Made by a program: the position numbers and the translations under genes
Origin: Chloroflexaceae bacterium
GTDB taxonomy: Bacteria; Chloroflexota; Chloroflexia; Chloroflexales; Chloroflexaceae
DNA length: 64,000 nucleotides
Direction of reading: 5' to 3'
Assembly (NCBI GenBank): GCA_025057155.1
Contig: JANWYD010000002.1
Span: 62,001 to 126,000 of the forward strand
Part shown: positions 1-64,000 of the stretch, piece after piece
Layout of the letters: every line of letters begins with the position of its first letter
Position numbering within the stretch: position 1 is the first letter of the stretch
The notes under the pieces: generated by a model
Seen by the model: only the letters and a program-made list of their open reading frames with translations
Databases searched by the model: none
Told to the model about the DNA's origin: nothing

Positions 1-2
1 AC

Positions 3-1037
3 ATCAGCGGCAACAACTTCGCCTACAATGAGTCGGCCCTGGGCATCTCGCAGCCCTCGAACACTGTGCGCCTGCCGCTGATCATGCGCAACAACGCCGG
101 CTTCAACACCTGGTTCGCCGTGCAGAACGCCGGCACCGCTCCGGCAAGTGTCACGGTGCAGTTCACAGCCAACCCCAACGCGGGCAACAACTTCACCACC
201 CCTGCCCAGACCATCGCCCCTGGCGCGTCGGCTATCTTCGACCAGTCCACCCAGAGCCAGCTTGGCAACCTGTTCGTGGGTTCGGCGATCGTTACCGGCA
301 ACCAGCCGCTGGCCGTGGTTGTCAATCAGACCGGCACGGGCAACTTGCGCCAGTTGCTGGCCTACAGCGGTTTCGCCAGCGGCTCGAGCAACGTGATCCT
401 GCCCCTCGTCCAGCAGGCGAACGCTGGCTTCAACACCGGCATCTCGGTGCAAAACTCGGGCACCACGCCCGCGAGCGTGACCGTCACCTACGGTCCCAAC
501 CTGGTGCCGGGCGGGTCGCCGCTGGCGAACGATACGGTCACTCTCGATCCGGGTCGCAGCACGGTCTTCCTCAAGAGCGGCGCTGCGCGCTACGTGGGTT
601 CAGCCACGGTGACGACCGGCGCCGGCCAGGAAGTGGTGGTCGTGGTCAACCAGTTCTCGAGCCGCTCGGGCACGGCCTACGAGGGCATTAACAACGCCTC
701 GGCCACCGATAAGGTCAGCCTCCCGCTGCTGATGTCTCGCAATGGCGGTTTTGACACCGGTGTGCAGTGCCGCCACCTCGGCAGCGGAAATGTTACCATC
801 ACCCTCACCTACACGCCGAATACGGTGCCGGGCAGCACCTTCAACCCGCCCCCGGCCTCGCAGAGCGTTCCCGCTGGCACGCCCTTCAACGTGCAGCAGG
901 GTCTGTTCCCCGAGCGCTACGTGGGCAGCGGCATCGTGACCACCAACCCCCCCACGCCGGTGGTGTGCATTGTCAACCAGCTCAACAACGCCGCGCCCGA
1001 TGATCGCTTCCTGACCTACAACGGCGTTAACTACTAA
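3..1037 (+). CDS. Secreted tandem-repeat protein, C-terminal part (5' end outside window)
   Basis: The reading frame is open from the first bases of the window, so the gene starts upstream; a GTG at 66 is an internal codon, not a convincing start. The visible 344 residues hold three copies of a roughly 105-residue unit. Each begins with LPL(I/L/V) followed by N(A/G)GF(N/D)T and Q(N/C), continues through a TV(T)xxYxPN-type strand, and ends with (F/Y)VGSxxVT and a VVNQ strand before a short Tyr/Asn/Ser-rich linker. The composition (Asn, Thr, Val, Gly, almost no charged residues) is typical of beta-sandwich domains of exported surface proteins. No catalytic motif is visible. I do not recognise a named family; a role in cell-surface structure is inference. 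A strong hairpin follows at 1131-1169. Confidence 0.75.
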   Translation: MSGNNFAYNESALGISQPSNTVRLPLIMRNNAGFNTWFAVQNAGTAPASVTVQFTANPNAGNNFTTPAQTIAPGASAIFDQSTQSQLGNLFVGSAIVTGNQPLAVVVNQTGTGNLRQLLAYSGFASGSSNVILPLVQQANAGFNTGISVQNSGTTPASVTVTYGPNLVPGGSPLANDTVTLDPGRSTVFLKSGAARYVGSATVTTGAGQEVVVVVNQFSSRSGTAYEGINNASATDKVSLPLLMSRNGGFDTGVQCRHLGSGNVTITLTYTPNTVPGSTFNPPPASQSVPAGTPFNVQQGLFPERYVGSGIVTTNPPTPVVCIVNQLNNAAPDDRFLTYNGVNY

Positions 1038-1130
1038 AGCGCGCAAGCCCTCTGAGGGCTGCGCCCGCCCATCTTGCAGGTGGAGGGGTGTGGGGAAAAT
1101 AAGGTAGTTTTCCCACCCCCCTGCTTAATG

Positions 1131-1170
1131 AGAGGGGCTGGGAGGCCTGCATCCTCCCAGCCCCTCTTTG
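1131..1170 (+). terminator. Perfect 15-bp stem terminator-like hairpin
   Basis: The left arm AGAGGGGCTGGGAGG (1131-1145) and its exact reverse complement (1153-1167) enclose a 7-nt loop and are followed by TTG. It lies about 95 nt after the stop of the repeat protein. The U-tract is short, so efficiency is uncertain. Confidence 0.75.
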
Positions 1171-1378
1171 CATCTCCACTGCCGGGTGGCGAAGCGGGGG
1201 GCGTAGCGGTAAGATGTTAAGATAAGAAGCGGAGGAACGTTTTCTTCCTTCGCAGCACCCTCGCCGCACATCGTTTATGCATGCGTTCCAGCGACAGAGG
1301 GGTTATCGAAACGTTGCCTCCTCCGAACGAAAGGTCGCATGGCGAAACCAGGTCTTGCGTAGTTAGCAGGTTATATCC

Positions 1379-2017
1379 ATGAAACGTTACTGGTTATTGA
1401 GCGCGCTGCTGGCGCTGCTGGCGGCGCTGGCGGGATGTGGCGCGCCCGCGGCCCCGCAGCCCACCCCTTCGGCGCCGGGCGCCACAGCCATTCCCACGGC
1501 AGGTGCTTCTCCGTCCGGGGCGGAAACCGCCGCTCCGGCTGGAACAACCGGCGCCCAGGAAGCCTATCCAGGCCCGCAAACCGAGTACAACCCCTATCCC
1601 GGACCGGCGGCAAGCCCGGCGCCGACGACCGCCTCCGCCCCGGCCCCGCCCACCCCGGCGCCGATCCCGACCCCATCGGGTAGCACGGGCGTGGTGCACG
1701 GCAAGTTGTACAACATTCAGACGGACGAACCTCTGACCGAGGGCGTGCTCATCTATCTCTCACCGGTGCAGAAGACCGACAATCCCGACATGAGCGCGGT
1801 GGCCCTCGATCCCCTGCGCGATCGCAGCACCGTGCCCGATGCCGAAGGCGGCTTCTTCTTCGCCGATGTGCCGCCTGGCCGCTACGGCATCGTAGTGCAG
1901 GCGCCCACCAGCCAGTACCTGACCAGGTTCGGAAATAATCTCGATAAGGACGTGGTCATCACGGTGGAGGCCGGGCAAACGGTGAATGTGGAGAAGATCG
2001 TATCGGGGTATCCCTAG
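1379..2017 (+). CDS. Lipoprotein with Pro-rich linker and carboxypeptidase-regulatory-like domain
   Basis: The 212-residue product starts with a lipoprotein signal: MKR, a Leu/Ala hydrophobic core, and a lipobox LAGC with the acylated Cys near residue 20. Residues about 22-100 are low complexity (Pro, Ala, Thr, Ser with PYPGP-like motifs), a likely extended spacer through the envelope. Residues about 103-212 (VHGKLYN ... GVLIYLSP ... DAEGGFFFADVPPGRYGIVV) look like a carboxypeptidase-regulatory/transthyretin-like beta-sandwich; the (G/D)xFxFxxVPPGxY pattern is diagnostic for that fold. No enzyme residues are seen. The start ATG follows AGCAGG. It stands alone, facing the methyltransferase operon. 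Function unknown; probably a surface-anchored binding protein. Confidence 0.8.
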   Translation: MKRYWLLSALLALLAALAGCGAPAAPQPTPSAPGATAIPTAGASPSGAETAAPAGTTGAQEAYPGPQTEYNPYPGPAASPAPTTASAPAPPTPAPIPTPSGSTGVVHGKLYNIQTDEPLTEGVLIYLSPVQKTDNPDMSAVALDPLRDRSTVPDAEGGFFFADVPPGRYGIVVQAPTSQYLTRFGNNLDKDVVITVEAGQTVNVEKIVSGYP

Positions 2018-2032
2018 AGCGCTGTCCGGAAT

Positions 2033-2087
2033 GGTTGATCCGCTGAGGACACTGAGCACTGAGGACACTGATCGTTGCGGATCAACC
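2033..2087. repeat. 11-bp inverted repeat inside a dispersed repeat
   Basis: GGTTGATCCGC (2033-2043) is exactly mirrored by GCGGATCAACC (2077-2087) across a 33-nt loop containing the near-duplicated phrase GAGGACACTGA. The surrounding 2016-2100 sequence resembles 42490-42710, where a different element interrupts it. It lies between convergent genes and could also act as a weak terminator. Confidence 0.6.
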
Positions 2088-2123
2088 GTTTCACGCAACG
2101 CTACGGACCGCGGTGTGGCTGGA

Positions 2124-2735
2124 TCAAACCGGACGGGTGGCCGTCGCCCACATGTTCAGCCCCAGCTCGAAGTAACCGAAGCGGATCATAGCCCGGGGAA
2201 AGCCCGCGCGCCCGAAGTACCATCCCAGAATTGGCAGCGTGTAGGCGTAGGCGTGTTCCTCGATCTCCTCGCGGCTCACCAGGTTGACCCGGGCCATCGC
2301 CCGCAGCAGACCGTCGGACCAGGCCGCCGGCGTGGTGATGATCAGCGTTCCGCCGGGGGCCAGCACGCGGTAGACTTCGCTTAACAGGCTCTCGAGCTTT
2401 TCGGGATCGAGATGCTCAACCACGGCAAGCATGGTTACAATGCTAAAAAAGCGATCTGGAAACGGCAACCTTGTATCCTCGTTAAGGTCGCTATTGTGCC
2501 AATGAATATCGCCAGTAATATCTCCATTGGGTTTAACTCTGTCTAAGGCAAATTTTTCACGAAAGAAGGTATGTGAGAGAAAATAAGGAAACGAGCCGCA
2601 GCCGATATCGAGGATGCGCCCGTCACGCAGGCATGGCGGGATCAACTGGTTGGCTTTGCGGGCGCGCAGCCGGGCGAGCAATGGCTCCAGGAGGCCACCG
2701 CCACGGGTTGGCCGGACCTTCCTCGATACGTTCAT
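2124..2735 (-). CDS. SAM-dependent methyltransferase, class I (type 11)
   Basis: A 203-residue class I methyltransferase. Motif I is ILDIGCGSFPYFL (residues about 40-52), the glycine-rich SAM loop; SIVTMLAVVEHLDPEKL matches motif IV/post-IV of methyltransferase domain 11; VLAPGGTLIITTPA is the motif VI strand. The ATG at 2735 overlaps the stop of the upstream membrane gene as ATGA and has AGGAAAGGATC upstream, so I prefer it over an in-frame codon at 2780. It is the last gene of a three-gene minus-strand run (phosphatase, membrane glycosyltransferase-like protein, methyltransferase) with overlapping or abutting ends, suggesting a shared role in glycan or lipid modification. The substrate cannot be read from the sequence. 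Confidence 0.85.
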   Translation of the reverse strand: MNVSRKVRPTRGGGLLEPLLARLRARKANQLIPPCLRDGRILDIGCGSFPYFLSHTFFREKFALDRVKPNGDITGDIHWHNSDLNEDTRLPFPDRFFSIVTMLAVVEHLDPEKLESLLSEVYRVLAPGGTLIITTPAAWSDGLLRAMARVNLVSREEIEEHAYAYTLPILGWYFGRAGFPRAMIRFGYFELGLNMWATATRPV

Positions 2736-4678
2736 AAGCCGCGGTGATCCTTTCCTGCTGGTTGGAGCGCAAAGATCCACACCTGATCCTCGTGATACAC
2801 CAGGCGAAATGCAGCATTGCCCAGCAACGCCTCGGGCGCGATGATCTGCTCGCCTCCGCCATAGCCTACCGTGCCGCCGCGCTGGCCCAGGTACACGTGG
2901 GTCACTCCGCGCTCACGCAACCGGGCAATTGTCCGTGGATGGGTAATGCCCAGATCATGAACGGCGGCGTAAAGCTCGTTGATCCACATACGATAGTCGG
3001 GACGGGGACCGTGTTCGGCGATGTAGAGGATCGGCGGCAGGGTCGTCTCGCGCCGGGCCAGCAGCGGAAGCCACCATCCGCCGTCGGAACCGACCACCAC
3101 TTCGGGATTGGGAAAGAAGCCGTTCACGAGAAAGCGCGCCTCGGCGGGGGTTGAGCGGCGAATCCACTCAAAGGCCCGCAGGTCCGCCGGTTCAACCATC
3201 GCAGTCGTGGTCAGGTCGAGCTGCTGGAGACGCTGCGCGCCTCCCCACCAGGCCAATCCGGCAACGCCCAGGGTAAGCGCCGCCAGAAGACCGGGGCGGC
3301 TGATACGGCCCGGCAACCCTCCCGCCAGCGCCCCGAGGATCAGGCCGGCGGGAATATAGGCGGCAATCAGCCAGGTGAAGTTGGTCAGCGTTCCGGCGCC
3401 GGGCAGGCCGAACACGTGGGGATTGACGAGCAGGAGCGCCAGCAACCACCACAGGGCGACCGCCAGCACCGCGCGGTTGCGCCGCCACACCGCCCACAGC
3501 AGCGCTACGGGCAGGGCATACCACACCGGCGCGGGCAGGAAGAACAGCGGCCCGCCCATTACGTTCAGCGAGTCGGCCCCCGGCGCGGCGACGTCACGGG
3601 TGGCCGAAGCGGCCACAATCGAACCGAGTACGACCGGAAGTTGTCCGCCGAGGACCCGCAGCAGCCACGGCGCTGCCAGGCCGCCGCTCAGCAGGGCCAG
3701 CAGGCCGAGGCGCAACGCCCACTCGCGCCAGGAACCCCAGCCGCACACGACCATAACGGCAGGGAAGAAACACAGAGCGAAAATCGCGATCCGGTAATGC
3801 GTGAGGACCAGGCCGGCAAAGGTGATTGACGCAATGAGCAACAGGCGCCATTCGCGTCGCGGCGCTTCCAGCAAGCGCCATGCCAGATACACCGCCACCG
3901 GCAGCATCACCTGACCGGCAAGCTGGGTGTAGCGTCCCCAATGGACGTACAGCATTGGCATCGGCGCGAGCAGCCCGGCCAGCAGCAGCGCGGCAATGCC
4001 GGCCCAGCGGCTCCGCCCCAGCCGCAGGGCCAGGGGGTAGATGGCCAGCACGGCGGCGATATTGGCAATTTGTCCGATGATCACAACCGCCCGCGGGGTT
4101 GCGATGCCGGTCATCCAGACGATCGCCGCCGCGTGGGCGTGGAAGCCGAAATGATAGGTGAATGTCTGAAGGGCGGCGTAAGGTTCCCAGGAACGAAACA
4201 GACCCTGGTGATCCACGATTAACTGGGCGATCATGGCGTGGTGCACGGAGTCGCCCCACAGCGGCACTTCCAACCCGCGAACCGCCAGGCAGCGCACGCC
4301 GACAATACCGCCCGTGACTATCAACAACGCCGTTCCGGGCCAGAAGGCGCCTCCGGGCTCGCGGGCGCGCCAGTTGGGGAGTGGCGCTACGGGACGCCGG
4401 TAGCTCCACAGGAGGAGGGGCAGGGCCAGCAGTGGCAGCGCCCATCCCAGGGCTGGCCCCACTTGCAGACCCAGGAGGTGCAGCGCCAGAATTACGCAGG
4501 GGTAGAGCGCCATCCCGACACCCAGACCAAGGATCAGTTGCTCGGTGAGGGTAAGCCACGCCGCGCCCCTCCAGCGCCGGAGCAGCGCCCACCCTGGCAA
4601 GACAAACAGGAGCGTAGTGGCGGCCAGGGCCAGCAACCACTCGCGGGTCTCTGTGATGGTGTCAGGAGACATGGTCAT
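2732..4678 (-). CDS. Polytopic membrane protein, glycosyltransferase-like
   Basis: A 648-residue integral membrane protein with about 12 hydrophobic segments, starting with LLALAATTLLFVLPGWALL (residues about 14-32). An extracytoplasmic loop after the third or fourth segment carries WGDSVHHAMIAQLI, an acidic residue followed by His near residue 140, like the first-loop Asp of GT-C (PMT/ArnT-like) lipid-linked glycosyltransferases. The C-terminal about 150 residues (PADLRAFEWIRRSTPAEARFLVN ... THVYLGQRG) form a soluble domain often seen behind such membrane cores. Length fits GT-C family proteins. Its 5' end lies 6 bp from the phosphatase stop and its 3' end overlaps the methyltransferase start. 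Exact donor and acceptor are unknown; GT-C assignment is an inference from topology and the loop motif. Confidence 0.75.
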   Translation of the reverse strand: MTMSPDTITETREWLLALAATTLLFVLPGWALLRRWRGAAWLTLTEQLILGLGVGMALYPCVILALHLLGLQVGPALGWALPLLALPLLLWSYRRPVAPLPNWRAREPGGAFWPGTALLIVTGGIVGVRCLAVRGLEVPLWGDSVHHAMIAQLIVDHQGLFRSWEPYAALQTFTYHFGFHAHAAAIVWMTGIATPRAVVIIGQIANIAAVLAIYPLALRLGRSRWAGIAALLLAGLLAPMPMLYVHWGRYTQLAGQVMLPVAVYLAWRLLEAPRREWRLLLIASITFAGLVLTHYRIAIFALCFFPAVMVVCGWGSWREWALRLGLLALLSGGLAAPWLLRVLGGQLPVVLGSIVAASATRDVAAPGADSLNVMGGPLFFLPAPVWYALPVALLWAVWRRNRAVLAVALWWLLALLLVNPHVFGLPGAGTLTNFTWLIAAYIPAGLILGALAGGLPGRISRPGLLAALTLGVAGLAWWGGAQRLQQLDLTTTAMVEPADLRAFEWIRRSTPAEARFLVNGFFPNPEVVVGSDGGWWLPLLARRETTLPPILYIAEHGPRPDYRMWINELYAAVHDLGITHPRTIARLRERGVTHVYLGQRGGTVGYGGGEQIIAPEALLGNAAFRLVYHEDQVWIFALQPAGKDHRGL

Positions 4679-4684
4679 TCCGGA

Positions 4685-5179
4685 TCAACGCCCGATTATA
4701 CCACTATGGCGCAGGATGGCTTCCAGTTCACGCAGGCGCTTGATCTGGGAGCGGTTAAGGTCAATGATCGGACGAGCGGCGCGGATGCGGGCGAGGGCGA
4801 TCCGGTGATCCAGATGCTGGCGGTACATCAGGTAGGCCGCGGCCATGAGCGGGGCGCGCCCTACTCCGGCGTGACAGTGGACCAGGACGGTCAACCCGGC
4901 CTCGTGGGCGGCGCTGATGAAGGCGATGCCATCGGCGAGTTGCTCAATAGTAGGCGGGGTGAAATCGCGCACTGCCAGTCGCAGGAGGCGCTCGGGCGCG
5001 CCCCCGGCGAAGCGATCCTCGCGTTCAGCCTGCAAACTTAGCACCGCCCGCACCCCCAGGGCGCGCAACTGCGGCCACTGGTCAGGGCGAAACTGGCCGC
5101 CTACCAGAAGGTTCGGTTCAACGACCGAGGCGTTAAGTCCAAAAAAGCGTCGCCACTGGGTGGAGAAGTAAACGTCCAT
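4685..5179 (-). CDS. Dual-specificity protein phosphatase
   Basis: The 164-residue product carries the cysteine phosphatase P-loop HCHAGVGRAP (catalytic Cys near residue 100, Arg six residues later, fitting CX5R), preceded by VLV and followed by the AAAYLM helix. ALGVRAVLSLQAE upstream matches the second strand region, and an Asp in VRDFTPPTIEQL is a plausible general acid. The ATG at 5179 has AGGA 7 nt upstream; an alternative TTG at 5221 would place the N-terminus inside an inserted repeat and is rejected. It heads a compact minus-strand run with the membrane glycosyltransferase-like gene and a methyltransferase. Substrate (phosphoprotein, phospholipid or sugar phosphate) is not determinable. 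Confidence 0.85.
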   Translation of the reverse strand: MDVYFSTQWRRFFGLNASVVEPNLLVGGQFRPDQWPQLRALGVRAVLSLQAEREDRFAGGAPERLLRLAVRDFTPPTIEQLADGIAFISAAHEAGLTVLVHCHAGVGRAPLMAAAYLMYRQHLDHRIALARIRAARPIIDLNRSQIKRLRELEAILRHSGIIGR

Positions 5180-5193
5180 GAGCGGGTCCTGAT

Positions 5194-5521
5194 TAGTCTG
5201 TAAACAAAGTTTTTCGCTCAACTCTCACCCCTTCCCCGACCCTTCTCAGGTGTAGGGTTTTTCAAGCGAGAAGGGGTTTTCGGCATACCAATGCGCTTAC
5301 GATCCTCAACTCCCTGCCCCTCTCTCCCGCTCGCGGGAGAGGGGAGTCGGGCGTCCCGATGCCTTAGATGGCGAATGCGACGCGAGGATGCGCTGGAAAA
5401 CCCTACATCTGAGAACTCCCCAACCCTCCTCCGCCGGGGGAAGGCAGCCGGCGCCTCATCCCAACAGGGGGAGGCTGGAAGGGTAGGGGCGGACATGCCA
5501 GGAAACTCGCTTTACAGACTA
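5194..5521. repeat. Composite TIR element (family TCTGT), interrupted by a second element
   Basis: The ends are inverted: TAGTCTGTAAACAAAGTTTT at 5194 and the reverse complement of TAGTCTGTAAAGCGAGTTTC ending at 5521. The same end sequence (TCTGTGAACRAAGTTT) bounds a 103-bp copy at 42542-42644. The interior holds GC-rich arms split by the element at 5243-5415. No ORF of its own is credible. It abuts the ribosome-binding site of the phosphatase gene, 15 bp from the ATG. Confidence 0.6.
5243..5415. mobile_element. MITE-like element, family TTCTCAGGTG, copy 1
   Basis: A 173-bp non-coding element with 21-bp imperfect terminal inverted repeats: TTCTCAGGTGTAGGGTTTTT on the left and TTCTCAGATGTAGGGTTTTC (reverse complement of the right end). 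An inner CTCTCCCGC/GCGGGAGAG hairpin sits in the middle. A second copy at 26562-26730, in the opposite orientation, matches along its length, including the interior phrases around GTCCCGATGCC and GCGACGCGAGGATGCG. It encodes nothing. Confidence 0.75.
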
Positions 5522-5641
5522 CTGATGTTCAGTTATAGCGCAACCCTCCGGTTATAGCCGCCGGTCTTCCGCGCGAAGCCCCGCAGTAGTGTACAATGAG
5601 AACGCCGTGGCCGAGACAGGTTCGCACATCCGGCTGACCGT

Positions 5642-6526
5642 ATGTGGCTCTTTCGCAAAAGTTTCGACATCAGCCGCGCCAGGCCGCGCAATGTCACGCG
5701 GAACGATGTCCATGCGGTTTCGCGCCTGCTCCGTGACGGGAGTCGCCGGTTCAGTCTTTTGAGCGGCAACGATCTGGAGATCCTGCTTGCCGAGGGGCTG
5801 GGGGTCGCGCTCGAAGCCGCGGGCGAATTGCGCGCAGTGGCGCTGATCAGCAGATCAGGCGAGGAGACGTGCTGGTTGCGGGCGGTGGCCTTTGCCGAAG
5901 GGGCGGAGGGCAGCGCCGGGATCAGCGCCCTTATCAGCGCCCTGCATACCAGCTTGAAGGCGGCGGGAGTGCGGCGCGTGTATTTCGGCGGCGACGGCAA
6001 CATCGAGTTCTGGCTCATACCTACCCTGCGCGCCATGGGCTATCAGCATGATACCGACGTCCTGGTGTACGAAAAGCAGCGCCTCACCATTCCCAGCGCC
6101 GGCAACCCCGCCGTTCGCATTCGGCCCGCCACACGGGAGGACCTGCCGACCATTCTGCACCTGGATCAGGTGTGCTTTGAACCGCAATGGACCAAGGATG
6201 CCACCGTGCTCAGCCCGGCGGTTGAGGAGGGGCCGTACTTCGTGGTCGCCGAACTCGACGGGAAGGTGGTAGGCTATGCCTATGCCACAGCCCATTTTGG
6301 AGGGCGGCTGATGCACCTGGTGCGGATCGCGGTTACGCCGGAGCATCGCCGCCAGCGGATCGGGGTCAGCCTTCTGGCCGACCTGATCACCTACGCACGC
6401 GAGCGCGGCGCCTCCGCGGTCACGCTCAACACGCAGGCGTACAACCAGAGCGCGCAGCGTCTCTATCGCTGGTTCGGCTTTGCGCCAACTGGCGAACAGC
6501 ATCCAATCCTGCGCTGCGATTTGTGA
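5642..6526 (+). CDS. Two-domain GNAT-family N-acetyltransferase
   Basis: A 294-residue protein whose C-terminal half (about 155-294) is a clear GNAT domain: IRPATREDLPTILHLDQVCF starts it, LVRIAVTPEHRRQRIGVSLL is the acetyl-CoA pyrophosphate loop (motif A, R-R-Q-R-I-G), and AVTLNTQAYNQSAQRLYRWFGF is motif B as in RimI-like enzymes. The N-terminal half (about 15-140) keeps the GNAT layout (LGVALEAAGELRAVALI, GVRRVYFGGDGN) but lacks the Q/RxxGxG/A loop, so it is probably a non-catalytic GNAT fold. The ATG at 5642 is preceded by a TACAAT (5592-5597) that may be a -10 box. Acceptor substrate unknown. Confidence 0.8.
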   Translation: MWLFRKSFDISRARPRNVTRNDVHAVSRLLRDGSRRFSLLSGNDLEILLAEGLGVALEAAGELRAVALISRSGEETCWLRAVAFAEGAEGSAGISALISALHTSLKAAGVRRVYFGGDGNIEFWLIPTLRAMGYQHDTDVLVYEKQRLTIPSAGNPAVRIRPATREDLPTILHLDQVCFEPQWTKDATVLSPAVEEGPYFVVAELDGKVVGYAYATAHFGGRLMHLVRIAVTPEHRRQRIGVSLLADLITYARERGASAVTLNTQAYNQSAQRLYRWFGFAPTGEQHPILRCDL

Positions 6527-6593
6527 CACGGTGACACGGTGACACAGTGGCCGTTTGGAGCGCGTTGGGCGCCCTGACAAGGCTTGAGGGTGC

Positions 6594-6608
6594 GGAAACC
6601 GGGTTTCC
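6594..6608. repeat. GGAAACC-G-GGTTTCC palindrome
   Basis: A perfect 7-1-7 palindrome about 70 nt after the GNAT stop. It belongs to the GGGGAAACC-n-GGTTTCCCC family found at gene ends across the window. Confidence 0.6.
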
Positions 6609-6714
6609 CTATACCCCTGCCAGAGGGACGGTTGTATGCGCTATAAGAAATGCAAGCGCCTCCCTGTGCCCGCCATCGCCGGTGTTCACCCTGACGCCAT
6701 ACACGGCAATCGAA

Positions 6715-6739
6715 CATCCAAAATCCACAATCGAAAATG
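6715..6739. repeat. Short AT-rich degenerate tandem repeat (ATCCAAAATC type)
   Basis: Runs of AATCCACAATCGAAAATGG-type words, matching tracts at 9541-9570, 50445-50478, 59616-59659 and 63446-63478. It contrasts sharply with the GC-rich surroundings and lies just before the GTG start of the SH3-like protein gene. Confidence 0.6.
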
Positions 6740-6753
6740 GACAAAGGTGCCAC

Positions 6754-7299
6754 GTGCCTCCACGCGCTGATCCTCGAGACTGGGAACGCTATTTTGGCCC
6801 TGGCGCGCCGCGCCGGGGCGGCCCGCTCCGCGCCCTCGCCAACCTGCTGATCGCTGGCGCTGCGCTCGCGCTCCTGGTTGGAGGCGGGTTTTTTGCTGTG
6901 CGCTTCGGCCTGGAACGCGCGCGCGTCAGCGCCAGGGCCACGGCCAGCGCCATTGAAACCAGCAACGCCGCCGTGCTTGCCACCCGCACCGCCCGCGCCC
7001 TCGCCACGGCCCGCGCCTCCCCTGTCTCCGGCACGCCGGCGCCGGCCATTCTGGGCCGCGGTACGGTGCTGGCTGGCGGCAATCTGCGCAGCGAGCCGCG
7101 CATCGCTCCGGAGACGGTTATCGGCCAGATCTGCCCTGGCGACGAGGTAGAGTTTCTGGAACAACGCATTACTGCCAATCAGGACACCTGGTATCGCATC
7201 CGGGTCACCGCGAGCGCTGGCGTATGCACCCCGCAACGGGTCAGCGTTGGCAGCCAGGGTTGGGCCTCCGCAACTCTCCTGTCGCAACCGCTGCCGTAG
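6754..7299 (+). CDS. Single-pass membrane protein with SH3-like domain
   Basis: The 181-residue product has one transmembrane helix (LANLLIAGAALALLVGGGFFAV, residues about 29-50), an Ala/Thr-rich linker (TASAIETSNAAVLATRTARALATARAS), and a C-terminal domain starting GTVLAGGNLRSEPRIAPETVIGQICPGDEVEFLEQ and ending with WYRIRV and GWASATLL. The N(L/V)RSxPxxxxxVIGxxxxG..V and W(Y/A)xV..GWV pattern is that of bacterial SH3 (SH3b) domains, usually periplasmic binders of peptidoglycan or peptide. I chose the GTG at 6754 because AAAGGTG precedes it and all sequence further upstream in frame encodes intergenic repeats. Binding partner unknown. Confidence 0.7.
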   Translation: MPPRADPRDWERYFGPGAPRRGGPLRALANLLIAGAALALLVGGGFFAVRFGLERARVSARATASAIETSNAAVLATRTARALATARASPVSGTPAPAILGRGTVLAGGNLRSEPRIAPETVIGQICPGDEVEFLEQRITANQDTWYRIRVTASAGVCTPQRVSVGSQGWASATLLSQPLP

Positions 7300-7347
7300 C
7301 GGTGAGAAGAAGCTCTTTTATCGCCAGGCGCACCTTCGTGGATTTCT

Positions 7348-7413
7348 GTGGAGGTGTGGAGGTGTAGAGATGTGGAGGTGAAAGAACACCTCCACACCTC
7401 CGCACCTCCGCAC
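7348..7413. terminator. GTGGAGGTG inverted-repeat hairpin between convergent genes
   Basis: TGTGGAGGTG (7371-7380) pairs with CACCTCCACA (7387-7396) around an AAAGAA loop; further GTGGAGGTG and CACCTCCGCA copies on either side extend or offer alternative stems. It lies between convergent ends at 7299 and 7416, so a bidirectional terminator is likely. Confidence 0.6.
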
Positions 7414-7415
7414 CC

Positions 7416-8549
7416 CTACCTCAGGCTCTCATACACCCGCAGCGTTGCGAGCGCGGTGCGGCGCCAGCAGAACATGCGCGCCCGGCGCCGGCCCCGCTCG
7501 CTGAGGGTGCGGCGCAGCACAGGGTTGCTCAGCAGCCGCGTCAGTCCCTCCGCCAGTTCGTGGATGTTGAAGGGGTCCACCGTTAGCGCGGCATCGCCCA
7601 CCACCTCGGGCAGGCTGGAGGCATAGGCGCAGAGCACCGGCGCGCCGCAGGCCATCGCCTCCAGCGGCGGCAAGCCGAAGCCTTCGTAGTACGAGGGAAA
7701 GGCGAAGACCGTCGCGCCGCTGTAGAGCGCCGGGAGATCGGCTTCGGCCACGTTGGGCGCGAAGCGCACCCGCGCCTCAAGCCGGTGTTCGGCCACGAAG
7801 CGGCGCGCGTCGCCGTAACGCGGATCTTCGTGACCGGCGATGACCAGTGCCACGCCCTCAGAGGCCCCTGGCGCCTCTTCGAGCACCTTGCGCCAGGCGC
7901 GCGCCAGCCGTTCGAGATTCTTGTGCGGCTTGTTGGAGCCGACATACAGGACGTAGCGTTCCGGCAGGCCGTATCGCCGGCGCACCGCCGCTACAGCCTC
8001 GGGCGCCTGGGGGTGAAAGCGCCGGCTCGCGGCCAGGGGCGTCACCGCGATGCGTTCCGGCGGCAGACGGTAGACGTGGGCGATGTCAGCACGGGCGCTC
8101 TGGGAGATGGTGATGAGGCCAGTTGCAGTGCGGACCGCGAGAGCCATGCTCACGCGATAGAACAGCCGTCCGCGTCGCGAGAGGGTGCGCGGGAAATGCC
8201 AGCCAATCAGATCGTAGATCGTCACCACCGAGGGGCACGGCAATCCCAGGTAGGGTTTGATGTAGTAGGGGGAGTGCCACACATCCAGGCGCAACCGGCG
8301 CGCCAGGGCGGGCAGAACCAGGTGCTGCGCCGCCGAAAACGGGCCGACGCGGGCTTCGGCCAGTTCCACCCGTGGCAGCGCGCCCGGCGCCGCCAGGTCG
8401 TAGCGCCCCCCCTGCGCCCGCGGGTCCACGATCAGCACCAGGGTGTGGTTGTGCTCCAGCTCGGCCAGCGCCTCGGCCAGACTCAGGGTGTAGCGCCCGA
8501 TGCCGGGAAAGTGGTCCGTCGTGTAACGTGCGTCAAGCCCGATGCGCAT
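7416..8549 (-). CDS. Glycosyltransferase, GT4 family
   Basis: A 377-residue GT-B fold enzyme. The N-terminal domain opens with MRIGLDARY and GIGRYTLSLAEAL (acceptor-binding Rossmann domain, glycine loop near residue 17) and contains DVWHSPYYIKPY. The C-terminal domain has YVLYVGSNKPHKNLERLARAW (donor phosphate region, K-P-H-K), VRFAPNVAEADLPALYSGA, and the GT4 E-x7-E signature in FPSYYEGFGLPPLEAMACGAPVLCA. Family GT4 retaining transferases use nucleotide sugars, often for cell-wall or capsular mannosyl or glucosyl transfer. It stands alone between the SH3-like gene (convergent) and phoU (divergent). The donor sugar is not deducible. Confidence 0.9.
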   Translation of the reverse strand: MRIGLDARYTTDHFPGIGRYTLSLAEALAELEHNHTLVLIVDPRAQGGRYDLAAPGALPRVELAEARVGPFSAAQHLVLPALARRLRLDVWHSPYYIKPYLGLPCPSVVTIYDLIGWHFPRTLSRRGRLFYRVSMALAVRTATGLITISQSARADIAHVYRLPPERIAVTPLAASRRFHPQAPEAVAAVRRRYGLPERYVLYVGSNKPHKNLERLARAWRKVLEEAPGASEGVALVIAGHEDPRYGDARRFVAEHRLEARVRFAPNVAEADLPALYSGATVFAFPSYYEGFGLPPLEAMACGAPVLCAYASSLPEVVGDAALTVDPFNIHELAEGLTRLLSNPVLRRTLSERGRRRARMFCWRRTALATLRVYESLR

Positions 8550-8604
8550 AGGTGTCGGAGGCGAGCGTTGCGGCTACGAGTGCCCCCTGATGCCGAGAAT
8601 ACAT

Positions 8605-8612
8605 GCTATAGT
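8605..8612 (+). promoter_or_regulatory. Candidate extended -10 promoter of phoU
   Basis: GCTATAGT preceded by T gives the TG-n-TATAGT extended -10 form (TATAGT at 8607-8612), about 130 nt before the phoU ATG. No good -35 is seen. Confidence 0.35.
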
Positions 8613-8745
8613 AGTCGCAGCGGCGCCGGTTGTCCAGACCGCTGCGCCGCGCCCCGGGAGCAACAAGGGTCGTTCGATTCCCGGATGGGGCAGGGACGCG
8701 GGGGCGACCGGTTTCCCTGCGTCAGCGTAGCGGAGGGAGAAGGAG

Positions 8746-9420
8746 ATGCCGCCACTGCGGGAACATTACCTCCACCGGCTCGCGGAACTGGAACGGGAGT
8801 GGATCGCATTGGGCAGAATGGCCGACGAGGCGATCCGCCGCGCGCTGTGGGCGCTCAAGCAGGGAGCGCTGGAAGAGGCGCGGGCGATCGTCCGTCGTGA
8901 TAAGGCGATTGATGAGGCGACCGATGCCCTGGTGCAGCATGCTATTGAGATTATCGCCACCCAGGGGCCAGTGGCTGGAGATTTGCGGCTGGTGAGTTCC
9001 TTTATGCAGGGCGCCGTTGAACTCGAACGCATCGCTGATTATGCTAAAGGCATTGCCACGGTGGTGCTGCGTCTGGGTGGCCCGTCGCCCGGAGGCGTTC
9101 CTGAAGCGATTGAGCATATGGCCGCGCTTACCCGCAAGATGCTCAACGAGGCTCTCGAAGCCCTGATCGCCCGCGACCCCAGCATCAACCTGCGCCTCAA
9201 ACAGGAAGATGAAGCGGTTGATGCGGCCTATGCGCAACTGTTTGACGCGCAGATCGAACGGATGGAGCGTGATCCGGCCATGGTGCGGCCCGGTACGTTC
9301 CTGCTGTGGATTGGCCACAACCTGGAACGCATCGGCGATCGCGCGACCAATATTGGCGAGTATGTCGAATATATCGTGCGCGGGGTGAAGATCGGCCGGC
9401 GCCAGACTCCTGCGGAATGA
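8746..9420 (+). CDS. phoU: Phosphate transport regulator PhoU
   Basis: The 224-residue protein contains two PhoU helical repeats: REHYLHRLAELEREWIALGRMADEAIRRALWAL with RRDKAIDEATDALVQHAIEIIATQGPVAGDLRLV in the first (about 1-105), and MLNEALEALIARDPSINLRLKQEDEAVDAAYAQLFDAQIERM with LLWIGHNLERIGDRATNIGEYVEYIVRG in the second (about 120-215). The two E/D-x3-D metal-binding motifs (ELERIADYAKGI and NLERIGDRATNI) are intact. PhoU normally couples the PstSCAB transporter to the PhoR/PhoB two-component system. No pst or pho genes are near, so it is an orphan copy. The ATG follows GGAGAAGGAG. A 10-bp stem hairpin follows at 9433-9457. Confidence 0.93.
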   Translation: MPPLREHYLHRLAELEREWIALGRMADEAIRRALWALKQGALEEARAIVRRDKAIDEATDALVQHAIEIIATQGPVAGDLRLVSSFMQGAVELERIADYAKGIATVVLRLGGPSPGGVPEAIEHMAALTRKMLNEALEALIARDPSINLRLKQEDEAVDAAYAQLFDAQIERMERDPAMVRPGTFLLWIGHNLERIGDRATNIGEYVEYIVRGVKIGRRQTPAE

Positions 9421-9432
9421 CAGGAGCGGCCT

Positions 9433-9457
9433 CCTGGAAGAGCTGTGCTCTTCCAGG
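9433..9457 (+). terminator. Hairpin after phoU
   Basis: CCTGGAAGAG (9433-9442) and CTCTTCCAGG (9448-9457) form a perfect 10-bp stem with a CTGTG loop, 12 nt after the stop. No T-tract follows, so it may be a weak terminator or 3' stabiliser. Confidence 0.5.
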
Positions 9458-9540
9458 CGCGCGCCTTGTTATACCAGTCCCCGTTGAACACTGTGCATGC
9501 GCATCATTTTCGGGTCTTATTGGGATGCCGCATGCCGCAA

Positions 9541-9570
9541 TCGAAAATCCGAAATCCACAATCCGAAATG
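9541..9570. repeat. Short AT-rich degenerate tandem repeat
   Basis: Repeats of (A)ATCCRAAATCC words, the same family as at 6715, 50445, 59616 and 63446. It ends 3 nt before the stop of the reductase gene. Confidence 0.6.
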
Positions 9571-9572
9571 GC

Positions 9573-10427
9573 TTACGTCAGGCGGCCTGTCTCACGCAAC
9601 ACGTCGCTGACCCCTCGCAGGCGCGTGCGTAACAGCCCCCGGGCTCGCGAACTGTCGAGGGCGCAGTTGCGTGGACGTCGCACGGGGCTATCGGCGCTCA
9701 ATGCACCCTGAATGCCCGAGGGGTCCACATTCCAGGCGCGGGCGATCAGGACGCCGAAGGCGTAGCGGCTGAGGGCTTCGGCGCCGGCAATGTGGAGCGG
9801 CCCGTAGTACGGCAGGGCGCAGAGCTCCAGCAGCGCCGCCGCCAGGTCCTCCACATAGATCGGACAGCGGATCTCATCGGTGAAGAGCCGTTCCGTACTG
9901 CGCCCAGTAGCCACGTCCAGCGCGAACTGCGAGATGCGATCAATGGGTGCGAAGCCATAGATAAGCGACGTGCGCACCACGACGGCCCCCGGATGGGCCG
10001 CGGTCACCAGGGTCTCGGCCCGGGCCTTGGCCGCGCCATAGGCGCTAATGGGGGCGGGGGGGTCATCTTCGGTGTATGCGCCTTCACGTTCGCCATCGAA
10101 AATGACATCACTGGAGAGGTGGATAAGGCGAGCGCCAATGGCGGCGGCGGCCCGCGCCACGTTACCCGCGCCGGTGGTCGTCACCGGCAGGAGATCGGGG
10201 CCGCCCTGCCGGTAGGCGGTGTGGATGACCACCTCGGGCCGCAGCCGGTCAAGCAGATCCTCAACCGCCAGCGAGTCGCGCACATCGAGGGGCAGCCAGA
10301 GCGCCTCATCGGAGGGGGGCGCCTGGGTGTAGTAGCTTGCCGCCACGCGATGACCGCTGCGGCTAGCCTGGCGCACGAGGACCCGTCCGAGGTAGCCCGT
10401 GCCGCCGGTGATGAAGATGCTTGTCAT
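9573..10427 (-). CDS. NAD-dependent epimerase/dTDP-4-dehydrorhamnose reductase-like (extended SDR)
   Basis: The 284-residue product begins with the Rossmann motif FITGGTGYLGRVL (GGTGYLG, residues about 6-14). HLSSDVIFDGE supplies the catalytic Ser/Thr region and SAYGAAKARAE the YxxxK pair. VVIHTAYRQGG and PIYVEDLAAALLEL match RmlD-type proteins, which reduce dTDP-4-keto-L-rhamnose; length is close to RmlD (about 290). No rmlA, rmlB or rmlC gene lies nearby, so the substrate is uncertain and a general NDP-sugar or isoflavone-like reductase is possible. It is downstream of proB on the same strand with a 216-bp gap holding an 11-bp inverted repeat (10518-10528 and 10571-10581), so co-transcription is uncertain. 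Confidence 0.8.
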   Translation of the reverse strand: MTSIFITGGTGYLGRVLVRQASRSGHRVAASYYTQAPPSDEALWLPLDVRDSLAVEDLLDRLRPEVVIHTAYRQGGPDLLPVTTTGAGNVARAAAAIGARLIHLSSDVIFDGEREGAYTEDDPPAPISAYGAAKARAETLVTAAHPGAVVVRTSLIYGFAPIDRISQFALDVATGRSTERLFTDEIRCPIYVEDLAAALLELCALPYYGPLHIAGAEALSRYAFGVLIARAWNVDPSGIQGALSADSPVRRPRNCALDSSRARGLLRTRLRGVSDVLRETGRLT

Positions 10428-10643
10428 AGCAATCTCGCCTGGACAGGATCTTGCTGCGCGGCCTGTTGCGCACCCATTTGGGGAGGCGCGGAGGGCGCAG
10501 GGCTGCGTGATCCGTTCGTTCCGCCCGCAGCGGCGGACACCTGCTCGTTTTGAACGGGCGCGCGCTTGCCGCGGGCGGAACAGGAGGCCACGAAGAGGCG
10601 TAGCCTCCCCGTGACCCTCCCGACCTGACTCATTCCATCCCGA

Positions 10644-11789
10644 TCATAGCAGTATGACCATATCATCCCGGTGCACCACCTCGGGACCATAATCGTAGCC
10701 CAGGATCTCGGCAATCTGGGCCGAGTGCAGCCCCTTAATGGCGCGCACATCGGCGGCGCGGTACTGGGTCAGCCCGCGGGCAATTTCGCGGCCCTCGAGG
10801 TCGAAGATGCGGACCGTTTGCCCGCGGTCGAACTCGCCTTCCACGGTGACGATCCCCGCCGGCAAGAGGCTGCGGCCGTCGCGCACCAGAGCATTGACGG
10901 CGCCCGCGTCAACCACCAGGCGACTGAGGCGCGCCGTTTCGGCCAGGATCCAGCGGCGGCGCGCGTCGGGGTAACTGGCGCGGGCGGGGAAGCGGGTGCC
11001 GATACGCTCGCCGCTGGCCACGCGCAGGATCACGTCGGGTTCGGCGCCCGAGGCAATCACTACCGTCGCGCCAGAGCGAGTAGCAAGATCGGCAGCCTGG
11101 ATCTTGGTGCGCATGCCGCCAGTTCCCCGGGCCGTGCCGGCGCCCCCGGCGGCGGCCCAGATGCGTTCGTCAATGACCGGCACTTCGGGGATCAGTTCCG
11201 CGGAAGGGTCGCTCCGCGGATCGGCGCTGTAGAGGCCGGGAATGTCGGTAAGGATCAGCAACAGGTCAGCTCCCACCAGACCGGCGACCAGGGCCGAGAG
11301 GTTATCGTTATCGCCCACCCGGATCTCGGCGGTGACCACAGCGTCATTTTCGTTGACAATCGGCACGATGCCGCGCTCGAGGCAGAGGGTGAGCGTATTG
11401 CGGGCATTCAGATAGCGCCGCCGGTCGCGCAGGTCATCGCGGGTGAGCAGGGCCTGGGCCACCTGCAGCCCGTAGATCTCGAAAAGTTGCTCGTAGAGGT
11501 GCATGAGCCGGCTCTGACCTACGGCGGCGAACACCTGCTTGAGAGGCACATTGGCCCGCGAACGCTGGTGCGGCGTGACGCCGAGGCGCTCGCGGCCCGC
11601 GGCAATCGCCCCCGACGACACTAGCAACACCTGGATGCCCCACTCGCGCAGGGTGGCCACCTGCCGCGCCAGGCCGACCATGTAGGGGCGATTGAGCCGG
11701 TCAGTGCCGGCGGTGAGCACGCTGGTGCCGAGTTTGACCACAATGCGGCGCGGCAGGGAGGTTGCGGATTGCTGCCCGGCGCTAGCCAT
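10644..11789 (-). CDS. proB: Glutamate 5-kinase
   Basis: The 381-residue product phosphorylates glutamate with ATP, the first step of proline synthesis. The amino-acid kinase domain (about 1-265) shows RIVVKLGTSVLTAG at the N-terminus, VLLVSSGAIAAGRERLG, PIVNENDAVV and GTGGMRTKIQAADLATRSGATVVIASG, all classical ProB blocks. A C-terminal PUA domain (about 285-375, SLLPAGIVTVEGEFDRGQTVRIFD) matches full-length ProB. The ATG at 11789 overlaps the stop of the aldehyde oxidoreductase gene by 8 bp, so it is probably translated from the same message. proA (glutamyl phosphate reductase), the usual partner, is not in the window. Confidence 0.95.
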   Translation of the reverse strand: MASAGQQSATSLPRRIVVKLGTSVLTAGTDRLNRPYMVGLARQVATLREWGIQVLLVSSGAIAAGRERLGVTPHQRSRANVPLKQVFAAVGQSRLMHLYEQLFEIYGLQVAQALLTRDDLRDRRRYLNARNTLTLCLERGIVPIVNENDAVVTAEIRVGDNDNLSALVAGLVGADLLLILTDIPGLYSADPRSDPSAELIPEVPVIDERIWAAAGGAGTARGTGGMRTKIQAADLATRSGATVVIASGAEPDVILRVASGERIGTRFPARASYPDARRRWILAETARLSRLVVDAGAVNALVRDGRSLLPAGIVTVEGEFDRGQTVRIFDLEGREIARGLTQYRAADVRAIKGLHSAQIAEILGYDYGPEVVHRDDMVILL

Positions 11790-13563
11790 GCCTGATCCCC
11801 AGCTCGGCCAGCCGCTCTGGCGTTGGATCGCCATCGGCGTTCCAGCCGTGGCGGCGGTAATACTCGGCCAGCAGGTCGGCAAGAGGCGGCGTCTGGCCGG
11901 CGGCAGGACCCTCGCCGAGGGGCTGCTTGCGCCAGCGGGCGGGCAGGTCGTCGCGACCGCCATTATCGGCGTAGCGCCGGGCGAAGAGCCGTTCCACAGT
12001 CACGATCCGTTCGCCCAGGCGCGTCATATCGGCGGCGGAGATGGCCGTTCCGGTTGCCGCGTTGATCATGGCCAGCAGTTCACCCGGCGAGACCTGGTAG
12101 GCCAGCAAGCCCAGGCGTCGGCAGAGACCTGCGGCATCGAGGGCGGCGGCGAAGCGCTCGTGCCAGATGAGCCGCAGGGCCTGGTTCTGGACGCTCGAAG
12201 GAGTGGGAGGGGCTTCGGGCAGCCAGGCGGGCGGATCTTCGACCAGGTCCGCATACGGCATGCTGTAGCGCGCATCGCCGCCGATAGGGGCCGTAGCCAT
12301 AGCCAGGGCGAAGCCGGTGAGCGCGCGTGGATCGAGGGCCGACATGGCCAGGCCCTTGCTTTGCGGCGCGAAGGCCGCGCCGCCCCAGAACACTTCGGCA
12401 ATCTCACCGACGCCAAGCGAGAGCAGGTCACGCCGTTCCTGCGGCGTGGCCAGTCGCTCCAGCGCCTCCAGCACCGCCGCCGCGTCGCCCCAGGGGAGCG
12501 CAGTGGACAGGCTCAGCCCTTCGGCCTGGCACTCCATCAGAAAGGCCACTGCGGCGCTGGTTGAGACGGGGTCAAGGCCGAGGCGCAGGCAGCGCTCCGC
12601 AATAGCCGTGAGCGCCCTGCCATCGTCAATGCCACAGCGCGCCCCGAAACCAGCGACCGTCTCCAGATCCGGCATCGGCGCGCGGCTCTCCGAGGTCTCC
12701 AGGTCAAAATAGCACGGCATCGGGCAACCGGCGCACCCCCGGCTGCGCCGCTCGCCCAGAAGTTCGGGAATGGACCACCCTGTCGCGCCATCGCGGCCAT
12801 TATGGCGGCTGAGCGCGCCGAGCGTGCGCGCCCGTTCGAGCAGGTGCAGGTCACCCGACATGCGAATGCCCGCGGCGACCGAACTCCCCTCCACGCGGCG
12901 GCGGATGATCTCCAGCGCGGCGGCCAGGCGTCGCGCGTCCTGGGCGGGGAGCGGGTCGGCGCCAGGACGGACCACAATCGCCTTGAGGCGCTTGTTGGCC
13001 ATGACGACGGCGGTGCCGGCCGGTTCGGCCATATAGCGCCCCTCAGCGACGATGCTACTGTAGGCCACGCCATTCTCGCCTGCCGGGCCAAGACAGAGCA
13101 CGCGCACATCATTGCCAAGCGCAGCGCGCAGCGCAGCGTCGGTTGCTGCGGTGTCAAGCCCCATCAACTGCGTCGCGGGGCGCAGGCGCACGCTGGTTCC
13201 ATCAATGTACAGATAGACCCACTCAGGGGCCTGCCCGCGCACCACCAGCACGTCGCAGCCGGCGCGGCGGAGAGCGGCGCCCCAGTGCCCTGCCGCCCAG
13301 CTATAGCCGATCGAGCCGGTGAGCGGCGAACGGGCGCCAACGACAAAGCCCCCGTTAGCGAAGGCGCTGAGGCCGGCCAGCGGGCCGGCAGCGAAGATCA
13401 ACAGATTTTCAGGCGCCAGTGGCGGCGTATCCGGCGGAAGATGGTTCCAGAGCAGCCAGGCAATCGCGCCGCGACCTCCCATGTAGTCGCGCTCGACGGT
13501 GGCGGGAAGATGCTGGCGAGCGTGTCCACGCTCGAGATCAATCGTTAGAGTGCGCAGTGCCAT
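11782..13563 (-). CDS. Aldehyde:ferredoxin oxidoreductase (tungstopterin family)
   Basis: The 593-residue product belongs to the AOR family, which oxidises aldehydes (or reduces carboxylic acids) with ferredoxin using a tungsten bis-pyranopterin and a [4Fe-4S] cluster. The N-terminal domain has YMGGRGAIAWLLW, NLLIFAAGPLAG and GGFVVGARSPLTGSIGYSWAAGHWGAALRRAG, the pterin-binding blocks. Cluster ligands are seen in GCAGCPMPC (CxxCxxxC, residues about 275-283) and a distal Cys in DAAGLCRRLG (about 484), matching the four-Cys arrangement of Pyrococcus AOR. Length is close to the usual about 605. It is divergent from the ferredoxin-fusion gene at 13817, a plausible electron partner, and its stop overlaps the proB start. 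Physiological aldehyde unknown. Confidence 0.9.
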   Translation of the reverse strand: MALRTLTIDLERGHARQHLPATVERDYMGGRGAIAWLLWNHLPPDTPPLAPENLLIFAAGPLAGLSAFANGGFVVGARSPLTGSIGYSWAAGHWGAALRRAGCDVLVVRGQAPEWVYLYIDGTSVRLRPATQLMGLDTAATDAALRAALGNDVRVLCLGPAGENGVAYSSIVAEGRYMAEPAGTAVVMANKRLKAIVVRPGADPLPAQDARRLAAALEIIRRRVEGSSVAAGIRMSGDLHLLERARTLGALSRHNGRDGATGWSIPELLGERRSRGCAGCPMPCYFDLETSESRAPMPDLETVAGFGARCGIDDGRALTAIAERCLRLGLDPVSTSAAVAFLMECQAEGLSLSTALPWGDAAAVLEALERLATPQERRDLLSLGVGEIAEVFWGGAAFAPQSKGLAMSALDPRALTGFALAMATAPIGGDARYSMPYADLVEDPPAWLPEAPPTPSSVQNQALRLIWHERFAAALDAAGLCRRLGLLAYQVSPGELLAMINAATGTAISAADMTRLGERIVTVERLFARRYADNGGRDDLPARWRKQPLGEGPAAGQTPPLADLLAEYYRRHGWNADGDPTPERLAELGIRHG

Positions 13564-13738
13564 GGATGGATAAATGTGGTGATGACGAAAACCTTCGCGC
13601 GACTGCGTGGCGAGACATGGCGGGGGCGCCGTAGCCGCAAGGCGGCGCCTGCCTTCCCTGTTGCGGTGAAACCATCTCTAACAGGGTTATGATCACGATG
13701 TTCCGGGCGGGTGTCACTCTCCCAGACCCCCATTTACT

Positions 13739-13744
13739 ATTATA
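13739..13744 (-). promoter_or_regulatory. Candidate extended -10 promoter for the AOR gene
   Basis: On the minus strand the sequence reads TGG-TATAAT, a perfect -10 with the TG-n extension, about 175 nt before the AOR start. No convincing -35 is present. Confidence 0.45.
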
Positions 13745-13773
13745 CCAGGCAGCTCCGGCGCGTCTGCCGGGTC

Positions 13774-13787
13774 GTATGCTACAATAA
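13774..13787 (+). promoter_or_regulatory. Candidate extended -10 promoter, GTATGCTACAATAA
   Basis: TGC-TACAAT (TACAAT at 13780-13785) lies 31 nt before the ATG of the ferredoxin fusion gene. The same 14-mer occurs at 44164-44177 before the biotin carboxylase gene. Confidence 0.5.
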
Positions 13788-13816
13788 CACCGCCGATTGA
13801 ACCTCTTCGAGGAGCC

Positions 13817-15289
13817 ATGTCAGCCAGGAACGTGACACCGCGCATATCGGAACGGGTCCCGGCGCGCGTTGCGGCGCAACAGCAACGCCGCGAGGCCGCC
13901 GTCCAGTTTCTGGGGAGCCTGGATTGTCTGCGAGGCGTGCCGGTCAATGAACGCGCGCGGCTCCTCGATCTGTGCGTCTTTCGGGTCTACCCGGTGGGGG
14001 CCACTGTCCTCGGGCAGCAGAAACACAGTCTCTTTTTCTTCATGGTGCTTTCCGGCACCCTCCAGTTACGGCTGCGCGACAAAAACGGCCGCGAGGTGCT
14101 GATGGGCATCCTCGGGCGCGGCGATTGCTGCGGCGAGGGGCCGCTGTTTGGCGATTACTTCCGCCAGATGAGCGCCCTGGCCCAGAGCGACTGCCAACTG
14201 CTGCAGGCTTCGCTCAGCGAGTTGCGCGGCGCGCTGGACACCCTTCCCCGTCTGGCCGCAGCGCTGCGCCAGGTCTATCAGCGACGCCTGGTGGAATGTA
14301 CGCTGGCCCGTGTGCCGCTGCTCGGCCAGTTGTCGCCAACCGAGCGTCTGGCGCTCGTCGGCTTGTTGCATCCGGCCCACTATGCCCGCGGCAGTCTGAT
14401 CCTGCGCCAGGGTTCTCCCGCCGACTCGCTCTACCTGATCGAGAGCGGGCAGGTGGCGATTGAACAGGCCGGCCAGACCATCGCCACGCTGAGCGAGGGC
14501 GATTTCTTCGGCGAGATGGCGCTGCTGACCAGCCGGCCCCACCACACCGATGTGCGGGCCCTGACGCCGACGGATGTGCTGGCGCTCCCCGGCGCCGAGT
14601 TCCACCGGCTGCTCGAGCATCGTCCCGACCTCGAGGTCCAGTTGCGCGCCGAAGTCGAGCGCCGGTTGAAAAATGGCGCGCTCATGCGCAATGATAGCGC
14701 TCGCGCTCGCGAGTTGCAACTCGTGGTGACCCGGGGCCTTTTGCGCGGCTCACACCTGTTTGTGCGCACGCCCGACCTGTGCCCGCCCGGCTGCCGGCTG
14801 TGCGAAGAAGCCTGCCTGGAGCGCCATGGGCAGCAACGCCTGCACCTGAATGGCGTACCCCTTGAACGGCCCGGCAACGGCGACGCCGAGCGTCTCGATG
14901 TGCTTGACGTCTGCCGCCAGTGCAGCACCGGCCCGGAATGCGTGGAAGCCTGCCCCGAAGACGCCTTTGAACGCCTCCCTGACGGCACGCTCCTGATTAG
15001 CGATCGCTGCACCGGCTGCGGCGCGTGTATGCCGGCCTGTCCCTACGATGCCATCACCATTCGCCCCCTGCCCGGCCTGCATCCAGGCGGGGGGCCGCTC
15101 GGCGCGCGGCTGCGTCGCCTCATTGGCCTGCCTCGCCGCCACCCCCTGATCCCTCTCCACTCCGGCCATTCTGGCCAGCGCGCCGATAAGTGCGACCACT
15201 GCCACGGCTTCGCCGATCGCGCCTGCCTCAGTCGCTGCCCCACCGGGTCGCTCCGCATTGTGCCGGTGGAGGAGTTATTTACACTGTAA
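13817..15289 (+). CDS. Dual cyclic-nucleotide-binding-like / four-cluster ferredoxin fusion protein
   Basis: The 490-residue product has two cyclic-nucleotide-binding-like domains (about 35-150 and 165-285; the second has GSLILRQGSPADSLYLIESGQVAI and GDFFGEMALL), no helix-turn-helix, and a C-terminal Fe-S domain (about 318-490). That domain holds 16 cysteines in four groups: CPPGCRLCEEAC, CRQCx5CVEACP, CTGCGACMPACP and CDHCx7CLSRCP. This layout resembles HycB/DmsB-type electron-transfer subunits with four [4Fe-4S] clusters. The phosphate-binding Arg of classical cAMP domains is replaced (RPHHTDVRA in the second), so the ligand may not be cAMP. Divergent from the AOR gene, it is a candidate ligand-gated electron acceptor for AOR; that role is inference. 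Confidence 0.85.
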   Translation: MSARNVTPRISERVPARVAAQQQRREAAVQFLGSLDCLRGVPVNERARLLDLCVFRVYPVGATVLGQQKHSLFFFMVLSGTLQLRLRDKNGREVLMGILGRGDCCGEGPLFGDYFRQMSALAQSDCQLLQASLSELRGALDTLPRLAAALRQVYQRRLVECTLARVPLLGQLSPTERLALVGLLHPAHYARGSLILRQGSPADSLYLIESGQVAIEQAGQTIATLSEGDFFGEMALLTSRPHHTDVRALTPTDVLALPGAEFHRLLEHRPDLEVQLRAEVERRLKNGALMRNDSARARELQLVVTRGLLRGSHLFVRTPDLCPPGCRLCEEACLERHGQQRLHLNGVPLERPGNGDAERLDVLDVCRQCSTGPECVEACPEDAFERLPDGTLLISDRCTGCGACMPACPYDAITIRPLPGLHPGGGPLGARLRRLIGLPRRHPLIPLHSGHSGQRADKCDHCHGFADRACLSRCPTGSLRIVPVEELFTL

Positions 15290-15376
15290 TGAAGATTAAG
15301 AATTGCATCCGGCATAGCCCGCGAAGGCGGGCTTCGCAGCGGTAGCCCGCGGCTTCAGCCGCCGGGCTACAGGGCT
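15289..15376. repeat. TIR-family ATGAAGATTAAG element, one-ended copy
   Basis: ATGAAGATTAAGAATTGCAT begins on the last base of the ferredoxin-fusion stop codon and continues through the same GC-rich hairpin core (AGCCCGCGGCTTCAGCCGCC) as the full copy at 62171-62290. The matching right end is missing. Confidence 0.6.
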
Positions 15377-15388
15377 GCCCGCCGGACA

Positions 15389-15416
15389 GGTATGGGAAAC
15401 CTGATTTCCCTATACC
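15389..15416. terminator. GGTATGGGAAA / TTTCCCTATACC palindrome between convergent genes
   Basis: A near-perfect palindrome 100 nt after the ferredoxin-fusion stop and 60 nt from the GH57 stop. It belongs to the GGGAAACC gene-end family and probably serves both directions. Confidence 0.5.
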
Positions 15417-15475
15417 CCGCCTGAAGGGGAACGTCTGGGAACGCTGCGCTATCCCGGATGTTCCCCGGAAACCGA

Positions 15476-17902
15476 TTACGGCAGCCGGAAGCGGAGCCGG
15501 CGTCCCAGACCGGTGAACGCGGCGACCCATTGCCGCGCATCCTGGTAGCCCTGGGCAGCTTCACGTTGGAACTCGATGTACACGCTGCGCAGCAGCCGGT
15601 AGTACACGTTCTGCGTTTTCCAGACATCAACCTCGAAGGGCAGCGAGCGGGCCAGGGCGATGGCCTCGTCGAGTTGCTGGAGCAGTTCTATTGACTCGGG
15701 AAAGGCGTTGAACTCTTCCGTGATACGGTCAATCGTCCGGCCCAGAGTATAGGCCAGGCCAACGGTGTCGAGGGTGACTCCCGAACGCACCGCCTCGCGA
15801 TGGAGGGCCTGGATGGCGTCGAGGTCAAGATGATCCGCTCCGAGCAGGCGCCGCAACTGAGTATTGATGGCGAACTCCGCTGCGATCTGAAACTCGCGAG
15901 GCACAGGCATGCCAATACTGGCAAGAAAGCGCATCAATGGCGCATGGTACTCGTAGATCTGCCGGTAGGCCGCCTCGGCCTCAGCCAGGCTGGAGGTCAG
16001 GATCTGGTTCAGGATCTTGCGCTGCTCATCGCCGAACAGCAGTTTGAGCGAATAGGCCTCCTGGGGGAAGTTGCGGTCCACCAGGCGAATGGTGCCGGGG
16101 ATGTCAGCCCGCTGGAACAACTCGGTGCTTTCGCGCACCAGGGCCTGGTAGGAGGCTTCGTCCTGATACTCGCACACGCCGCCGGAGATGTTATGGTCGC
16201 CCAGATGCAGCATGCCGAAGATCAGGCGGGTCGACTCGCGGGTAATGGTCGAGGTGACGCGCATACGCCCAAGGGCCAGGCGGTTCTTGCCGGCGGGGAG
16301 CAGGTGGTAATCTTCGCGATCCACCTGGTAGGAATAGATCTGTTCCCGCTCCTCGAAGCTCTCGAAGAGCGATGACATGGCGTACAGTGCGCCAACCTTG
16401 CGCAGGTCCACCATTGCGGGACGCACGAAGCGGTCGTAGATCGCCCGCCCGTCGCCCATGGCCGGGTTGTTGCTGCGAGCGCGGGCCAGGCGCTCCAGGA
16501 ACTGCTCCTCGATATCCTCGCCGAACAACTCGCGGGCCAGTTGTACCGCTCGCCCCGCGTAGCGTATCACCTGGATGGTCTCGATACCGGCCAGATCGTC
16601 AAAGAACCAGCCGCAGGAGGTGTACATGAGCAGCAGTTGTCGCTGCAACTCCATGAGCTTGAGCGCGGCGATGCACTGGCTGCTATCCAGGGGAACGCGC
16701 TCGTGGCGGGCGAGGAACCGGTTCACCGTCTCGTCGGAGCGATCGAGGATCACCTCGATGTAGTCGTTGCGCGCCTCCCACGGGTCTTTTAGCAACCGGC
16801 GGCCCTGCAACTCGAATTTCGGCGCCAGCGTGTCGCGCAGCCAGTCGAGGGCGGCACGCAGCGGTTCGCGCCAGTGCTGTCGCCAGCCGGGATTGCTGCC
16901 GGTATTGCAGCCGCAGTCGGTGCTCCAGCGCCCGACGCCGTGCACGCAACTCCAGGCGGTGCGCTCGACGATCTGCACCTCGTGCGTCGGGGGATGCTTG
17001 GCCAGATAGCTGGCGTAGTTCGTCAACTTCGCCAGGCCCCGTTCCTCGATGTACTGAAGCGCGTAGGCCAGGGCCATGTCGCCGTGACGATGGTGGTGGC
17101 CGTAGGTTTCGCCGTCGGTGGCGATGTTAGCGATCTGCGGCCAGGGACGGTACTCGTTAAAGATCCCGGCGATGCGCGCGGCGAAGGTCGCGCCGTTGAT
17201 CAGCAGCCGCTCGAAGGCTACCGCCCGCGATACCGGACCATCGTAGATGAAGACCGCAATCGAGCGCTGGTTGGGCAACTGCACAAGGTAGGGCCGGGTG
17301 GGATCAATCCGCCCGCCGCGCACGTCCGTCCAGACCGTATCGCCCAGGCGGCGCATGTAGTTCACCTGATGCGGTTCAAGGATGGTAAAGCGGATGCCGT
17401 ACTCGGCCATGATCTCCAGGGTCTCGAGATCCACGGCGGTTTCGGGGAGCCACATGCCTTCGGGGAGCCGTCCGAAGCGATGTTGAAAGTCACGGATACC
17501 CCAGACCACCTGGGTGATCTTGTCGCGACGGGAGGCCAGGGGCATGATAATATGGTTGTAGCACTGGGCCATGGCCGAGCCGCGCCCAAACAGGCGCGCG
17601 CTCTCCTCGTCGGCGGCGAGGATGCCCTCGTAGACTGCCGGGGCCTTCTCGGCGAGCCAGCTCAGCAAGGTGGGGCCAAAGTTGAAGCTGATCCGGCTAT
17701 AGTTGTTGACTATCTTGACGATCTGACTCTGGTCATCGAGGATGCGCGAGGCGGCGTTCTGCTCGTAACATTCGGCATTGATGCGTTCGTTCCAGTCGTG
17801 GTAGGGATAAGCCGAGTCCTGCTGCTCAATCGCCTCAAGCCACGGGTTTTCGCGCGGCGGCTGGTAGAAGTGCCCGTGGATGCAGATGTAGCGCTCCGCC
17901 AT
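15476..17902 (-). CDS. GH57-family glycoside hydrolase with DUF3536
   Basis: An 808-residue protein starting MAERYICIHGHFYQPPRENPW, the first conserved block of GH57 (HGHFYQPPREN). MWLPETAVDLETLEIMAEYGI carries a Glu in the position of the GH57 nucleophile, and ANIATDGETYGHHHRHGDMAL supplies Asp/Glu candidates for acid catalysis. The C-terminal half (about 300-800) corresponds to DUF3536. GH57 members act on alpha-1,4-glucans as amylases, 4-alpha-glucanotransferases or branching enzymes; which applies is unknown. It is the last gene of the minus-strand glgE-maltokinase-glgB run, 138 bp after glgB, supporting a role in alpha-glucan remodelling or turnover. Confidence 0.85.
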   Translation of the reverse strand: MAERYICIHGHFYQPPRENPWLEAIEQQDSAYPYHDWNERINAECYEQNAASRILDDQSQIVKIVNNYSRISFNFGPTLLSWLAEKAPAVYEGILAADEESARLFGRGSAMAQCYNHIIMPLASRRDKITQVVWGIRDFQHRFGRLPEGMWLPETAVDLETLEIMAEYGIRFTILEPHQVNYMRRLGDTVWTDVRGGRIDPTRPYLVQLPNQRSIAVFIYDGPVSRAVAFERLLINGATFAARIAGIFNEYRPWPQIANIATDGETYGHHHRHGDMALAYALQYIEERGLAKLTNYASYLAKHPPTHEVQIVERTAWSCVHGVGRWSTDCGCNTGSNPGWRQHWREPLRAALDWLRDTLAPKFELQGRRLLKDPWEARNDYIEVILDRSDETVNRFLARHERVPLDSSQCIAALKLMELQRQLLLMYTSCGWFFDDLAGIETIQVIRYAGRAVQLARELFGEDIEEQFLERLARARSNNPAMGDGRAIYDRFVRPAMVDLRKVGALYAMSSLFESFEEREQIYSYQVDREDYHLLPAGKNRLALGRMRVTSTITRESTRLIFGMLHLGDHNISGGVCEYQDEASYQALVRESTELFQRADIPGTIRLVDRNFPQEAYSLKLLFGDEQRKILNQILTSSLAEAEAAYRQIYEYHAPLMRFLASIGMPVPREFQIAAEFAINTQLRRLLGADHLDLDAIQALHREAVRSGVTLDTVGLAYTLGRTIDRITEEFNAFPESIELLQQLDEAIALARSLPFEVDVWKTQNVYYRLLRSVYIEFQREAAQGYQDARQWVAAFTGLGRRLRFRLP

Positions 17903-18040
17903 ACTTATTTCAGAAGGGTTGTCCCCTCCGGCTCCTCTTCGCTGAATACAGAGAACCCGACAACCCGACGCCGCGACAGGCGCGCCTGCCGGGTGGCCGG
18001 GTTGCCGGAGATGACGCTGACGGACACTCTCGAAGCGCCC

Positions 18041-20125
18041 TCAGCCTTCGCTCTTGAAGTACAGCGCCCCCAGCGGCGGCAGGTCGAGCACCAGGGAGTA
18101 AGGACGCCCGTGCGACATGTGCTCCTCAGCCATCACGCCGCCTGCATTGCCGATGCCGCTGCCCCAGTACTCGGTGGCGTCGCTGTTGAGAATCTCCTTC
18201 CACCACCCGCCACGGGGCACGCCGATGCGGAACTTGTAGCGGGGAACGGGAGTGCAGTTCAGCACCACCAGGATCAAATCGCCGGTAGAGCGCGCCCGGC
18301 GGAAGAACGAGTAGGTGCTGTTTTCAGCATCATTGGCGTCAATCCACTCGAAGCCTGCCGGATCGCAGTCAAGCTCGTGCAGGGCCGGCTCATTCACATA
18401 CAGCCGGTTCAGATCGGCCACGAGTTTCAAGACGCCCTGGTGCGAGGGGAACATCAACAGGTGCCAGTCGAGGCTCTCGTCGTGCTTCCACTCGCGCCAC
18501 TGGCCGAACTCGCCGCCCATGAAGATCAGCTTCTTGCCCGGCTGGCCGTACTGGTAGCTGTAGAGCAGGCGCAGGTTGGCGAACTTCTGCCATACATCGC
18601 CGGACATTTTATCGAGCAGCGAGCCTTTGCCGTGCACCACCTCATCGTGCGAGAGTGAGAGCACGTAGTTTTCGGTGAACATGTATAGCCCGCGGAAGGT
18701 CAACTCATTGTGGTGGTAGCGGCGGTGGATAGGGTCGCGGCGGAAGTATTTGAGCGTATCGTTCATCCAGCCCATGTCCCACTTGAAGCCGAAGCCCAGC
18801 CCGCCCACGTAGACCGGCCGCGAGACCATGGGCCAGGCCGTGCTCTCTTCGGCGAAGGTCTGAGCGGTAGGATAGTTCTTGTAGACCTCGGTGTTGAACT
18901 GGCGGAGAAACATAATTGCTTCGATGTTCTCTTTGCCGCCGTACTGGTTGGGGATCCACTCGCCGGGCCGCCGCGAGTAGTCGAGATAGAGCATACTGGC
19001 CACAGCGTCCACCCGCAGGCCATCGATATGGTACTTATCGAGCCAGAAGAGCGCCGAGCTGATCAGGAAGCTCCGCACCTCATTGCGGCCGTAGTTGAAG
19101 ATGTAGCTGCCCCAGTCGGGATGGTAGCCCTTGCGCGGATCGGCGTGCTCGAAGAGGTGCGTGCCATCGAAGTAGCTCAGGGCGTAGCCATCGGTAGGGA
19201 AGTGCGAGGGCACCCAGTCGAGAATGATGCCGATGCCCTGCTGGTGCAGGTAATCCACGAAGTACTTAAAGTCCTCCGGCGTCCCATAGCGGCTGGTGGG
19301 CGCAAAGTAGCCGGTGGACTGGTAGCCCCACGAGCCATAGAACGGGTGCTCGGTGACCGGCAGCAACTCGATATGGGTGAACCCGGCGCGCTTGACGTGC
19401 TCGGCCAGACGCGGAGCGATCTCGCGGTAGGTTAAGGAACGGCCGCCCTCTTCGGGCACGCGCATCCACGAGCCGAGGTGCACCTCATAGATCGACATAG
19501 GCGCGCTGACGCCCTGGAGCTGGCCGCGGGCCTGCATCCAGGCCCCATCCCCCCACTCGTACTCCTGGTCCCAGACAATCGAGGCCGTGCGCGGCGGGAC
19601 CTCGAAGAAGAAGCCGAAGGGATCAGTCTTGTCTTCGCGGTAGCCATAGTAGCGCGAGGCGATGTGGTACTTATAGTGCGCGCCTTTGCCGACGCCAGGC
19701 ACGAAGGTCTCCCAGATCCCCGAATTGCCCCTACAGCGCATGGCATTCTTGCCGGCGTCCCAGCCGTTCCAGTCGCCGATGACCGCCACGTACTCGGCGT
19801 TGGGCGCCCAGACGGCGAAGTAAGTGCCCTGTTCGCCATTCAGCGTGGTAATATGCGCGCCCAGTTTCTCGTAGGCGCGGAAGTGGGTGCCTTCGCCGAA
19901 GAGGTACAGGTCGTCGTCGGTCAGGAACGGCAGCGGGTACTGCGGCGCGGGGGGAGTCACCGCCACGACGGTGTCGGTCGGGGCCTCGGCAGGAGCGGCG
20001 GCCTGCTCGGCCGCGCCGGTGGCAGCATGCTCAGCGACAGCGGCCTCTTCCGGCGCCATTTCCGCGCCATTCGTAGCGAGGGCTTTCTTCGAGCGGCTGG
20101 TTGTCCTGATGGTCTCTTCCGACAT
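18041..20125 (-). CDS. glgB: 1,4-alpha-glucan branching enzyme (GH13)
   Basis: The 694-residue product makes alpha-1,6 branches in glycogen-like glucan. After an unusual Ala/Glu-rich extension (about 1-60), residues 85-190 form the CBM48 module ([27 protein letters not shown]). The GH13 barrel follows with [41 protein letters not shown], the nucleophile Asp in [11 protein letters not shown] (about 373), the acid Glu in FAEESTAWP (about 424) and [14 protein letters not shown] (HDE, about 492). Only 41 bp separate it from the maltokinase gene, so it is in the operon with glgE. GlgB and GlgE together build branched alpha-glucan from maltose-1-phosphate. Confidence 0.95.
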
Positions 20126-20166
20126 TATGGTTCCTTATCACTACAGACGCGCGTCAGCCACAATGG

Positions 20167-21810
20167 TCAGGCCGCGACCTGGTGCAGCACACCGCTGAGG
20201 GGGATGCTGAGCCAGGCCGGACGGTTGTTCATCTCATAGCCAATTTCATAGATCAGCTTCTCAAGCATAAAGACCTCGAGCAGCGCCTCCAGATCGGCAA
20301 GGGCGGCGGGGATAAATGGCGCTCCCGCCGCGTGGCGCAGATAGGCGCCGAGGTACGCGGCGCCTGCCCGGAAGGACCAGCAATCGGCCCAGCGGCGCAT
20401 CATCGCCCGCTCTTCACTATCCGGCTGCGCGAAGAGGGTAGCATAGGCGGCGTACTGGAACGAGCGCAGCATGCCCGCGACATCGCAGAGGGGCGAGCGT
20501 TTAAGGCGGCGCTCGCTGATGGGGCGCACCGGCTCGCCTTCGAAGTCAATGATCATGAAGTCGGCGCCGGTGTAGAGCACCTGGCCCAGGTGAAAGTCGC
20601 CGTGGACGCGGGTTCGCAGCGCCGCGATGGTGGTGGCAGTGATACGCTGAAAGCGCGCCAGCAGGGCCGCTTCCAGCGCCAGGACGGCTTCGGCCTGGGC
20701 GCGCAACGCAGCGGGCAGGCGGGGGGCCACCTGACGCAAACCCGCGAAAGTCTGCGTAGTGAGGGCATGCATGCTCGCATAGAGCGCGCGCTGGTAGGAG
20801 ATGGAAAACGGTTCAGGGGCAAAGGCCGGCTCCGCACCGGCGGCGAGGGCCAGATGCAGGTCGGCGGTGCGTTCACCCAGCCGCTGCGCCTGCGCCAGGT
20901 AGGGGCCGACCACCTCTTCGGCCGGTGGCGTTGGCGATTCGAGGGCGGCCGCCAGCAGAGCGGACGTCGTCAGCAGCCCTTCGGGCAGGCGCAGCTCGGC
21001 ACGGGCGCGGGCCTGGTCGTAGGAGCGTCGCGCCACGGCGAGGGTGTACTCCCAGGCATCGCCTTCATTGGCGACGTAGCCCTGAACCATGCCCAGGCTC
21101 ATCGGAGCCTCGTCGCCGCGCAGGTATTCGAGGGCGCCGACGGTGGGCGGCGTGTAGGGAAAAGCATATTCGGTAAGGTAGCGTCCGATTTCCAGGTCAG
21201 GGTTTATCCCCGGTTCGACCTTGCGGAAGATCTTCATAATCAGCGCGCTGCCGAAGATGAGCGAAGTATTGCTCTGCTCGGCGCTGACGACGCGCGGCGC
21301 CAGGTTCTCAAAGCGGGCCGGCGGCAGGGCGGGGCCGGGGCAACCCGCGACCTCGCCCCCGTTGATGGTGCGCAGACGCCGCCCCAATACCGCCACTTCA
21401 AGCAGGGCGCGGGCAACATCCCGATCAACCAGCAGCGGTTCAAAAATGACCCCCGGCGCCCCGTCAGCGGTGAGCGCCAGGCGAGCGATCACGGCGTGGC
21501 GCGCTTCGCCGAGCAGGCGAAGCGCCCGTTGGCCGGCAGCATAGGCCATGGACACGAGATAGGTTTCGGGAGCGCCTTCGGCGTACTGCACGGCCACCAA
21601 GACCAGATAGGCCCGATCGCCGGCATCGGGCAACAACGCAGCATCGCTGATGGTCGCCGACGTAATGGTGCGGGACTTGGCCCCGAACCAGCGCTGCGGG
21701 CGCAGAAACGCCGGCAGGGCTTGCTCGAGGGCGCCTCGGGGACCATCGGAGAAGATCGCGTCCCACGAACCCGCAGTGATGGCAAGCAGCGGCGGCCATT
21801 CAGAACGCAT
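20167..21810 (-). CDS. Maltokinase
   Basis: The 547-residue protein matches maltokinase (Pep2/Mak), which phosphorylates maltose with ATP to give maltose-1-phosphate, the GlgE substrate. ALPAFLRPQRWFGAKSRTI is the typical N-terminal cap motif; SLIFGSALIMKIFRKVEPGINPDLEIGRYL provides the ATP-site Lys. The kinase core has RVHGDFHLGQVLY (catalytic Asp) and MIIDFEGEPVRPISERRLKRSPLCDVAGMLRSF (metal-binding DFEGEP). The ATG at 21810 overlaps the glgE stop as TGATG, indicating translational coupling; a GTG immediately before it is also possible. Mak is often fused to trehalose synthase; here it is separate and no treS is in the window. Confidence 0.92.
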   Translation of the reverse strand: MRSEWPPLLAITAGSWDAIFSDGPRGALEQALPAFLRPQRWFGAKSRTITSATISDAALLPDAGDRAYLVLVAVQYAEGAPETYLVSMAYAAGQRALRLLGEARHAVIARLALTADGAPGVIFEPLLVDRDVARALLEVAVLGRRLRTINGGEVAGCPGPALPPARFENLAPRVVSAEQSNTSLIFGSALIMKIFRKVEPGINPDLEIGRYLTEYAFPYTPPTVGALEYLRGDEAPMSLGMVQGYVANEGDAWEYTLAVARRSYDQARARAELRLPEGLLTTSALLAAALESPTPPAEEVVGPYLAQAQRLGERTADLHLALAAGAEPAFAPEPFSISYQRALYASMHALTTQTFAGLRQVAPRLPAALRAQAEAVLALEAALLARFQRITATTIAALRTRVHGDFHLGQVLYTGADFMIIDFEGEPVRPISERRLKRSPLCDVAGMLRSFQYAAYATLFAQPDSEERAMMRRWADCWSFRAGAAYLGAYLRHAAGAPFIPAALADLEALLEVFMLEKLIYEIGYEMNNRPAWLSIPLSGVLHQVAA

Positions 21811-23861
21811 CACGCGAAATACTCGAACCCGGTGAGATCACGTTCGCGGCGGCGAATACGAAAGATATGCACCGGCATGACCTGCGGATTCAGTTCGACA
21901 TAGTTAAAATCGCCGTGCCAGAGGTAGCGCGCGTCGCTGAGCAGATCGTGGGCCTGATAATCGCCCTCAAGGCCCCACTCGGCCGTGGGCACCTGCACGT
22001 AGCCGCTCTGGGTGTTGACGGGATCGAGATTCACCACGACGAGCACGATGTTCTGCAAGTCGGGAGTCGCTTTGCTATAGGCCAGAAGCTGCTCATTCTC
22101 GACGAAGTTGCTGTCCACGCGATGGAAGCGCAGCCACTCGTTGCGCTGCAACGCCGGATTCTCGCGGCGAATGCGGTTGAGCCGGGCGATAAAATGGCGC
22201 AGGCTATGGGGTTGATCCAGGCGCCAGAAATGGATCTCATACTTCTCAGAGTCGACATACTCCTCGCGCCCCTGCACCGGCACGTGGTACATCAACTCGT
22301 ACAGGGGCCCATACATCCCCCAGCTTGCGGAGAGGGTCGCGGCCATCGCAGCGCGAGTAAGAAAGACCGAGCGGTGGCCAGGGTAAAACTGGGGGGTTAG
22401 AATATCCGGCGTATTGGGCCAGAAATTGGGGCAGAAGAACTCACGCACCTCGGTGCGGGTGAGTTCCTGCAGGTACTCGGTGATTTCCCACTTGGCGGTG
22501 CGCCAGGTGTAGTAGGTGTAGCTCTGGGTAAAGCCGAGTTTGGCCAGGTTGTACATCACCTTCGGGCGGGTAAAGGCTTCGGAGAGCAGGATCAATTCGG
22601 GATGATCGCGCTTCAACTCACCGATGCACCACTCCCAGAAGCGAAAACTCTTGGTGTGGGGATTGTCCACGCGGAACACGGTGACGCCCTGGGCGATCCA
22701 GAACTCAAAGATGCTCTTCAACTCGCGCCAGAGGGCCTGCCAGTCCTCGGTTTCAAAGTCGAAAGGGTAGATATCCTGGTACTTCTTGGGCGGGTTCTCA
22801 GCATACTGGATGGTGCCATCAGGACGCTTGCGGAACCACTGGGGATGTTCCTTCACATAGGGGTGATCGGGCGAACACTGAAAGGCGATATCAAGGGCCA
22901 CTTCAATGCCATAGGCGCGCGCGGCCGCGACCAGGGCGCGAAAGTCTTCCAGCGTGCCCAGTTCAGGATGGACGCTCTTATGACCGCCCTCCTCACTGCC
23001 AATCGCCCAGGGGCTGCCGGGGTCGCCAGGCTGGGCGGTAATGCTATTGTTCTTCCCCTTGCGGAACTGCCGGCCGATGGGGTGGATCGGCGGCAGGTAG
23101 AGCACATCGAAGCCCAGTTCGGCCACGTAGGGCAGGCGAGCGATCACATCGCGGAAGGTGCCGTGGCGACCAGGTTCGGGCGAGGCCGAGCGCGGGAACA
23201 GCTCGTACCAGGCCGAGAAGCGCGCCAGTTGGCGGTTGACCTCCACCTGCAGTTCCCGTTCGTACACGCTCACGAAGCGCGGCGGCAGATGGGCGGCCAT
23301 GCGTGCGGCCAGGTCGGGCATAAAGGCCGCCTCGGCGTCGCCGTGGCGCAGGGCCTGCTCATAACCGCGCAACACCGCCGCCTCGGCCTCGGGGGCGGCC
23401 TCAGCCGCCTCGCGCACCAGATCGGCCCCGATCAGTAGATCCACCTGCACATCCTGATGCGCTTCCACCCGCTTATGCAACTGGTGCTTCCAGGTGGCAA
23501 AGCGATCGATCCAGCCAATAACGGTGTAGGTGTAACGCCCCATCTCGGTAACCGTAAACTGCCCCCGCCAGCGATCGTTGACCAGGAACTGCATTGGCGC
23601 CTCGCGCCACTGCGTATCCGAAGGACCGCGGTAGCGGATCGCGCAGGCGATCACGTCGTGCCCGTCGGCGAAGGCGTCGCACTCCACCACGACTGTATCG
23701 CCAACGACCCGCTTGATCGGGTAGCGTCCACCATCAATCTCAGGCGTCACCCGCTCGATCACCACCCGGCGGCGCCCCTCGCCAACCGCCGCCAGACCGT
23801 TGAGCGCAATCTCCTCGGCTTGCTTCACCTTCGCCGTAGACTGCTTCGCCTTCGCTGGCAT
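21810..23861 (-). CDS. glgE: Alpha-1,4-glucan:maltose-1-phosphate maltosyltransferase
   Basis: A 683-residue GH13_3 enzyme that extends alpha-1,4-glucan with maltose from maltose-1-phosphate. The N-terminal beta domain (RVVIERVTPEIDGGRYPIKRVVGDTVVVECDAFADGHD) and helical bundle (about 125-200) precede the barrel. GFDVLYLPPIHPIGRQFRKGKNN, the nucleophile Asp in VTVFRVDNPHTKSFRFWEW and the acid Glu in LILLSEAFTRPKVMYNLAKLGF are GlgE signatures. I chose the ATG at 23861 because GGGGGAG stands 6 nt before it; the ATG at 23876 lacks a ribosome-binding site. First gene of the glgE-maltokinase-glgB-GH57 operon; a TGA-TATTAT extended -10 lies 54 nt upstream. Confidence 0.95.
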   Translation of the reverse strand: MPAKAKQSTAKVKQAEEIALNGLAAVGEGRRRVVIERVTPEIDGGRYPIKRVVGDTVVVECDAFADGHDVIACAIRYRGPSDTQWREAPMQFLVNDRWRGQFTVTEMGRYTYTVIGWIDRFATWKHQLHKRVEAHQDVQVDLLIGADLVREAAEAAPEAEAAVLRGYEQALRHGDAEAAFMPDLAARMAAHLPPRFVSVYERELQVEVNRQLARFSAWYELFPRSASPEPGRHGTFRDVIARLPYVAELGFDVLYLPPIHPIGRQFRKGKNNSITAQPGDPGSPWAIGSEEGGHKSVHPELGTLEDFRALVAAARAYGIEVALDIAFQCSPDHPYVKEHPQWFRKRPDGTIQYAENPPKKYQDIYPFDFETEDWQALWRELKSIFEFWIAQGVTVFRVDNPHTKSFRFWEWCIGELKRDHPELILLSEAFTRPKVMYNLAKLGFTQSYTYYTWRTAKWEITEYLQELTRTEVREFFCPNFWPNTPDILTPQFYPGHRSVFLTRAAMAATLSASWGMYGPLYELMYHVPVQGREEYVDSEKYEIHFWRLDQPHSLRHFIARLNRIRRENPALQRNEWLRFHRVDSNFVENEQLLAYSKATPDLQNIVLVVVNLDPVNTQSGYVQVPTAEWGLEGDYQAHDLLSDARYLWHGDFNYVELNPQVMPVHIFRIRRRERDLTGFEYFA

Positions 23862-23914
23862 CACCGGCTCCCCCATGTGCGCGCTACTACAGGTGGCCTA
23901 TGAAAAACAACACA

Positions 23915-23920
23915 ATAATA
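23915..23920 (-). promoter_or_regulatory. Candidate promoter of the glgE operon
   Basis: On the minus strand TGA-TATTAT forms an extended -10, 54 nt upstream of the chosen glgE ATG. The region from here to the DUF418 gene (to 24155) otherwise shows nothing but a possible TAGAAT (24041-24046) for that gene. Confidence 0.4.
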
Positions 23921-24155
23921 TCAGCGCGCGGCTCTCTGCCGGCGCCACGCTAGCGACATGCTTCCGTTTGTGAATATAGAACGAGCTTCCCTACCGCTGC
24001 CATTCTACCCAATAGCAGGCGCATGTGTCAAACGAGCGCTTAGAATGGGGCGGAACCTGGGTCGCGGTCCGCCTCCTGCGGGACGGCTATGCCGCTTGAA
24101 AGCTGGAGTCTGGGATTTGCCCCTCTGACAGGCTCTTTACAAAAGGAGAACCCTG

Positions 24156-25448
24156 ATGACCTGGACGGACCAATCCGAACACTCCGCGGTTGCGCCAGTG
24201 CAACCCGCGGAGCGCATCCCGACGCTGGACATGGTGCGCGGCTTTGCCCTCTTCGGCATCCTCACCGTAAACATGTTCTTTTTTAGTCATCCCTTCCAGG
24301 ACCTGCTGTTGCCCCCGCCATCGGAGGCGACCTGGTACGACCGGCTGGCGACCTGGCTGGTGCGCCTCCTTAGCGAGGGCAAGTTTTACCCGCTCTTCTC
24401 TCTGCTCTTCGGGCTGGGGTTTGCGCTCCAGCTCGAGCGAGCACGCGCGCGGGGGGGGCGCTTCGCCCCGCTCTACCTGCGGCGATTACTGGTGCTGCTC
24501 GGCGTCGGTCTGGTGCATGCCTGCCTGATCTGGGTTGGCGACATCCTTGTGCTCTATGCAGTGCTGGGAGCGGTGCTGCTGCTGTTTGCCGGAGTCAGGC
24601 GCCCGCGCACCCTGCTGATCTGGGCGGCGATCTTCTTTACGGCGCCACATCTCATCACGTTCGCTCTGGCGAGTCTGGTTGAACTGGCGCGTCTCATGCC
24701 CGGAGGCGCCGCCCAGATCGAGGCGGTCTTCGCCGAGCAGGAGGCCATGTTTCGCCAGCAGCGCGAAGAGGCCATCGCGATCTACAGCGCCGGCTCGTTC
24801 GCCGAGATCACCGCGCAGCGCGCCCGTGATCTCCAGACAATCTGGCTTGGCACGCTGGTAATGGCGCCAATGGTGATGACCATGTTTCTTATCGGAACCG
24901 TTCTCGGGCGCCAGAGGGTCTTTCGCGACATTCCGGCACACTGGCGGCTCTGGCGCCGGCTGGTGATCTGGGGCTTTGCGATTGGCCTCCCGGCCAATCT
25001 GCTCTATACGGTCATGGCCGAGAATGTGCAGCGGGCCGAGTTCGGCTGGCAACTGGCATGGATGAACCTGGCCCTGGGGATCGGCGGCCTGGCCCAGAGT
25101 CTGGCCTACCTGGGCGCGTTGACGCTCCTTGCCGGGCGCATGCCCTGGCAGCGCTGGCTCGGCGCGCTGCGCCCGGCGGGCCAGATGGCTCTGAGCAATT
25201 ACCTGCTCCAGTCCATCGTTGCGACGCTGATCTTCTATGGCTACGGCCTGGGGCTGTTCAACCAGGTTGGCATGGCCCTCGGGTTGCTCATGGCGCTGCT
25301 GATCTACCTGGCGCAGATCCCGCTGAGCCACTGGTGGATGGCCCGCTTCCGCTACGGCCCCGCGGAGTGGCTCTGGCGCAGCCTGACCTACCTGCGCCCG
25401 CAACCGATGCGCCAGGCGCCCTCAAGCGCCAGCAAGACCGCCGTTTGA
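24156..25448 (+). CDS. DUF418 (YeiB-family) membrane protein
   Basis: A 430-residue polytopic protein. RIPTLDMVRGFALFGILTVNMFFF near the N-terminus is the hallmark of the YeiB/DUF418 family (related to DUF1624 and heparan-alpha-glucosaminide acetyltransferase-like membrane folds). About eight to ten hydrophobic segments follow; GKFYPLFSLLFGLGFALQLERARARG and the C-terminal RPAGQMALSNYLLQSI ... SHWWMARFRYGPAEWLWRSLTYLRPQPM are both family blocks (GR(M/L)ALTNYL, FGPLEWLWR). The ATG has AGGAGA upstream. Function in the family is poorly known, with membrane-transport or lipid-modification roles suspected. It is flanked by the divergent glgE operon and convergent nadC, with no clear functional link. 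Confidence 0.9.
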   Translation: MTWTDQSEHSAVAPVQPAERIPTLDMVRGFALFGILTVNMFFFSHPFQDLLLPPPSEATWYDRLATWLVRLLSEGKFYPLFSLLFGLGFALQLERARARGGRFAPLYLRRLLVLLGVGLVHACLIWVGDILVLYAVLGAVLLLFAGVRRPRTLLIWAAIFFTAPHLITFALASLVELARLMPGGAAQIEAVFAEQEAMFRQQREEAIAIYSAGSFAEITAQRARDLQTIWLGTLVMAPMVMTMFLIGTVLGRQRVFRDIPAHWRLWRRLVIWGFAIGLPANLLYTVMAENVQRAEFGWQLAWMNLALGIGGLAQSLAYLGALTLLAGRMPWQRWLGALRPAGQMALSNYLLQSIVATLIFYGYGLGLFNQVGMALGLLMALLIYLAQIPLSHWWMARFRYGPAEWLWRSLTYLRPQPMRQAPSSASKTAV

Positions 25449-25513
25449 GGGAGACGCCCCCCAGAGTGGTTCAAAGTCAGCCATTCTAACGTTCCCGTCG
25501 CTCCGCGTCTCCA

Positions 25514-25566
25514 CACCTCCACACCTCCACAGAACCGGTCCGCGAAGGTGTGGAGGCGTGGAGGTG
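25514..25566. terminator. GTGGAGGTG-type inverted repeat between convergent genes
   Basis: CACCTCCACACCTCCACA (25514-25531) mirrors TGTGGAGGCGTGGAGGTG (25549-25566) with one mismatch and a 17-nt loop, between convergent gene ends at 25448 and 25600. Same word family as 7348-7413. Confidence 0.6.
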
Positions 25567-25599
25567 AAGCCGGCGTTGTCAGGAGGTTTGAACCCTGTA

Positions 25600-26463
25600 C
25601 TACGCTCCCTCGATATCCAGACCTATATCCAGGGCCGGCGCGCTGTGGGTTAGCGCGCCAACGCTGATAAAGTCCACGCCGCTGTCGGCAACCGCGCGGA
25701 TTGAATGCAAGTTGATGCCGCCGCTGGCCTCGGTGCGCGCCCGTCCGGCCACGGCGGCCACGGCAGCGCGGAGCTGTTCGGGGGACATATTGTCGAGCAG
25801 GATCAGGTCGGCGCCGGCCTCGGCGGCGATGGCGGCCTGTTCGACGCTCTCCACTTCCACCTCCACCCGCACCATCGGTCCCACCGCCGCCCGCGCCCGG
25901 CGCACCGCTTCAGCCAGGTCCACCCCTCGCGCTGCCAGAATGGCCAGGTGGTTGTCCTTGAGCATCACTCCGTCATACAGGCCAGAGCGGTGATTGACCC
26001 CGCCCCCGACGCGCACGGCGTACTTCTCCAGCGCCCGCAGTCCCGGCGTAGTCTTGCGCGTGTCGAGAATGCGCGCCCGGGCGCCTCGCACTGCCTCGAC
26101 GTAACTGGCGGTCAGGGTGGCGATGCCGCTCAGCCGCTGGAGGAAATTGAGGGCTACGCGCTCGCCGCTGAGGAGGCCACGGGCCGGGCCGGCAACGCTG
26201 GCCACGCGCTCCCCCGCCGATACCCGCGCGCCCTCAGCCGCCCGCGGTCGCAGCGTCAGGGCCGGGTCCACCAGGGCAAAGACGGCCGCCACCACCGGCA
26301 GTCCGCAGACCACTCCGGCCTGGCGGAAGACAAAGTGCGCCTCGGCCCGAGCGTCAGGAGGGATAACTGCCAGGGTCGTCAGGTCGCCCGTGCCGATATC
26401 CTCGTTTAGCGCGCGGACAACCACCTCACGGACGAGTTCGGGAGGAAGATCGATAGGATGCAT
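25600..26463 (-). CDS. nadC: Nicotinate-nucleotide pyrophosphorylase (quinolinate phosphoribosyltransferase)
   Basis: The 287-residue product converts quinolinate and PRPP to nicotinate mononucleotide, the third step of de novo NAD synthesis. Blocks seen: ALNEDIGTGDLTTLAV at the N-terminus, LNFLQRLSGIATLTASYVEAV, ILDTRKTTPGLRALEKYAVRVGGGVNHRSGLYDGVMLKDNH (substrate-binding Arg/Lys/His cluster), VEVEVESVEQA, ADLILLDNMSPEQLR and EASGGINLHSIRAVADSGVDFISVGALTHSAPALDIGLDI. The ATG at 26463 has CTGGAGATGT upstream; longer reading upstream enters a repeat. It is the last gene of nadA-nadB-nadC, separated from nadB by 300 bp holding a MITE-like element. Confidence 0.96.
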   Translation of the reverse strand: MHPIDLPPELVREVVVRALNEDIGTGDLTTLAVIPPDARAEAHFVFRQAGVVCGLPVVAAVFALVDPALTLRPRAAEGARVSAGERVASVAGPARGLLSGERVALNFLQRLSGIATLTASYVEAVRGARARILDTRKTTPGLRALEKYAVRVGGGVNHRSGLYDGVMLKDNHLAILAARGVDLAEAVRRARAAVGPMVRVEVEVESVEQAAIAAEAGADLILLDNMSPEQLRAAVAAVAGRARTEASGGINLHSIRAVADSGVDFISVGALTHSAPALDIGLDIEGA

Positions 26464-26561
26464 ACATCTCCAGTAGGGCCTGCGCCCTGGTTCAACGGTA
26501 TCCTCCGGGCGGGCGCAGGGCCGCCAGGGCTCCTCGCCCGCCTGGAGAGAGGGCAAAGCCC

Positions 26562-26730
26562 TTCTCAGGTGCAGGGTTTTCCGGCGCATCCTCGCGTCGC
26601 ATGCGCCATCCGGGGCATTGGGACGCCCAACTCCCCCCGCTCCCGCTCGCGGGAGCGGGGGGGTGAGGACCGTGAGCGCATGGGAATGCCGAAAACCCCT
26701 GCTCGCTCAAAAAACCCTCCACCTGAGAGG
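26562..26730. mobile_element. MITE-like element, family TTCTCAGGTG, copy 2 (inside the nad operon)
   Basis: Ends TTCTCAGGTGCAGGGTTTTC (left) and the reverse complement of CTCTCAGGTGGAGGGTTTTT (right). The reverse complement of this element matches copy 1 at 5243-5415 over its length. The inverted symmetry may extend outwards (GAGGGC-n3-GCCC on both flanks, about 26549-26743). It lies between the nadB stop and nadC start and has no ORF of its own. Confidence 0.75.
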
Positions 26731-26763
26731 GGCGAAGCCCTCCCACAACCTGTGCTCTACACA

Positions 26764-28413
26764 CTAATCAGCCGCATGCGCCCGCGCCGGCGGCGCGGCG
26801 ATGGTTGCCACCAGAAAGGGTTCCTGGCCCCGGACCTGGACCAGATGGGCCTGCCAGTGCTCACGGGGCTGGGGAAAGTCGGTGCGGAAGTGACCGCCCC
26901 GACTCTCTTCGCGCGCCAGCGCCCCGGCCACGATCAGCCGGGCGGTCAGCGCGGCGTTGACGGCGGTGAGACCGTCCGGGTCATCGGGAGCGGCCTGCCA
27001 GGGCCAGGCCGCCAGGCGCAGCGCTCCGGCGCGCAGCCCCTCGCCGTCGCGCAGCGGCCCGGCGGCGGCGCGCATTGTCGCCGCCAGAGCCTCGCGCCAG
27101 TTCGGCGCCGGGAACGAGCCAGTCTCGCCAGCAGCGATACGGGCGGGCGCCACCGCGGAAAGGGCGATCCTGCCGGAGTGACGCTCCAGGACGGCGGCGA
27201 TCCCGGCGCGCCGCCCGAAGACCAGGCACTCCAGCAGCGAGTTGGAGGCCAGACGATTGGCGCCGTGCACGCCGGTGCAGGCCACCTCGCCAGCAGCGAA
27301 CAGCCCCGGCAGGCTGGTGGCGCCATCCAGGTCGGTGCGCACGCCGCCCATCAGGTAGTGCGCCGCCGGGGCCACCGGGATGGGCGTAGTGGCCGGATCC
27401 AGCCCATCTTCGCGCAGACGGGCGCAGATCGTCGGGAAGCGGCTCTCGATCGTCGTCCGGGGCAGGTGGGTCAGGTCGAGCAGCACATGGTCACTGCCAG
27501 AGCGGCGCATAGCGGCATAGATGCCGCGGGTTACCACGTCGCGGGGCGCGAGTTCGGCGCGAGGATCGAAAGCGGGCATGAAACGTTCGCCGGCGAGCGT
27601 GCGGAGGAGGCCCCCCTCGCCACGGACGGCCTCGCTGATCAGGAAGCCCTGACCGGCGCGCGTGCGATAGACCGTGGGATGAAACTGCACGAACTCCAGA
27701 TCGGCCACCTCGGCCCCGGCGCGGTAGGCCATGGCGATGCCTTCGCCGAGAGCGACGGGCTGATTGCTGGTCAGACCATAGAGCGCGCCGGCGCCGCCAC
27801 TGGCGAGGATCGTCGCCGCGGCCAGCAGGCGATGCCAGTCCCCAGTCGGATCGCGCGCCAGCGCGCCGACGATCCGGCCCCCCTCGTCAAGCAGATCGGC
27901 GGCCTGCCACCCCTCCAGCAACGTGATCCGCGGATGGGCGCGGGCGCGGTCGATCAAGGCGGTCACCACCGCCAGGCCGGTCGCGTCGCCCACGTGCACA
28001 ATGCGGCGGGCCGAATGGCCACCTTCCAGTCCCAGGGCGAAGCGTCCGGGGGCCACGCGCTCGAAGGGCACGCCAGCGGCGGCCAGTTCGCGCATCAACG
28101 CCGGCGCGGCGTAGGCCAGGGCCGCCACGGCCTCGGCGTCGGAGAGGCCGGCGCCGGCTGCCAGCGTATCGGCGATGTGGGCGCGGGGCGAATCGGCGGC
28201 GTCGAGGGCCGCGGCGATGCCGCCCTGGGCCCAGGCTGAATTACTCTCGGGCAGGGCGCCGCGGGCCAGCACCAGCACCTCGGTGTACTCGGCGGCCGCC
28301 AGGGCCGCCGTCAGGCCGGCGGCCCCGGCGCCGATCACCAGCACGCCGGTGGTTGTTGTTGTAGCCGCGGGCCATGCCGTCAGGGCGAAGCGAGGAGCGG
28401 GTATCGGTTTCAT
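26764..28413 (-). CDS. nadB: L-aspartate oxidase
   Basis: The 549-residue flavoprotein oxidises L-aspartate to iminoaspartate for NadA. TTGVLVIGAGAAGLTAALAAAE is the FAD Rossmann motif (residues about 20-40). ALPESNSAWAQGGIAAALDAADSPRAHIADTL, EGGHSARRIVHVGDATGLAVV, ILASGGAGALYGLTSNQPVALGEGIAMAYRAGAEVADLEFVQFHPT, EAVRGEGGLLRT and TSLPGLFAAGEVACTGVHGANRLASNSLLECLVFGRRAG are all NadB/fumarate-reductase-family blocks with the catalytic Arg/His set. Length is about 10-20 residues over the typical 535. The ATG at 28413 was chosen because the conserved region begins soon after; sequence further upstream is not conserved-looking. Gap to nadA is 131 bp. Confidence 0.95.
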   Translation of the reverse strand: MKPIPAPRFALTAWPAATTTTTGVLVIGAGAAGLTAALAAAEYTEVLVLARGALPESNSAWAQGGIAAALDAADSPRAHIADTLAAGAGLSDAEAVAALAYAAPALMRELAAAGVPFERVAPGRFALGLEGGHSARRIVHVGDATGLAVVTALIDRARAHPRITLLEGWQAADLLDEGGRIVGALARDPTGDWHRLLAAATILASGGAGALYGLTSNQPVALGEGIAMAYRAGAEVADLEFVQFHPTVYRTRAGQGFLISEAVRGEGGLLRTLAGERFMPAFDPRAELAPRDVVTRGIYAAMRRSGSDHVLLDLTHLPRTTIESRFPTICARLREDGLDPATTPIPVAPAAHYLMGGVRTDLDGATSLPGLFAAGEVACTGVHGANRLASNSLLECLVFGRRAGIAAVLERHSGRIALSAVAPARIAAGETGSFPAPNWREALAATMRAAAGPLRDGEGLRAGALRLAAWPWQAAPDDPDGLTAVNAALTARLIVAGALAREESRGGHFRTDFPQPREHWQAHLVQVRGQEPFLVATIAAPPARAHAAD

Positions 28414-28544
28414 GGTTTCGTTCTCGTTTCTTCGGGTAGCGCGGCGAAGCCGCACAGGGCCTGACCTGAACCTGGCTGGTTGGAGCGCAACTCTCCGGGT
28501 TGCGGGACGGGGAACCCGTAGTCGCCCCACGCCCGCCGGGACGG

Positions 28545-29516
28545 TTAAAGGGCGATCATCCGCTCGATGGCCGTGCGGGCGCGGGCGGCCAGATCAGGGG
28601 GCACGGTCACCACGTGGGTCAGGTCGCGCAGACTATTGCGCACCTTCTCCAGCGTGATCATCTTCATGTACTTGCAACTGATCGACTCATCAACCGGCAA
28701 AAACTGCTTCTCGGGATTGGCCTTGCGCATGCGGTGCAGCACGCCGATCTCGGTGGCGACGACGAAACGGGAGGCGCTGCTGCTGGCCGCATGGCGGATC
28801 ATGCCCTCGGTCGAGAGAATATGGGCGCCCCGGGGATCGAGCTTGCCGCTCGCCAGATAGTGCATGGCGCTGCTCACACAGCCGCACTCAGGGTGGATCA
28901 GCAACTCGGCGTCGGGCATGGCGGCGCGCTGGCGCTCGACCATCGCCGGGCGGATGGCGGCGTGCACGTGGCACTCCCCGGCCCAGATGTGCATGTGCCG
29001 GCCGGTAACCTGCCGCAGGTAGCTCCCCAGAAACATATCGGGAAGAAAGAGGATCTCTTTGTCTTCGGGAATGGCTCGAATGACCCGCTCGGCGTTGCCT
29101 GAGGTGCAACAGTAGTCGCTCTCGGCCTTGACCTCCGCAGTCGTATTGACGTAGCTCACCACCACCGCGCCGGGATGCTCGGCCTTCCAGGCGCGCAGTT
29201 GCTCGGCGGTGATCGAGGCCGCCAGCGAACACCCCGCCTCGGGGTCGGGGATCAGCACGGTCTTCTCCGGCGAGAGGATGGCGGCGGTTTCGGCCATAAA
29301 ATGCACGCCGCAGACGACCAGCACGGGGGCGTCGCTGCGGGCGGCAAACTGGGCCATGCCCAGCGAATCGCCGACATAATCCGCCAGATCCTGGATCTCG
29401 CCGTACTCGTAGTTATGGGCCAGGATCACCGCATTGCGCCGGGCGCGCAGGGCATTGATCTCCTCGACCAGGGCCGCGGCTTCCTCCGGGGCGGTGTGGG
29501 TGAGCGCCATGCTCAT
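28545..29516 (-). CDS. nadA: Quinolinate synthase
   Basis: The 323-residue [4Fe-4S] enzyme condenses iminoaspartate with dihydroxyacetone phosphate to quinolinate. Cluster Cys are seen in VVCGVHFMAETAAIL (near residue 90), DYCCTSGNAERVI and HPECGCVSSAMHY, matching the three-ligand pattern of the family. AVILAHNYEYGEIQDLADYVGDSLGMAQFAA and EDKEILFLPDMFLGSYL are further NadA blocks. The ATG at 29516 is preceded by GAGGAGG with 6-nt spacing; a TTG two codons earlier is less likely. It leads nadA-nadB-nadC. The upstream 190 bp carry a near-consensus promoter and an array of dyads (29531-29707), so expression is probably controlled by an NAD-responsive repressor. Confidence 0.96.
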   Translation of the reverse strand: MSMALTHTAPEEAAALVEEINALRARRNAVILAHNYEYGEIQDLADYVGDSLGMAQFAARSDAPVLVVCGVHFMAETAAILSPEKTVLIPDPEAGCSLAASITAEQLRAWKAEHPGAVVVSYVNTTAEVKAESDYCCTSGNAERVIRAIPEDKEILFLPDMFLGSYLRQVTGRHMHIWAGECHVHAAIRPAMVERQRAAMPDAELLIHPECGCVSSAMHYLASGKLDPRGAHILSTEGMIRHAASSSASRFVVATEIGVLHRMRKANPEKQFLPVDESISCKYMKMITLEKVRNSLRDLTHVVTVPPDLAARARTAIERMIAL

Positions 29517-29530
29517 AGACAACCTCCTCT

Positions 29531-29556
29531 ATAACCCAGAGTTAACGCAGGGTTAT
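29531..29556 (-). promoter_or_regulatory. 26-bp imperfect dyad before the nadA ribosome-binding site
   Basis: ATAACCC (29531-29537) and GGGTTAT (29550-29556) flank a GTTAAC centre; 22 of 26 positions are self-complementary. It directly precedes the GAGGAGG site and could occlude translation initiation or be a fourth regulatory dyad. Confidence 0.45.
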
Positions 29557-29576
29557 TAGTGTAAAAATAACACTAA
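29556..29576 (-). promoter_or_regulatory. NAD-operon operator-like dyad 1
   Basis: TTAGTGT-N7-ACACTAA, a perfect 7+7 dyad of 21 bp in the nadA leader. Centre at 29566. Confidence 0.65.
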
Positions 29577-29607
29577 ATGCGTCCGGTAAAGAGGCCGAGC
29601 GACCGGA

Positions 29608-29628
29608 TTTGTGTCTTTTTGACACTAA
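29608..29628 (-). promoter_or_regulatory. NAD-operon operator-like dyad 2
   Basis: TTTGTGTC-N5-GACACTAA, 21 bp, sharing the ACACTAA half with dyad 1; centre at 29618, 52 bp from dyad 1. It is enclosed by a separate inverted repeat (29592-29604 and 29648-29660). Confidence 0.65.
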
Positions 29629-29658
29629 CTTTGCCTGGAAAAAAAGTGGCCGCTCGGC

Positions 29659-29679
29659 CTGTTGTGAAATTGACACTTA
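29659..29679 (-). promoter_or_regulatory. NAD-operon operator-like dyad 3 (half site)
   Basis: TTGTG-n4-TGACACTTA keeps the GACACT half seen in dyad 2; centre near 29669, 51 bp from dyad 2. It overlaps the predicted transcription start just after the -10 box. The left half is degenerate. Confidence 0.45.
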
Positions 29680-29707
29680 GTATACGACGCAGGTCAGGAG
29701 TTGTCAA
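29679..29707 (-). promoter_or_regulatory. nadA: Near-consensus sigma70-type promoter of nadA
   Basis: On the minus strand TTGACA (29707-29702), a 17-nt spacer, then TATACT (29684-29679). It is the best -35/-10 pair I found in the window. Predicted start near 29672 gives a leader of about 156 nt containing dyads 1 and 2. Confidence 0.7.
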
Positions 29708-30025
29708 TAGCGGTTTCGTGTTCCAACACGGCTCTTGCAACCTCTCTGCGGCAGTGCCCGGACCCCGGGTTTTTCGGCGGGTTTGGCCGCGCAGCCGCCA
29801 ACACTAAGAAAAAATGGGGTTTGCGCCAGCCCTGGCGCGCCACCCGGGCCTGCGCCATTTCCTCGGGTCAGGTCCCGACCCGACCTGCGGGTTTCTGGAC
29901 GGCGTTGGCGACGCCGCCGACATTATTGTGATGGGGCGGCTACGCCGCCCTGTGACCCGCCGACGTTGCATCAACTCTGCGTGCCGCCCGCGCCCCCAGG
30001 AGGTGACGGCGGTGCGAACCACGGC
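29708..30025. other. Non-coding region between nadA promoter and Uma2 pseudogene
   Basis: No credible gene. Contains short GC hairpins, for instance GGGCGGC-TAC-GCCGCCC near 29936-29952, of the type also seen at about 44010-44027, and several Gly/Pro-coding-like but unconserved frames. Confidence 0.5.
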
Positions 30026-30715
30026 CTACTCCTGATCAGGATCGATTCCCAACGCCCGCAGGCGCGCAGCCAGACGCTCGGCGCGCTGGCGCTCCGCCTC
30101 CGCCCGCTCCCGCTCCGCCTCCGCCCGCTCCCGCTCCGCTTCCATCTGGGCCTGAAGTTCTACGAAGCTCAGGAACGGGCGCCCGTCGGGCAGATACATC
30201 CGCACCTCGTCGCCTTCGCGGGCGAAGCGCACCCCCAGGCGCGGACTGACCCAGCCGTCAATGTCGGGTATGACCCTCAACCGCTCCTCTCTGCGCTGCC
30301 AGCCGGTCAGATCCCCGCTCTCCGGGTCGTAGAGATAGTATTCCTCGACTCCGTACTGGTCGTAGAACTCAAACCCGGCGGCGATCTCCGCCAGTCTGTT
30401 TCCCGGTGACAGCACCTCGAAGACCACATGGGGCGCGACCCCCTCCTCCTCCTACTGGCGATAGGAGCCACGATCGCCCCTGGGACGCCCGAAGACGACC
30501 ATTGCGTCCGGCGCGCGGCGAATGTCGGGACGTCCTTCAACCGGATACCAGAGCAGGTCGCCGGCGACGAACACGTCGGGACGATTACGGAACAGGCCCT
30601 CGAGGTTGCCCTGGATGGTGACAATGGCGCGAAACTGTTTTGTATTGTCCAACATGGGTTGACCGTCGCTGTCGGGGTAGACTACTGGCGCCGCGGCTAC
30701 GGTCGTGCTGCTCAT
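30026..30715 (-). pseudogene. Uma2-family (DUF820) endonuclease-like gene with in-frame amber codon
   Basis: Two open segments lie in one frame: an 87-residue N-terminal part (30715-30455) ending GRPRGDRGSYRQ, a TAG at 30454-30452, then EEEGVAPHVVFEVLSPGNRLAEIAAGFEFYDQYGVEEYYLYDPESGDL continuing to 30026. Uma2 proteins normally read QW(E/K)E at this point, so TGG to TAG is the simplest change. The catalytic PD-(D/E)xK-like set is otherwise visible (PDAMV, FEVLSPGN, EYYLYDP). A C-terminal heptad region (AEAERERAEAERERAEAERQ) predicts a coiled coil, common in cyanobacterial and Chloroflexota Uma2 proteins. The ATG at 30715 has GAGGTGA upstream. It may be a pseudogene, a sequencing error, or a read-through gene. 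Confidence 0.8.
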
Positions 30716-30870
30716 GGCTCACCTCGTCGCTGGTGGTTCGACCAACTGATGGATTGCATTTCCGTGAAAAAGCCTTCGGCGTACCCACAAAGCTATGCGC
30801 AACCCTCGGGGTTGCGCTACGTTGCAGGCAGGCGCACGGGAGAACAGGGCCCCCGTGCGCCAACCGGCAG

Positions 30871-32091
30871 TCACCCGGCTTCGCCAGCCCAGCGCTCGAT
30901 GATCGTGGTAATGCCCATGCCTCCGCCGACACAGAGGGCCGCCAGGCCATAGCGCCCGCCGCGGCGCTCCAACTCGTCGAGCAGGGTTCCGAGGATCATG
31001 GCCCCGGTCGCCCCCAGGGGATGCCCCAGGGCAATCGCTCCGCCATTGACGTTGATCCGTTCGGGACCCACGCCGGTCTCGCGCTGAAAGTGCAGCACCA
31101 CCGCGGCGAAGGCCTCGTTGATCTCGAACAGGTCAATGTCGTCGAAGCCGAGGCCAGCGCGTTCAAGAGCCAGGCGCGCCGCGGGGGCCGGGCCGGTCAA
31201 CATAATCGTCGGCTCACTGCCGACGACGGCGGCGGAGACGATGCGCGCCCGCGGCGTGAGGCCCAGGGCGCGCCCGCGCGCCTCGCTGCCCACCAGGACG
31301 AGGGCTGCGCCGTCCACGATGCCCGAGGAGGTGCCGGCGGTGTGCAGATGCTCGATGCGCGTAAGTTGCGGGTAGCGCCGCAGGGCCACGGCGTCGAAGC
31401 CCGAGGCGCCGAGTTGGGCAAAGGCCGGCGGCAGCTTCGCCAGGGTCTCCAGTGTGGTGTCGGGGCGGATATGCTCATCTTCGGCGAGGAGCACCTGGCC
31501 GCCGGGGTCGCGCACGGGCACGATCGAGCGAGCGAAGCGCCCCGCGGCGCGGGCGGCGGCGGCGCGTCGCTGCGACTCGACGGCGAAGGCGTCAAGCTCC
31601 TCGCGGCTAAAGCCATCGAGAGTGGCCAGCAGATCGGCGCCGATGCCCTGGGGCACGAAGCCGACCGCCTGGCTGATCTCCGGATCGTCCATCAAGGCGC
31701 CGCCATCGCTGCCCATGGGCACGCGGGACATCGACTCGACGCCCCCGGCCAGCACCAGGTGTTCCCACCCCGAGCGCACCATGGCCGCGGCCAGATTGAC
31801 CGCCTCGAGACCGCTGGCGCAGAAGCGGTTGAGTTGCATCCCGGGCACGCGCTCGTCCCACCCGGCGGCAAGCGCCGCCGTGCGGGCAATGTTGGCCCCC
31901 TGCTCGCCGACGGGCGTCACACAGCCGAGGATGACATCCTCAATCGCGGCGGGGTCGAGGCCGGTACGCCGCGGCAACTCGCGCAGCAGGCTGGTGAGCA
32001 GATGCACCGGCTTGACCCCGGCCAGGCCGCCCCCGGCCCTGCCGCGCCCCCTGGGGGTGCGGATGGCGTCGAAAATGAAAGCGTCTGGCAT
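30871..32091 (-). CDS. Acetyl-CoA acetyltransferase (thiolase)
   Basis: The 406-residue thiolase has the nucleophilic Cys in [18 protein letters not shown] (about residue 90), the [12 protein letters not shown] block, the His in [20 protein letters not shown] (about 358) and the second Cys in [13 protein letters not shown] (about 390). It makes or cleaves acyl-CoA (acetoacetyl-CoA or 3-ketoacyl-CoA); chain-length preference cannot be read. The ATG at 32091 was chosen because the conserved [11 protein letters not shown] block starts just after it and upstream sequence is a palindromic repeat. It lies 64 bp downstream of an acyl-CoA dehydrogenase on the same strand, suggesting fatty-acid or branched-chain acyl-CoA oxidation, but a GGTGGGGAAAC palindrome sits between them. 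Confidence 0.93.
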
Positions 32092-32127
32092 GGTGATGTT
32101 CCTTTGAGGGTTCCGACAGGCAGGGAC

Positions 32128-32152
32128 GGTGGGGAAACGTGGTTTCCCCACC
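32128..32152. terminator. GGTGGGGAAAC palindrome between acyl-CoA dehydrogenase and thiolase
   Basis: GGTGGGGAAAC (32128-32138) and its exact complement (32142-32152) with a GTG loop. One of the gene-end palindrome family; here it lies between two genes that look co-transcribed. Confidence 0.55.
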
Positions 32153-32155
32153 CCT

Positions 32156-33310
32156 CTACCCTTGCCGTTTTGGAAACAGGGAACGCCCGATAATCTCCTT
32201 CATAATCTCGGTGGTGCCGCCGTAGATGGTCTGCACGCGGGCGTCAACGAAGGCGCGGGCAATCGGATACTCGCGCATATAGCCGTAGCCGCCGTGGAGC
32301 TGTACTCCCCGGTCCACCACGCGGTTCTGCAATTCGGTGGCCCACCATTTAGCCATCGAAGCCTCCTCGGTGGTCAGCCGGCCGGCGGTGTGGGCCTCGA
32401 TGCAGCGGTCAACGAAGACGCGCCCGATGGTCAGTTCGGTCTTCAGTTCAGCGAGCAGGAAGCGGGTATGCTGGAAATCGCCGATGGGCCGGCCAAAGGC
32501 GGTGCGTTCGGCGCAGTAGGCCACAGTCATCTCAAAGGCGGCCTCGGCGCCGGCCATGGCGCTGATGGCGATGATCAGGCGTTCCTGGGGCAGCTTGCTC
32601 ATCATATAGGCGAAGCCGCGGCCCTCCTCGCCAAGCAGGTTGGCGACGGGCACCCGCACGTCGTCGAAGAACAGTTCGGCAGTATCCTGGGCGTGCTGGC
32701 CGATCTTCTCCAGGTTGCGGCCGCGGGTGAAGCCAGGCATGTCGCGTTCGACCACCAGCAGGCTGATCCCCCGGTGCCCGGCGGCGGGGTCGGTTTTGAC
32801 GGCCACGATCACCAGATCGGCATTGATGCCGTTAGAAATGAAGGTCTTCTGGCCATTCACGACGTAGTAATCGCCCTCGCGCCGAGCAGTGGTGCGGATG
32901 CCGGCCAGGTCGCTGCCGGCCGCAGGCTCGGTCATGGCCAGGGCGCCGATGCATTCGCCGCTGGCGATGCGGGGCAGCCAGCGGCGGCGCTGCTCGGGGT
33001 TGCCGTGGTGCACCAGGTAGGGGATGACCAGATCAGTGTGGACCGAGAAGCCAACTCCCATAAAGAACGGACGCGACAGTTCCTCGGTGATGATCGCGTT
33101 GTAGCGAAAGTCGTCAATGCCTGAGCCGCCGTCCTCCTCGGCGATGCCCAGGCTGAGAAAGCCCGCCGCGCCCGCCTTCGCCCACAGGGCGCGTTCAACC
33201 ACCCCTTCGCGCTCCCAGCGCTCGTAGTTGGGGGCGATTTCGCGCTCGACGAAGGTGCGAAAGCTCTGACGAAACAGGTGGTGCTCGCTCGTGAAGATCG
33301 TGCGTTCCAT
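32156..33310 (-). CDS. Acyl-CoA dehydrogenase
   Basis: The 384-residue flavoenzyme introduces a 2,3-double bond in acyl-CoA, passing electrons to electron-transfer flavoprotein. It has the three-domain layout: N-terminal helices ([27 protein letters not shown]), the beta domain with [24 protein letters not shown] (signature 1) and [11 protein letters not shown], and the C-terminal helical domain with [27 protein letters not shown] and [39 protein letters not shown] (signature 2; the Glu of GGTTEI is the usual catalytic-base position). The ATG at 33310 has GAGGAGGAG upstream. It is followed by thiolase. Probably short-chain or branched substrates; not determinable. Confidence 0.93.
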
Positions 33311-33485
33311 TGAAAGGCTCCTCCTCGTTGAGGCCGTGGATGGCACGACTCTCAGGCTGGTCAAATCTACGCGGTTGTACAAAGCTTACCACACCCGCGG
33401 TCCAGGCAGGCGGCAGTTCTGCACGGGCTTTGCCCAACATCCAAGTGAGCATTGACAACTTTTGGCGAAGATCACAATACCATTC

Positions 33486-33515
33486 TTTACAATCGCGAAG
33501 CGCATGTGTTAGAAT
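33486..33515 (+). promoter_or_regulatory. Candidate promoter upstream of the pyrophosphatase gene
   Basis: TTTACA (33486-33491), 18-nt spacer, TAGAAT (33510-33515); a further TATAAT at 33541-33546 has no good -35. The remaining 33311-33805 interval holds a GTGGAGGTG-like word near 33711 and no gene. Confidence 0.4.
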
Positions 33516-33805
33516 AGGCTCCACGGACACGGAACTGCGGTATAATTGCACACATCGCCTGTTTCCCCGTCGCGGAATGATTGGTGAGGGCGCCGTCAGG
33601 GTGAGGGAGCGCCTTTGCTGTGTAAGGCATGGTTAAGGCCGTGACGCCCGCCTTGACCGTTGCCCGGCCGATCCACAAGATGCAGAGCGGTAGGGTTGTA
33701 GACTTGTAGAGGTGTGGAGGCGCGGGCTGGCTGGTCAGGCGAGGGTGAACCACGACCGAGGGTGTTAGCGGTTTGCTTGCCGACGCAACGTGAAGGAGTT
33801 GGACG

Positions 33806-36136
33806 ATGCAGGATCTCACACCACTACAGCAGTACGCCGTATGGACGGTGCTCTTCATCTCCATCTTCGGCATCGCCTACGCCTTTTACCTGAGGAGCAT
33901 GATCCTCGCTCAGGACAAGGGCACGACGAAGATGCAGGAGGTCTGGGGGTTCATCAAGTCGGGCGCCAATGCGTATCTCAGCCAGCAGTTCCGTACCATT
34001 TCCATCCTGATCGTAATCCTCACGTTCGTGCTCGGCGCGAGTGTGTTCATTATCCCGCCGACGCGCGAAGCAATCGAGCACTTCGGCAGCCCCGAGGCCG
34101 CTACGCTGTGGGTGGCCATCGGGCGGGCCATCGCCTTCCTGATGGGGTCGCTCTTCTCCTACACTGTAGGCTTCGTGGGCATGAACGTGGCGGTTGAGGG
34201 CAACGTGCGCGTGGCCGCCGCCTCACGGAAGGGCTACAACCCGGCGATGCAGATCGCCTACCGCGCCGGCTCGGTGACGGGTATGCTCACCGTGGGTCTG
34301 GGGCTCCTGGGCGGCACGTTGATCTTCATGGTCTTCGGCATCGCGGCTCCCGACGCGCTGCTGGGCTTCGGCTTCGGCGGCTCGCTGATCGCGCTGTTTA
34401 TGCGCGTGGGCGGCGGCATCTACACCAAGGCCGCCGATGTCGGCGCTGACCTGGTGGGCAAGGTTGAGGCAGGCATTCCCGAGGACGATCCCCGCAACGC
34501 CGCGGTGATCGCCGACCTGGTGGGCGATAACGTGGGCGACTGCGCCGGTATGGCCGCCGACGTGTTCGAGAGCTTCGAGGTGACCCTGGTCTCGGCGTTG
34601 ATCCTCGGTCTGGTGCTGGGCGATGCCGTAGCCGGGACGATTGGCGACGGGAACTACGATCTGCGCTTCATTATCTTCCCCCTGGTGCTGCGGGCCATTG
34701 GCGTGGTCGCCTCGGTGATCGGCAACCTGTTCGTGACCACCGATGAGCGCCGCCGCAATGCCATGGCGGCCATGAACCGCGGCTTCTATATCGCTGCGGG
34801 CCTGGCGATCGCCGGCTGCGTGGCCGCGACGGCGGTGTTTATGCGCGAGCCGAACGGCGCGATTGACTGGCGCCCCCTCTGGGCGACCGTTGCCGGTGTG
34901 GCCCTGGCCATCGTGCTCGACAAGCTGACCGAGTACTTCACCAGCACCCACTACAATCCGGTGAAGGAAGTGTCGCGCTCCTCGCAGAGCGGCGCGGCCA
35001 CCAATATCCTCTCCGGTCTGGCGCTGGGCATGGAGTCGAGCGTCTGGGCCATCCTGGTGATCTGTGGCTCCATCCTCACCTCGGTGATCATCTTCAGCGG
35101 CTATTCGGCCGATCCGGTGGTGACCTTCACGGCCATGCTCTATGGCGTCTCGCTCACCGGCATTGGCATGCTCCTGCTCACCGGCAATACGATCTCGATG
35201 GACAGCTTCGGCCCCATCTCCGACAATGCCAATGGCATCGGCGAGATGGCCGGGCTGGACAAGAATGCTCGCAACGTGATGGACGACCTGGACGCGGTGG
35301 GCAATACGACCAAGGCGGTGACGAAGGGTATTGCCATTGGTTCGGCGGTGATCGCCGCGGTGGCGCTCTACGGCTCCTACCTCACCGACGTGAACAAGGT
35401 GCAGCAACAGTTGATCGAGGCGGGCGCCCAGGGCGTGCAGTTGCTCACCGGCATCAACGTCTCAGCGCCGATCGTCTTCATCGGCCTGCTCATCGGCGGG
35501 GCCGTGCCCTTCCTGTTCTCCTCGCTCACCATTCGCGCCGTGTCCCGCGCCGCCTCGCAGATCGTCGCCGAGGTGCGCCGGCAGTTCCGCATCCCCGGCC
35601 TGATGGAAGGCAAGGTACAGCCTGACTACGCCCGCGCGGTGACCATCAGCACCGCCGCGGCGCAGAAGGAGCTGATCAGCCTGGGCATTATCGCGGTGAT
35701 GGTCCCCATCCTGGTGGGCTTCACCCTCGGGGTTGAGGCGCTCGGCGGCTTCCTGGCCGGCATTATCCTCTCGGGCCAGTTGATGGCCGTGTTCCAGGCC
35801 AACGCTGGCGGCGCCTGGGATAACGCCAAGAAGTACATCGAGGAAGGCAACTTCGGCGGCAAGCACAGCGACCCGCATAAGGCCGCCGTGGTTGGCGACA
35901 CCGTCGGCGACCCGCTTAAGGACACCGCCGGTCCGGCCCTGAACCCGATGATCAAGGTGATCAACCTGGTGGCCCTGATCATCGCCCCGATGGTGGTGAC
36001 GATCAATCCCGGCAGCCCTGGAGTGATTATCGCCATGATCATCTGCGCCGTGGCGCTGTTCTGGGCGATCTGGCAGAGCAAGCGCGAGGCCCAGTCGCTG
36101 GTTGAGCCGACCAAGGCCCCCGCCGGGGCTGACTAG
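33806..36136 (+). CDS. hppA: K+-independent, membrane-bound proton-pumping pyrophosphatase
   Basis: The 776-residue membrane protein hydrolyses pyrophosphate and pumps H+. The substrate-site signature [46 protein letters not shown] is at about 211-256, and DNAKKYIE and [22 protein letters not shown] at the C-terminus are also invariant Mg-PPi blocks. [10 protein letters not shown] (about 500) has Lys where K+-dependent enzymes have Ala, so this is the K+-independent type by the established rule. About 16 membrane segments are seen, as expected. The ATG follows AAGGAG. An 18-bp perfect-stem terminator follows. Such pumps use PPi from biosynthesis, common in phototrophs and in energy-limited bacteria. 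Confidence 0.96.
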
Positions 36137-36148
36137 GCGCGAGAAGGG

Positions 36149-36171
36149 TGGAGAACCCCGGGTTCCCCACC
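36149..36171. repeat. GTGGaGAACCCC palindrome after hppA
   Basis: GAACCCCGGGTTC core within GTGG-n-GAACCCCGGGTTCCCCAC; one of the gene-end palindrome family, directly before the terminator at 36184. Confidence 0.5.
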
Positions 36172-36183
36172 CCCCTGACCGAT

Positions 36184-36227
36184 GGGAGGATGGAGGAGGG
36201 CCATGCCCTCCTCCATCCTCCCGTTTT
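36184..36227 (+). terminator. Rho-independent terminator of hppA
   Basis: GGGAGGATGGAGGAGGGC (36184-36201) and its exact complement (36205-36222) around a CAT loop, followed by GTTTT. An 18-bp perfect stem, the strongest hairpin terminator in the window. Confidence 0.85.
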
Positions 36228-36339
36228 CACATCAGGTTATCACCTGGTTGTCAAGGCTTAACCGGGCCGGCGGCCTCCCTGATGCACCATGAGGCCAGGA
36301 CGGGGCGGTGGCGCCCCGCGTATCCGCGAGGAGGCGACC

Positions 36340-37614
36340 ATGGCCAGACGCAAGCCCGAAGGCTACCTGAAGGGACGGCCCCTGCGTCCTGAAAGCCTGA
36401 TGATGAGCTATGGCTACAAGCCTGAGCTGTCCGAGGGTGCGATCAAGTGTCCGATCTTCCAGACCTCAACCTTCGCCTTCAAAACCGCCGAAGAGGGCAA
36501 AGCCTTCTTCGAAATCGCCTATGGCCTGCGCCGCCGCGGTCCCGGCGAGGAACTGGGCCTGATCTACAGCCGTCTGAACAATCCTGACCTGGAGATCCTC
36601 GAAGATCGCCTGACGCTGTGGGACGAGGCCGAGTGCGCCGCGGTGTTTGCCAGCGGTATGGCGGCAATCAGCACCACCCTGCTCACTTTCCTACGACCGG
36701 GTGACGTTCTGCTACACAGCGAGCCGGTCTACGGCGGCACCGATTATTTGCTCAAACACGTGCTGCCGCGCTTCGGCATCCGCGTGGTTGGCTTCCGCGC
36801 GGGCGCGCCGCCCGAAGCCGCCGAGGCCGAACTGCGCCGCCTGGGGTTGGCCGAGCGCCTGGCCATGATCTTCATCGAAACTCCCGCCAATCCCACCAAT
36901 GCGCTGGTGGACATCGCCGCTTACGCCGGCCTCGCCGCCCGTCTCAGCGGCGAACGGCCCGTGCTGACCGCGGTGGACAACACCTTCCTCGGGCCGCTCT
37001 GGCAGCAACCGCTCCGCCATGGCGCCGACCTGGTGCTTTACTCCGCCACCAAATACATTGGCGGCCACAGCGACCTGATCGCCGGCGTCTGCCTGGGCAG
37101 ACGCGAATTGCTCGACCAGGTCAGGTTCCTGCGCACCATCTTCGGCACCATGGCCGGCCCGCACACCGGCTGGCTGCTGATGCGCAGCCTCGAAACCCTT
37201 AAATTGCGCATGACCGCCCAGATGAAGACTGCACGCCATGTGGCCGAGTTTCTCAATGATCACCCCAAAGTGGACCGCGTCTACTACCTGGGCAACCTGA
37301 CCGAGGACGACCCGCAGTACGAGGTCTACCACCGCCAGTGCAGCGCGCCGGGCGGCATGATCGCCTTCGATGTGGTCGGCGGCGAACGGGAAGCCTTTCG
37401 CCTGCTCAACGCCCTCAAGCTCATCAAGCTGGCGGTAAGCCTGGGCAGCAACGAGTCGCTGGCCGAGCATCCCGCTACCATGACCCACGCCGATGTGGAC
37501 CCCGAAGAGCGCCTGGAACTGGGCATCACCCCGGCGATGGTGCGCCTGTCCATCGGCGTCGAGCATCCTGAGGACCTGATTGCCGATCTGGCCCAGGCTC
37601 TTGAGGCCGTCTAA
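36340..37614 (+). CDS. Cys/Met-metabolism PLP enzyme (cystathionine gamma-synthase/methionine gamma-lyase family)
   Basis: The 424-residue fold-type I PLP enzyme has YSRLNNPDLEILEDRLTLWDEAECAAVFASGMAAISTTLLTFLRPGDVLLHSEPVYGGTDYLLKHVL, FIETPANPTNALVDIAAYA, LTAVDNTFLGPLWQQPLRHGADLVLYSATKYIGGHSDLIAGVCLG (Schiff-base Lys near 237) and the C-terminal KLAVSLGSNESLAEHPATMTHADVDPEERLELGITPAMVRLSIGVEHPEDLIADLAQAL. These are family blocks shared by cystathionine gamma-synthase, beta- or gamma-lyases and O-acetylhomoserine sulfhydrylase; subfamily is not safely assigned, though the GYLKGRPLRPESLMMSYGYKPELSEGAIK N-terminus is unlike E. coli MetB. The ATG at 36340 follows GAGGAGGCGACC. Downstream is a gene-end palindrome. 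Confidence 0.88.
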   Translation: MARRKPEGYLKGRPLRPESLMMSYGYKPELSEGAIKCPIFQTSTFAFKTAEEGKAFFEIAYGLRRRGPGEELGLIYSRLNNPDLEILEDRLTLWDEAECAAVFASGMAAISTTLLTFLRPGDVLLHSEPVYGGTDYLLKHVLPRFGIRVVGFRAGAPPEAAEAELRRLGLAERLAMIFIETPANPTNALVDIAAYAGLAARLSGERPVLTAVDNTFLGPLWQQPLRHGADLVLYSATKYIGGHSDLIAGVCLGRRELLDQVRFLRTIFGTMAGPHTGWLLMRSLETLKLRMTAQMKTARHVAEFLNDHPKVDRVYYLGNLTEDDPQYEVYHRQCSAPGGMIAFDVVGGEREAFRLLNALKLIKLAVSLGSNESLAEHPATMTHADVDPEERLELGITPAMVRLSIGVEHPEDLIADLAQALEAV

Positions 37615-37646
37615 TCAGCGCAACAACCTGGCTGGCCCTTCAGGCA

Positions 37647-37678
37647 GGGGGATGGAGAAACCCGGTTTCCCCATCCCC
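37647..37678. terminator. GGGGGATGG-n-GAAACC palindrome after the PLP enzyme
   Basis: Near-perfect palindrome centred at 37663 (GAAACC-C-GGTTTC core, ATGG/CCAT outer arms), between convergent ends at 37614 and 37710. Gene-end palindrome family. Confidence 0.55.
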
Positions 37679-37709
37679 TCCAAATGCTACCGCAGACATC
37701 AACCACGGC

Positions 37710-38498
37710 TCAATCAATGGTTCCCAGAAAACGCATCACCGCCTCCTGGAAAGCGACAGGGTTATCCCAGTTGACCCAGTGGCCGGTCCTGGGAATGACC
37801 GCCAGCGCGGCTCCGGGGATGCCCGCGGCGAGGCGGATGGCCTGCGCGGCGGTGAACAGGTAGCCGTCGCTGGCCACAATCAGCGTCGGAGCGGTGATCC
37901 GCCCCAGACGGTCGTGGCTATCGAAGGCTGTAGCCGCGTCCCAGATGTGCAGGAGCGTCTCGCGGTCGCCGAGATAGCGGCTCATCGTCTGGAGGGCGTA
38001 GGGCCGAATGGCGGGTGTGCGCAGCGCGGCGCTTCTAGACATTATATCAATCACCTGCGCCACCGAGTAGGCCCGCAGGAACCAGTGCAGGTAGGCGGTG
38101 CGGAAGGGGAAGGGTTCGAGGAAATAGCCCCGCGGACGGCACCAGGTATCGGCGAGGATCAGGGCGCTGACGCGCTCGGGCGCCATCAGCGCCAGTTCCT
38201 GAGCCACCATGCCGCCAAGCGAGTGGCCCAGCACCCGGACCGCGGGCGCCTCAAGGGCGTCGAGTGTAGCAAGCACCTCTCTGGCCAGATCGGCAATGCT
38301 GGTCGGCCCGGCGAGGGGCGGGGCAGCGCCATGGCCCGGCAGGTCGCAGGCGATCACCTCGTAGCGCGCGGCGAAAACGGGGATCTGTTCGCGCCAGTAC
38401 TCCCGGTCCACCATGGCGCCGTGGAGCAACAGCAATGGCGGCCCCGCGCCCCTGCGTTCGTGGGGCAGGGCCTGGCTGGTTGTCGGTGTGGCGTGCAT
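37710..38498 (-). CDS. Alpha/beta hydrolase
   Basis: The 262-residue serine hydrolase shows PPLLLLHGAMVDREYWREQIPVFA (oxyanion HG), VIACDLPGHGAAPP, the nucleophile elbow RVLGHSLGGMVAQELAL (Ser near 97), an Asp in APTLIVASDGYLFTAAQAIRLAAGIPGA and the His in RTGHWVNWDNPVAFQEAVMRFL. The ATG at 38498 has GGGAGGAGG 5 nt upstream and is preferred over one 7 codons earlier. Fold and triad are clear, but substrate (ester, lactone, haloalkane or C-C bond) is not; neighbours give no pathway clue. Confidence 0.88.
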   Translation of the reverse strand: MHATPTTSQALPHERRGAGPPLLLLHGAMVDREYWREQIPVFAARYEVIACDLPGHGAAPPLAGPTSIADLAREVLATLDALEAPAVRVLGHSLGGMVAQELALMAPERVSALILADTWCRPRGYFLEPFPFRTAYLHWFLRAYSVAQVIDIMSRSAALRTPAIRPYALQTMSRYLGDRETLLHIWDAATAFDSHDRLGRITAPTLIVASDGYLFTAAQAIRLAAGIPGAALAVIPRTGHWVNWDNPVAFQEAVMRFLGTID

Positions 38499-38593
38499 CG
38501 GAACCTCCTCCCTGGGCATTTTCCGCTATTCTACCGCACCTGCGCTGCCGCAATCCGGAGGGTTGCGCTCTAACCGGCGTCAGGAGCGGAGCT

Positions 38594-38680
38594 CCTCACC
38601 CTCTCCTGCCTCGCTCCGCTCGGCGCCCTCTCCCTCTCCACCGCAGGTGGAGAGGGAGGGGGCGGGGGGAGGGTGAGGAT
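38594..38680. repeat. Large GC-rich hairpin repeat
   Basis: GCCCTCTCCCTCTCCACC (38625-38642), a GCA loop, then its near-exact complement (38646-38663); outer arms CTCACCCTCTCC and GGAGGGTGAG extend the fold. No ORF. Intergenic hairpin repeats of this CTCTCC/GGAGAG type also form parts of the elements at 5194-5521 and 42542-42644. Confidence 0.6.
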
Positions 38681-38753
38681 CAGAACCCACGAGGCTTCGC
38701 CGCACCCCGACAGGCGGAGAAGAGGCATTTCTGGGAGACTTCGCCCTCCCATG

Positions 38754-38783
38754 TTGATCCGCACCGCGAATCTCTGCGATAAT
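38754..38783 (+). promoter_or_regulatory. Candidate promoter of phosphoglucomutase
   Basis: TTGATC (38754-38759), 18-nt spacer, TGC-GATAAT extended -10 (GATAAT at 38778-38783); 56 nt before the ATG. Confidence 0.45.
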
Positions 38784-38838
38784 ATGGCCGTCCTGCGCGT
38801 ACTGAAATTGGCGTGAAGCACCAGAAGGAGCCCCGCCT

Positions 38839-40491
38839 ATGGCAGCCCATCCGCTGGCCGGCCAGCCGGCCCCCCGTGAGTTGCTCGTCAACGTGCCGCG
38901 CCTCGTTTCGTCCTACTATATCCTCACCCCTGATCCCGGCGTCGCGGAGCAGCAGGTGGCCTTTGGCACCTCGGGCCACCGTGGTTCGTCGTTGCAGCAC
39001 TCCTTCAACGAGGAGCATATCCTGGCGATCTGCCAGGCCCTCTGCGAGTGGCGGAGCGCCCAGCGCATCAGCGGGCCGCTGTACCTGGGCATGGACACCC
39101 ATGCCCTCTCCGAGCCGGCCCTGGCGACCGCAATCGAGGTCTTTGCCGCCAACGGCGTCGAACTCTGCGTGCAGACCGGTCTGGGCTACACCCCTACGCC
39201 AGCGGTTTCGCACGCCATCCTCACGTACAACCGCGGTCGCCGCGAAGGGCTGGCCGATGGCGTGGTGATCACCCCGTCGCACAATCCCCCGGACGATGGC
39301 GGCTTCAAGTACAACCCGCCTTCGGGCGGCCCCGCCGACACCGGCACCACCCGCTGGGTGCAGGAACGCGCCAACCAGTTGCTGCGCGACGGACTGAAAG
39401 ACGTGCGGCGCGTGCCCTTTGCCCGGGCCATTGCCGCCAGTACCACCCACATGCACGACTACGTCGGCCCCTACGTGGCTGACCTGGCTAACGTGATTGA
39501 TATGGAGGCCATCCGCGCTGCCGGCCTGAAGCTGGGCGTGGACCCGATGGGTGGGGCCTCGCTGCCCTACTGGGGGCCGATCGCCGAACGCTACGGCCTC
39601 GACCTCACCGTAGTCAACCAGACGATTGACCCCACCTTCGCCTTCATGCGCGTGGACAAGGACGGCAAGATCCGCATGGACTGCTCCTCGCCCGCGGCCA
39701 TGGCCGGATTGATCGAACTGAAGGACCGCTTCGACGTGGCCTTCGGCAACGACCCCGATGCTGATCGGCACGGCATCGTCACTCGCAGCGTCGGCCTGAT
39801 GAATCCGAACCACTACCTGGCGGTGGCGATCTGGTACCTGTTCCAGCACCGCCCCGCCTGGCGCGCTGATGCCGCCGTCGGCAAGACCCTGGTCTCCAGT
39901 TCGATGATTGACCGCGTCGCCGCCCATCTGGGCCGCCGACTTGCCGAGGTGCCGGTAGGCTTCAAGTGGTTCGTAGACGGTCTGGTGGACGGGAGCTACG
40001 GCTTTGGCGGCGAGGAGAGCGCCGGGGCTTCCTTCCTGCGCCGCGATGGCACGGTGTGGACTACCGACAAGGACGGGATCATTATGGATCTGCTGGCCGC
40101 CGAGATCACCGCGGTGACGGGCCGAGACCCCGGCGAGCACTACCGCGAGCTGGAGGAGCGCTTTGGCCGCTCGGTCTATGCCCGCAGCGACGTGCCAGCC
40201 ACTCCGGCGCAGAAGGCCGTGCTGGGCAACCTTTCGCCCGAACTGGTAGCCGCCACCGAACTGGCCGGCGAGCCGATCATCGCCCGCCTCACCCGCGCTC
40301 CGGTCAACGATGCGCCCATCGGCGGCCTGAAGATCGTTACGGCCAGCGGCTGGTTCGCAGCGCGCCCTTCGGGCACCGAGAACATCTATAAGGTCTACGC
40401 CGAGAGCTTCAAAGGCGAGGAGCACCTGGCCGCCATCCAGGCCGAAGCCCAGACGATCATTAACGCGGCGCTCCAGGAAGCAGGCGTGTGA
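38839..40491 (+). CDS. pgm: Alpha-D-phosphohexomutase (phosphoglucomutase)
   Basis: The 550-residue enzyme interconverts glucose-1-phosphate and glucose-6-phosphate. [33 protein letters not shown] is the start of domain 1, [28 protein letters not shown] carries the phosphorylated Ser (about residue 149), [19 protein letters not shown] is the Mg-binding DxDxDR loop, [23 protein letters not shown] is the sugar-specificity loop, and [22 protein letters not shown] the phosphate-binding loop of domain 4. Length and blocks fit bacterial Pgm (about 545). The ATG follows AAGGAG. It is monocistronic and not linked to the glg genes at 15-24 kb, though it supplies the same sugar-phosphate pool. Confidence 0.95.
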
Positions 40492-40644
40492 TGCCGCGGC
40501 ATCGCCCCGCACTGGCGGGATGAACGTTCCTGGGCGGGCGCAGCACCCCGGTTCCCTCTTCTTTGCCAGAGGAAGGAGGAAACCCGGTTTGCCCGCAGGC
40601 GCTTTCAGGGGAGGATTTAGGAAGACGCAGCCCTCCCGTAGGGC

Positions 40645-40682
40645 AGGGGAAGGGTGACACCGGGTTTCCCCCCTTCCCCTAA
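40645..40682. terminator. AGGGGAAGGG palindrome after pgm
   Basis: AGGGGAAGGG and CCCTTCCCCT arms around an ACACCGGGT core, 150 nt after the pgm stop. Another truncated relative (AAACCCGGTTT) lies near 40580-40590. Confidence 0.45.
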
Positions 40683-40715
40683 CCGGTTGCATTCACTTCA
40701 GTGGAGGAAGCGCCG

Positions 40716-41477
40716 ATGAAAATCTTCGATCTGAGCGTACCGACCGAGAGCGGCCCGAGCGAGCCGCTGCCGGTGCTGGTCGAGCACGAAAACCACCAGC
40801 AGAGCGCGCCGTTCATGGCCAGCTTCTTCGGGGCGCGGGTGGAGGATCTGCCCGAAGGCAACGGCTGGGCAAACGATAAGGTGACGATGAGCAGCCACGC
40901 CGGCACCCATGTTGACGCCCCCTGGCACTACTACCCGACCTGCGGCGGCCAGCGCGCCCGCACGATTGATGAGATGCCCCTGGAGTGGTTCTTCGGCAAC
41001 GGCGTGGTGCTGGACATGCGCCACATCCCCCGTGGAGGGGTGATCAGCGCCGCCGATGTGCAAACCGCCCTGGCGCGGATCAACCACGCCCTTGCGCCCG
41101 GCGAGATTGTGCTCATTCAGACCGGGGCCGACAAGCTGTGGGGCCAGGCCGAGTACTTCCACGCCGGCGCGGGGATGAGCGCCGAGGCGACCCGCTGGCT
41201 GATCGCCCAGGGCATCCGCGTAATGGGCATAGACGCCTGGGGCTGGGACCAGCCGTTCTGGGCGATGAAGGAGCGCTTCCAGCAGACCGGCGACCCTGCG
41301 GTGATCTGGGAGGCCCATCGGGTGGGACGCGACCTGGAGTATTGCCACATCGAGAAGCTCGCCAACCTGGACGCCCTGCCGCGTCCTACAGGGTTCAAGG
41401 TCGCTTGTTTTCCGGTCAAACTCACCGGCGGCAGCGCCGGATGGACACGGGTGGTGGCGATCTTCGAGGATCTTTAA
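40716..41477 (+). CDS. Cyclase-family hydrolase (kynurenine formamidase-like)
   Basis: The 253-residue product belongs to the cyclase/formamidase family. The metal-binding signature HxGTHxDxPxH is present as SSHAGTHVDAPWHYY (His near 60), with further family blocks RTIDEMPLEWFFGNGVVLDMRHI, GEIVLIQTGADKLWG and WLIAQGIRVMGIDAWGWDQPFW. Members hydrolyse N-formylkynurenine, isatin or cyclic amide substrates; the true substrate is unknown. The ATG at 40716 follows GGAGGAAG. It stands 82 bp before a BKACE-family gene on the same strand and is possibly co-transcribed with it, suggesting a small amino-acid or amide degradation module; this is an inference. Confidence 0.85.
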   Translation: MKIFDLSVPTESGPSEPLPVLVEHENHQQSAPFMASFFGARVEDLPEGNGWANDKVTMSSHAGTHVDAPWHYYPTCGGQRARTIDEMPLEWFFGNGVVLDMRHIPRGGVISAADVQTALARINHALAPGEIVLIQTGADKLWGQAEYFHAGAGMSAEATRWLIAQGIRVMGIDAWGWDQPFWAMKERFQQTGDPAVIWEAHRVGRDLEYCHIEKLANLDALPRPTGFKVACFPVKLTGGSAGWTRVVAIFEDL

Positions 41478-41559
41478 GGCGCCATTTCGAGGGAGTGTTA
41501 CCGCATCCTCATATCGGTGGCTTGCGGCAAGCCCGCCAGGGCAACTGAAAGGAACCCGC

Positions 41560-42492
41560 ATGGAACCGTTAATCGTCACTGCCGCGCTGACCGGCGCGGT
41601 AACGGTGCCAACGCAGACCCCCTACCTGCCCTACACCATCGAGCAACTGGCCGAGGATGCCGAACGGTGCGCCCGCGCCGGTGCAGCAATCATCCACATT
41701 CACGCCCGGAACCCTGAGAACGGCGCGCCATCGTCGGATATGGAACTCTTTGGCGCCATCCTCAAGGCGATCAAGGCCCGTACCGACGCGGTGATCTGCA
41801 CCACTACCGGCGGCGGGGTCGGCATGTCTCCCGCCGACCGGGTGCGCGTCGTCCCGACCTGGAAGCCGGAACTGGCGACCTGCAACATGGGCTCGATGAA
41901 CTTCTCGGTGCATCCGGTGGCGCGACGCTTCAACGATGGCGACTACCGCTTTCCCTGGGAGGCCCAGTGGCTCAAGGGCAGCGAGGATTTCATCTTCCCC
42001 AACACCTTTGCCAGCATCCGGCACTTCCTTGAAGAGATGCGCAAGACCGACACGCGGCCAGAGTTCGAGATCTACGATGTCGGCCATCTCTACAACCTCG
42101 ACTTCATGCTCAGTGAAGGATTGGTTGAAAAACCGATCTGGCTACAGTTTGTGATGGGTGTGCTGGGCGGCATCCGCGCCACGCTCTACGACCTGACCCA
42201 TCTGCTCGACACGGCTACCCGCCTCTTCGGCCCCGACGGCTACCGCTGGTCGGTGATCGGCGCGGGGTACCCGCAGCAGTTCCATATGTGCACCGCAGCA
42301 ATTATGCTTGGCGGGCACGCCCGCGTGGGGCTGGAGGACAACATCTTTGTGCGCCGGGGCGTGCTGGGCCGGAACCACGAACTGGTCGAGAAGATCGTGC
42401 GGATCGCGGGGGAGTTCGATCGGCCCATTGCCACACCTGCCGAGGTGCGTAGCCTGCTGAACCTGAAGGGCCTGGAGCGAGTGGGGTTTTAG
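41560..42492 (+). CDS. BKACE-family (3-keto-5-aminohexanoate cleavage-like) protein
   Basis: A 310-residue TIM-barrel enzyme of the beta-keto acid cleavage family (formerly DUF849). VTAALTGAVTVPTQTPYLPYTIEQLAEDAERCARAGAAIIHIHARNPENG contains the substrate and Zn residues (IHIHAR), AVICTTTGGGVGMSPADRV the acetyl-CoA-site block, and FEIYDVGHLYNLDFML, LQFVMGVLGGIRATLYDL and GLEDNIFVRRGVLGRNHELVEKIVRIAGEFDRPIATPAEVR are conserved C-terminal blocks. Family enzymes react acetyl-CoA with a beta-keto acid to give acetoacetate and a new CoA ester. The partner substrate is uncertain. The gene follows the cyclase-family gene. Confidence 0.9.
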   Translation: MEPLIVTAALTGAVTVPTQTPYLPYTIEQLAEDAERCARAGAAIIHIHARNPENGAPSSDMELFGAILKAIKARTDAVICTTTGGGVGMSPADRVRVVPTWKPELATCNMGSMNFSVHPVARRFNDGDYRFPWEAQWLKGSEDFIFPNTFASIRHFLEEMRKTDTRPEFEIYDVGHLYNLDFMLSEGLVEKPIWLQFVMGVLGGIRATLYDLTHLLDTATRLFGPDGYRWSVIGAGYPQQFHMCTAAIMLGGHARVGLEDNIFVRRGVLGRNHELVEKIVRIAGEFDRPIATPAEVRSLLNLKGLERVGF

Positions 42493-42541
42493 AGCTCTGA
42501 ACGGAATGTGGAATGTTTGGCCCGCTAAGGACAATGAGTGG
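42490..42541. repeat. Left part of a dispersed repeat abutting a stop codon
   Basis: TAGAGCTCTGAACGGAATG resembles TAGAGCGCTGTCCGGAATG at 2015-2033 (both begin at a gene's TAG), then CCGCTAAGGACAATGAG matches CCGCTGAGGACACTGAG. After the element at 42542-42644 a second matching part appears (42645-42710, TCGTTGCAGGTCAACC against TCGTTGCGGATCAACC). Confidence 0.55.
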
Positions 42542-42644
42542 TCTGTGAACAAGTTTCCTTGCCTTTCCGCCCCCCTCCCAACCTTCCCCCGTTGGGGGGA
42601 GGGTTAGGGAGGGGGCGGAGTTGCCGAAAAACTTCGTTCACAGA
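42542..42644. mobile_element. MITE-like element, family TCTGTGAAC, 103 bp
   Basis: TCTGTGAACAAGTTT at the left and the reverse complement of TCTGTGAACGAAGTTT at the right bound a long GC hairpin (CCGCCCCCCTCCC with GGGAGGGGGCGG). Its ends match those of 5194-5521. It appears to interrupt the repeat of 2016-2100. Confidence 0.65.
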
Positions 42645-42784
42645 GTACTGAGTCGTGCAGCTCGCGGCCTCGCGCTGCCATCGTTGCAGGTCAACCTTTT
42701 CAAGAAACGCGATAGGACCTCTCCGTATCCGGTAGCGTTCTGGGAGGCGCGGCCGTCTCAGACCCTCGCCTCAGGCAGGGGTGC

Positions 42785-42803
42785 GGGGAAACCAGGTTTC
42801 CCC
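42785..42803. terminator. GGGGAAACC-A-GGTTTCCCC palindrome
   Basis: A perfect 9-1-9 palindrome, 10 nt after the response-regulator stop (minus strand) between convergent genes. The clearest member of the gene-end palindrome family. Confidence 0.7.
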
Positions 42804-42812
42804 ATTGTCATA

Positions 42813-43787
42813 TCAGCCGTGACGCAGCGCGCTGCGCAGGGCCGCGCGCAGCTCCAGCAGGCCAATCTCCAGGCCAGTGCGGTCATCGGTGTGGAAGAGA
42901 CGCAGCCGGGGTTGGGGGCGCTGAGGGGCGCACCGGGCGACCCACGGCTGGATGCTGTCGAAGCGGGCTGCCAGAGCAGCGGTGGCCGCGGCGACGGCTT
43001 CGCGCGGGCCGACCAGGGCCACCTGGGGATCGAAGCCAGGGTGTGCGGCGAACACCTCTGGACCGGCCACCGCCCGCACCAGCGACCCGAGGCGCGCCAG
43101 CAACCCTTCGGCGGCGGGGCGGCCAAAGCGCCGCGTCAGCGCTGCGAACCCCCCGATGCTTACACTGGTCGCCGCCCATCCGGGCCGCGCGGTGAGGGCA
43201 GGCAGCGCCCTGGCCAGGGTGTGCATGCAGGGCAGGCCGGTGACGGGATGAAAGTGTTCGTAGCAAGAGAACCGTTGCGCCTGCATCACCAGTTGATTGT
43301 GGGCCGCCGCGCCCAACGGCAGCAGAGCCGCCACGCGGTAGAGCAGAGCTTCGAAGGCGAAGGGCTTGAGGAAGCTGTCGTCCAGCGGGCCGACGGGGGC
43401 CAGACGCGGATCGCTCATCGGATCCATCGTCGAGACGATCAGCACAGGGATGTGGGCAGTGGCCGGATTGGCGCGCACCATATCGCGCAAGCGATAACCG
43501 TCGAAGCCCGGCTTGTGAATGTCGGTGATCAGCAAATGCGGCCGGACGCGGACCGCCAGGTCGAGCGTCGCCGGCCCGGCGCCCGCCGGCGCGCCGATGT
43601 ATTCGAAGTCGTGACTGGTCAGCAGCCGGGCATAGATCTGGCGAATGTCCGGATCATCGTCGCTCACCAGTACGCGCGCCAGCGGGCGCGACGGCGCCGG
43701 GGCGGGGAGCGCCGCGAACCGCGCGTGCTGGAACAACGCGCGCCGGGGAGTTCTCGTTTCAGGACGAATTGACGGTGCGTAGCTCAC
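42813..43787 (-). CDS. Response regulator with degenerate GGDEF-like output domain
   Basis: The 324-residue product has a receiver domain at about 38-155: ARVLVSDDDPDIRQIYARLL (acidic triad), HLLITDIHKPGFDGYRLRDMVRANP (phospho-Asp near residue 86), VLIVSTMDP and DDSFLKPFAFEALLYRV (switch Lys). The output part (about 175-324) begins HPVTGLPCMHTLARALPAL, like the DxLTGLPNR start of diguanylate cyclases, but the GG(D/E)EF motif is absent, so c-di-GMP synthesis is not expected. The start is GTG at 43787 with weak upstream signals and may be further in. It has no nearby histidine kinase (orphan). Function unknown, perhaps a protein-interaction or nucleotide-sensing output. Confidence 0.8.
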   Translation of the reverse strand: MSYAPSIRPETRTPRRALFQHARFAALPAPAPSRPLARVLVSDDDPDIRQIYARLLTSHDFEYIGAPAGAGPATLDLAVRVRPHLLITDIHKPGFDGYRLRDMVRANPATAHIPVLIVSTMDPMSDPRLAPVGPLDDSFLKPFAFEALLYRVAALLPLGAAAHNQLVMQAQRFSCYEHFHPVTGLPCMHTLARALPALTARPGWAATSVSIGGFAALTRRFGRPAAEGLLARLGSLVRAVAGPEVFAAHPGFDPQVALVGPREAVAAATAALAARFDSIQPWVARCAPQRPQPRLRLFHTDDRTGLEIGLLELRAALRSALRHG

Positions 43788-44163
43788 GGCCAGATCCGGG
43801 TCTGCTCATCTGCGTGGCGCTGCCGCTGCGCCCCTGCTCTATCAGGAAGAACGCCGCTTCGGGCCGCGAAGTTACGGCCTGCAGGAAAAAAAAGCGCCTC
43901 GCCGCGGGGGAGGGGTTGAAAGGGCTTGCTCTCTCAGAAAACTCGTTGTTCTCGTCGCTGTGCGGCTGCGCCGCGCTATGGCTGATGCAACGTCCGCCTC
44001 CAGCAGGGGATCGGGGCGGCGTAGCCGCCCGATACGGTCCTTGTTCGTTGGTTCTGGCGGTGTAGCTGCCAGAACCAACGAACAACCCGGGGCCTGGGAC
44101 AAACCTCAAAGACCTTGCAACAACCCTGGCAGGCGCATGGAGTCTAACTTGTAACAGGACAGA
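43788..44163. other. Non-coding interval before the biotin carboxylase gene
   Basis: No credible gene. It contains the hairpin GGGCGGC-GTA-GCCGCCC near 44012-44028 and the perfect 18-bp stem at 44041-44085. Confidence 0.5.
44041..44085. repeat. Perfect 18-bp inverted repeat
   Basis: TTGTTCGTTGGTTCTGGC (44041-44058) and its exact complement (44068-44085) around the 9-nt loop GGTGTAGCT. No T-tract follows. It is much longer than random expectation and lies in an intergenic region upstream of the biotin carboxylase promoter. Confidence 0.75.
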
Positions 44164-44177
44164 GTATGCTACAATAA
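44164..44177 (+). promoter_or_regulatory. Candidate extended -10 promoter, GTATGCTACAATAA
   Basis: Identical 14-mer to 13774-13787; TGC-TACAAT with TACAAT at 44170-44175. It is 163 nt upstream of the biotin carboxylase ATG. Confidence 0.45.
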
Positions 44178-44338
44178 GCGGCGGCGCAGCGGACCTGCCG
44201 CACGCTCGGAATCGCCCTGGTACCAGTTCCCGCACGACACCTCCCTCTGCCGGACCGCGCGACCACCATCGAGGCGGTTATGCTTGAGTTTTCGGGATGT
44301 CGGGTGCGTGGCGACTGGGCATATGGAAGCGGAAGCGT

Positions 44339-46126
44339 ATGTTCGACACCGTGCTGATCGCCAATCGCGGCGAGATCGCCTTGCGTGTGATGCGCGCCTG
44401 TCGGGAACTGGGGTTGCGGTGCGTCGCCGTATACTCCGAAGCGGATCGTGAGGCGCCTCACGTCGCCTATGCCGACGCCGCCTATCTGCTTGGACCCGCG
44501 CCTTCAGCGGAGAGTTACCTGAACATTCCTCGCATTATCGAGGTGGCGCGTCAGGCTCGTGCCGGCGCCGTTCATCCGGGATATGGATTCCTCGCCGAGA
44601 ACTCCGACTTCGCCCGCGCCGTTACCGAAGCGGGTATGGTCTTTGTCGGTCCGCCGCCCGAAGCGATGGAACGCATGGGCGGGAAGACCGCCGCCCGTCG
44701 CGAGGCCACGGCAGCCAAAGTGCCGCTGGTACCCGGAACGTTGGAGGCAATTGAGGAACTGGCCGAGGTACGGCGGATTGCCGATGAATTTGGCTACCCG
44801 ATCGCCATCAAGGCCGTTGGCGGCGGCGGCGGGCGTGGGCTGCGCGTGGTGCGCTCGCCTGATGAACTGGCCGATGCCTTCGCCAGCGCTCGCCGCGAGG
44901 CCGAGGTGGCCTTTAAGAACGGCGCCCTGTACGTTGAGAAGTACCTGGACAATCCGCGCCACATCGAGATCCAGGTGCTCGCCGACGCTCACGGCAATGT
45001 AGTGCACCTGGGCGAGCGAGATTGTTCAGTACAGCGCCGCCACCAGAAGTTGATCGAAGAGGCGCCCTCTCCCGCGCTGACCCCCGAGATCCGCGCCGAG
45101 ATGGGCGCGGCGGCGGTGCGCCTGGCCCGGTCGGTAGGCTATGTGAGCGCCGGAACGCTGGAGTTTCTCTTCCAGGACGGGAAGTATTACTTCCTGGAGA
45201 TGAATACTCGCATCCAGGTGGAGCATACAGTGACCGAGATGGTCTACGGCGTGGATCTGGTCAAGGCGCAGCTTCGTATCGCCCAGGGCGAGCGTCTCTG
45301 GCTGCGCCAGGAGGATCTGACGCCGCGGGGCCATGCTATCGAGTGCCGCATCAACGCCGAGGACCCGCTGCATAACTTCCGGCCCGCTCTGGGAACGATC
45401 ACTACCTACCAGGAGCCATCCGGTCTGGGTGTGCGTGTAGATAGCGGGGTGCGAGCCGATTATACCATCCCCCAGTACTACGACTCGCTGCTCGCCAAGT
45501 TGATCGTATGGGCTGAGACGCGCCCCGAAGCGATTGCCCGCGCCCAGCGCGCTCTGGCCGAGTATACCATTGGCGGCGTCATTACCACGATCCCCTTCTA
45601 TCGCGCCGCGCTGAGCCATCCGACCTTCAGCGGCGGGCAGGCCACGGTGAACTTCATCGCCCAGCATCCCGAACTGATGGATCAGGTGCGGGCCTTTATG
45701 CCCCCGCCGCCTGAACCAGGCCCCGCGCCTAGCCCTGAAGAGCCGCGTGAGTTTACCGTGGAGGTCAATAACCGTCGCTTCGGAGTGAAGGTCTTCGGAG
45801 CGGCCCCGGTGTCGGCGCCGGCTGTCGCGGCGCCGGGCGCGCGTCCCGCTGCGCCGGGTGAGCGTCGGCCTGCCGCCGGGGCGAAGAAGAGCGCGCTGGC
45901 GCCCAAGGTTGATGGGGTGATCAGCCCCATCCAGGGCCGCGTGGTTGCGGTGCGGGTGGAGCCGGGCCAGCACGTGGAGGCCGGACAGGTGCTCTTTATC
46001 GTGGAAGCGATGAAGATGGAAAATGAGATTACCGCCACTCACCCCGGCGTCATTGCTGAGGTGCGCGTGCAGGTTGGCGGCACCATCGAGGCCGGAGGCG
46101 TGCTGGCCACCTACGCAGGAAAGTAA
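44339..46126 (+). CDS. Biotin carboxylase-BCCP fusion (acyl-CoA carboxylase alpha subunit)
   Basis: The 595-residue product ATP-dependently carboxylates its own biotin. The biotin carboxylase module (about 1-445) starts FDTVLIANRGEIALRVMRACRELG and contains IKAVGGGGGRGLRVV (ATP lid), HIEIQVLADAHGNVVHLGERDCSVQRRHQKLIEEAPS, FLEMNTRIQVEHTVTEMVYGVDLVKAQL and IECRINAEDP. After an Ala/Pro-rich linker comes BCCP, IVEAMKMENEI with the biotinylated Lys near 559. This architecture is that of acetyl-, propionyl- or methylcrotonyl-CoA carboxylase alpha subunits. No carboxyltransferase gene is near. The ATG at 44339 is placed by the conserved start; upstream residues look unconserved. Confidence 0.94.
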   Translation: MFDTVLIANRGEIALRVMRACRELGLRCVAVYSEADREAPHVAYADAAYLLGPAPSAESYLNIPRIIEVARQARAGAVHPGYGFLAENSDFARAVTEAGMVFVGPPPEAMERMGGKTAARREATAAKVPLVPGTLEAIEELAEVRRIADEFGYPIAIKAVGGGGGRGLRVVRSPDELADAFASARREAEVAFKNGALYVEKYLDNPRHIEIQVLADAHGNVVHLGERDCSVQRRHQKLIEEAPSPALTPEIRAEMGAAAVRLARSVGYVSAGTLEFLFQDGKYYFLEMNTRIQVEHTVTEMVYGVDLVKAQLRIAQGERLWLRQEDLTPRGHAIECRINAEDPLHNFRPALGTITTYQEPSGLGVRVDSGVRADYTIPQYYDSLLAKLIVWAETRPEAIARAQRALAEYTIGGVITTIPFYRAALSHPTFSGGQATVNFIAQHPELMDQVRAFMPPPPEPGPAPSPEEPREFTVEVNNRRFGVKVFGAAPVSAPAVAAPGARPAAPGERRPAAGAKKSALAPKVDGVISPIQGRVVAVRVEPGQHVEAGQVLFIVEAMKMENEITATHPGVIAEVRVQVGGTIEAGGVLATYAGK

Positions 46127-46188
46127 TTGCTCCAGGGCGCGGTTGACCGTGTGGACCAGGCCGGGTGTTTTGCCCGCCTCTGCCATAG

Positions 46189-46217
46189 GGGCGCGGGGAA
46201 CCGGTTTCCCCGCGCCC
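46189..46217 (+). terminator. GGCGCGGGGAA palindrome after the biotin carboxylase gene
   Basis: GGGCGCGGGGAA (46189-46200 region) and TTCCCCGCGCCC (46206-46217) form a 12-bp stem with a CCGGT loop followed by TCCTTTCT, so a weak intrinsic terminator is plausible. Confidence 0.55.
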
Positions 46218-46287
46218 TCCTTTCTCCGGTCGTGTGCGTTGCCGCGCGATCTCTGACGCATCCTCCACGACCGATGGACAACGGCGT

Positions 46288-46917
46288 ATGGCGACCGAGA
46301 CGGTCACGCTGCGGCCCGCAACCTCTGCCGATGCCGAGGCCCTGGCGGAACTGGTGGTGCAACTCTTTCACGCCGAGATGCCGGGCGTCCTGCGCGGCCC
46401 GCGTCCTGGCCAGGTGCGCCTGATGCGCTACCTCGTCGAACACGAACTGGCCAGCGGCGTGCGCGGGCGCTTCATAGCTCTCGATGCTGGCGGCAAGGTG
46501 GTGGGAAGCGCCAGTATCCGCCTTCACGGCGACGCCAGTACGGTGAATTTGCCCCGAGGAACCTTCACGCTGGCCATCCACTGCCTGGGGTTGCTCAATA
46601 CCCTCATCCTGATTGGCAACATGCTGCGGGCCGCTCTCGTTGGCGAAACGCGGTTGCGCCCCGGCGAATGCTACATCTACAGCGTCGTCGTCGCCGAGGA
46701 CCAGCGCGGGCGGGGCATCGGCGACGCGATCATGGAGCGGATCGAGGACCAGGCGCGCCGCATGGGCGTCAGCGTCGCCTACCTGCGCGTTATCAGCAGC
46801 AACGAACCCGCACGGCGCCTTTACCTCCGCCGCGGCTATCAGATCGTGTCGCGCGCCTCTCCTCTTGCTGGCAGGATCAGCATCCCCAGTGAACTCATGC
46901 GCAAGGATTTGCGTTAG
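46288..46917 (+). CDS. GNAT-family N-acetyltransferase
   Basis: The 209-residue product begins ETVTLRPATSADAEALAELVVQLF (GNAT helix 1). YIYSVVVAEDQRGRGIGDAIMERIEDQARRMG contains the acetyl-CoA motif (R-G-R-G-I-G, residues about 135-140) and AYLRVISSNEPARRLYLRRGYQIV is motif B, so a working acetyltransferase is expected. A longer middle insertion (LPRGTFTLAIHCLGLLNTLILIGNMLRAALVG) may be a hydrophobic acceptor site. The ATG at 46288 has no strong ribosome-binding site and the start is uncertain. It is 56 bp before proS on the same strand. Substrate unknown. Confidence 0.82.
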   Translation: MATETVTLRPATSADAEALAELVVQLFHAEMPGVLRGPRPGQVRLMRYLVEHELASGVRGRFIALDAGGKVVGSASIRLHGDASTVNLPRGTFTLAIHCLGLLNTLILIGNMLRAALVGETRLRPGECYIYSVVVAEDQRGRGIGDAIMERIEDQARRMGVSVAYLRVISSNEPARRLYLRRGYQIVSRASPLAGRISIPSELMRKDLR

Positions 46918-46973
46918 AATGCAGGCGGAAGGCGCGCTCACTTCGCGCCGGCGCCAAGGCTTGAGGAGCGACT

Positions 46974-48416
46974 ATGCCAAAGGATGTTATTACTCCCCGC
47001 GCCACCGATTATAACCAGTGGTACCTCGATATCGTGCGCGAAGCCGACCTGGCCGAGCCGGCCGAGGTTGTGCGCGGCTGCATCGTGGTCAAGGCCACTG
47101 GCTGGGGCATCTGGGAGATGATGCAGCGCGAACTTGATCAGCGCATCAAGGCTACCGGCCACGCTAATGTGCAGTTCCCTCTGCTCATCCCTAAGAGCTT
47201 CATCATGAAAGAGGCCGAACACGTCGAGGGCTTCGCACCTGAGGTCGCCGAGGTTACCCGCGCTGGTGGCGAGGATCTGACCGAGCCATACGTGATTCGC
47301 CCCACCAGCGAGACGATTATCGGCTATTTCTACAGCCGCTGGATCCGCTCCTACCGCGATCTGCCCCTGCTCTACAACCAGTGGTGCAACGTTATGCGCT
47401 GGGAGATGCGCACCCGCCCCTTCCTGCGCACCTCGGAGTTCTGGTGGCAGGAGGGGCATACTGCCCATGCCACTGAGGCCGAAGCGGAGGCCGAAACGCT
47501 CAAGATCCTCCACGAGGTCTACGCCGATTTCGTCGAGCAGGTGATGGCCGTGCCGGTGATCCGCGGGCTGAAGACCGAAAAGGAGAAGTTCCCCGGCGCG
47601 CTCCGCTCCTACTGCATCGAGGCGATGATGCAGGACGGGCGCGCCCTCCAGGCTGGCACCTCGCATAACCTGGGCCAGAACTTCGCCCGCGCCTTCGATA
47701 TCACCTACACCGACCAGAACAATACCGTGCAGTACTGCTGGACGACCAGCTGGGGCGTCAGCACCCGTCTCGTCGGCGCGCTGATTATGACCCACTCCGA
47801 TGATGAGGGCCTGGTGCTGCCGCCGCGCCTGGCGCCCACCCAGGTGGTGATTGTGCCGATCTATAAGAATCCAGAGGAGCGCGCCCGCGTCCTGGAGGCC
47901 ATCGAACGCATCACCGGAGACTGGCAGGGACGCCTGCGCTTCAAGGTGGATGACCGCGACAATCTGACGCCCGGCTATAAGTTCAACGAGTGGGAACTGA
48001 AGGGGGTGCCGCTGCGTCTGGAAGTCGGCCCGAAGGACGTGGAGAAGAACAGCGTGGCCATCGCCCGGCGCGATATGCCGGGCCGCGAGGGCAAGAGCTT
48101 CGTGCCCCAGGCTGGCCTTACCGAGCGCCTGGTCGCGCTGCTCGACGAGATGCAGACCGGTCTCTTCCAGCGCGCCCTGGCCTTCCGCGAGCAACGCAGC
48201 GCCACCGTGCGCACCTACGACGAGTTGAAGCAGCAGGTCGAACAGGGCTTCGCCTGGGCCTACTGGGACGGGAGCGCCGATGATGAGCGCCGCATCCAGG
48301 AAGAGACCCGCGCCACCATTCGCTGCATTCCCCTGGAGCAGCCTGACACGCCCGGTGTTTGCGTCTACACCGGGCGCGAAACCAGGCGCCAGGTAGTGTT
48401 CGCCCGAGCATACTGA
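46974..48416 (+). CDS. proS: Prolyl-tRNA synthetase, archaeal/eukaryal type
   Basis: The 480-residue class II synthetase charges tRNA-Pro. Motif 1/2 regions: TDYNQWYLDIVREADLAEPAEVVRGCIVVKATGWGIWEMMQRELDQRIKATGHANVQFPLLIP; EPYVIRPTSETIIGYFYSRWIRSYRDLPLLYNQWCNVMRWEMRTRPFLRTSEFWWQEGHTAHAT (TSET and FLRT are the motif 2 elements), AGTSHNLGQNFARAFDI and TTSWGVSTRLVGALIMTHSDDEGLVLPPRLAP (motif 3). The short form lacking the bacterial insertion domain and ending in Tyr (FARAY) is typical of the archaeal/eukaryal-type ProRS found in some bacteria. The ATG follows TTGAGGAGCGACT. Confidence 0.97.
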   Translation: MPKDVITPRATDYNQWYLDIVREADLAEPAEVVRGCIVVKATGWGIWEMMQRELDQRIKATGHANVQFPLLIPKSFIMKEAEHVEGFAPEVAEVTRAGGEDLTEPYVIRPTSETIIGYFYSRWIRSYRDLPLLYNQWCNVMRWEMRTRPFLRTSEFWWQEGHTAHATEAEAEAETLKILHEVYADFVEQVMAVPVIRGLKTEKEKFPGALRSYCIEAMMQDGRALQAGTSHNLGQNFARAFDITYTDQNNTVQYCWTTSWGVSTRLVGALIMTHSDDEGLVLPPRLAPTQVVIVPIYKNPEERARVLEAIERITGDWQGRLRFKVDDRDNLTPGYKFNEWELKGVPLRLEVGPKDVEKNSVAIARRDMPGREGKSFVPQAGLTERLVALLDEMQTGLFQRALAFREQRSATVRTYDELKQQVEQGFAWAYWDGSADDERRIQEETRATIRCIPLEQPDTPGVCVYTGRETRRQVVFARAY

Positions 48417-48426
48417 GAGGTTGAGT

Positions 48427-49179
48427 ATGGGTATGGGTCTCCGCCGCCGGCTGCGCGCCGGACTTGAACCGATCCTGGGCGCTCTGAGATTACTCCCTCC
48501 AGGAGTGAACCTGTTTGCCGACCTTAAGGTTCGTCTTCCCCACTACCGGGCGACGCTGGTTTTCGATGTGGGCGCCTATGTGGGCGACACGGCGCGCCGG
48601 TATTTGCGCGCCTTTCCCCAGGCGCGCATCTATTGTTTTGAACCGACGCCCGAGACTTATGCCGCGCTGTGCAGGAGCCTGGGCGCAGAGCCGCGGGTGC
48701 GCTGTGTGAACCTGGCGCTGAGCTCCGCCCCTGGTACAGGGGCAATCGTATGCGAGAGCACGCCCGACTGTTTCTACCTCGACGGGGCGGGCCGGCGTCG
48801 CTTCGATCACTCCGACGCTCCCCGCGCTCCTGTGCAGGTTGAGACGGTGGATCGCTTCTGCGCCGCCGAGGGGATCACGCACATCAGTTACCTCAAGATT
48901 GACACCGAGGGGGTCGATCTCGATGTTCTGTGCGGCGCAGAGTCTATGCTTCGCGCCGGGCGGATTGATCTGGTTGAAGTGGAAGCCGGCCTGTACCCCG
49001 GTAATACCTGGCACGTCCCGCTGGAAGAGATGAAGGCTTTTTTAGAAGCACGCGGGTATTTTCTCTTCGGGCTGTACGAACAGTTTCCCGAGTGGTCAAC
49101 GGGCGAACCCCATCTGCGGCGCGCCAATGCCGTCTTTATCTCGCCTGCGACCATTCGGGCCAACCGGTGGCCGGTGTAA
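48427..49179 (+). CDS. FkbM-family methyltransferase
   Basis: The 250-residue SAM methyltransferase has LVFDVGAYVGDTARRYLRAFPQARIYCFEPTPETYAALCRSLGAEPRVRCVNLALSSAPG (motif I and post-I; E binding SAM ribose) and ITHISYLKIDTEGVDLDVLCGAESMLRAGRIDLVEVEAG, the FkbM signature KIDxEGxD..VL.GA. FkbM proteins O-methylate glycans or polyketides. The ATG at 48427 has GAGAGG upstream and begins 10 bp after the proS stop, so it is probably in one message with proS. A glycosyltransferase lies next door on the opposite strand, consistent with glycan modification. Confidence 0.88.
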   Translation: MGMGLRRRLRAGLEPILGALRLLPPGVNLFADLKVRLPHYRATLVFDVGAYVGDTARRYLRAFPQARIYCFEPTPETYAALCRSLGAEPRVRCVNLALSSAPGTGAIVCESTPDCFYLDGAGRRRFDHSDAPRAPVQVETVDRFCAAEGITHISYLKIDTEGVDLDVLCGAESMLRAGRIDLVEVEAGLYPGNTWHVPLEEMKAFLEARGYFLFGLYEQFPEWSTGEPHLRRANAVFISPATIRANRWPV

Positions 49180-49243
49180 TGCCATTTTGGATTTCTGTGA
49201 TTTCCACAGATGTGCATAACCTGTGGAGAACCCGAACAGGACC

Positions 49244-50347
49244 TTACTGCCTGCGCATGGCCGTGTAGACCTCGACGTGGCGGCGGGCTATGGCGGCCTG
49301 GGTGAAGTGGGCCAGCACACGCTCGCGCCCGCGGCGGGCCAGGTCGCTCCAAGTGGCGGGATCATCAGCGAGGCGCGCAATCGCGGCGCTAAGCGCGCCG
49401 ATGTCGCCTTCGGGATAGGTCAGGCCGGCCTCGCCGATGACGTGGGGGATTTCGCCGGAACGCGACCCGATCACCGGCACGCCGCAGCTCATCGCCTCGA
49501 TCAACACGCGCCCGAACTGTTCCTTCCAGGTCGGGGTGGTCCGTGAGGGGAGCGCCAGCGCGTCGAAGCTGCGCAGCACTGCCGGCGTCTCGGTGCTGCT
49601 GACCGCGGGGAGCAGTTCGATCCGCTCAGCGAGGCCCAGTTGCGCCGCGCGCCGCGCGATGAGCGGCCGTTGCGCGCCATTGCCCACCACGCGCAGGCGC
49701 ACGCGCCGTGGCAGCCGGGCCAGGGCTTCTAGCAGATCGAGCACCCCTTTCTCGGGGACCAGCCGGCCCAGGTAGCCCACCACGAAGGCCGCGCCATTGC
49801 GCTGCTGCGGGATGGGGGCGAACAACTCCGGGTCCACGCCCACCTGGGGCACAATCGTCAGCGGCCCCGTGTAGCCATGACGGCGGATGATCCGCGCGGC
49901 ATCCTGGTTGCAGGCCAGGGCGTGGGCCGCATGGCGAAAGTTGTAGCGTTCGAAGAGATTGAACGGCGGCGGGTAGAATCGATCAATGTTGGCATAGTTA
50001 TAGAAACAGCACCGCGCGCCGAGGACCACCCCCAGACGCATCGCGTGGAACGTGGCGAGATTGAAACTCTCTTCGTCAATGTGGAAGACTTCGGGCCGCA
50101 GCCGGCGCAACGCGCGTCCCAGGGTGGGGTAGAAGTGAAGGTGGTGCCGGCCATTAAACGCGATGGGCAGCACTTCCAGCGCGTATCCAGCGGTATAGCG
50201 CCGTTCCAGCCGCTGCATGCCCACCCGCGGCTCGCGCCAGCCGGGCGGCACCAGCACCGTCAATTCGACGCCAAGCCGGGCGATCTCTTCGAGCTTGCGC
50301 TGGTACGCGCCGGCTACCAGCGCCTTCGAGAGGATAACGACCCGCAT
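49244..50347 (-). CDS. Glycosyltransferase, GT4 family
   Basis: A 367-residue GT-B fold enzyme. N-terminal: RVVILSKALVAGAYQRKLEEIARLGVELTVLVPPGW; then EVFHIDEESFNLATFHAMRLG; C-terminal donor site: FVVGYLGRLVPEKGVLDLLEALARL (RxxxxKG), VELLPAVSSTETPAVLRSFDALALPSRTTPTWKEQFGRVLIEAMSCGVPVIGSRSGEIPHVIG containing the EQFGRVLIEAM E-x7-E element. It is most like GT4 alpha-glycosyltransferases of surface polysaccharide or glycolipid pathways. It is 134 bp after serC on the same strand, with a GGGCAACC palindrome between, so probably a separate transcript. The donor sugar is not deducible. Confidence 0.88.
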   Translation of the reverse strand: MRVVILSKALVAGAYQRKLEEIARLGVELTVLVPPGWREPRVGMQRLERRYTAGYALEVLPIAFNGRHHLHFYPTLGRALRRLRPEVFHIDEESFNLATFHAMRLGVVLGARCCFYNYANIDRFYPPPFNLFERYNFRHAAHALACNQDAARIIRRHGYTGPLTIVPQVGVDPELFAPIPQQRNGAAFVVGYLGRLVPEKGVLDLLEALARLPRRVRLRVVGNGAQRPLIARRAAQLGLAERIELLPAVSSTETPAVLRSFDALALPSRTTPTWKEQFGRVLIEAMSCGVPVIGSRSGEIPHVIGEAGLTYPEGDIGALSAAIARLADDPATWSDLARRGRERVLAHFTQAAIARRHVEVYTAMRRQ

Positions 50348-50359
50348 ACAAAGTTAGCA

Positions 50360-50376
50360 GGGCAACCAGGTTGCCC
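50360..50376. repeat. GGGCAACC-A-GGTTGCCC palindrome
   Basis: Perfect 8-1-8 palindrome, 105 nt after the serC stop. It is a variant of the GGGGAAACC gene-end family. Confidence 0.55.
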
Positions 50377-50444
50377 CACACCGCACTTCCAGGCAACCCG
50401 TTGGGGCATTGGCGTCACGCCAGTATGTTCATATGCGTCGCGCC

Positions 50445-50478
50445 CAATCCGCAATCTAAAATCGGCAATCTCCAATCG
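50445..50478. repeat. Short AT-rich degenerate tandem repeat
   Basis: AATCCGCAATCTAAAATCGG-like words just after the serC stop; same family as 6715, 9541, 59616 and 63446. Confidence 0.55.
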
Positions 50479-50480
50479 CA

Positions 50481-51563
50481 CTAGCCATACCTGGAGGCGA
50501 AGGCGTCCATAAACTGGGTCAGCGCCACGCAACTCTCCTCCTCCAGCGCGTTGTAGAGGGAAGCGCGGATGCCGCCGACCGAGCGGTGCCCGGCCAGACC
50601 CACCAGCCCTTCGGCCTGCGCCTCGCTCACGAAGCGTTTCTCCAGGGCCTCATCGGGCAGACGGAAGGTCACGTTCATCTGCGAGCGCGAGCCGGTTTCG
50701 GCGTGGCCGCGGTAGAAGCCGCCGCTGCGGTCAATGGCCGCATAGACCATTGCAGCCTTGCGGGCATTGCGCTCGGCTACGGCCGAAAGACCGCCCAGGC
50801 CCTCGATCCATTCCAGCACCAGATCGAGCAGGTACACCGCGAAGACTGGCGGGGTATTGTAGAGAGAGTTGTTCTTGGCGTGCGTCTTGTAGCTGAAGAT
50901 GGCCGGCAGATCGGCGCGAGCCTGCTGCATAAACCCCTGGTTGATCGCCACCACGGTCACCCCGGCAGGACCAATATTCTTCTGCGCTCCGGCGTAGAAC
51001 AGGGCCAGCCGCGAGGCATCAAAGGGGCGGGCCATGATGTCGCTGCTCATATCCGCCACCACGGGCGCGCCTTCGATGGCGGGAATCTCCGGCCACTGCA
51101 CCCCCTGAATGGTCTCATTGGTGGTAATGTGCACATACGCCGGCTCTTCGGAGAGGCGGATGTCGGCAGGGGATGGCACGCGGCGATAGTTGTTTTCGGC
51201 GCTGCTAGCCGCTACCGCTGTGCGACCGACCCGGCGCGCCTCTTCGAGCGCCTTTTCGCCCCAACTGCCGCTGACGACATAATCGGCCACTTTGCCCGGC
51301 ACGAGGAAATTCAGCGCCACCAGCGCGAACTGCGTGCTGGCGCCACCCTGCATGAACAGCACCCGATAGTCGTCGTTCAGCCCAAGCAGGGCCTTGAAGC
51401 GACTTTCGGCGCGCGTATTAATTGCTTCATACTCTTTCGAGCGATGGCTCATCTCAAGGATGGACATCCCTCGCCCCTGGTAGTCGAGAAGTTCGGCCTG
51501 GGCGCGCTCCAGTACGGCTCGCGGCAACACTGCCGGACCGGGGTTGAAATTGTGAATGGCCAT
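50481..51563 (-). CDS. serC: Phosphoserine aminotransferase
   Basis: The 360-residue PLP enzyme transaminates 3-phosphohydroxypyruvate to phosphoserine in serine (and pyridoxal) synthesis. Typical SerC blocks: FNPGPAVLPRAVLERAQAELLDYQGRGMSILEMSHRSKEY at the N-terminus, YRVLFMQGGASTQFALVALNFL, PVVADMSSDIMARPFD, and the Schiff-base Lys in ALFYAGAQKNIGPAGVTVVAI. C-terminal VGGIRASLYNALEEESCVALTQFMDAFASRYG is also conserved. The ATG at 51563 has AGGAGCAAGCCC upstream. Standalone; serA and serB are not in the window. Confidence 0.96.
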   Translation of the reverse strand: MAIHNFNPGPAVLPRAVLERAQAELLDYQGRGMSILEMSHRSKEYEAINTRAESRFKALLGLNDDYRVLFMQGGASTQFALVALNFLVPGKVADYVVSGSWGEKALEEARRVGRTAVAASSAENNYRRVPSPADIRLSEEPAYVHITTNETIQGVQWPEIPAIEGAPVVADMSSDIMARPFDASRLALFYAGAQKNIGPAGVTVVAINQGFMQQARADLPAIFSYKTHAKNNSLYNTPPVFAVYLLDLVLEWIEGLGGLSAVAERNARKAAMVYAAIDRSGGFYRGHAETGSRSQMNVTFRLPDEALEKRFVSEAQAEGLVGLAGHRSVGGIRASLYNALEEESCVALTQFMDAFASRYG

Positions 51564-51693
51564 GGGCTTGCTCCTGATGGGCAAGTTTAGCGGGCTTACC
51601 GCGCCAGTTCCTTCGGGCGCGGCGTCCACGAGCACCTCTGCTGCACAGTATACTCGATACCGCAGAGTTTGTGGCGCATTTGGGCAGGGGAGG

Positions 51694-52008
51694 GTGTGAC
51701 AAAAAGTCTTGCGCGCTCCCCTTCGCCTGGCGGCTGATGAGGATTAAGAAATGGATCCGGTATCCTGGCGCTATCGCGTCGCGCGTGCTCTAAGCTGCGG
51801 GCTAAAGCCCTCGCTCATGACGTGGAAGCCCCGGAGGGTCTTTTATGACCTCAGCCGGGGCTGCAGCCCGCAGCGCCCAGGAATACCGGACTATTTTCTT
51901 AATCTTCATTAGCCCGCAGCGTTCGGTGATACCGGAATATTTTCTTAACGTTCATCAGCCTCCCGGCGGGCCGGTGTACCGCGGCACGTGCAGAACTTTT
52001 CGTCACAC
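51694..52008. repeat. Composite TIR repeat nest
   Basis: Outer ends GTGTGACAAAAAGTCTTGCG and the reverse complement of GTGTGACGAAAAGTTCTGCA bound 315 bp. Inside lie a full ATGAAGATTAAG-family element (51737-51909) and a second right end of that family (51928-51955). No ORF. Confidence 0.55.
51737..51909. mobile_element. MITE-like element, family ATGAAGATTAAG, copy 2
   Basis: A 173-bp element with about 32-bp inverted ends: ATGAGGATTAAGAAATGGAT then CCGGTATCCTGG on the left, and ATGAAGATTAAGAAAATAGT then CCGGTATTCCTGG as the reverse complement of the right end. It carries an internal hairpin around the Ala/Gly-like GCGGGCTAAAGCCC region. No coding capacity. Confidence 0.75.
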
Positions 52009-52110
52009 TCGGCAGGAGAATAACCCGGCGGTTCCAAACCGGGAGGGGGATGGGACGACACGTGACCCCATCCCCCTCAGCACGAGCGAAGGTCCTCCGC
52101 CGGGCGTCCC

Positions 52111-55100
52111 TCACCGCCGCAGGACCGGCAGCCAGACCAGGTTCGCATTGACGGTCGTGATCGGCCCGTATTCATTGGTCTGGCCGCCCCGTTCGACTTC
52201 GACCAGCCAGTAGGTGTACACGCCGCCAGTCGTCGCGCCGGTATCGAGGAAGCTGTAGCGTGCCCCGCTGCTGCCGCCCCGCGCCGCGATCAGGCCTGGC
52301 GTCACGCGGCTGGCCGTGACGCGCGTGCCGTCACTGCTGCGGTACAGGTAGAAGCCCGACGTGTTGAACTCCACCCCTGTCTCCCACTCTACCAGCACGC
52401 CCGACGGCGTCTTGGTCGCCGTGAAGCGTCTGAGCGTCACCGCCGTCAGCAAGCTGAGGCGGCGCACGTCTTCGTCATCCTCAACCCGTACCGGAACCGG
52501 ACGGTTGCCGGGGGTGCTGTCAATGTCGAACTCGTTGGCCCGCGACACCTGGGCGAAGTTGGTGATCTCGCGGTTGTCGCCAGATAGCACCCTGGTTGTG
52601 ATCAGCAGGAAGGCCGCGCCATTCGGCGGCAGCGTTCCCACGATCCAGCGTCCGCTGCGCGGGTCGTAGGCGCCCTGTGACGGCGCGGCGCTTACGAAGG
52701 CGAGTTCCGGCGGCAGCAGATTCTCGACTTCAACCCCGGTGGCCGTATCCGGCCCCCGGTTCACCAGGTTGATCCGCAGCAGGGCGCCGTTGTTGAGCCT
52801 TCCGATCGCCTGCACCGGCGCCTGGTCCAGTTCCAGGTCAATCACCCCGCTGGGCAACGACACGCTGGCGAAGTCGTCTTCATTGGGATTGCCGTTGTTT
52901 GGCGTGCTGTCGGGATCGGGCAGATCCGAGGCGATCACTTCGACTGTGTTTACAAATGGCGGGCTTCCAGACACGCGAATCACTATCGCGAGCGTGGCGC
53001 TCTGACCCACGCCCAGGGCGCCCACATCCCACACCCCGGCGGCGTAGGTCCCCTGGCTGGGGGTGGCCGCGATGAGGGTGGCGCCGGGGGGCAGGTTCTC
53101 ACCAACGCGGACGCCGGTGGCGATATCGGGGCCGGCATTGTGCACCCCGATCACGTAGCCGACTTCACCCGCGGCGTTCGGACGCGGCTGCACAGCGCGC
53201 TTGCTCACCGACAGGTCCGCCAGGGGCGACTGCACGGTCACGCTGGAGCTGTCGTCCTCGCCAGGCTGACCGTTATCCGGCACGCTGTCGGGATCGGGTT
53301 GATCGGAGTTGGTGATTTCGGCGAGGTTGGTCAGTGGCCCGGCTCGATCAACACGCGCCGTAATCACCAGGGTCGCTGGCGTACCGATCTCGACGCGCCC
53401 GACCTCCCAGATGCCAGTAGCCGGCGTGTAACTGCCCTGGCTGGTCGTGTGGCGGAGATAGGTCAACCCCTCGGGCAGCCGCTCGGTTACACGGACGCCG
53501 GTCGCCACCGATGGGCCGCTGTTGATCAGTTCGATGGTAAAGGCGACCTCACTGCGGAGTGATGGGCGCGTCGTATTCGCTCGCTTGGTCAGCGATAGGT
53601 CGGCGCTCTGCGGATCGAGCGCCACGCTCGACTGGTCATCCTCCGTCGGATCGTTATTGCCGGGTCTGCTGTCTGGATCCGGCTGGTCAGATCGCGTGAC
53701 CTCGGCCGTATTGACGATGCGGGCGAAACTCAGGACTCGTGCAGTGATGCGCAGAGTTGCCGCGCCGCCGGACGGCACGCTGCCCACGCTCCAGCGCCCT
53801 GAAGCAGGGTCGTAGGCGCCCTGACCGGCTTCGTGTCCGAGATACTCCAGACCCGCCGGCAGGCGATCGGTGACTTCGACGCCGGTGGCAGCGCTCGGGC
53901 CGTCGTTGCGCAAGAGCAGCGTATAGACGATCGTCTCACCAACGCGAGGTTGCCGATTGTCAACCGTCTTGACCAGAGAGAGATCGGCCAGATCGCCGGC
54001 AACCACCGCAAAGCCCTGGTCGTCCTCGGTTGGCACGTCGTTATTCGGCGTGCTGTCAGGATCGTACTGGTCGGAGGCGCTGACCTGGGCGACGTTGACG
54101 AACGGCCCCGTCCCCAGCACCGTCACCACCAGGGTCAACGTGGCGCGCCCGTTCGGGTCGAGCGCACCCACGTCCCAGCGACCGCTGTTCGGCTCGTAAC
54201 TGCCCTGGCTGGGGGTGGCGGACACGAAGCTCAGGCCGATGGGCAGCCGGTCGCTCACCCGCACGCCAGTGGCCCGGTCAGGGCCGCGGTTGAGCACTTC
54301 GATGGTAAAGGTTGCGTTAGCGCCCACGTTCACACGCGGCGCATTGACCCGCTTGGTCAACTCCAGATCGGCCACGGTGGGCGGCAGGCGCACACTGGAC
54401 TGGTCATCCTCGTTCGGGTCATTGTTGCCGGGGGTGCTGTCTGGGTCCGGCGTATCTGATGTACTCACCTGGGCCGTATTGGCGACCGGCTGGCCGTTCC
54501 AGAAGGCGGCGATGGTGAGCGAGGCAACTTCATCGCGGGCCATAGTTCCGACTGTCCAGACGCCAGAAGCGGGATCGTAACCGCCTTTGGTCGTAGACGC
54601 GCGCTCGAAGCGCAGCCCATCGGGCAGCCGGTCGCTGACGGTGACGCCGGTCGCCTGGCCCGGTCCGCGGTTCCGCAGAGTTATGGTAAACGTGACTACG
54701 CTGTTGGCCCGCAGCGGCGGCGGCGAAGCCAGGGTCTTATTCAGTTCGAGATCGGCTACGGTTGCAATCGGGGCAATGTTGGTGGCAGTATTGTTGCTCA
54801 GATCCGGGTCGGTATTGTCGTTCGGACGGCGCACCTGGGCGGTGTTGGAGAGTGTACCCGCAGCGTCGGGGTTGAGCCGTCCCACGATGGTGTAGGTTAT
54901 CGCCGCGCCGGGGTTGAGATCCACCGTCGTTTCGATCAGATTTCCCGAGCCGGTCGTAGCGCCGCAACGACCCGTACCAGCAGTAACGGCGCAGGTCCAG
55001 GTAACGCCGGTAACCGCAGCGGGCACATCATCCCGGACGCGAGCGCCAGTGACCGGGCTGGGGCCATTGTTCCGCACCACGACGGTGTAGGTGACCGTTC

Positions 55101-56961
55101 CGCCCGGAGTAAGGGTGGGCGGACTCTGGCTTTTCTCGACCGAGAGATCAGCTTCAGCCAGCACCACCTGGCCGGTCAGCGTTACTGGCCGAGAGGGCAG
55201 ATAGGTCCAGGTATCAATCAGGCGCCGGTCGCCGAAGCCCTGGGTCGTTGTACCGCCAGCGGGTGTTGTCCAGCGATGGGCGCCGGGAAGGCCGGGCGCC
55301 ACCGAGGGCGTGCCCTGAAGCACGCGCCGGGCATCAATTGACGCGCCATAGCAGCGCGGATCGGCCACCTGGTCGCGCTCGGGCGGGGGTGGAGCATCGC
55401 CTGCCGCGCATGGGGAGAAGTCGTAGGCGCCGCTGCCGGTGTAGTTATACGCATCATTGTAGTACACCAGACTCGGATCGGGATCGCCTGCGGCAGCAGG
55501 CGGACGGACGCGCCGCAGACGATGACCATTCTGGTGGTTCTCGACATCAATAAAGGGGAAATGTACCTCGCCGCGGTTCACCTGCAACTGGGCGCTAAAC
55601 GACAGTGGGCCGGCAGGAACCCTGGCGCCATTTCCATCAAGGCCATCCCAGTACACGCGATTGGTTCCATTGTCGGCGGGGCCGTTAATGGTGCGGTCGT
55701 TCGCATTGCCAAAGATCCCGTCGCGATTGAGGTCGAGAATTAATGTGTAAGACGTGCCGCCCGTGTTTTCGAAGATAAAGTAGCCGCCAAGCGGGTTGGT
55801 GCCGGCCTGACCGGGCGTGCCCTCCTCGCCGACGAAGGTCAAGTTCGCCGGTTGCGGCGGCGGTTGCGGAGTGGTGAGCAGCCAGGTCTCACCGCTCGCC
55901 GAGCGCGCCCTGGCCGGCATGGTGGGGTCCGGGCCGTTCAAGTCGAAGAAGATCTTGTGAGTAATATCGTTAGTTGCAAAGTTATCGGGCAACCGGGGGT
56001 TGTAGATGGTGTAACCCGGCGGGATGGTCTGTTCAAGGTTGCTGCCGGTGAGTTGCAGCGAGCGATAGATCGGCCGGCCGGCAAGGTCGGTGATGCCCTT
56101 GGCATTGGCGAAGAAGATGAATCCAAACGGGTCAATCCCATTCATATCCACCTGATAGCCATAGCCGTCAGAGGTCAGGATGTAGAACTGGCTGTACAGG
56201 CCCACATCGAGCGGATTGCCATTGCCGGCATTGCCGCCCATGTTCAGCGCCAGATAGTTGGCGAACACCCGGCCGGGGATCTCCGCGCCGGGCGCACCGC
56301 CGGGGCCGGGCGGCTGGCGAACGCTCACGTCCCAGGCAGCGATGGTGTAGTTCTGGCGATCAGCAACGCGACCGGCCCACTCCTCGGTGATCCGAATTGG
56401 CGGCGCCGGGTTGTTATTCGGGGGAGCATCGGGGTTCGCGCTGATAAAGTCGAACTCCCAGATTCCATCACCGGCGGCGGTTGTTTCGGCCGCGCTGACC
56501 ACACAGGGCACGTACCCCCCCGCCGCCGGTTGGGGTCCGGCGAGTTCCTGGGCCAGGTTCTCAATCAGTCCGTAGCCTGGAATGCCGCTGGCGCGCTGGG
56601 TGCAGCGTCTGGCGTCAGGACGCGGCGGCCAGGTCCCCGGTGGATCGGTGGGCGCGCGAATGATCACGTCACCCTGGCCGAAGCCCATCACGCTGGAACC
56701 GATGAAGATTTCCTCGCCAGCGCGCACGAAGGCTTTAATGGTTGACTGTCGTGGAATGCCGGCGGTGGTCAGCGTGGCATGCCACTCCAGAAATGCCCGA
56801 TAGCCCACCTGTTCCGCCGGGTCGTCGAACAGATTGCGACTGCCCTCGGCCTGGAGTGATCCGCCACCGGGCAGCGTCGCCAGGATCAGGCTGAGCAGGA
56901 AGAGCAGTCGAACGAGAACGGACGTGAGTGGTGAGGCATGACGGTTGATGCGAGGCAACAT
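52111..56961 (-). CDS. Secreted multi-DUF11 surface protein, 1616 residues
   Basis: A long secreted protein with a signal peptide (RINRHASPLTSVLVRLLFLLSLILATLPGGGSLQA). Residues about 40-600 are a non-repeated region with adhesin-like blocks (RDGIFGNANDRTINGPADNGTNRVYWDGLDGNG). Residues about 600-1490 hold seven DUF11 (CARDB-like) repeats of about 127 residues, each starting ADL(E/S)L(x)K and containing NxGP(x)xATGVxVxDxLPxGLxF, joined by DPDSTPGNNDPNEDDQSS-type linkers. The C-terminus (about 1500-1616) has a fibronectin-like VEWETGVEFNTSGFYLYRS domain. No membrane anchor is seen at the C-terminus. The ATG at 56961 has GAGGAG upstream. A cell-surface structural or adhesion role is inferred. 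Confidence 0.88.
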   Translation of the reverse strand: MLPRINRHASPLTSVLVRLLFLLSLILATLPGGGSLQAEGSRNLFDDPAEQVGYRAFLEWHATLTTAGIPRQSTIKAFVRAGEEIFIGSSVMGFGQGDVIIRAPTDPPGTWPPRPDARRCTQRASGIPGYGLIENLAQELAGPQPAAGGYVPCVVSAAETTAAGDGIWEFDFISANPDAPPNNNPAPPIRITEEWAGRVADRQNYTIAAWDVSVRQPPGPGGAPGAEIPGRVFANYLALNMGGNAGNGNPLDVGLYSQFYILTSDGYGYQVDMNGIDPFGFIFFANAKGITDLAGRPIYRSLQLTGSNLEQTIPPGYTIYNPRLPDNFATNDITHKIFFDLNGPDPTMPARARSASGETWLLTTPQPPPQPANLTFVGEEGTPGQAGTNPLGGYFIFENTGGTSYTLILDLNRDGIFGNANDRTINGPADNGTNRVYWDGLDGNGARVPAGPLSFSAQLQVNRGEVHFPFIDVENHQNGHRLRRVRPPAAAGDPDPSLVYYNDAYNYTGSGAYDFSPCAAGDAPPPPERDQVADPRCYGASIDARRVLQGTPSVAPGLPGAHRWTTPAGGTTTQGFGDRRLIDTWTYLPSRPVTLTGQVVLAEADLSVEKSQSPPTLTPGGTVTYTVVVRNNGPSPVTGARVRDDVPAAVTGVTWTCAVTAGTGRCGATTGSGNLIETTVDLNPGAAITYTIVGRLNPDAAGTLSNTAQVRRPNDNTDPDLSNNTATNIAPIATVADLELNKTLASPPPLRANSVVTFTITLRNRGPGQATGVTVSDRLPDGLRFERASTTKGGYDPASGVWTVGTMARDEVASLTIAAFWNGQPVANTAQVSTSDTPDPDSTPGNNDPNEDDQSSVRLPPTVADLELTKRVNAPRVNVGANATFTIEVLNRGPDRATGVRVSDRLPIGLSFVSATPSQGSYEPNSGRWDVGALDPNGRATLTLVVTVLGTGPFVNVAQVSASDQYDPDSTPNNDVPTEDDQGFAVVAGDLADLSLVKTVDNRQPRVGETIVYTLLLRNDGPSAATGVEVTDRLPAGLEYLGHEAGQGAYDPASGRWSVGSVPSGGAATLRITARVLSFARIVNTAEVTRSDQPDPDSRPGNNDPTEDDQSSVALDPQSADLSLTKRANTTRPSLRSEVAFTIELINSGPSVATGVRVTERLPEGLTYLRHTTSQGSYTPATGIWEVGRVEIGTPATLVITARVDRAGPLTNLAEITNSDQPDPDSVPDNGQPGEDDSSSVTVQSPLADLSVSKRAVQPRPNAAGEVGYVIGVHNAGPDIATGVRVGENLPPGATLIAATPSQGTYAAGVWDVGALGVGQSATLAIVIRVSGSPPFVNTVEVIASDLPDPDSTPNNGNPNEDDFASVSLPSGVIDLELDQAPVQAIGRLNNGALLRINLVNRGPDTATGVEVENLLPPELAFVSAAPSQGAYDPRSGRWIVGTLPPNGAAFLLITTRVLSGDNREITNFAQVSRANEFDIDSTPGNRPVPVRVEDDEDVRRLSLLTAVTLRRFTATKTPSGVLVEWETGVEFNTSGFYLYRSSDGTRVTASRVTPGLIAARGGSSGARYSFLDTGATTGGVYTYWLVEVERGGQTNEYGPITTVNANLVWLPVLRR

Positions 56962-57054
56962 TATTCTCCTCGTTGCTACGGGCCATGAGCAAAACAGGCG
57001 TGACCGAGGCGCCACGCAGGGTGCAACGAGGGTGTGTAACGCGGCCCTCCGCTA

Positions 57055-57200
57055 GCTACTTCGTACTATTGCTAATGGTCATCGCATTGTACGTCAAACC
57101 ATTCCACAATTCAAGTCGTTTGCTGGTAAAAATTACATTGTTTCCGATTTTTAAAATCGTTAATAATGTGGTAAAAACATTTACGATAGGTTTCAACGTT
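57055..57200. other. AT-rich promoter-like patch with a dyad
   Basis: Sharply AT-rich against GC-rich surroundings. CGATTTT-T-AAAATCG (57145-57159) is a perfect 15-nt palindrome inside a wider ACATTGTT/AATAATGT dyad. It lies between the divergent DUF11 gene and the FAD oxidoreductase and probably carries the DUF11 gene's regulatory region. Confidence 0.5.
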
Positions 57201-57299
57201 TGCGCGAAGCGGTAGCGCAACCTTTCCAGTGTCGCTCTACAACGGTTAGGCTACCCGTCACGCGCCGATGAACCCGAATTGCCACGCAGCGCCCTGTGG

Positions 57300-57305
57300 T
57301 ATACT
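57300..57305 (+). promoter_or_regulatory. Candidate extended -10 promoter of the FAD oxidoreductase
   Basis: TGG-TATACT, 95 nt before the ATG; a TTGCCA at 57279-57284 has only 15-nt spacing. Confidence 0.4.
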
Positions 57306-57399
57306 CCAGGCAATGCACGAGACTCCGTGGCGGCGCGCGGCGCCGCCCTGTCACGCCTGCGGCCATCACCGATGGAGGCGCGGGCGCACTTGATGCGAT

Positions 57400-58680
57400 A
57401 TGCACGTTCTGGTTATCGGCGCCGGTCTGGCCGGTCTTACCTGCGCGCGCACGCTGCTGCGCGCCGGGCATCAGGTCTCCGTCTTTGAGGCCGACGATGA
57501 TGTGGGCGGGCGTGTGCGCTCCGACGCCCACGACGGCTTCATCTTCGACCGCGGCTTCCAGGTGCTTTTTACCGCCTATCCCGCCGCGCGTCGTCAGCTT
57601 AGCTATCCGGACCTTGATCTCCAACGGTTTGATCCCGGAGCTATCGTCTGCGAAGGCGGCCGCCGGGCCATCCTTACCGATCCGCTGCGTGACCACGATC
57701 CCGCCGCGGTCCTTAGCGCGGCCCTCAGCCTGGTCATCGGCCCTGCCGATAAGCTCCGCACTCTGTCCCTCGCCGCCGAATTCCGCGGTCGTAGCGTAGA
57801 TGACCTCCTCGCCGGCCCTGACGAGCCGACCGAGGCCTTCCTGCGTGAACGAGGCTTCAGCCGCGTGGCCATTGAGCGCTTTTTCCGCCCGTTCTACGGA
57901 GGTATTTTTCTTGACCGCTCCCTCGCCACCAGCGCCAAGTGCTTTAAGTTCGACTTCAAGATGCTCAGCGATGGCGATACGGTGGTGCCGGCTCGCGGCA
58001 TGGGGGCCATTAGCCGCCAGCTCGCTGCCGAGTTGCAGGCCGCCGGCTGCATCCGCCTGAATACCAGGGTCGCGGCGCTGATCAGCGAGGCGGAACGGGT
58101 TACCGGCGTCACGCTTGCCGATGGCAGCCGGGTGACGGGCGACGCGGTCGTGGTGGCCACGCCCGCCCCCGAAGCGGCCCGCCTGAGCGGCCTGCCCATG
58201 CCCGAAGGCTGCGTTGGCACGACCAACCTCTACTTCGCCGGTTCGCGCCAACTGTACCGGGGGAAGAAGCTGCTGCTCAATGCCGCCCCTGACGCGTTCG
58301 TGAACAACGCCGTGCTGATCAGCAACGTAGCGCCGAGCTATGCGCCCCCTGGTATGCATCTGCTCAGCGCGACCGTGCTCGGCGTGCCGCCCCTCGACGA
58401 TGAAGAACTGTTCGCCCGCGCCCGAGCCGATCTGCGCTGTATGTTCGCTGGCGACCGCGCAGCCCTGCAGGCCCTCGAAAGCTACCGCCCCCTGCGGATC
58501 TACCGTATCCCCTACGCCCAGTTTGCCCAGCCGCCGGGCATACATCCCGGCCTGCCCGACAACCGCAGCGGGCGCCCCGGCCTCTTCTTCGCCGCCGAGT
58601 TCACCGAAGCCAGCAGCATCAATGCCGCCATAATCTCCGGCGAGAAGTGCGCCGCCGCATTGCTCGAAGCCGGCCCCTAG
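57400..58680 (+). CDS. FAD-dependent amine-oxidase/phytoene-desaturase-like oxidoreductase
   Basis: The 426-residue protein opens with the dinucleotide motif HVLVIGAGLAGLTCARTLLRAGHQVSVFEADDDVGGRVRSDAHDGFIFDRGFQVLFTAYP (GxGxxG, E at the second strand end, GGRxxS/T). FYGGIFLDRSLATSAKCFKFDFKMLSDGDTVVPARGMGAISRQLAAEL carries a GxGMGxxxxxL block, and LFFAAEFTEASSINAAIISGEKCAAALLEA is the C-terminal FAD-contact block. This places it with protoporphyrinogen oxidase, amine oxidase and carotenoid desaturase-like flavoproteins. Which substrate is used is not clear; nearby genes give no pathway. A GAAACC-A-GGTTTC palindrome follows. Confidence 0.85.
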   Translation: MHVLVIGAGLAGLTCARTLLRAGHQVSVFEADDDVGGRVRSDAHDGFIFDRGFQVLFTAYPAARRQLSYPDLDLQRFDPGAIVCEGGRRAILTDPLRDHDPAAVLSAALSLVIGPADKLRTLSLAAEFRGRSVDDLLAGPDEPTEAFLRERGFSRVAIERFFRPFYGGIFLDRSLATSAKCFKFDFKMLSDGDTVVPARGMGAISRQLAAELQAAGCIRLNTRVAALISEAERVTGVTLADGSRVTGDAVVVATPAPEAARLSGLPMPEGCVGTTNLYFAGSRQLYRGKKLLLNAAPDAFVNNAVLISNVAPSYAPPGMHLLSATVLGVPPLDDEELFARARADLRCMFAGDRAALQALESYRPLRIYRIPYAQFAQPPGIHPGLPDNRSGRPGLFFAAEFTEASSINAAIISGEKCAAALLEAGP

Positions 58681-58711
58681 GGCCGGTTTGAGGGGCATGA
58701 GATGAACAGGG

Positions 58712-58738
58712 GTATAAAGAAACCAGGTTTCCCCATAC
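58712..58738. repeat. GAAACC-A-GGTTTC palindrome
   Basis: GAAACC-A-GGTTTC (58719-58731) with GTAT/ATAC outer arms, 30 nt after the flavoprotein stop. Gene-end family member. Confidence 0.55.
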
Positions 58739-58748
58739 TCAAACAACC

Positions 58749-59570
58749 ATGATCACCAGCCTCGCCAACCCGACCATCAAGCGCCTCCGCGCCCTGCGAC
58801 AGCGCAAGGCCCGCGAGGAGAGCGGGCTGTGCCTGGTCGAGGGCATTCGCCTGGTCGCCGAGGCGGTGCAGTGCGGCGCGGAGGTGGAGCATCTACTGGT
58901 CGCTCCTGCCCTGCTGACCAGTCCCTTCGCCCGCGAGCTGGTAGCCGCGCAGTCCGCCGCTGGCACTTCCGTCCTCGAATTGTCACCTGAGGTCTTCGCC
59001 AGCCTGGCGCAGAAGGAGGATCCCCAGGGGCTTGCGGCGGTGGTGCGCTGGCGCTTTACCGGCCTGACCGACCTGCCCCGCGACCGACGCCCCGGCCCGG
59101 TCGCGCTGCTCGAACCGGCCGATCCGGGCAATCTGGGGACGATCATCCGCACTGCCGACGCCGTGGGCGCCGCCGGGGTGATCATCCTCGGTCCGGGCGT
59201 AGACCCCTACGACCCCGCCGCCCTGCGAGCCAGCATGGGGGCCGTCTTCGCCCTGCCCCTCGTCCGCGCCTCCTGGGAGGAGTTCACTGCCTGGAAACGG
59301 GCCACCGGCCTGCCGCTGATCGGAACCTCCGACAGGGCGCCCACACACTTCCAGTCCATCGTTTACCCCCAGCCGGCGGTGCTGCTGATGGGCAGCGAAC
59401 GCGAAGGGTTGTCTTCCGCCCACCAGGCCCTCTGCGATCTGATGGTCGCCATCCCTATGCGCGGGCGCAGCGACTCCCTCAACCTGGCCGTCGCCACCGG
59501 CGTGATGCTCTACGAACTGCTGCGGCAGTGTGAAGCGGACGGCGCGGCCACATGCGTTACTGTTGAATAA
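58749..59570 (+). CDS. TrmH/SpoU-family RNA 2'-O-methyltransferase
   Basis: The 273-residue SPOUT enzyme has an N-terminal substrate-binding domain (ITSLANPTIKRLRALRQRKAREESGLCLVEGIRLVAEAVQCGAEVEHLLVAPALL) and the trefoil-knot SAM domain: NLGTIIRTADAVGAAGVIILGPGVDPYDPAALRASMGAVFALPLV (motif 1), VLLMGSEREGLS (motif 2) and VAIPMRGRSDSLNLAVATGVMLYELLRQ (motif 3). Domain order is that of RlmB/TrmH-like proteins, methylating tRNA or 23S rRNA. It lies 68 bp after the flavoprotein gene, with no strong terminator except a palindrome, so loose co-transcription is possible. The exact nucleotide is not deducible. Confidence 0.92.
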   Translation: MITSLANPTIKRLRALRQRKAREESGLCLVEGIRLVAEAVQCGAEVEHLLVAPALLTSPFARELVAAQSAAGTSVLELSPEVFASLAQKEDPQGLAAVVRWRFTGLTDLPRDRRPGPVALLEPADPGNLGTIIRTADAVGAAGVIILGPGVDPYDPAALRASMGAVFALPLVRASWEEFTAWKRATGLPLIGTSDRAPTHFQSIVYPQPAVLLMGSEREGLSSAHQALCDLMVAIPMRGRSDSLNLAVATGVMLYELLRQCEADGAATCVTVE

Positions 59571-59615
59571 ACTGCATACATGTCAGCGCCAGATCTCAGC
59601 GGTATTCCATAGGCC

Positions 59616-59659
59616 ACAATCACCAATCCCAAAATCCAAAATCGAAAATCCAAAATCGT
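59616..59659. repeat. Short AT-rich degenerate tandem repeat
   Basis: ATCCCAAAATCCAAAATCGA and continuing ATCCAAAATCG words between convergent ends at 59570 and 59661. The best copy of the (A)ATCCAAAATC family. Confidence 0.65.
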
Positions 59660-59660
59660 A

Positions 59661-61994
59661 TCAGTCCGGCAACACCTTCCCCGGATTAAGCAGGCCCTGC
59701 GGGTCGAGCCAGGCTTTGATCTGCCGCTGGGCGGCCAGGGCGGTGGGACCGAGGGCCCGGGGCATGAAGGGTCGTTTCAGGATGCCGATGCCGTGCTCGC
59801 CCGACAGGGTGCCGCCCACCTCCAGCGCGGCGGCGAAGACCGCCTCGGCGGCGGGCCAGACCCTGGCGGTCTCGACGGGGTTCCGCGCGTCGAAGAGGAT
59901 GTTGGGGTGCAGATTGCCGTCGCCGGCATGGCCGAAGATGGCAATCGGCAGGCCGCAGGCCGCCGAGATGGCCTTGATACGCTGTGCGCATTCGGCGATC
60001 CGCGGCAGGGGCACGCAGATGTCCTCGCCGAGGCGATTGGGGCGCACCCGCCCAAGGGCCACGGACACCGCGCGCCGGGCCTTCCACAGATGGGCCTCCT
60101 CAGCCGCGTCGCGGGCCAGGTGCACCTCCCGCGCGCCGCCGGCCCGCGCCAGGTCGGCCAGGCGCGCCGTGTCGGCCTCGACGTCCTCCGGCTCGCCATC
60201 AGCGAGCATCAGCAGCATGGCCCCCGTATCCGGGGGCAGGCCAACGGGCGCATATGCTTCCACCGCGGCCAGGGTGGTATCATCTAGCAACTCCAGGCCC
60301 GCCGGCACGATCCCGGCGGCCATAATCTGCTCGACGGTCGCGCAGGCCGCCTCCAGGCTGGCGAAGAGCGCCAACGCGGTGCGCCGGCTGCGCGGCAGGG
60401 GAAGTAGCCGCAGCGTCGCTCCGGCGATGATCCCCAGCGTGCCCTCTGAGCCGATCAGGAGCTGCGCCAGCCCGTTATCGGGACCCTGGCCGGTCAGACC
60501 GTCGCCCCAGCGAACGATGCGGCCATCGGCCAGCACAGCGGTGATGGCCAGGGCATAGTCGGCGGTCACACCGTACTTGACGCAGCGGGGGCCACCGGCG
60601 TTGCAGGCCAGGTTGCCGCCGATGGTCGAGACGCTCTGGCTCGACGGGTCGGGCGGGTAGAACAGGCCCACGGCCTCGGCGGCCCGCTGCACCTCGGCAG
60701 TGATCGCGCCGGCCTCCACGTGGACAACCTGCTGCTCCCGGTCAACGCGGATCTGCTGCATACGGTTCAGCCCGACCACCAGGGCGCCGGGTGTTGGCGT
60801 CGCGCCCCCGGCCAGGCCGCTGCTGGCCCCCCGCGCGACGACGGGCACGCCATGGGCCGCGGCCAGACGCACCAGTTCGGCCAGTTCCGCCGTGGAAGCG
60901 GGGAGAGCGACGGCCAGAGCGGGGCCGGCGGGCCGGGCGCTGGAGGCGTCGAATTCGTAGCAGGCCAGAGCCTCGGCGCTGGTGAGCAGGTAGCGCGGGC
61001 CGACCACGGCAGCGAGGGCGTCGAGGAAGGCTGCGCCGCGCGCCCCTGCGAGGACGGGCGCAGGCGCGGGTGACGCCAGCGGCTCATCTGGCGTGAAGCG
61101 CCAGACCGAGGTGGGCGGCGGCCCCTCCTCGGTTGCCGGGCTGCCACCGGCATCGGCAGCGCGGGCGCGCAACAGCGCGACGAACTGGGCCGCCTCACCG
61201 GGGTGAACCGCTGTCAGTCGCAGGCAGAGGCGGCCCACCCCGGCGTCGCCCCAGAGCGCCAGCGCGGCCCGGTAGCGACGCGCCAGGCGCCGGGCGGTCT
61301 CCACGAAGGCCGGCAGCGCGGCGCGAGGGAGGCTGATGGCCAGGTCGGCGCCCGCGGCGGCCAGACGCTCCCAGGGCGCCCAGGGGACAGGTTTGGCTAC
61401 GCTCCGCGCCCCGGCAGCGACGGCCAGGCGCTCGATCAACGCGACCTGGCGCGCCAGCACGGGGGGCCGGCCCTCCAGTTCGGCCAGCAGGAGGCTCGCA
61501 TCGCTGGCGTCGGCCACCGCCAGGGCGCTCAGAGCCAGGCCCTCGGCGAGCAGGCGCGCGGCCAGACGACAGGCGGCGGGAACATCGGCGCAGCGGAACA
61601 GGCGCGCCTCCCGCGCCGCCGGGAGGGGGCGCAGGCTGAAGGTCAGATCGCGGAGCGCGCCGAGGTCGAGGGCGCCACCGGCAAGGGCGCGGTGCAGCCC
61701 GTAGCCGGTGGCGCGCTTGATGGTGGGGCCACCCACGACGAGAGGTTCGGCGGCGCCGGCATCGAGCGTGGCCGCGCGCACGTAGCGCCCGATGGGGCCG
61801 TAGCGCAGCAAGCGTCGCCCGCCGGCATTGCGCGCCACGAGGTCGGCCAGGGACCTCCCCGGCGTCAGCGGGAAGATCGGCAGGCACAAGCCGTGGGGCG
61901 CCAGTGCAGCATTAAGCTCCTCGATGCACATTGAGGCGGGCGCGGTGGCGAGCAGCGCGCCGGGCTGGAGGGTCAGATTATGGTTGAGAGACAT
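59661..61994 (-). CDS. GlcE-like/GlcD-like FAD oxidase fusion
   Basis: A 777-residue protein joining two FAD-binding-4 family units. The N-terminal about 310 residues (LNHNLTLQPGALLATAPASMCIEELNAALAPHGLCLPIF, NAGGRRLLRYGPIGRYVRAATLDAGAAEPLVVGGPTIKRATGYGLHRALAGG, LRDLTFSLRPLP) resemble GlcE, lacking the very N-terminal segment. The C-terminal about 460 (YLLTSAEALACYEFDASSARPAGPALAVALPASTAELAELVRLAAAHGVPVVARGASSGLAGGA, TIGGNLACNAGGPRCVKYGVTADYALAITAVLADG, GSEGTLGIIAGATLRLLPLP, FGHAGDGNLHPNILFDARNPVE, SGEHGIGILKRPFM) is a complete GlcD. Normal glycolate oxidase has GlcD, GlcE and the Fe-S subunit GlcF as separate proteins; no glcF is here. Substrate: glycolate or D-lactate-type 2-hydroxy acids, inferred. 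Confidence 0.88.
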   Translation of the reverse strand: MSLNHNLTLQPGALLATAPASMCIEELNAALAPHGLCLPIFPLTPGRSLADLVARNAGGRRLLRYGPIGRYVRAATLDAGAAEPLVVGGPTIKRATGYGLHRALAGGALDLGALRDLTFSLRPLPAAREARLFRCADVPAACRLAARLLAEGLALSALAVADASDASLLLAELEGRPPVLARQVALIERLAVAAGARSVAKPVPWAPWERLAAAGADLAISLPRAALPAFVETARRLARRYRAALALWGDAGVGRLCLRLTAVHPGEAAQFVALLRARAADAGGSPATEEGPPPTSVWRFTPDEPLASPAPAPVLAGARGAAFLDALAAVVGPRYLLTSAEALACYEFDASSARPAGPALAVALPASTAELAELVRLAAAHGVPVVARGASSGLAGGATPTPGALVVGLNRMQQIRVDREQQVVHVEAGAITAEVQRAAEAVGLFYPPDPSSQSVSTIGGNLACNAGGPRCVKYGVTADYALAITAVLADGRIVRWGDGLTGQGPDNGLAQLLIGSEGTLGIIAGATLRLLPLPRSRRTALALFASLEAACATVEQIMAAGIVPAGLELLDDTTLAAVEAYAPVGLPPDTGAMLLMLADGEPEDVEADTARLADLARAGGAREVHLARDAAEEAHLWKARRAVSVALGRVRPNRLGEDICVPLPRIAECAQRIKAISAACGLPIAIFGHAGDGNLHPNILFDARNPVETARVWPAAEAVFAAALEVGGTLSGEHGIGILKRPFMPRALGPTALAAQRQIKAWLDPQGLLNPGKVLPD

Positions 61995-62170
61995 GGCTTT
62001 CGAGAACCTGGGAGAGTGCGCAGGATGCGGGGACCTTCAACCCATGGCCGACTCTCCGTTCCAATGTGGCATGGTGAGCCTGTGCCGGCCCTGGCAACGA
62101 GGGCGAACCCCAAACTCCGCGTTTTTCGCTAACCTTGTCGGGCGGCCAGGCCGCTCCAAACCCGCTGCTA

Positions 62171-62290
62171 ATATGAAGATTAGAAATCAAATCCGGTATA
62201 GCCTGCGAAGGCGGGCTTCGCATCGGTAGCCCGCGGCTTCAGCCGCCGGGCTACAGGGCGAATACCGGTTTATATTCTTAATATTCATAT
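62171..62290. mobile_element. MITE-like element, family ATGAAGATTAAG, copy 3
   Basis: A 120-bp element with 29-bp inverted ends matching at 23 of 29 positions (left ATATGAAGATTAGAAATCAA then ATCCGGTAT; right reverse complement ATATGAATATTAAGAATATA then AACCGGTAT). The core AGCCCGCGGCTTCAGCCGCC matches the one-ended copy at 15289-15376. No coding capacity. Confidence 0.75.
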
Positions 62291-62304
62291 ATTACAACAA
62301 GAGC

Positions 62305-62390
62305 TGTCATTCCGAGCGAAGCGAGGAATCCTGGCTGTGATGCCATGCCGAAACCCTTCGCTCCGGCTGCGTCTCCGCTCAGGGTGACAT
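62305..62390. repeat. TGTCATTCCGAGCG-type repeat with TGTCA ends
   Basis: TGTCATTCCGAGCGAAGCG on the left and TGTCACCCTGAGCGGAGAC as the reverse complement of the right end (86 bp). Intergenic repeats of this TGTCATTCCGAGCG type are widespread in bacteria, from general knowledge. Confidence 0.55.
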
Positions 62391-62508
62391 GTATACGGCT
62401 TACTGATGCGGCACAGGGCAAAAATTCGTTGTAATGCTAAAGACGAACCTTGCATCAGCCCTGCGTCTCCATATAGCAGTCCTACGCCAGATCTACACAG
62501 CGGCCGGG

Positions 62509-62538
62509 CGTAAGGACGCAGCGCGCTGCGTCCTTACG
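62509..62538. repeat. Perfect 30-bp palindrome
   Basis: CGTAAGGACGCAGCG followed directly by its reverse complement, with no loop. Loopless perfect palindromes of this length are rare; it lies in the 770-bp interval between the GlcD-like gene and the next gene, about 225 nt before the GTG at 62763. Confidence 0.7.
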
Positions 62539-62598
62539 GGTACGTCTGCTACGCCGGGCTTCACAACCTGAAGAGGACCGCTATAGCGAGAACCGGGA

Positions 62599-62607
62599 TG
62601 GTACAAT
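62599..62607 (+). promoter_or_regulatory. Candidate extended -10 promoter
   Basis: TGG-TACAAT (TACAAT at 62602-62607), about 155 nt before the GTG at 62763. Confidence 0.35.
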
Positions 62608-62762
62608 GAAGACCGGGTTTAACCCCCGGGTTGCCGATCGGAGGCATGCGTGCGGGTGGGCCCTGCAATCCTTGTTCCCCGTGCGGCCTCAGGATCGTCC
62701 TTGCTGCGCCGGGGCGCGCGCCCGCCGCGGGTAGGACAAACAGATCGCGAAGGAAGAACGCT

Positions 62763-63467
62763 GTGTCAACGATTTCGGCAAGCCAGACGCTATCCTTTGC
62801 AATCGTCGTCGTCTTGCTTTGCTTCACCGTGCTGCTTGCCCTGCTCTTCGCACCCCTGTATATGAAACAACGGCTGCTCGATCACGCGTTCGCTGATCTG
62901 AAACGCCGGTACCAGGCCGCGATCGCGCCGACGCTTTTCGAGGCAGGCTTCAGGCGACCCGCATTCTGGAGCCTGTACCGCCGACATTTTGAATACATAG
63001 CGCCCAGAAGTCAGCATTGGATTGGGATTGCTTTCCCTGCTGAATTGAAGAGCGATGGTTCATGGCTCGTTTTCTTATCTATGACCATTCGAGTTCCACA
63101 CCACCTGAGGTTTTTGCTCTACACCCCGCCTCTTGCTTCGACCGCCGCGCGGTCGCTGCACGATGATGCGATTTTATCACGGCCTCAGAACAGGCTGGAC
63201 ATCTTGCGTCCACTCGGCCTGGAGCTGGTCTGCGCTCCTCAATACGTCTCCGAGCTGACCCGGCGCGCGCAGGACGCAGCGTTTCGCCAGACCGTCGAAT
63301 CGCTGCTTCAGTCAGGTGAAAGTTTTATTGTCGAGGGTTACAACGACGTGGTGATGGACTTCCAAATCGCCCTTCAGCAGCCAACGCCGGAACGGGCGCG
63401 CGTCTGGTTGCAGGCGGCTGAGCGCATGGCCCGCGCCTTATCCGACAATCCACAATCCAAAATCTAA
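62763..63467 (+). CDS. Hypothetical single-pass membrane protein
   Basis: The 234-residue product has one N-terminal transmembrane helix (LSFAIVVVLLCFTVLLALLFAPLYM, residues about 9-33) and a soluble domain rich in Arg/His/Tyr (LKRRYQAAIAPTLFEAGFRRPAFWSLYRRHFEYIAPRSQHWIGIAFPAELKSDGSWLVFLSMTIRVPHHLRF ... FIVEGYNDVVMDFQIALQQPTPERARVWLQAAERMARALSD). I do not recognise a family. The GTG at 62763 has AAGGAAG upstream; upstream codons in the same frame are unconserved-looking. The last residues (NPQSKI) are encoded by the AT-rich tandem repeat, so the natural C-terminus may have been extended by the repeat. It lies 25 bp before the next gene, so an operon is likely. Confidence 0.6.
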   Translation: MSTISASQTLSFAIVVVLLCFTVLLALLFAPLYMKQRLLDHAFADLKRRYQAAIAPTLFEAGFRRPAFWSLYRRHFEYIAPRSQHWIGIAFPAELKSDGSWLVFLSMTIRVPHHLRFLLYTPPLASTAARSLHDDAILSRPQNRLDILRPLGLELVCAPQYVSELTRRAQDAAFRQTVESLLQSGESFIVEGYNDVVMDFQIALQQPTPERARVWLQAAERMARALSDNPQSKI

Positions 63468-63478
63468 AATCCGAAATG
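63446..63478. repeat. Short AT-rich degenerate tandem repeat overlapping a gene end
   Basis: AATCCACAATCCAAAATC and further ATC-rich words; its TAA is the stop of the preceding gene. Same family as 59616-59659. Confidence 0.6.
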
Positions 63479-63492
63479 ATGCGGGGGCAGCC

Positions 63493-63954
63493 ATGGTCAT
63501 AGCCGTGATCGGATTAATCGTCTCGATCATTATGCTCATCGTGGGCATCGCCGTGATTGCCGCTCGCGGCGAGATGCGCGGCAATACCTACACCAGGGAA
63601 GGCGCGCAGCTCCACATCGGCGCCGAAGACAACTTCGGGCAGAAGCGTGCGGGCGCGCACGTCTTCCACGGCGTTGAGAAAGGCGTCCGGTTCGAGGCGG
63701 AGATGTCCACCGCGGAACTCCTGGCGCTCCTGGCCAACGGCCGGTTGCGGGAGGCATGGCCCTGGGCGCTGGCGGCGCTGGGGTTGCTGCTGATCTTCTT
63801 CTGGGGGCCGCTCTTGATCGGGTTACTGGCCGGTTGGAAGGGGCCGGGTCTCTGGGCCTTCGTCGGGTTCTTCTTCCTGGGCGCGCTGTGGGCCGCCTAC
63901 CCGCGGCGGCGGGGTCCTGACGAAAGCTCAGAAAAGCCGGAGGGTGAGGGATGA
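63493..63954 (+). CDS. Hypothetical membrane protein with several hydrophobic segments
   Basis: The 153-residue product has an N-terminal transmembrane helix (VIAVIGLIVSIIMLIVGIAVIAA), a middle soluble part (about 26-85), then two further hydrophobic stretches (WALAALGLLLIFFWGPLLIGLLAGW and GLWAFVGFFFLGALWAAYP). A Pro/Arg/Glu-rich tail (RRRGPDESSEKPEGEG) ends it. I see no catalytic motif and no recognised family. The ATG follows GCGGGGGCAGCC with only a weak ribosome-binding site. It is 25 bp after the preceding membrane-protein gene, suggesting a shared transcript and perhaps a shared complex; no function is implied by the neighbours. Confidence 0.55.
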   Translation: MVIAVIGLIVSIIMLIVGIAVIAARGEMRGNTYTREGAQLHIGAEDNFGQKRAGAHVFHGVEKGVRFEAEMSTAELLALLANGRLREAWPWALAALGLLLIFFWGPLLIGLLAGWKGPGLWAFVGFFFLGALWAAYPRRRGPDESSEKPEGEG

Positions 63955-64000
63955 GAGAAAGAACGGCGTCTTGACGGCCAATGCCCTGCGCGGATGTTTT
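63955..64000. other. Window end
   Basis: Only 46 bases after the last stop; nothing recognisable. Confidence 0.5.

Follow-up and report, generated by a model that had tools for sequence, protein, structure and literature searches.

Predicted NrtR operators in the Chloroflexaceae nadABC leader and T-tracts placed at a nearly fixed distance before them

What would a repressor do at sites lying well downstream of the promoter that it controls? The question is raised by the nadA promoter of a Chloroflexaceae bacterium. Within the window (the whole 64,000-nucleotide stretch of DNA that was analyzed), a sequence-only reading had described three operator-like dyads about 52 bp apart and had proposed that a repressor, perhaps a new one, binds them cooperatively on one side of the helix and loops the DNA. 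In the direction of transcription, on the minus strand, the order is O3 (centre 29669), O2 (29618), O1 (29566), AGGAGG and the nadA ATG, with nadB and nadC downstream of nadA and all genes in one direction. The features are as follows.

29702..29707, minus strand: -35 box TTGACA of the nadABC promoter (from sequence)
29679..29684, minus strand: -10 box TATACT of the nadABC promoter (from sequence)
29659..29679, minus strand: O3, predicted NrtR operator of degenerate sequence, adjoining the -10 box, TAAGTGTCAATTTCACAACAG (4/14 mismatches)
29648..29659, minus strand: element A, mini-hairpin GGCC-GAGC-GGCC (from sequence and hairpin scan)
29639..29645, minus strand: T7 tract, beginning 17 nt ahead of the first base of O2 (from sequence)
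29608..29628, minus strand: O2, predicted NrtR operator, TTAGTGTCAAAAAGACACAAA (1/14 mismatches)
29593..29604, minus strand: element B, GGTCGCTCGGCC, complementary to element A (duplex z, -8.0)
29588..29592, minus strand: TCTTT, beginning 16 nt ahead of the first base of O1; its T content is below the threshold of the T-tract test
29556..29576, minus strand: O1, strongest predicted NrtR operator, TTAGTGTTATTTTTACACTAA (perfect arms)
28545..29516, minus strand: nadA, quinolinate synthase; ATG at 29516, preceded by AGGAGG
26764..28413, minus strand: nadB, L-aspartate oxidase; probable start at 28413
25600..26466, minus strand: nadC, quinolinate phosphoribosyltransferase

Elsewhere in the window, a Uma2-like gene (PF05685; 30026-30715, minus strand) is broken by a stop codon in its own frame, and a membrane-bound inorganic pyrophosphatase (PF03030) is encoded at 33806-36136 on the plus strand.

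The dyad array is real. The promoter that had been claimed, TTGACA-N17-TATACT on the minus strand from 29707 to 29679, was found (shuffle mean, 0.1), as were O1, with its perfect arms, O2, with a single mismatch in 14, and the centre spacings of 51 and 52 bp. What had been called a half-site at 29669 proved to be a degenerate full dyad, O3, with 4/14 mismatches. We scored the window with an independent matrix built from 55 distinct nrtR, pncA and pncB sites of other genera, with the window's genus and all nadA sites excluded (these training sites had been collected using the window's consensus). O1, O2 and O3 ranked first to third in the window, at 37.5, 28.1 and 8.4, respectively; the best score per simulated window averaged 1.7 and reached 13.4 at most (60 Markov-1 windows). 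O1 and O2 are therefore individually above chance, whereas O3, scoring below the top of the luckiest simulated window, is not significant alone and rests on its position and conservation. Throughout the 5.13 Mb of the window's own genome, which is in 189 contigs, TTAGTGT-N7-ACACTAA occurs three times with at most one mismatch and six times with at most two, against 0.08 and 2.1 sites, respectively, expected from base composition. At three or fewer mismatches, the 15 sites found fall below the 62 of a reversed-pattern control, so only the better-matching sites are informative.

The genes adjoining the sites are more telling than the site counts. Two of the six own-genome sites lie at nadA, and one each precedes a pncA-like gene (isochorismatase family, named from family and context, with no NCBIfam model above cutoff), pncB (nicotinate phosphoribosyltransferase) and nrtR (NUDIX and NrtR_WHD domains); good sites before these three genes are what came of the genome scan and search for a nearby regulator gene that the sequence-only reading had recommended. 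The sixth, at C9:226293 (L008, 4001-4021), has two mismatches and a score of 19.8 and lies upstream of an HNH endonuclease gene, some 300 nt away. Across the family, sites scoring at least 12 were found in 29/30 upstreams of nrtR (best 30 of 39 genomes with a match), 27/30 of pncA (best 30 of 38), 26/30 of pncB (best 30 of 32) and 36/36 of nadA, one of the last being from another family (G056). This recurrence bears out the proposal that the nadA promoter carries conserved operators of an NAD regulon. The motif was not, as had been thought, unmatched or the mark of a new regulator, but belongs to an NrtR regulon with lineage-specific half-sites: judged from sequence, (W)TAGTGT-N7-ACACTA(W), at nrtR, pncA, pncB and nadABC, is almost certainly the regulon motif, O1 and O2 are very probably NrtR operators, and O3 is probably one as well.

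Scanned with a matrix that included the window's sites, the other families of the order carry the motif before nrtR in 10 of 11 loci (L153-L161, L165 and L166; scores of 19-32, with none at L161), while outside the order 14 loci around nadA (L130-L142, L148) gave no site of at least 7 and weak sites (7.0-14.1) precede nrtR-like genes in five of seven (L149-L152, L162-L164). Two divergent nadA-like stretches inside the order (L167, L168) gave no site. In eight genomes of the window's family (G004, G005, G019-G023, G030), nrtR and pncA are no more than 4 kb apart. nrtR adjoins nadA in seven genomes of family f13, in which the motif of the window's family was not found; at these loci (L130-L136), six of the seven nrtR upstreams shown share a promoter-like TTGAC(A/G)GT...GGTAC...GTGACTATTAT, which may hold another operator.

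NrtR is a Nudix-related repressor of NAD genes, whose regulons were reportedly described by Rodionov et al. in 2008. The own-genome protein joins an N-terminal Nudix domain (PF00293, 4.7e-24) to a C-terminal NrtR winged helix (PF21906, 1.4e-21) and matches 3gz5 over its full length (3.3e-46); its best NCBIfam model, an ADPR-responsive repressor, gave 191.5 bits, under the cutoff of 400. The gene (L007, C5:206483-214503; gene end 3255, minus strand) encodes a complete Nudix signature. GX5EX7REUXEEXGU is intact in 44 of 55 NrtR proteins; the figure is 31/31 in the window's family and 9/11 in families f2-f4, where the exceptions are second copies in G055 and G070. The signature is impaired in 3gz5, and impairment is reported for NAD-regulating NrtRs in the available text of PMC4666351; it is a usual, not a defining, trait of such regulators and one that the own-genome protein does not show. 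If its Nudix site is as catalytically complete as it looks, the repressor might in addition break down its own signal.

The system resembles the NrtR regulons of M. smegmatis (MsNrtR, PMC6800001) and S. oneidensis (NrtR, PDB 3gz5), as far as these are covered by the accessible text, in having a Nudix plus NrtR winged-helix protein and palindromic operators at the NAD genes and the regulator's own gene; a lineage-specific motif is itself typical. Unlike the mycobacterial motif, GTTTTCGA-N7-TCGAAAAC in the accessible part of PMC6800001, the one here is TAGTGT-N7-ACACTA. Known NrtR regulons also differ from this one in its intact Nudix box and in the coupling of its downstream nadA operators to T-tracts and hairpins. 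Bacteroides AraR, of the NrtR family, has 21-bp operators in tandem, separated by 3 bp or 42 nt, which the 22- to 24-bp centre spacing of some nadA arrays resembles; AraR, however, is a sugar regulator, and terminator elements go unmentioned in the available part of PMC4666351. NadQ has a homologous DNA-binding domain and controls nadABC, but its N-terminal domain and its consensus, ttATRCTCannntGAGYATaa, differ (PMC5343134, in the portion accessible). A NadQ regulon was rejected, as by direct reading the window's dyads do not match ATRCTCannntGAGYAT. Among the papers listed, our literature search found no description of the motif or of an NrtR regulon in Chloroflexota, and no repressor-terminator composite; RegPrecise has a Chloroflexi collection, according to the accessible text of PMC3840689, so the plain NrtR regulon may already figure there. 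Control of NAD genes by NrtR is known in itself, and the new part would be an operator-terminator module whose function we infer.

Operator architecture separates nadA from the rest of the regulon. The single operator of the other genes is centred 9-11 nt past the last base of the -10 box (nrtR, 25/26; pncA, 26/26; pncB, 25/26; best 30 loci each, with no promoter found for 4 of the 82 single-site operators), a position from which it would act by simple occlusion of the start. The nadA set comprised 36 of the 41 family genomes plus G056; G017 enters its counts only from the hairpin and U-tract scan on, where there are 37 upstreams. Left out were G001 and G034, where nadA found no match, and three genomes with partial matches (G002, G010 and G029); contig ends cut some upstreams to less than 300 nt. 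A TTGACA-N16-18-TATxxT promoter with at most two mismatches is present in 35/36 nadA upstreams, and at least two sites (score of at least 5, within 300 nt) in 34/36, against 0/90 for the other genes (best 30 per gene) and a rate of 0.0075 in shuffled upstreams; these counts, like those that follow, ignore kinship and are inflated by relatedness and low-GC tracts. The promoter-side nadA site has a lower score (2.6-7.3 in the window's genus and as high as 20.5 in others) and sits at the position of the nrtR, pncA and pncB operators or over the -35 box. The strong sites mostly lie 57-82 and 112-143 nt past the -10 box, with O1 the strongest in most genomes; in the Chloroflexus genus (g4, seven genomes), by contrast, the nadA sites fall at -29 and +25. 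Could O1 and O2 serve promoters of their own? This was ruled out: no promoter reaches 10/12 matches at any of 36 O1 and 20 O2 sites, whereas 76 of the 82 single-site operators (best 30 loci per gene) have one. Judged from sequence, O1 and O2 are strong predicted operators far downstream of the start and lack promoters of their own, as expected under roadblock repression. Two nadA leaders (L145 and L147, of G023 and G022) carry two operator pairs, with partners 23-24 bp apart and the pairs about 104 bp apart, and a 7-bp hairpin with a U-tract before the second pair.

The sequence-only reading had overlooked what lies between the operators, which in the window is GGCC-GAGC-GGCC-AC-T7 and then GGTCGCTCGGCC-TCTTT. 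Among distal operators (the test excludes those without a promoter found or centred less than 40 nt past the -10 box, which removes genera g4, g7 and g17), a T-tract begins 14-19 nt before 45 of 50, in 15/15 genera; shuffling gave 892/10000, and neighbouring offsets gave 4, 0 and 3 of 50. Of the five operators that lack one, four are the O1 sites of four genomes in the window's genus, the window's own included (TCTTT), and the fifth is O2 in G016; in the window, then, O2 fits the rule and O1 fits it only loosely. A local hairpin and U-tract stand no more than 40 nt before 34/97 nadA operators, and before 27/60 of the non-first ones (37 upstreams), compared with 3/82 single-site operators (best 30 loci per gene), 78/1800 random places and 343/6000 shuffles. 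The U-tract begins 15-18 nt before the operator in 31 of these 34 cases, one of them the promoter-side site of G032; for the remaining three hairpins the distance was taken to the second member of a tandem operator pair. Local GC hairpins precede 30 of the 50 distal operators. Their stems are mostly of 4 bp, and a terminator scan requiring five pairs found none on the window's minus strand. The exact pattern T4-N6-16-strict operator occurs in 15/41 family genomes (reversed control, 0), in three of which (G019, G022 and G023) the Ts lie inside a neighbouring operator; all places among the matches listed are just upstream of nadA, and the own genome has no match.

The stems vary yet stay paired (GGCC-GCAA-GGCC, GATCACC-TTGC-GGTGATT and others). 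Pairing between elements A and B is strong in genera g1, g5, g15 and g16 and in one of two g18 genomes, with duplex z values down to -8.0, and own pairs beat most between-genus swaps; it is less clear in g3 and g6 and absent or unspecific in g2, g9, g12, g14 and g26. The window's leader RNA folds better than 200/200 shuffles (z, -5.1). Leaders in the Chloroflexus genus are short and lack the hairpin and T-tract elements. That the operators themselves act as RNA hairpins was ruled out, since pairing at seven arm positions is within 0.01 of that of independent half-sites, the exception being the outermost position (0.54 versus 0.47).

Bacterial RNA polymerase extends some 15-18 bp past its active centre. 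The nearly fixed distance from T-tract to operator suggests stopping at built-in terminators rather than DNA looping, and we lean towards the view that NrtR also serves as an elongation roadblock, holding polymerase on weak built-in terminators. NrtR on O3 would hinder initiation, and NrtR on O2 and O1 would block elongating polymerase, which would halt when the weak hairpin or the A:B stem had just formed, its active centre then lying roughly over the U-tract; the hairpin would then bar backtracking, and the stall would pass into termination. Once an effector (ADP-ribose or NAD, by analogy with what the accessible text of PMC4666351 reports) had released NrtR, the hairpins alone would be too weak to stop transcription, and nadABC would be made. 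The spacing of about 52 bp would be the length of one operator-hairpin-U-tract module. More tentatively, this may be a repressor-gated attenuation, in which the bound repressor, at a fixed stand-off, makes weak intrinsic terminators work and so would control both initiation (O3) and termination (O2 and O1). Sites within the transcribed region are also a feature of roadblock repression by LacI, PurR, CcpA, CodY and C.Kpn2I, but release there is ascribed, in the accessible portions of the sources, to Mfd or possibly Rho, whereas here terminator-like elements precede the sites (PMC10310618, PMC4132739, PMC6237814). The word "intrinsic" is absent from the roadblock review PMC10310618. The C.Kpn2I roadblock, at a site 20 bp from the start, yields an RNA of about 20 nt, a length that does not in itself show a stand-off of 15-18 nt (PMC6237814, available text).

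How do other accounts fare? That a protein different from NrtR, be it NiaR, NadR, NadQ or a new regulator, binds the dyads is most improbable, given that the motif abuts nrtR's own promoter and jointly marks nrtR, pncA, pncB and nadA, and that the NadQ consensus differs (PMC5343134, accessible portion). We also think it improbable that NrtR binds cooperatively and loops the DNA from one face, with the hairpins and T-tracts incidental or the T-tracts acting as DNA bends. Multi-site arrays do occur only at nadA (34/36 versus 0/90, best 30 per gene), the 50- to 53-bp spacing in the window's genus comes near five helical turns, and the related AraR has tandem sites, 3 bp or 42 nt apart (PMC4666351, available text). 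Relatives nevertheless conserve the dyads without the spacing that the sequence-only reading had expected to be kept with them: adjacent operators are 50-53 bp apart in the window's genus, but values elsewhere include 22-24, 39, 48-61, 89-92 and 104 bp. Nor is there a common phase between genera (Rayleigh p, 0.44-0.99 at periods of 10-11.3, on genus averages entered by hand, which could blur phase), so same-face looping was not upheld and helical phasing as a general rule is unsupported. Looping would also leave unexplained both the constant distance from T-tract to operator and hairpin stems that change in sequence yet stay paired.

The leader might instead be a stand-alone RNA attenuator, its A:B stem or mini-hairpins terminating transcription or sensing a metabolite without NrtR, which would act on initiation only. 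The strong A:B pairing in g1, g5, g15, g16 and one g18 genome, and a leader fold that no shuffle of 200 matched, speak for this reading, but we consider it unlikely: pairing is absent or unspecific in five genera (g2, g9, g12, g14 and g26), the window's leader offers nothing but GTG-started ORFs (44, 27 and 5 codons), among which no leader peptide preceded by a ribosome site was seen, and action independent of NrtR gives no reason for a fixed operator distance. Rfam covariance models gave no match at E<=1 in window positions 29400-29900, by which an NAD riboswitch or other Rfam leader RNA was rejected. Finally, the sites may be redundant and additive, or may raise the local repressor concentration at a weak promoter operator, with the T-tracts reflecting shared ancestry only. 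O1 outscores the other sites in most genomes and the nadA leaders are all related, as this account would have it; it too strikes us as improbable, because the T-tract distance stays constant while spacer lengths, stems and the number of operators differ among 15 genera.

If true, the roadblock reading would make the nadABC leader a natural roadblock-terminator, in tandem and kept across 15 genera, and would provide for tight roadblocking without Mfd or Rho. The family itself supplies natural test variants, with the short Chloroflexus leader, local hairpins in some genera and a long-range stem elsewhere. Moreover, with an NrtR clade that keeps the whole Nudix signature, effector hydrolysis by an NAD repressor becomes testable.
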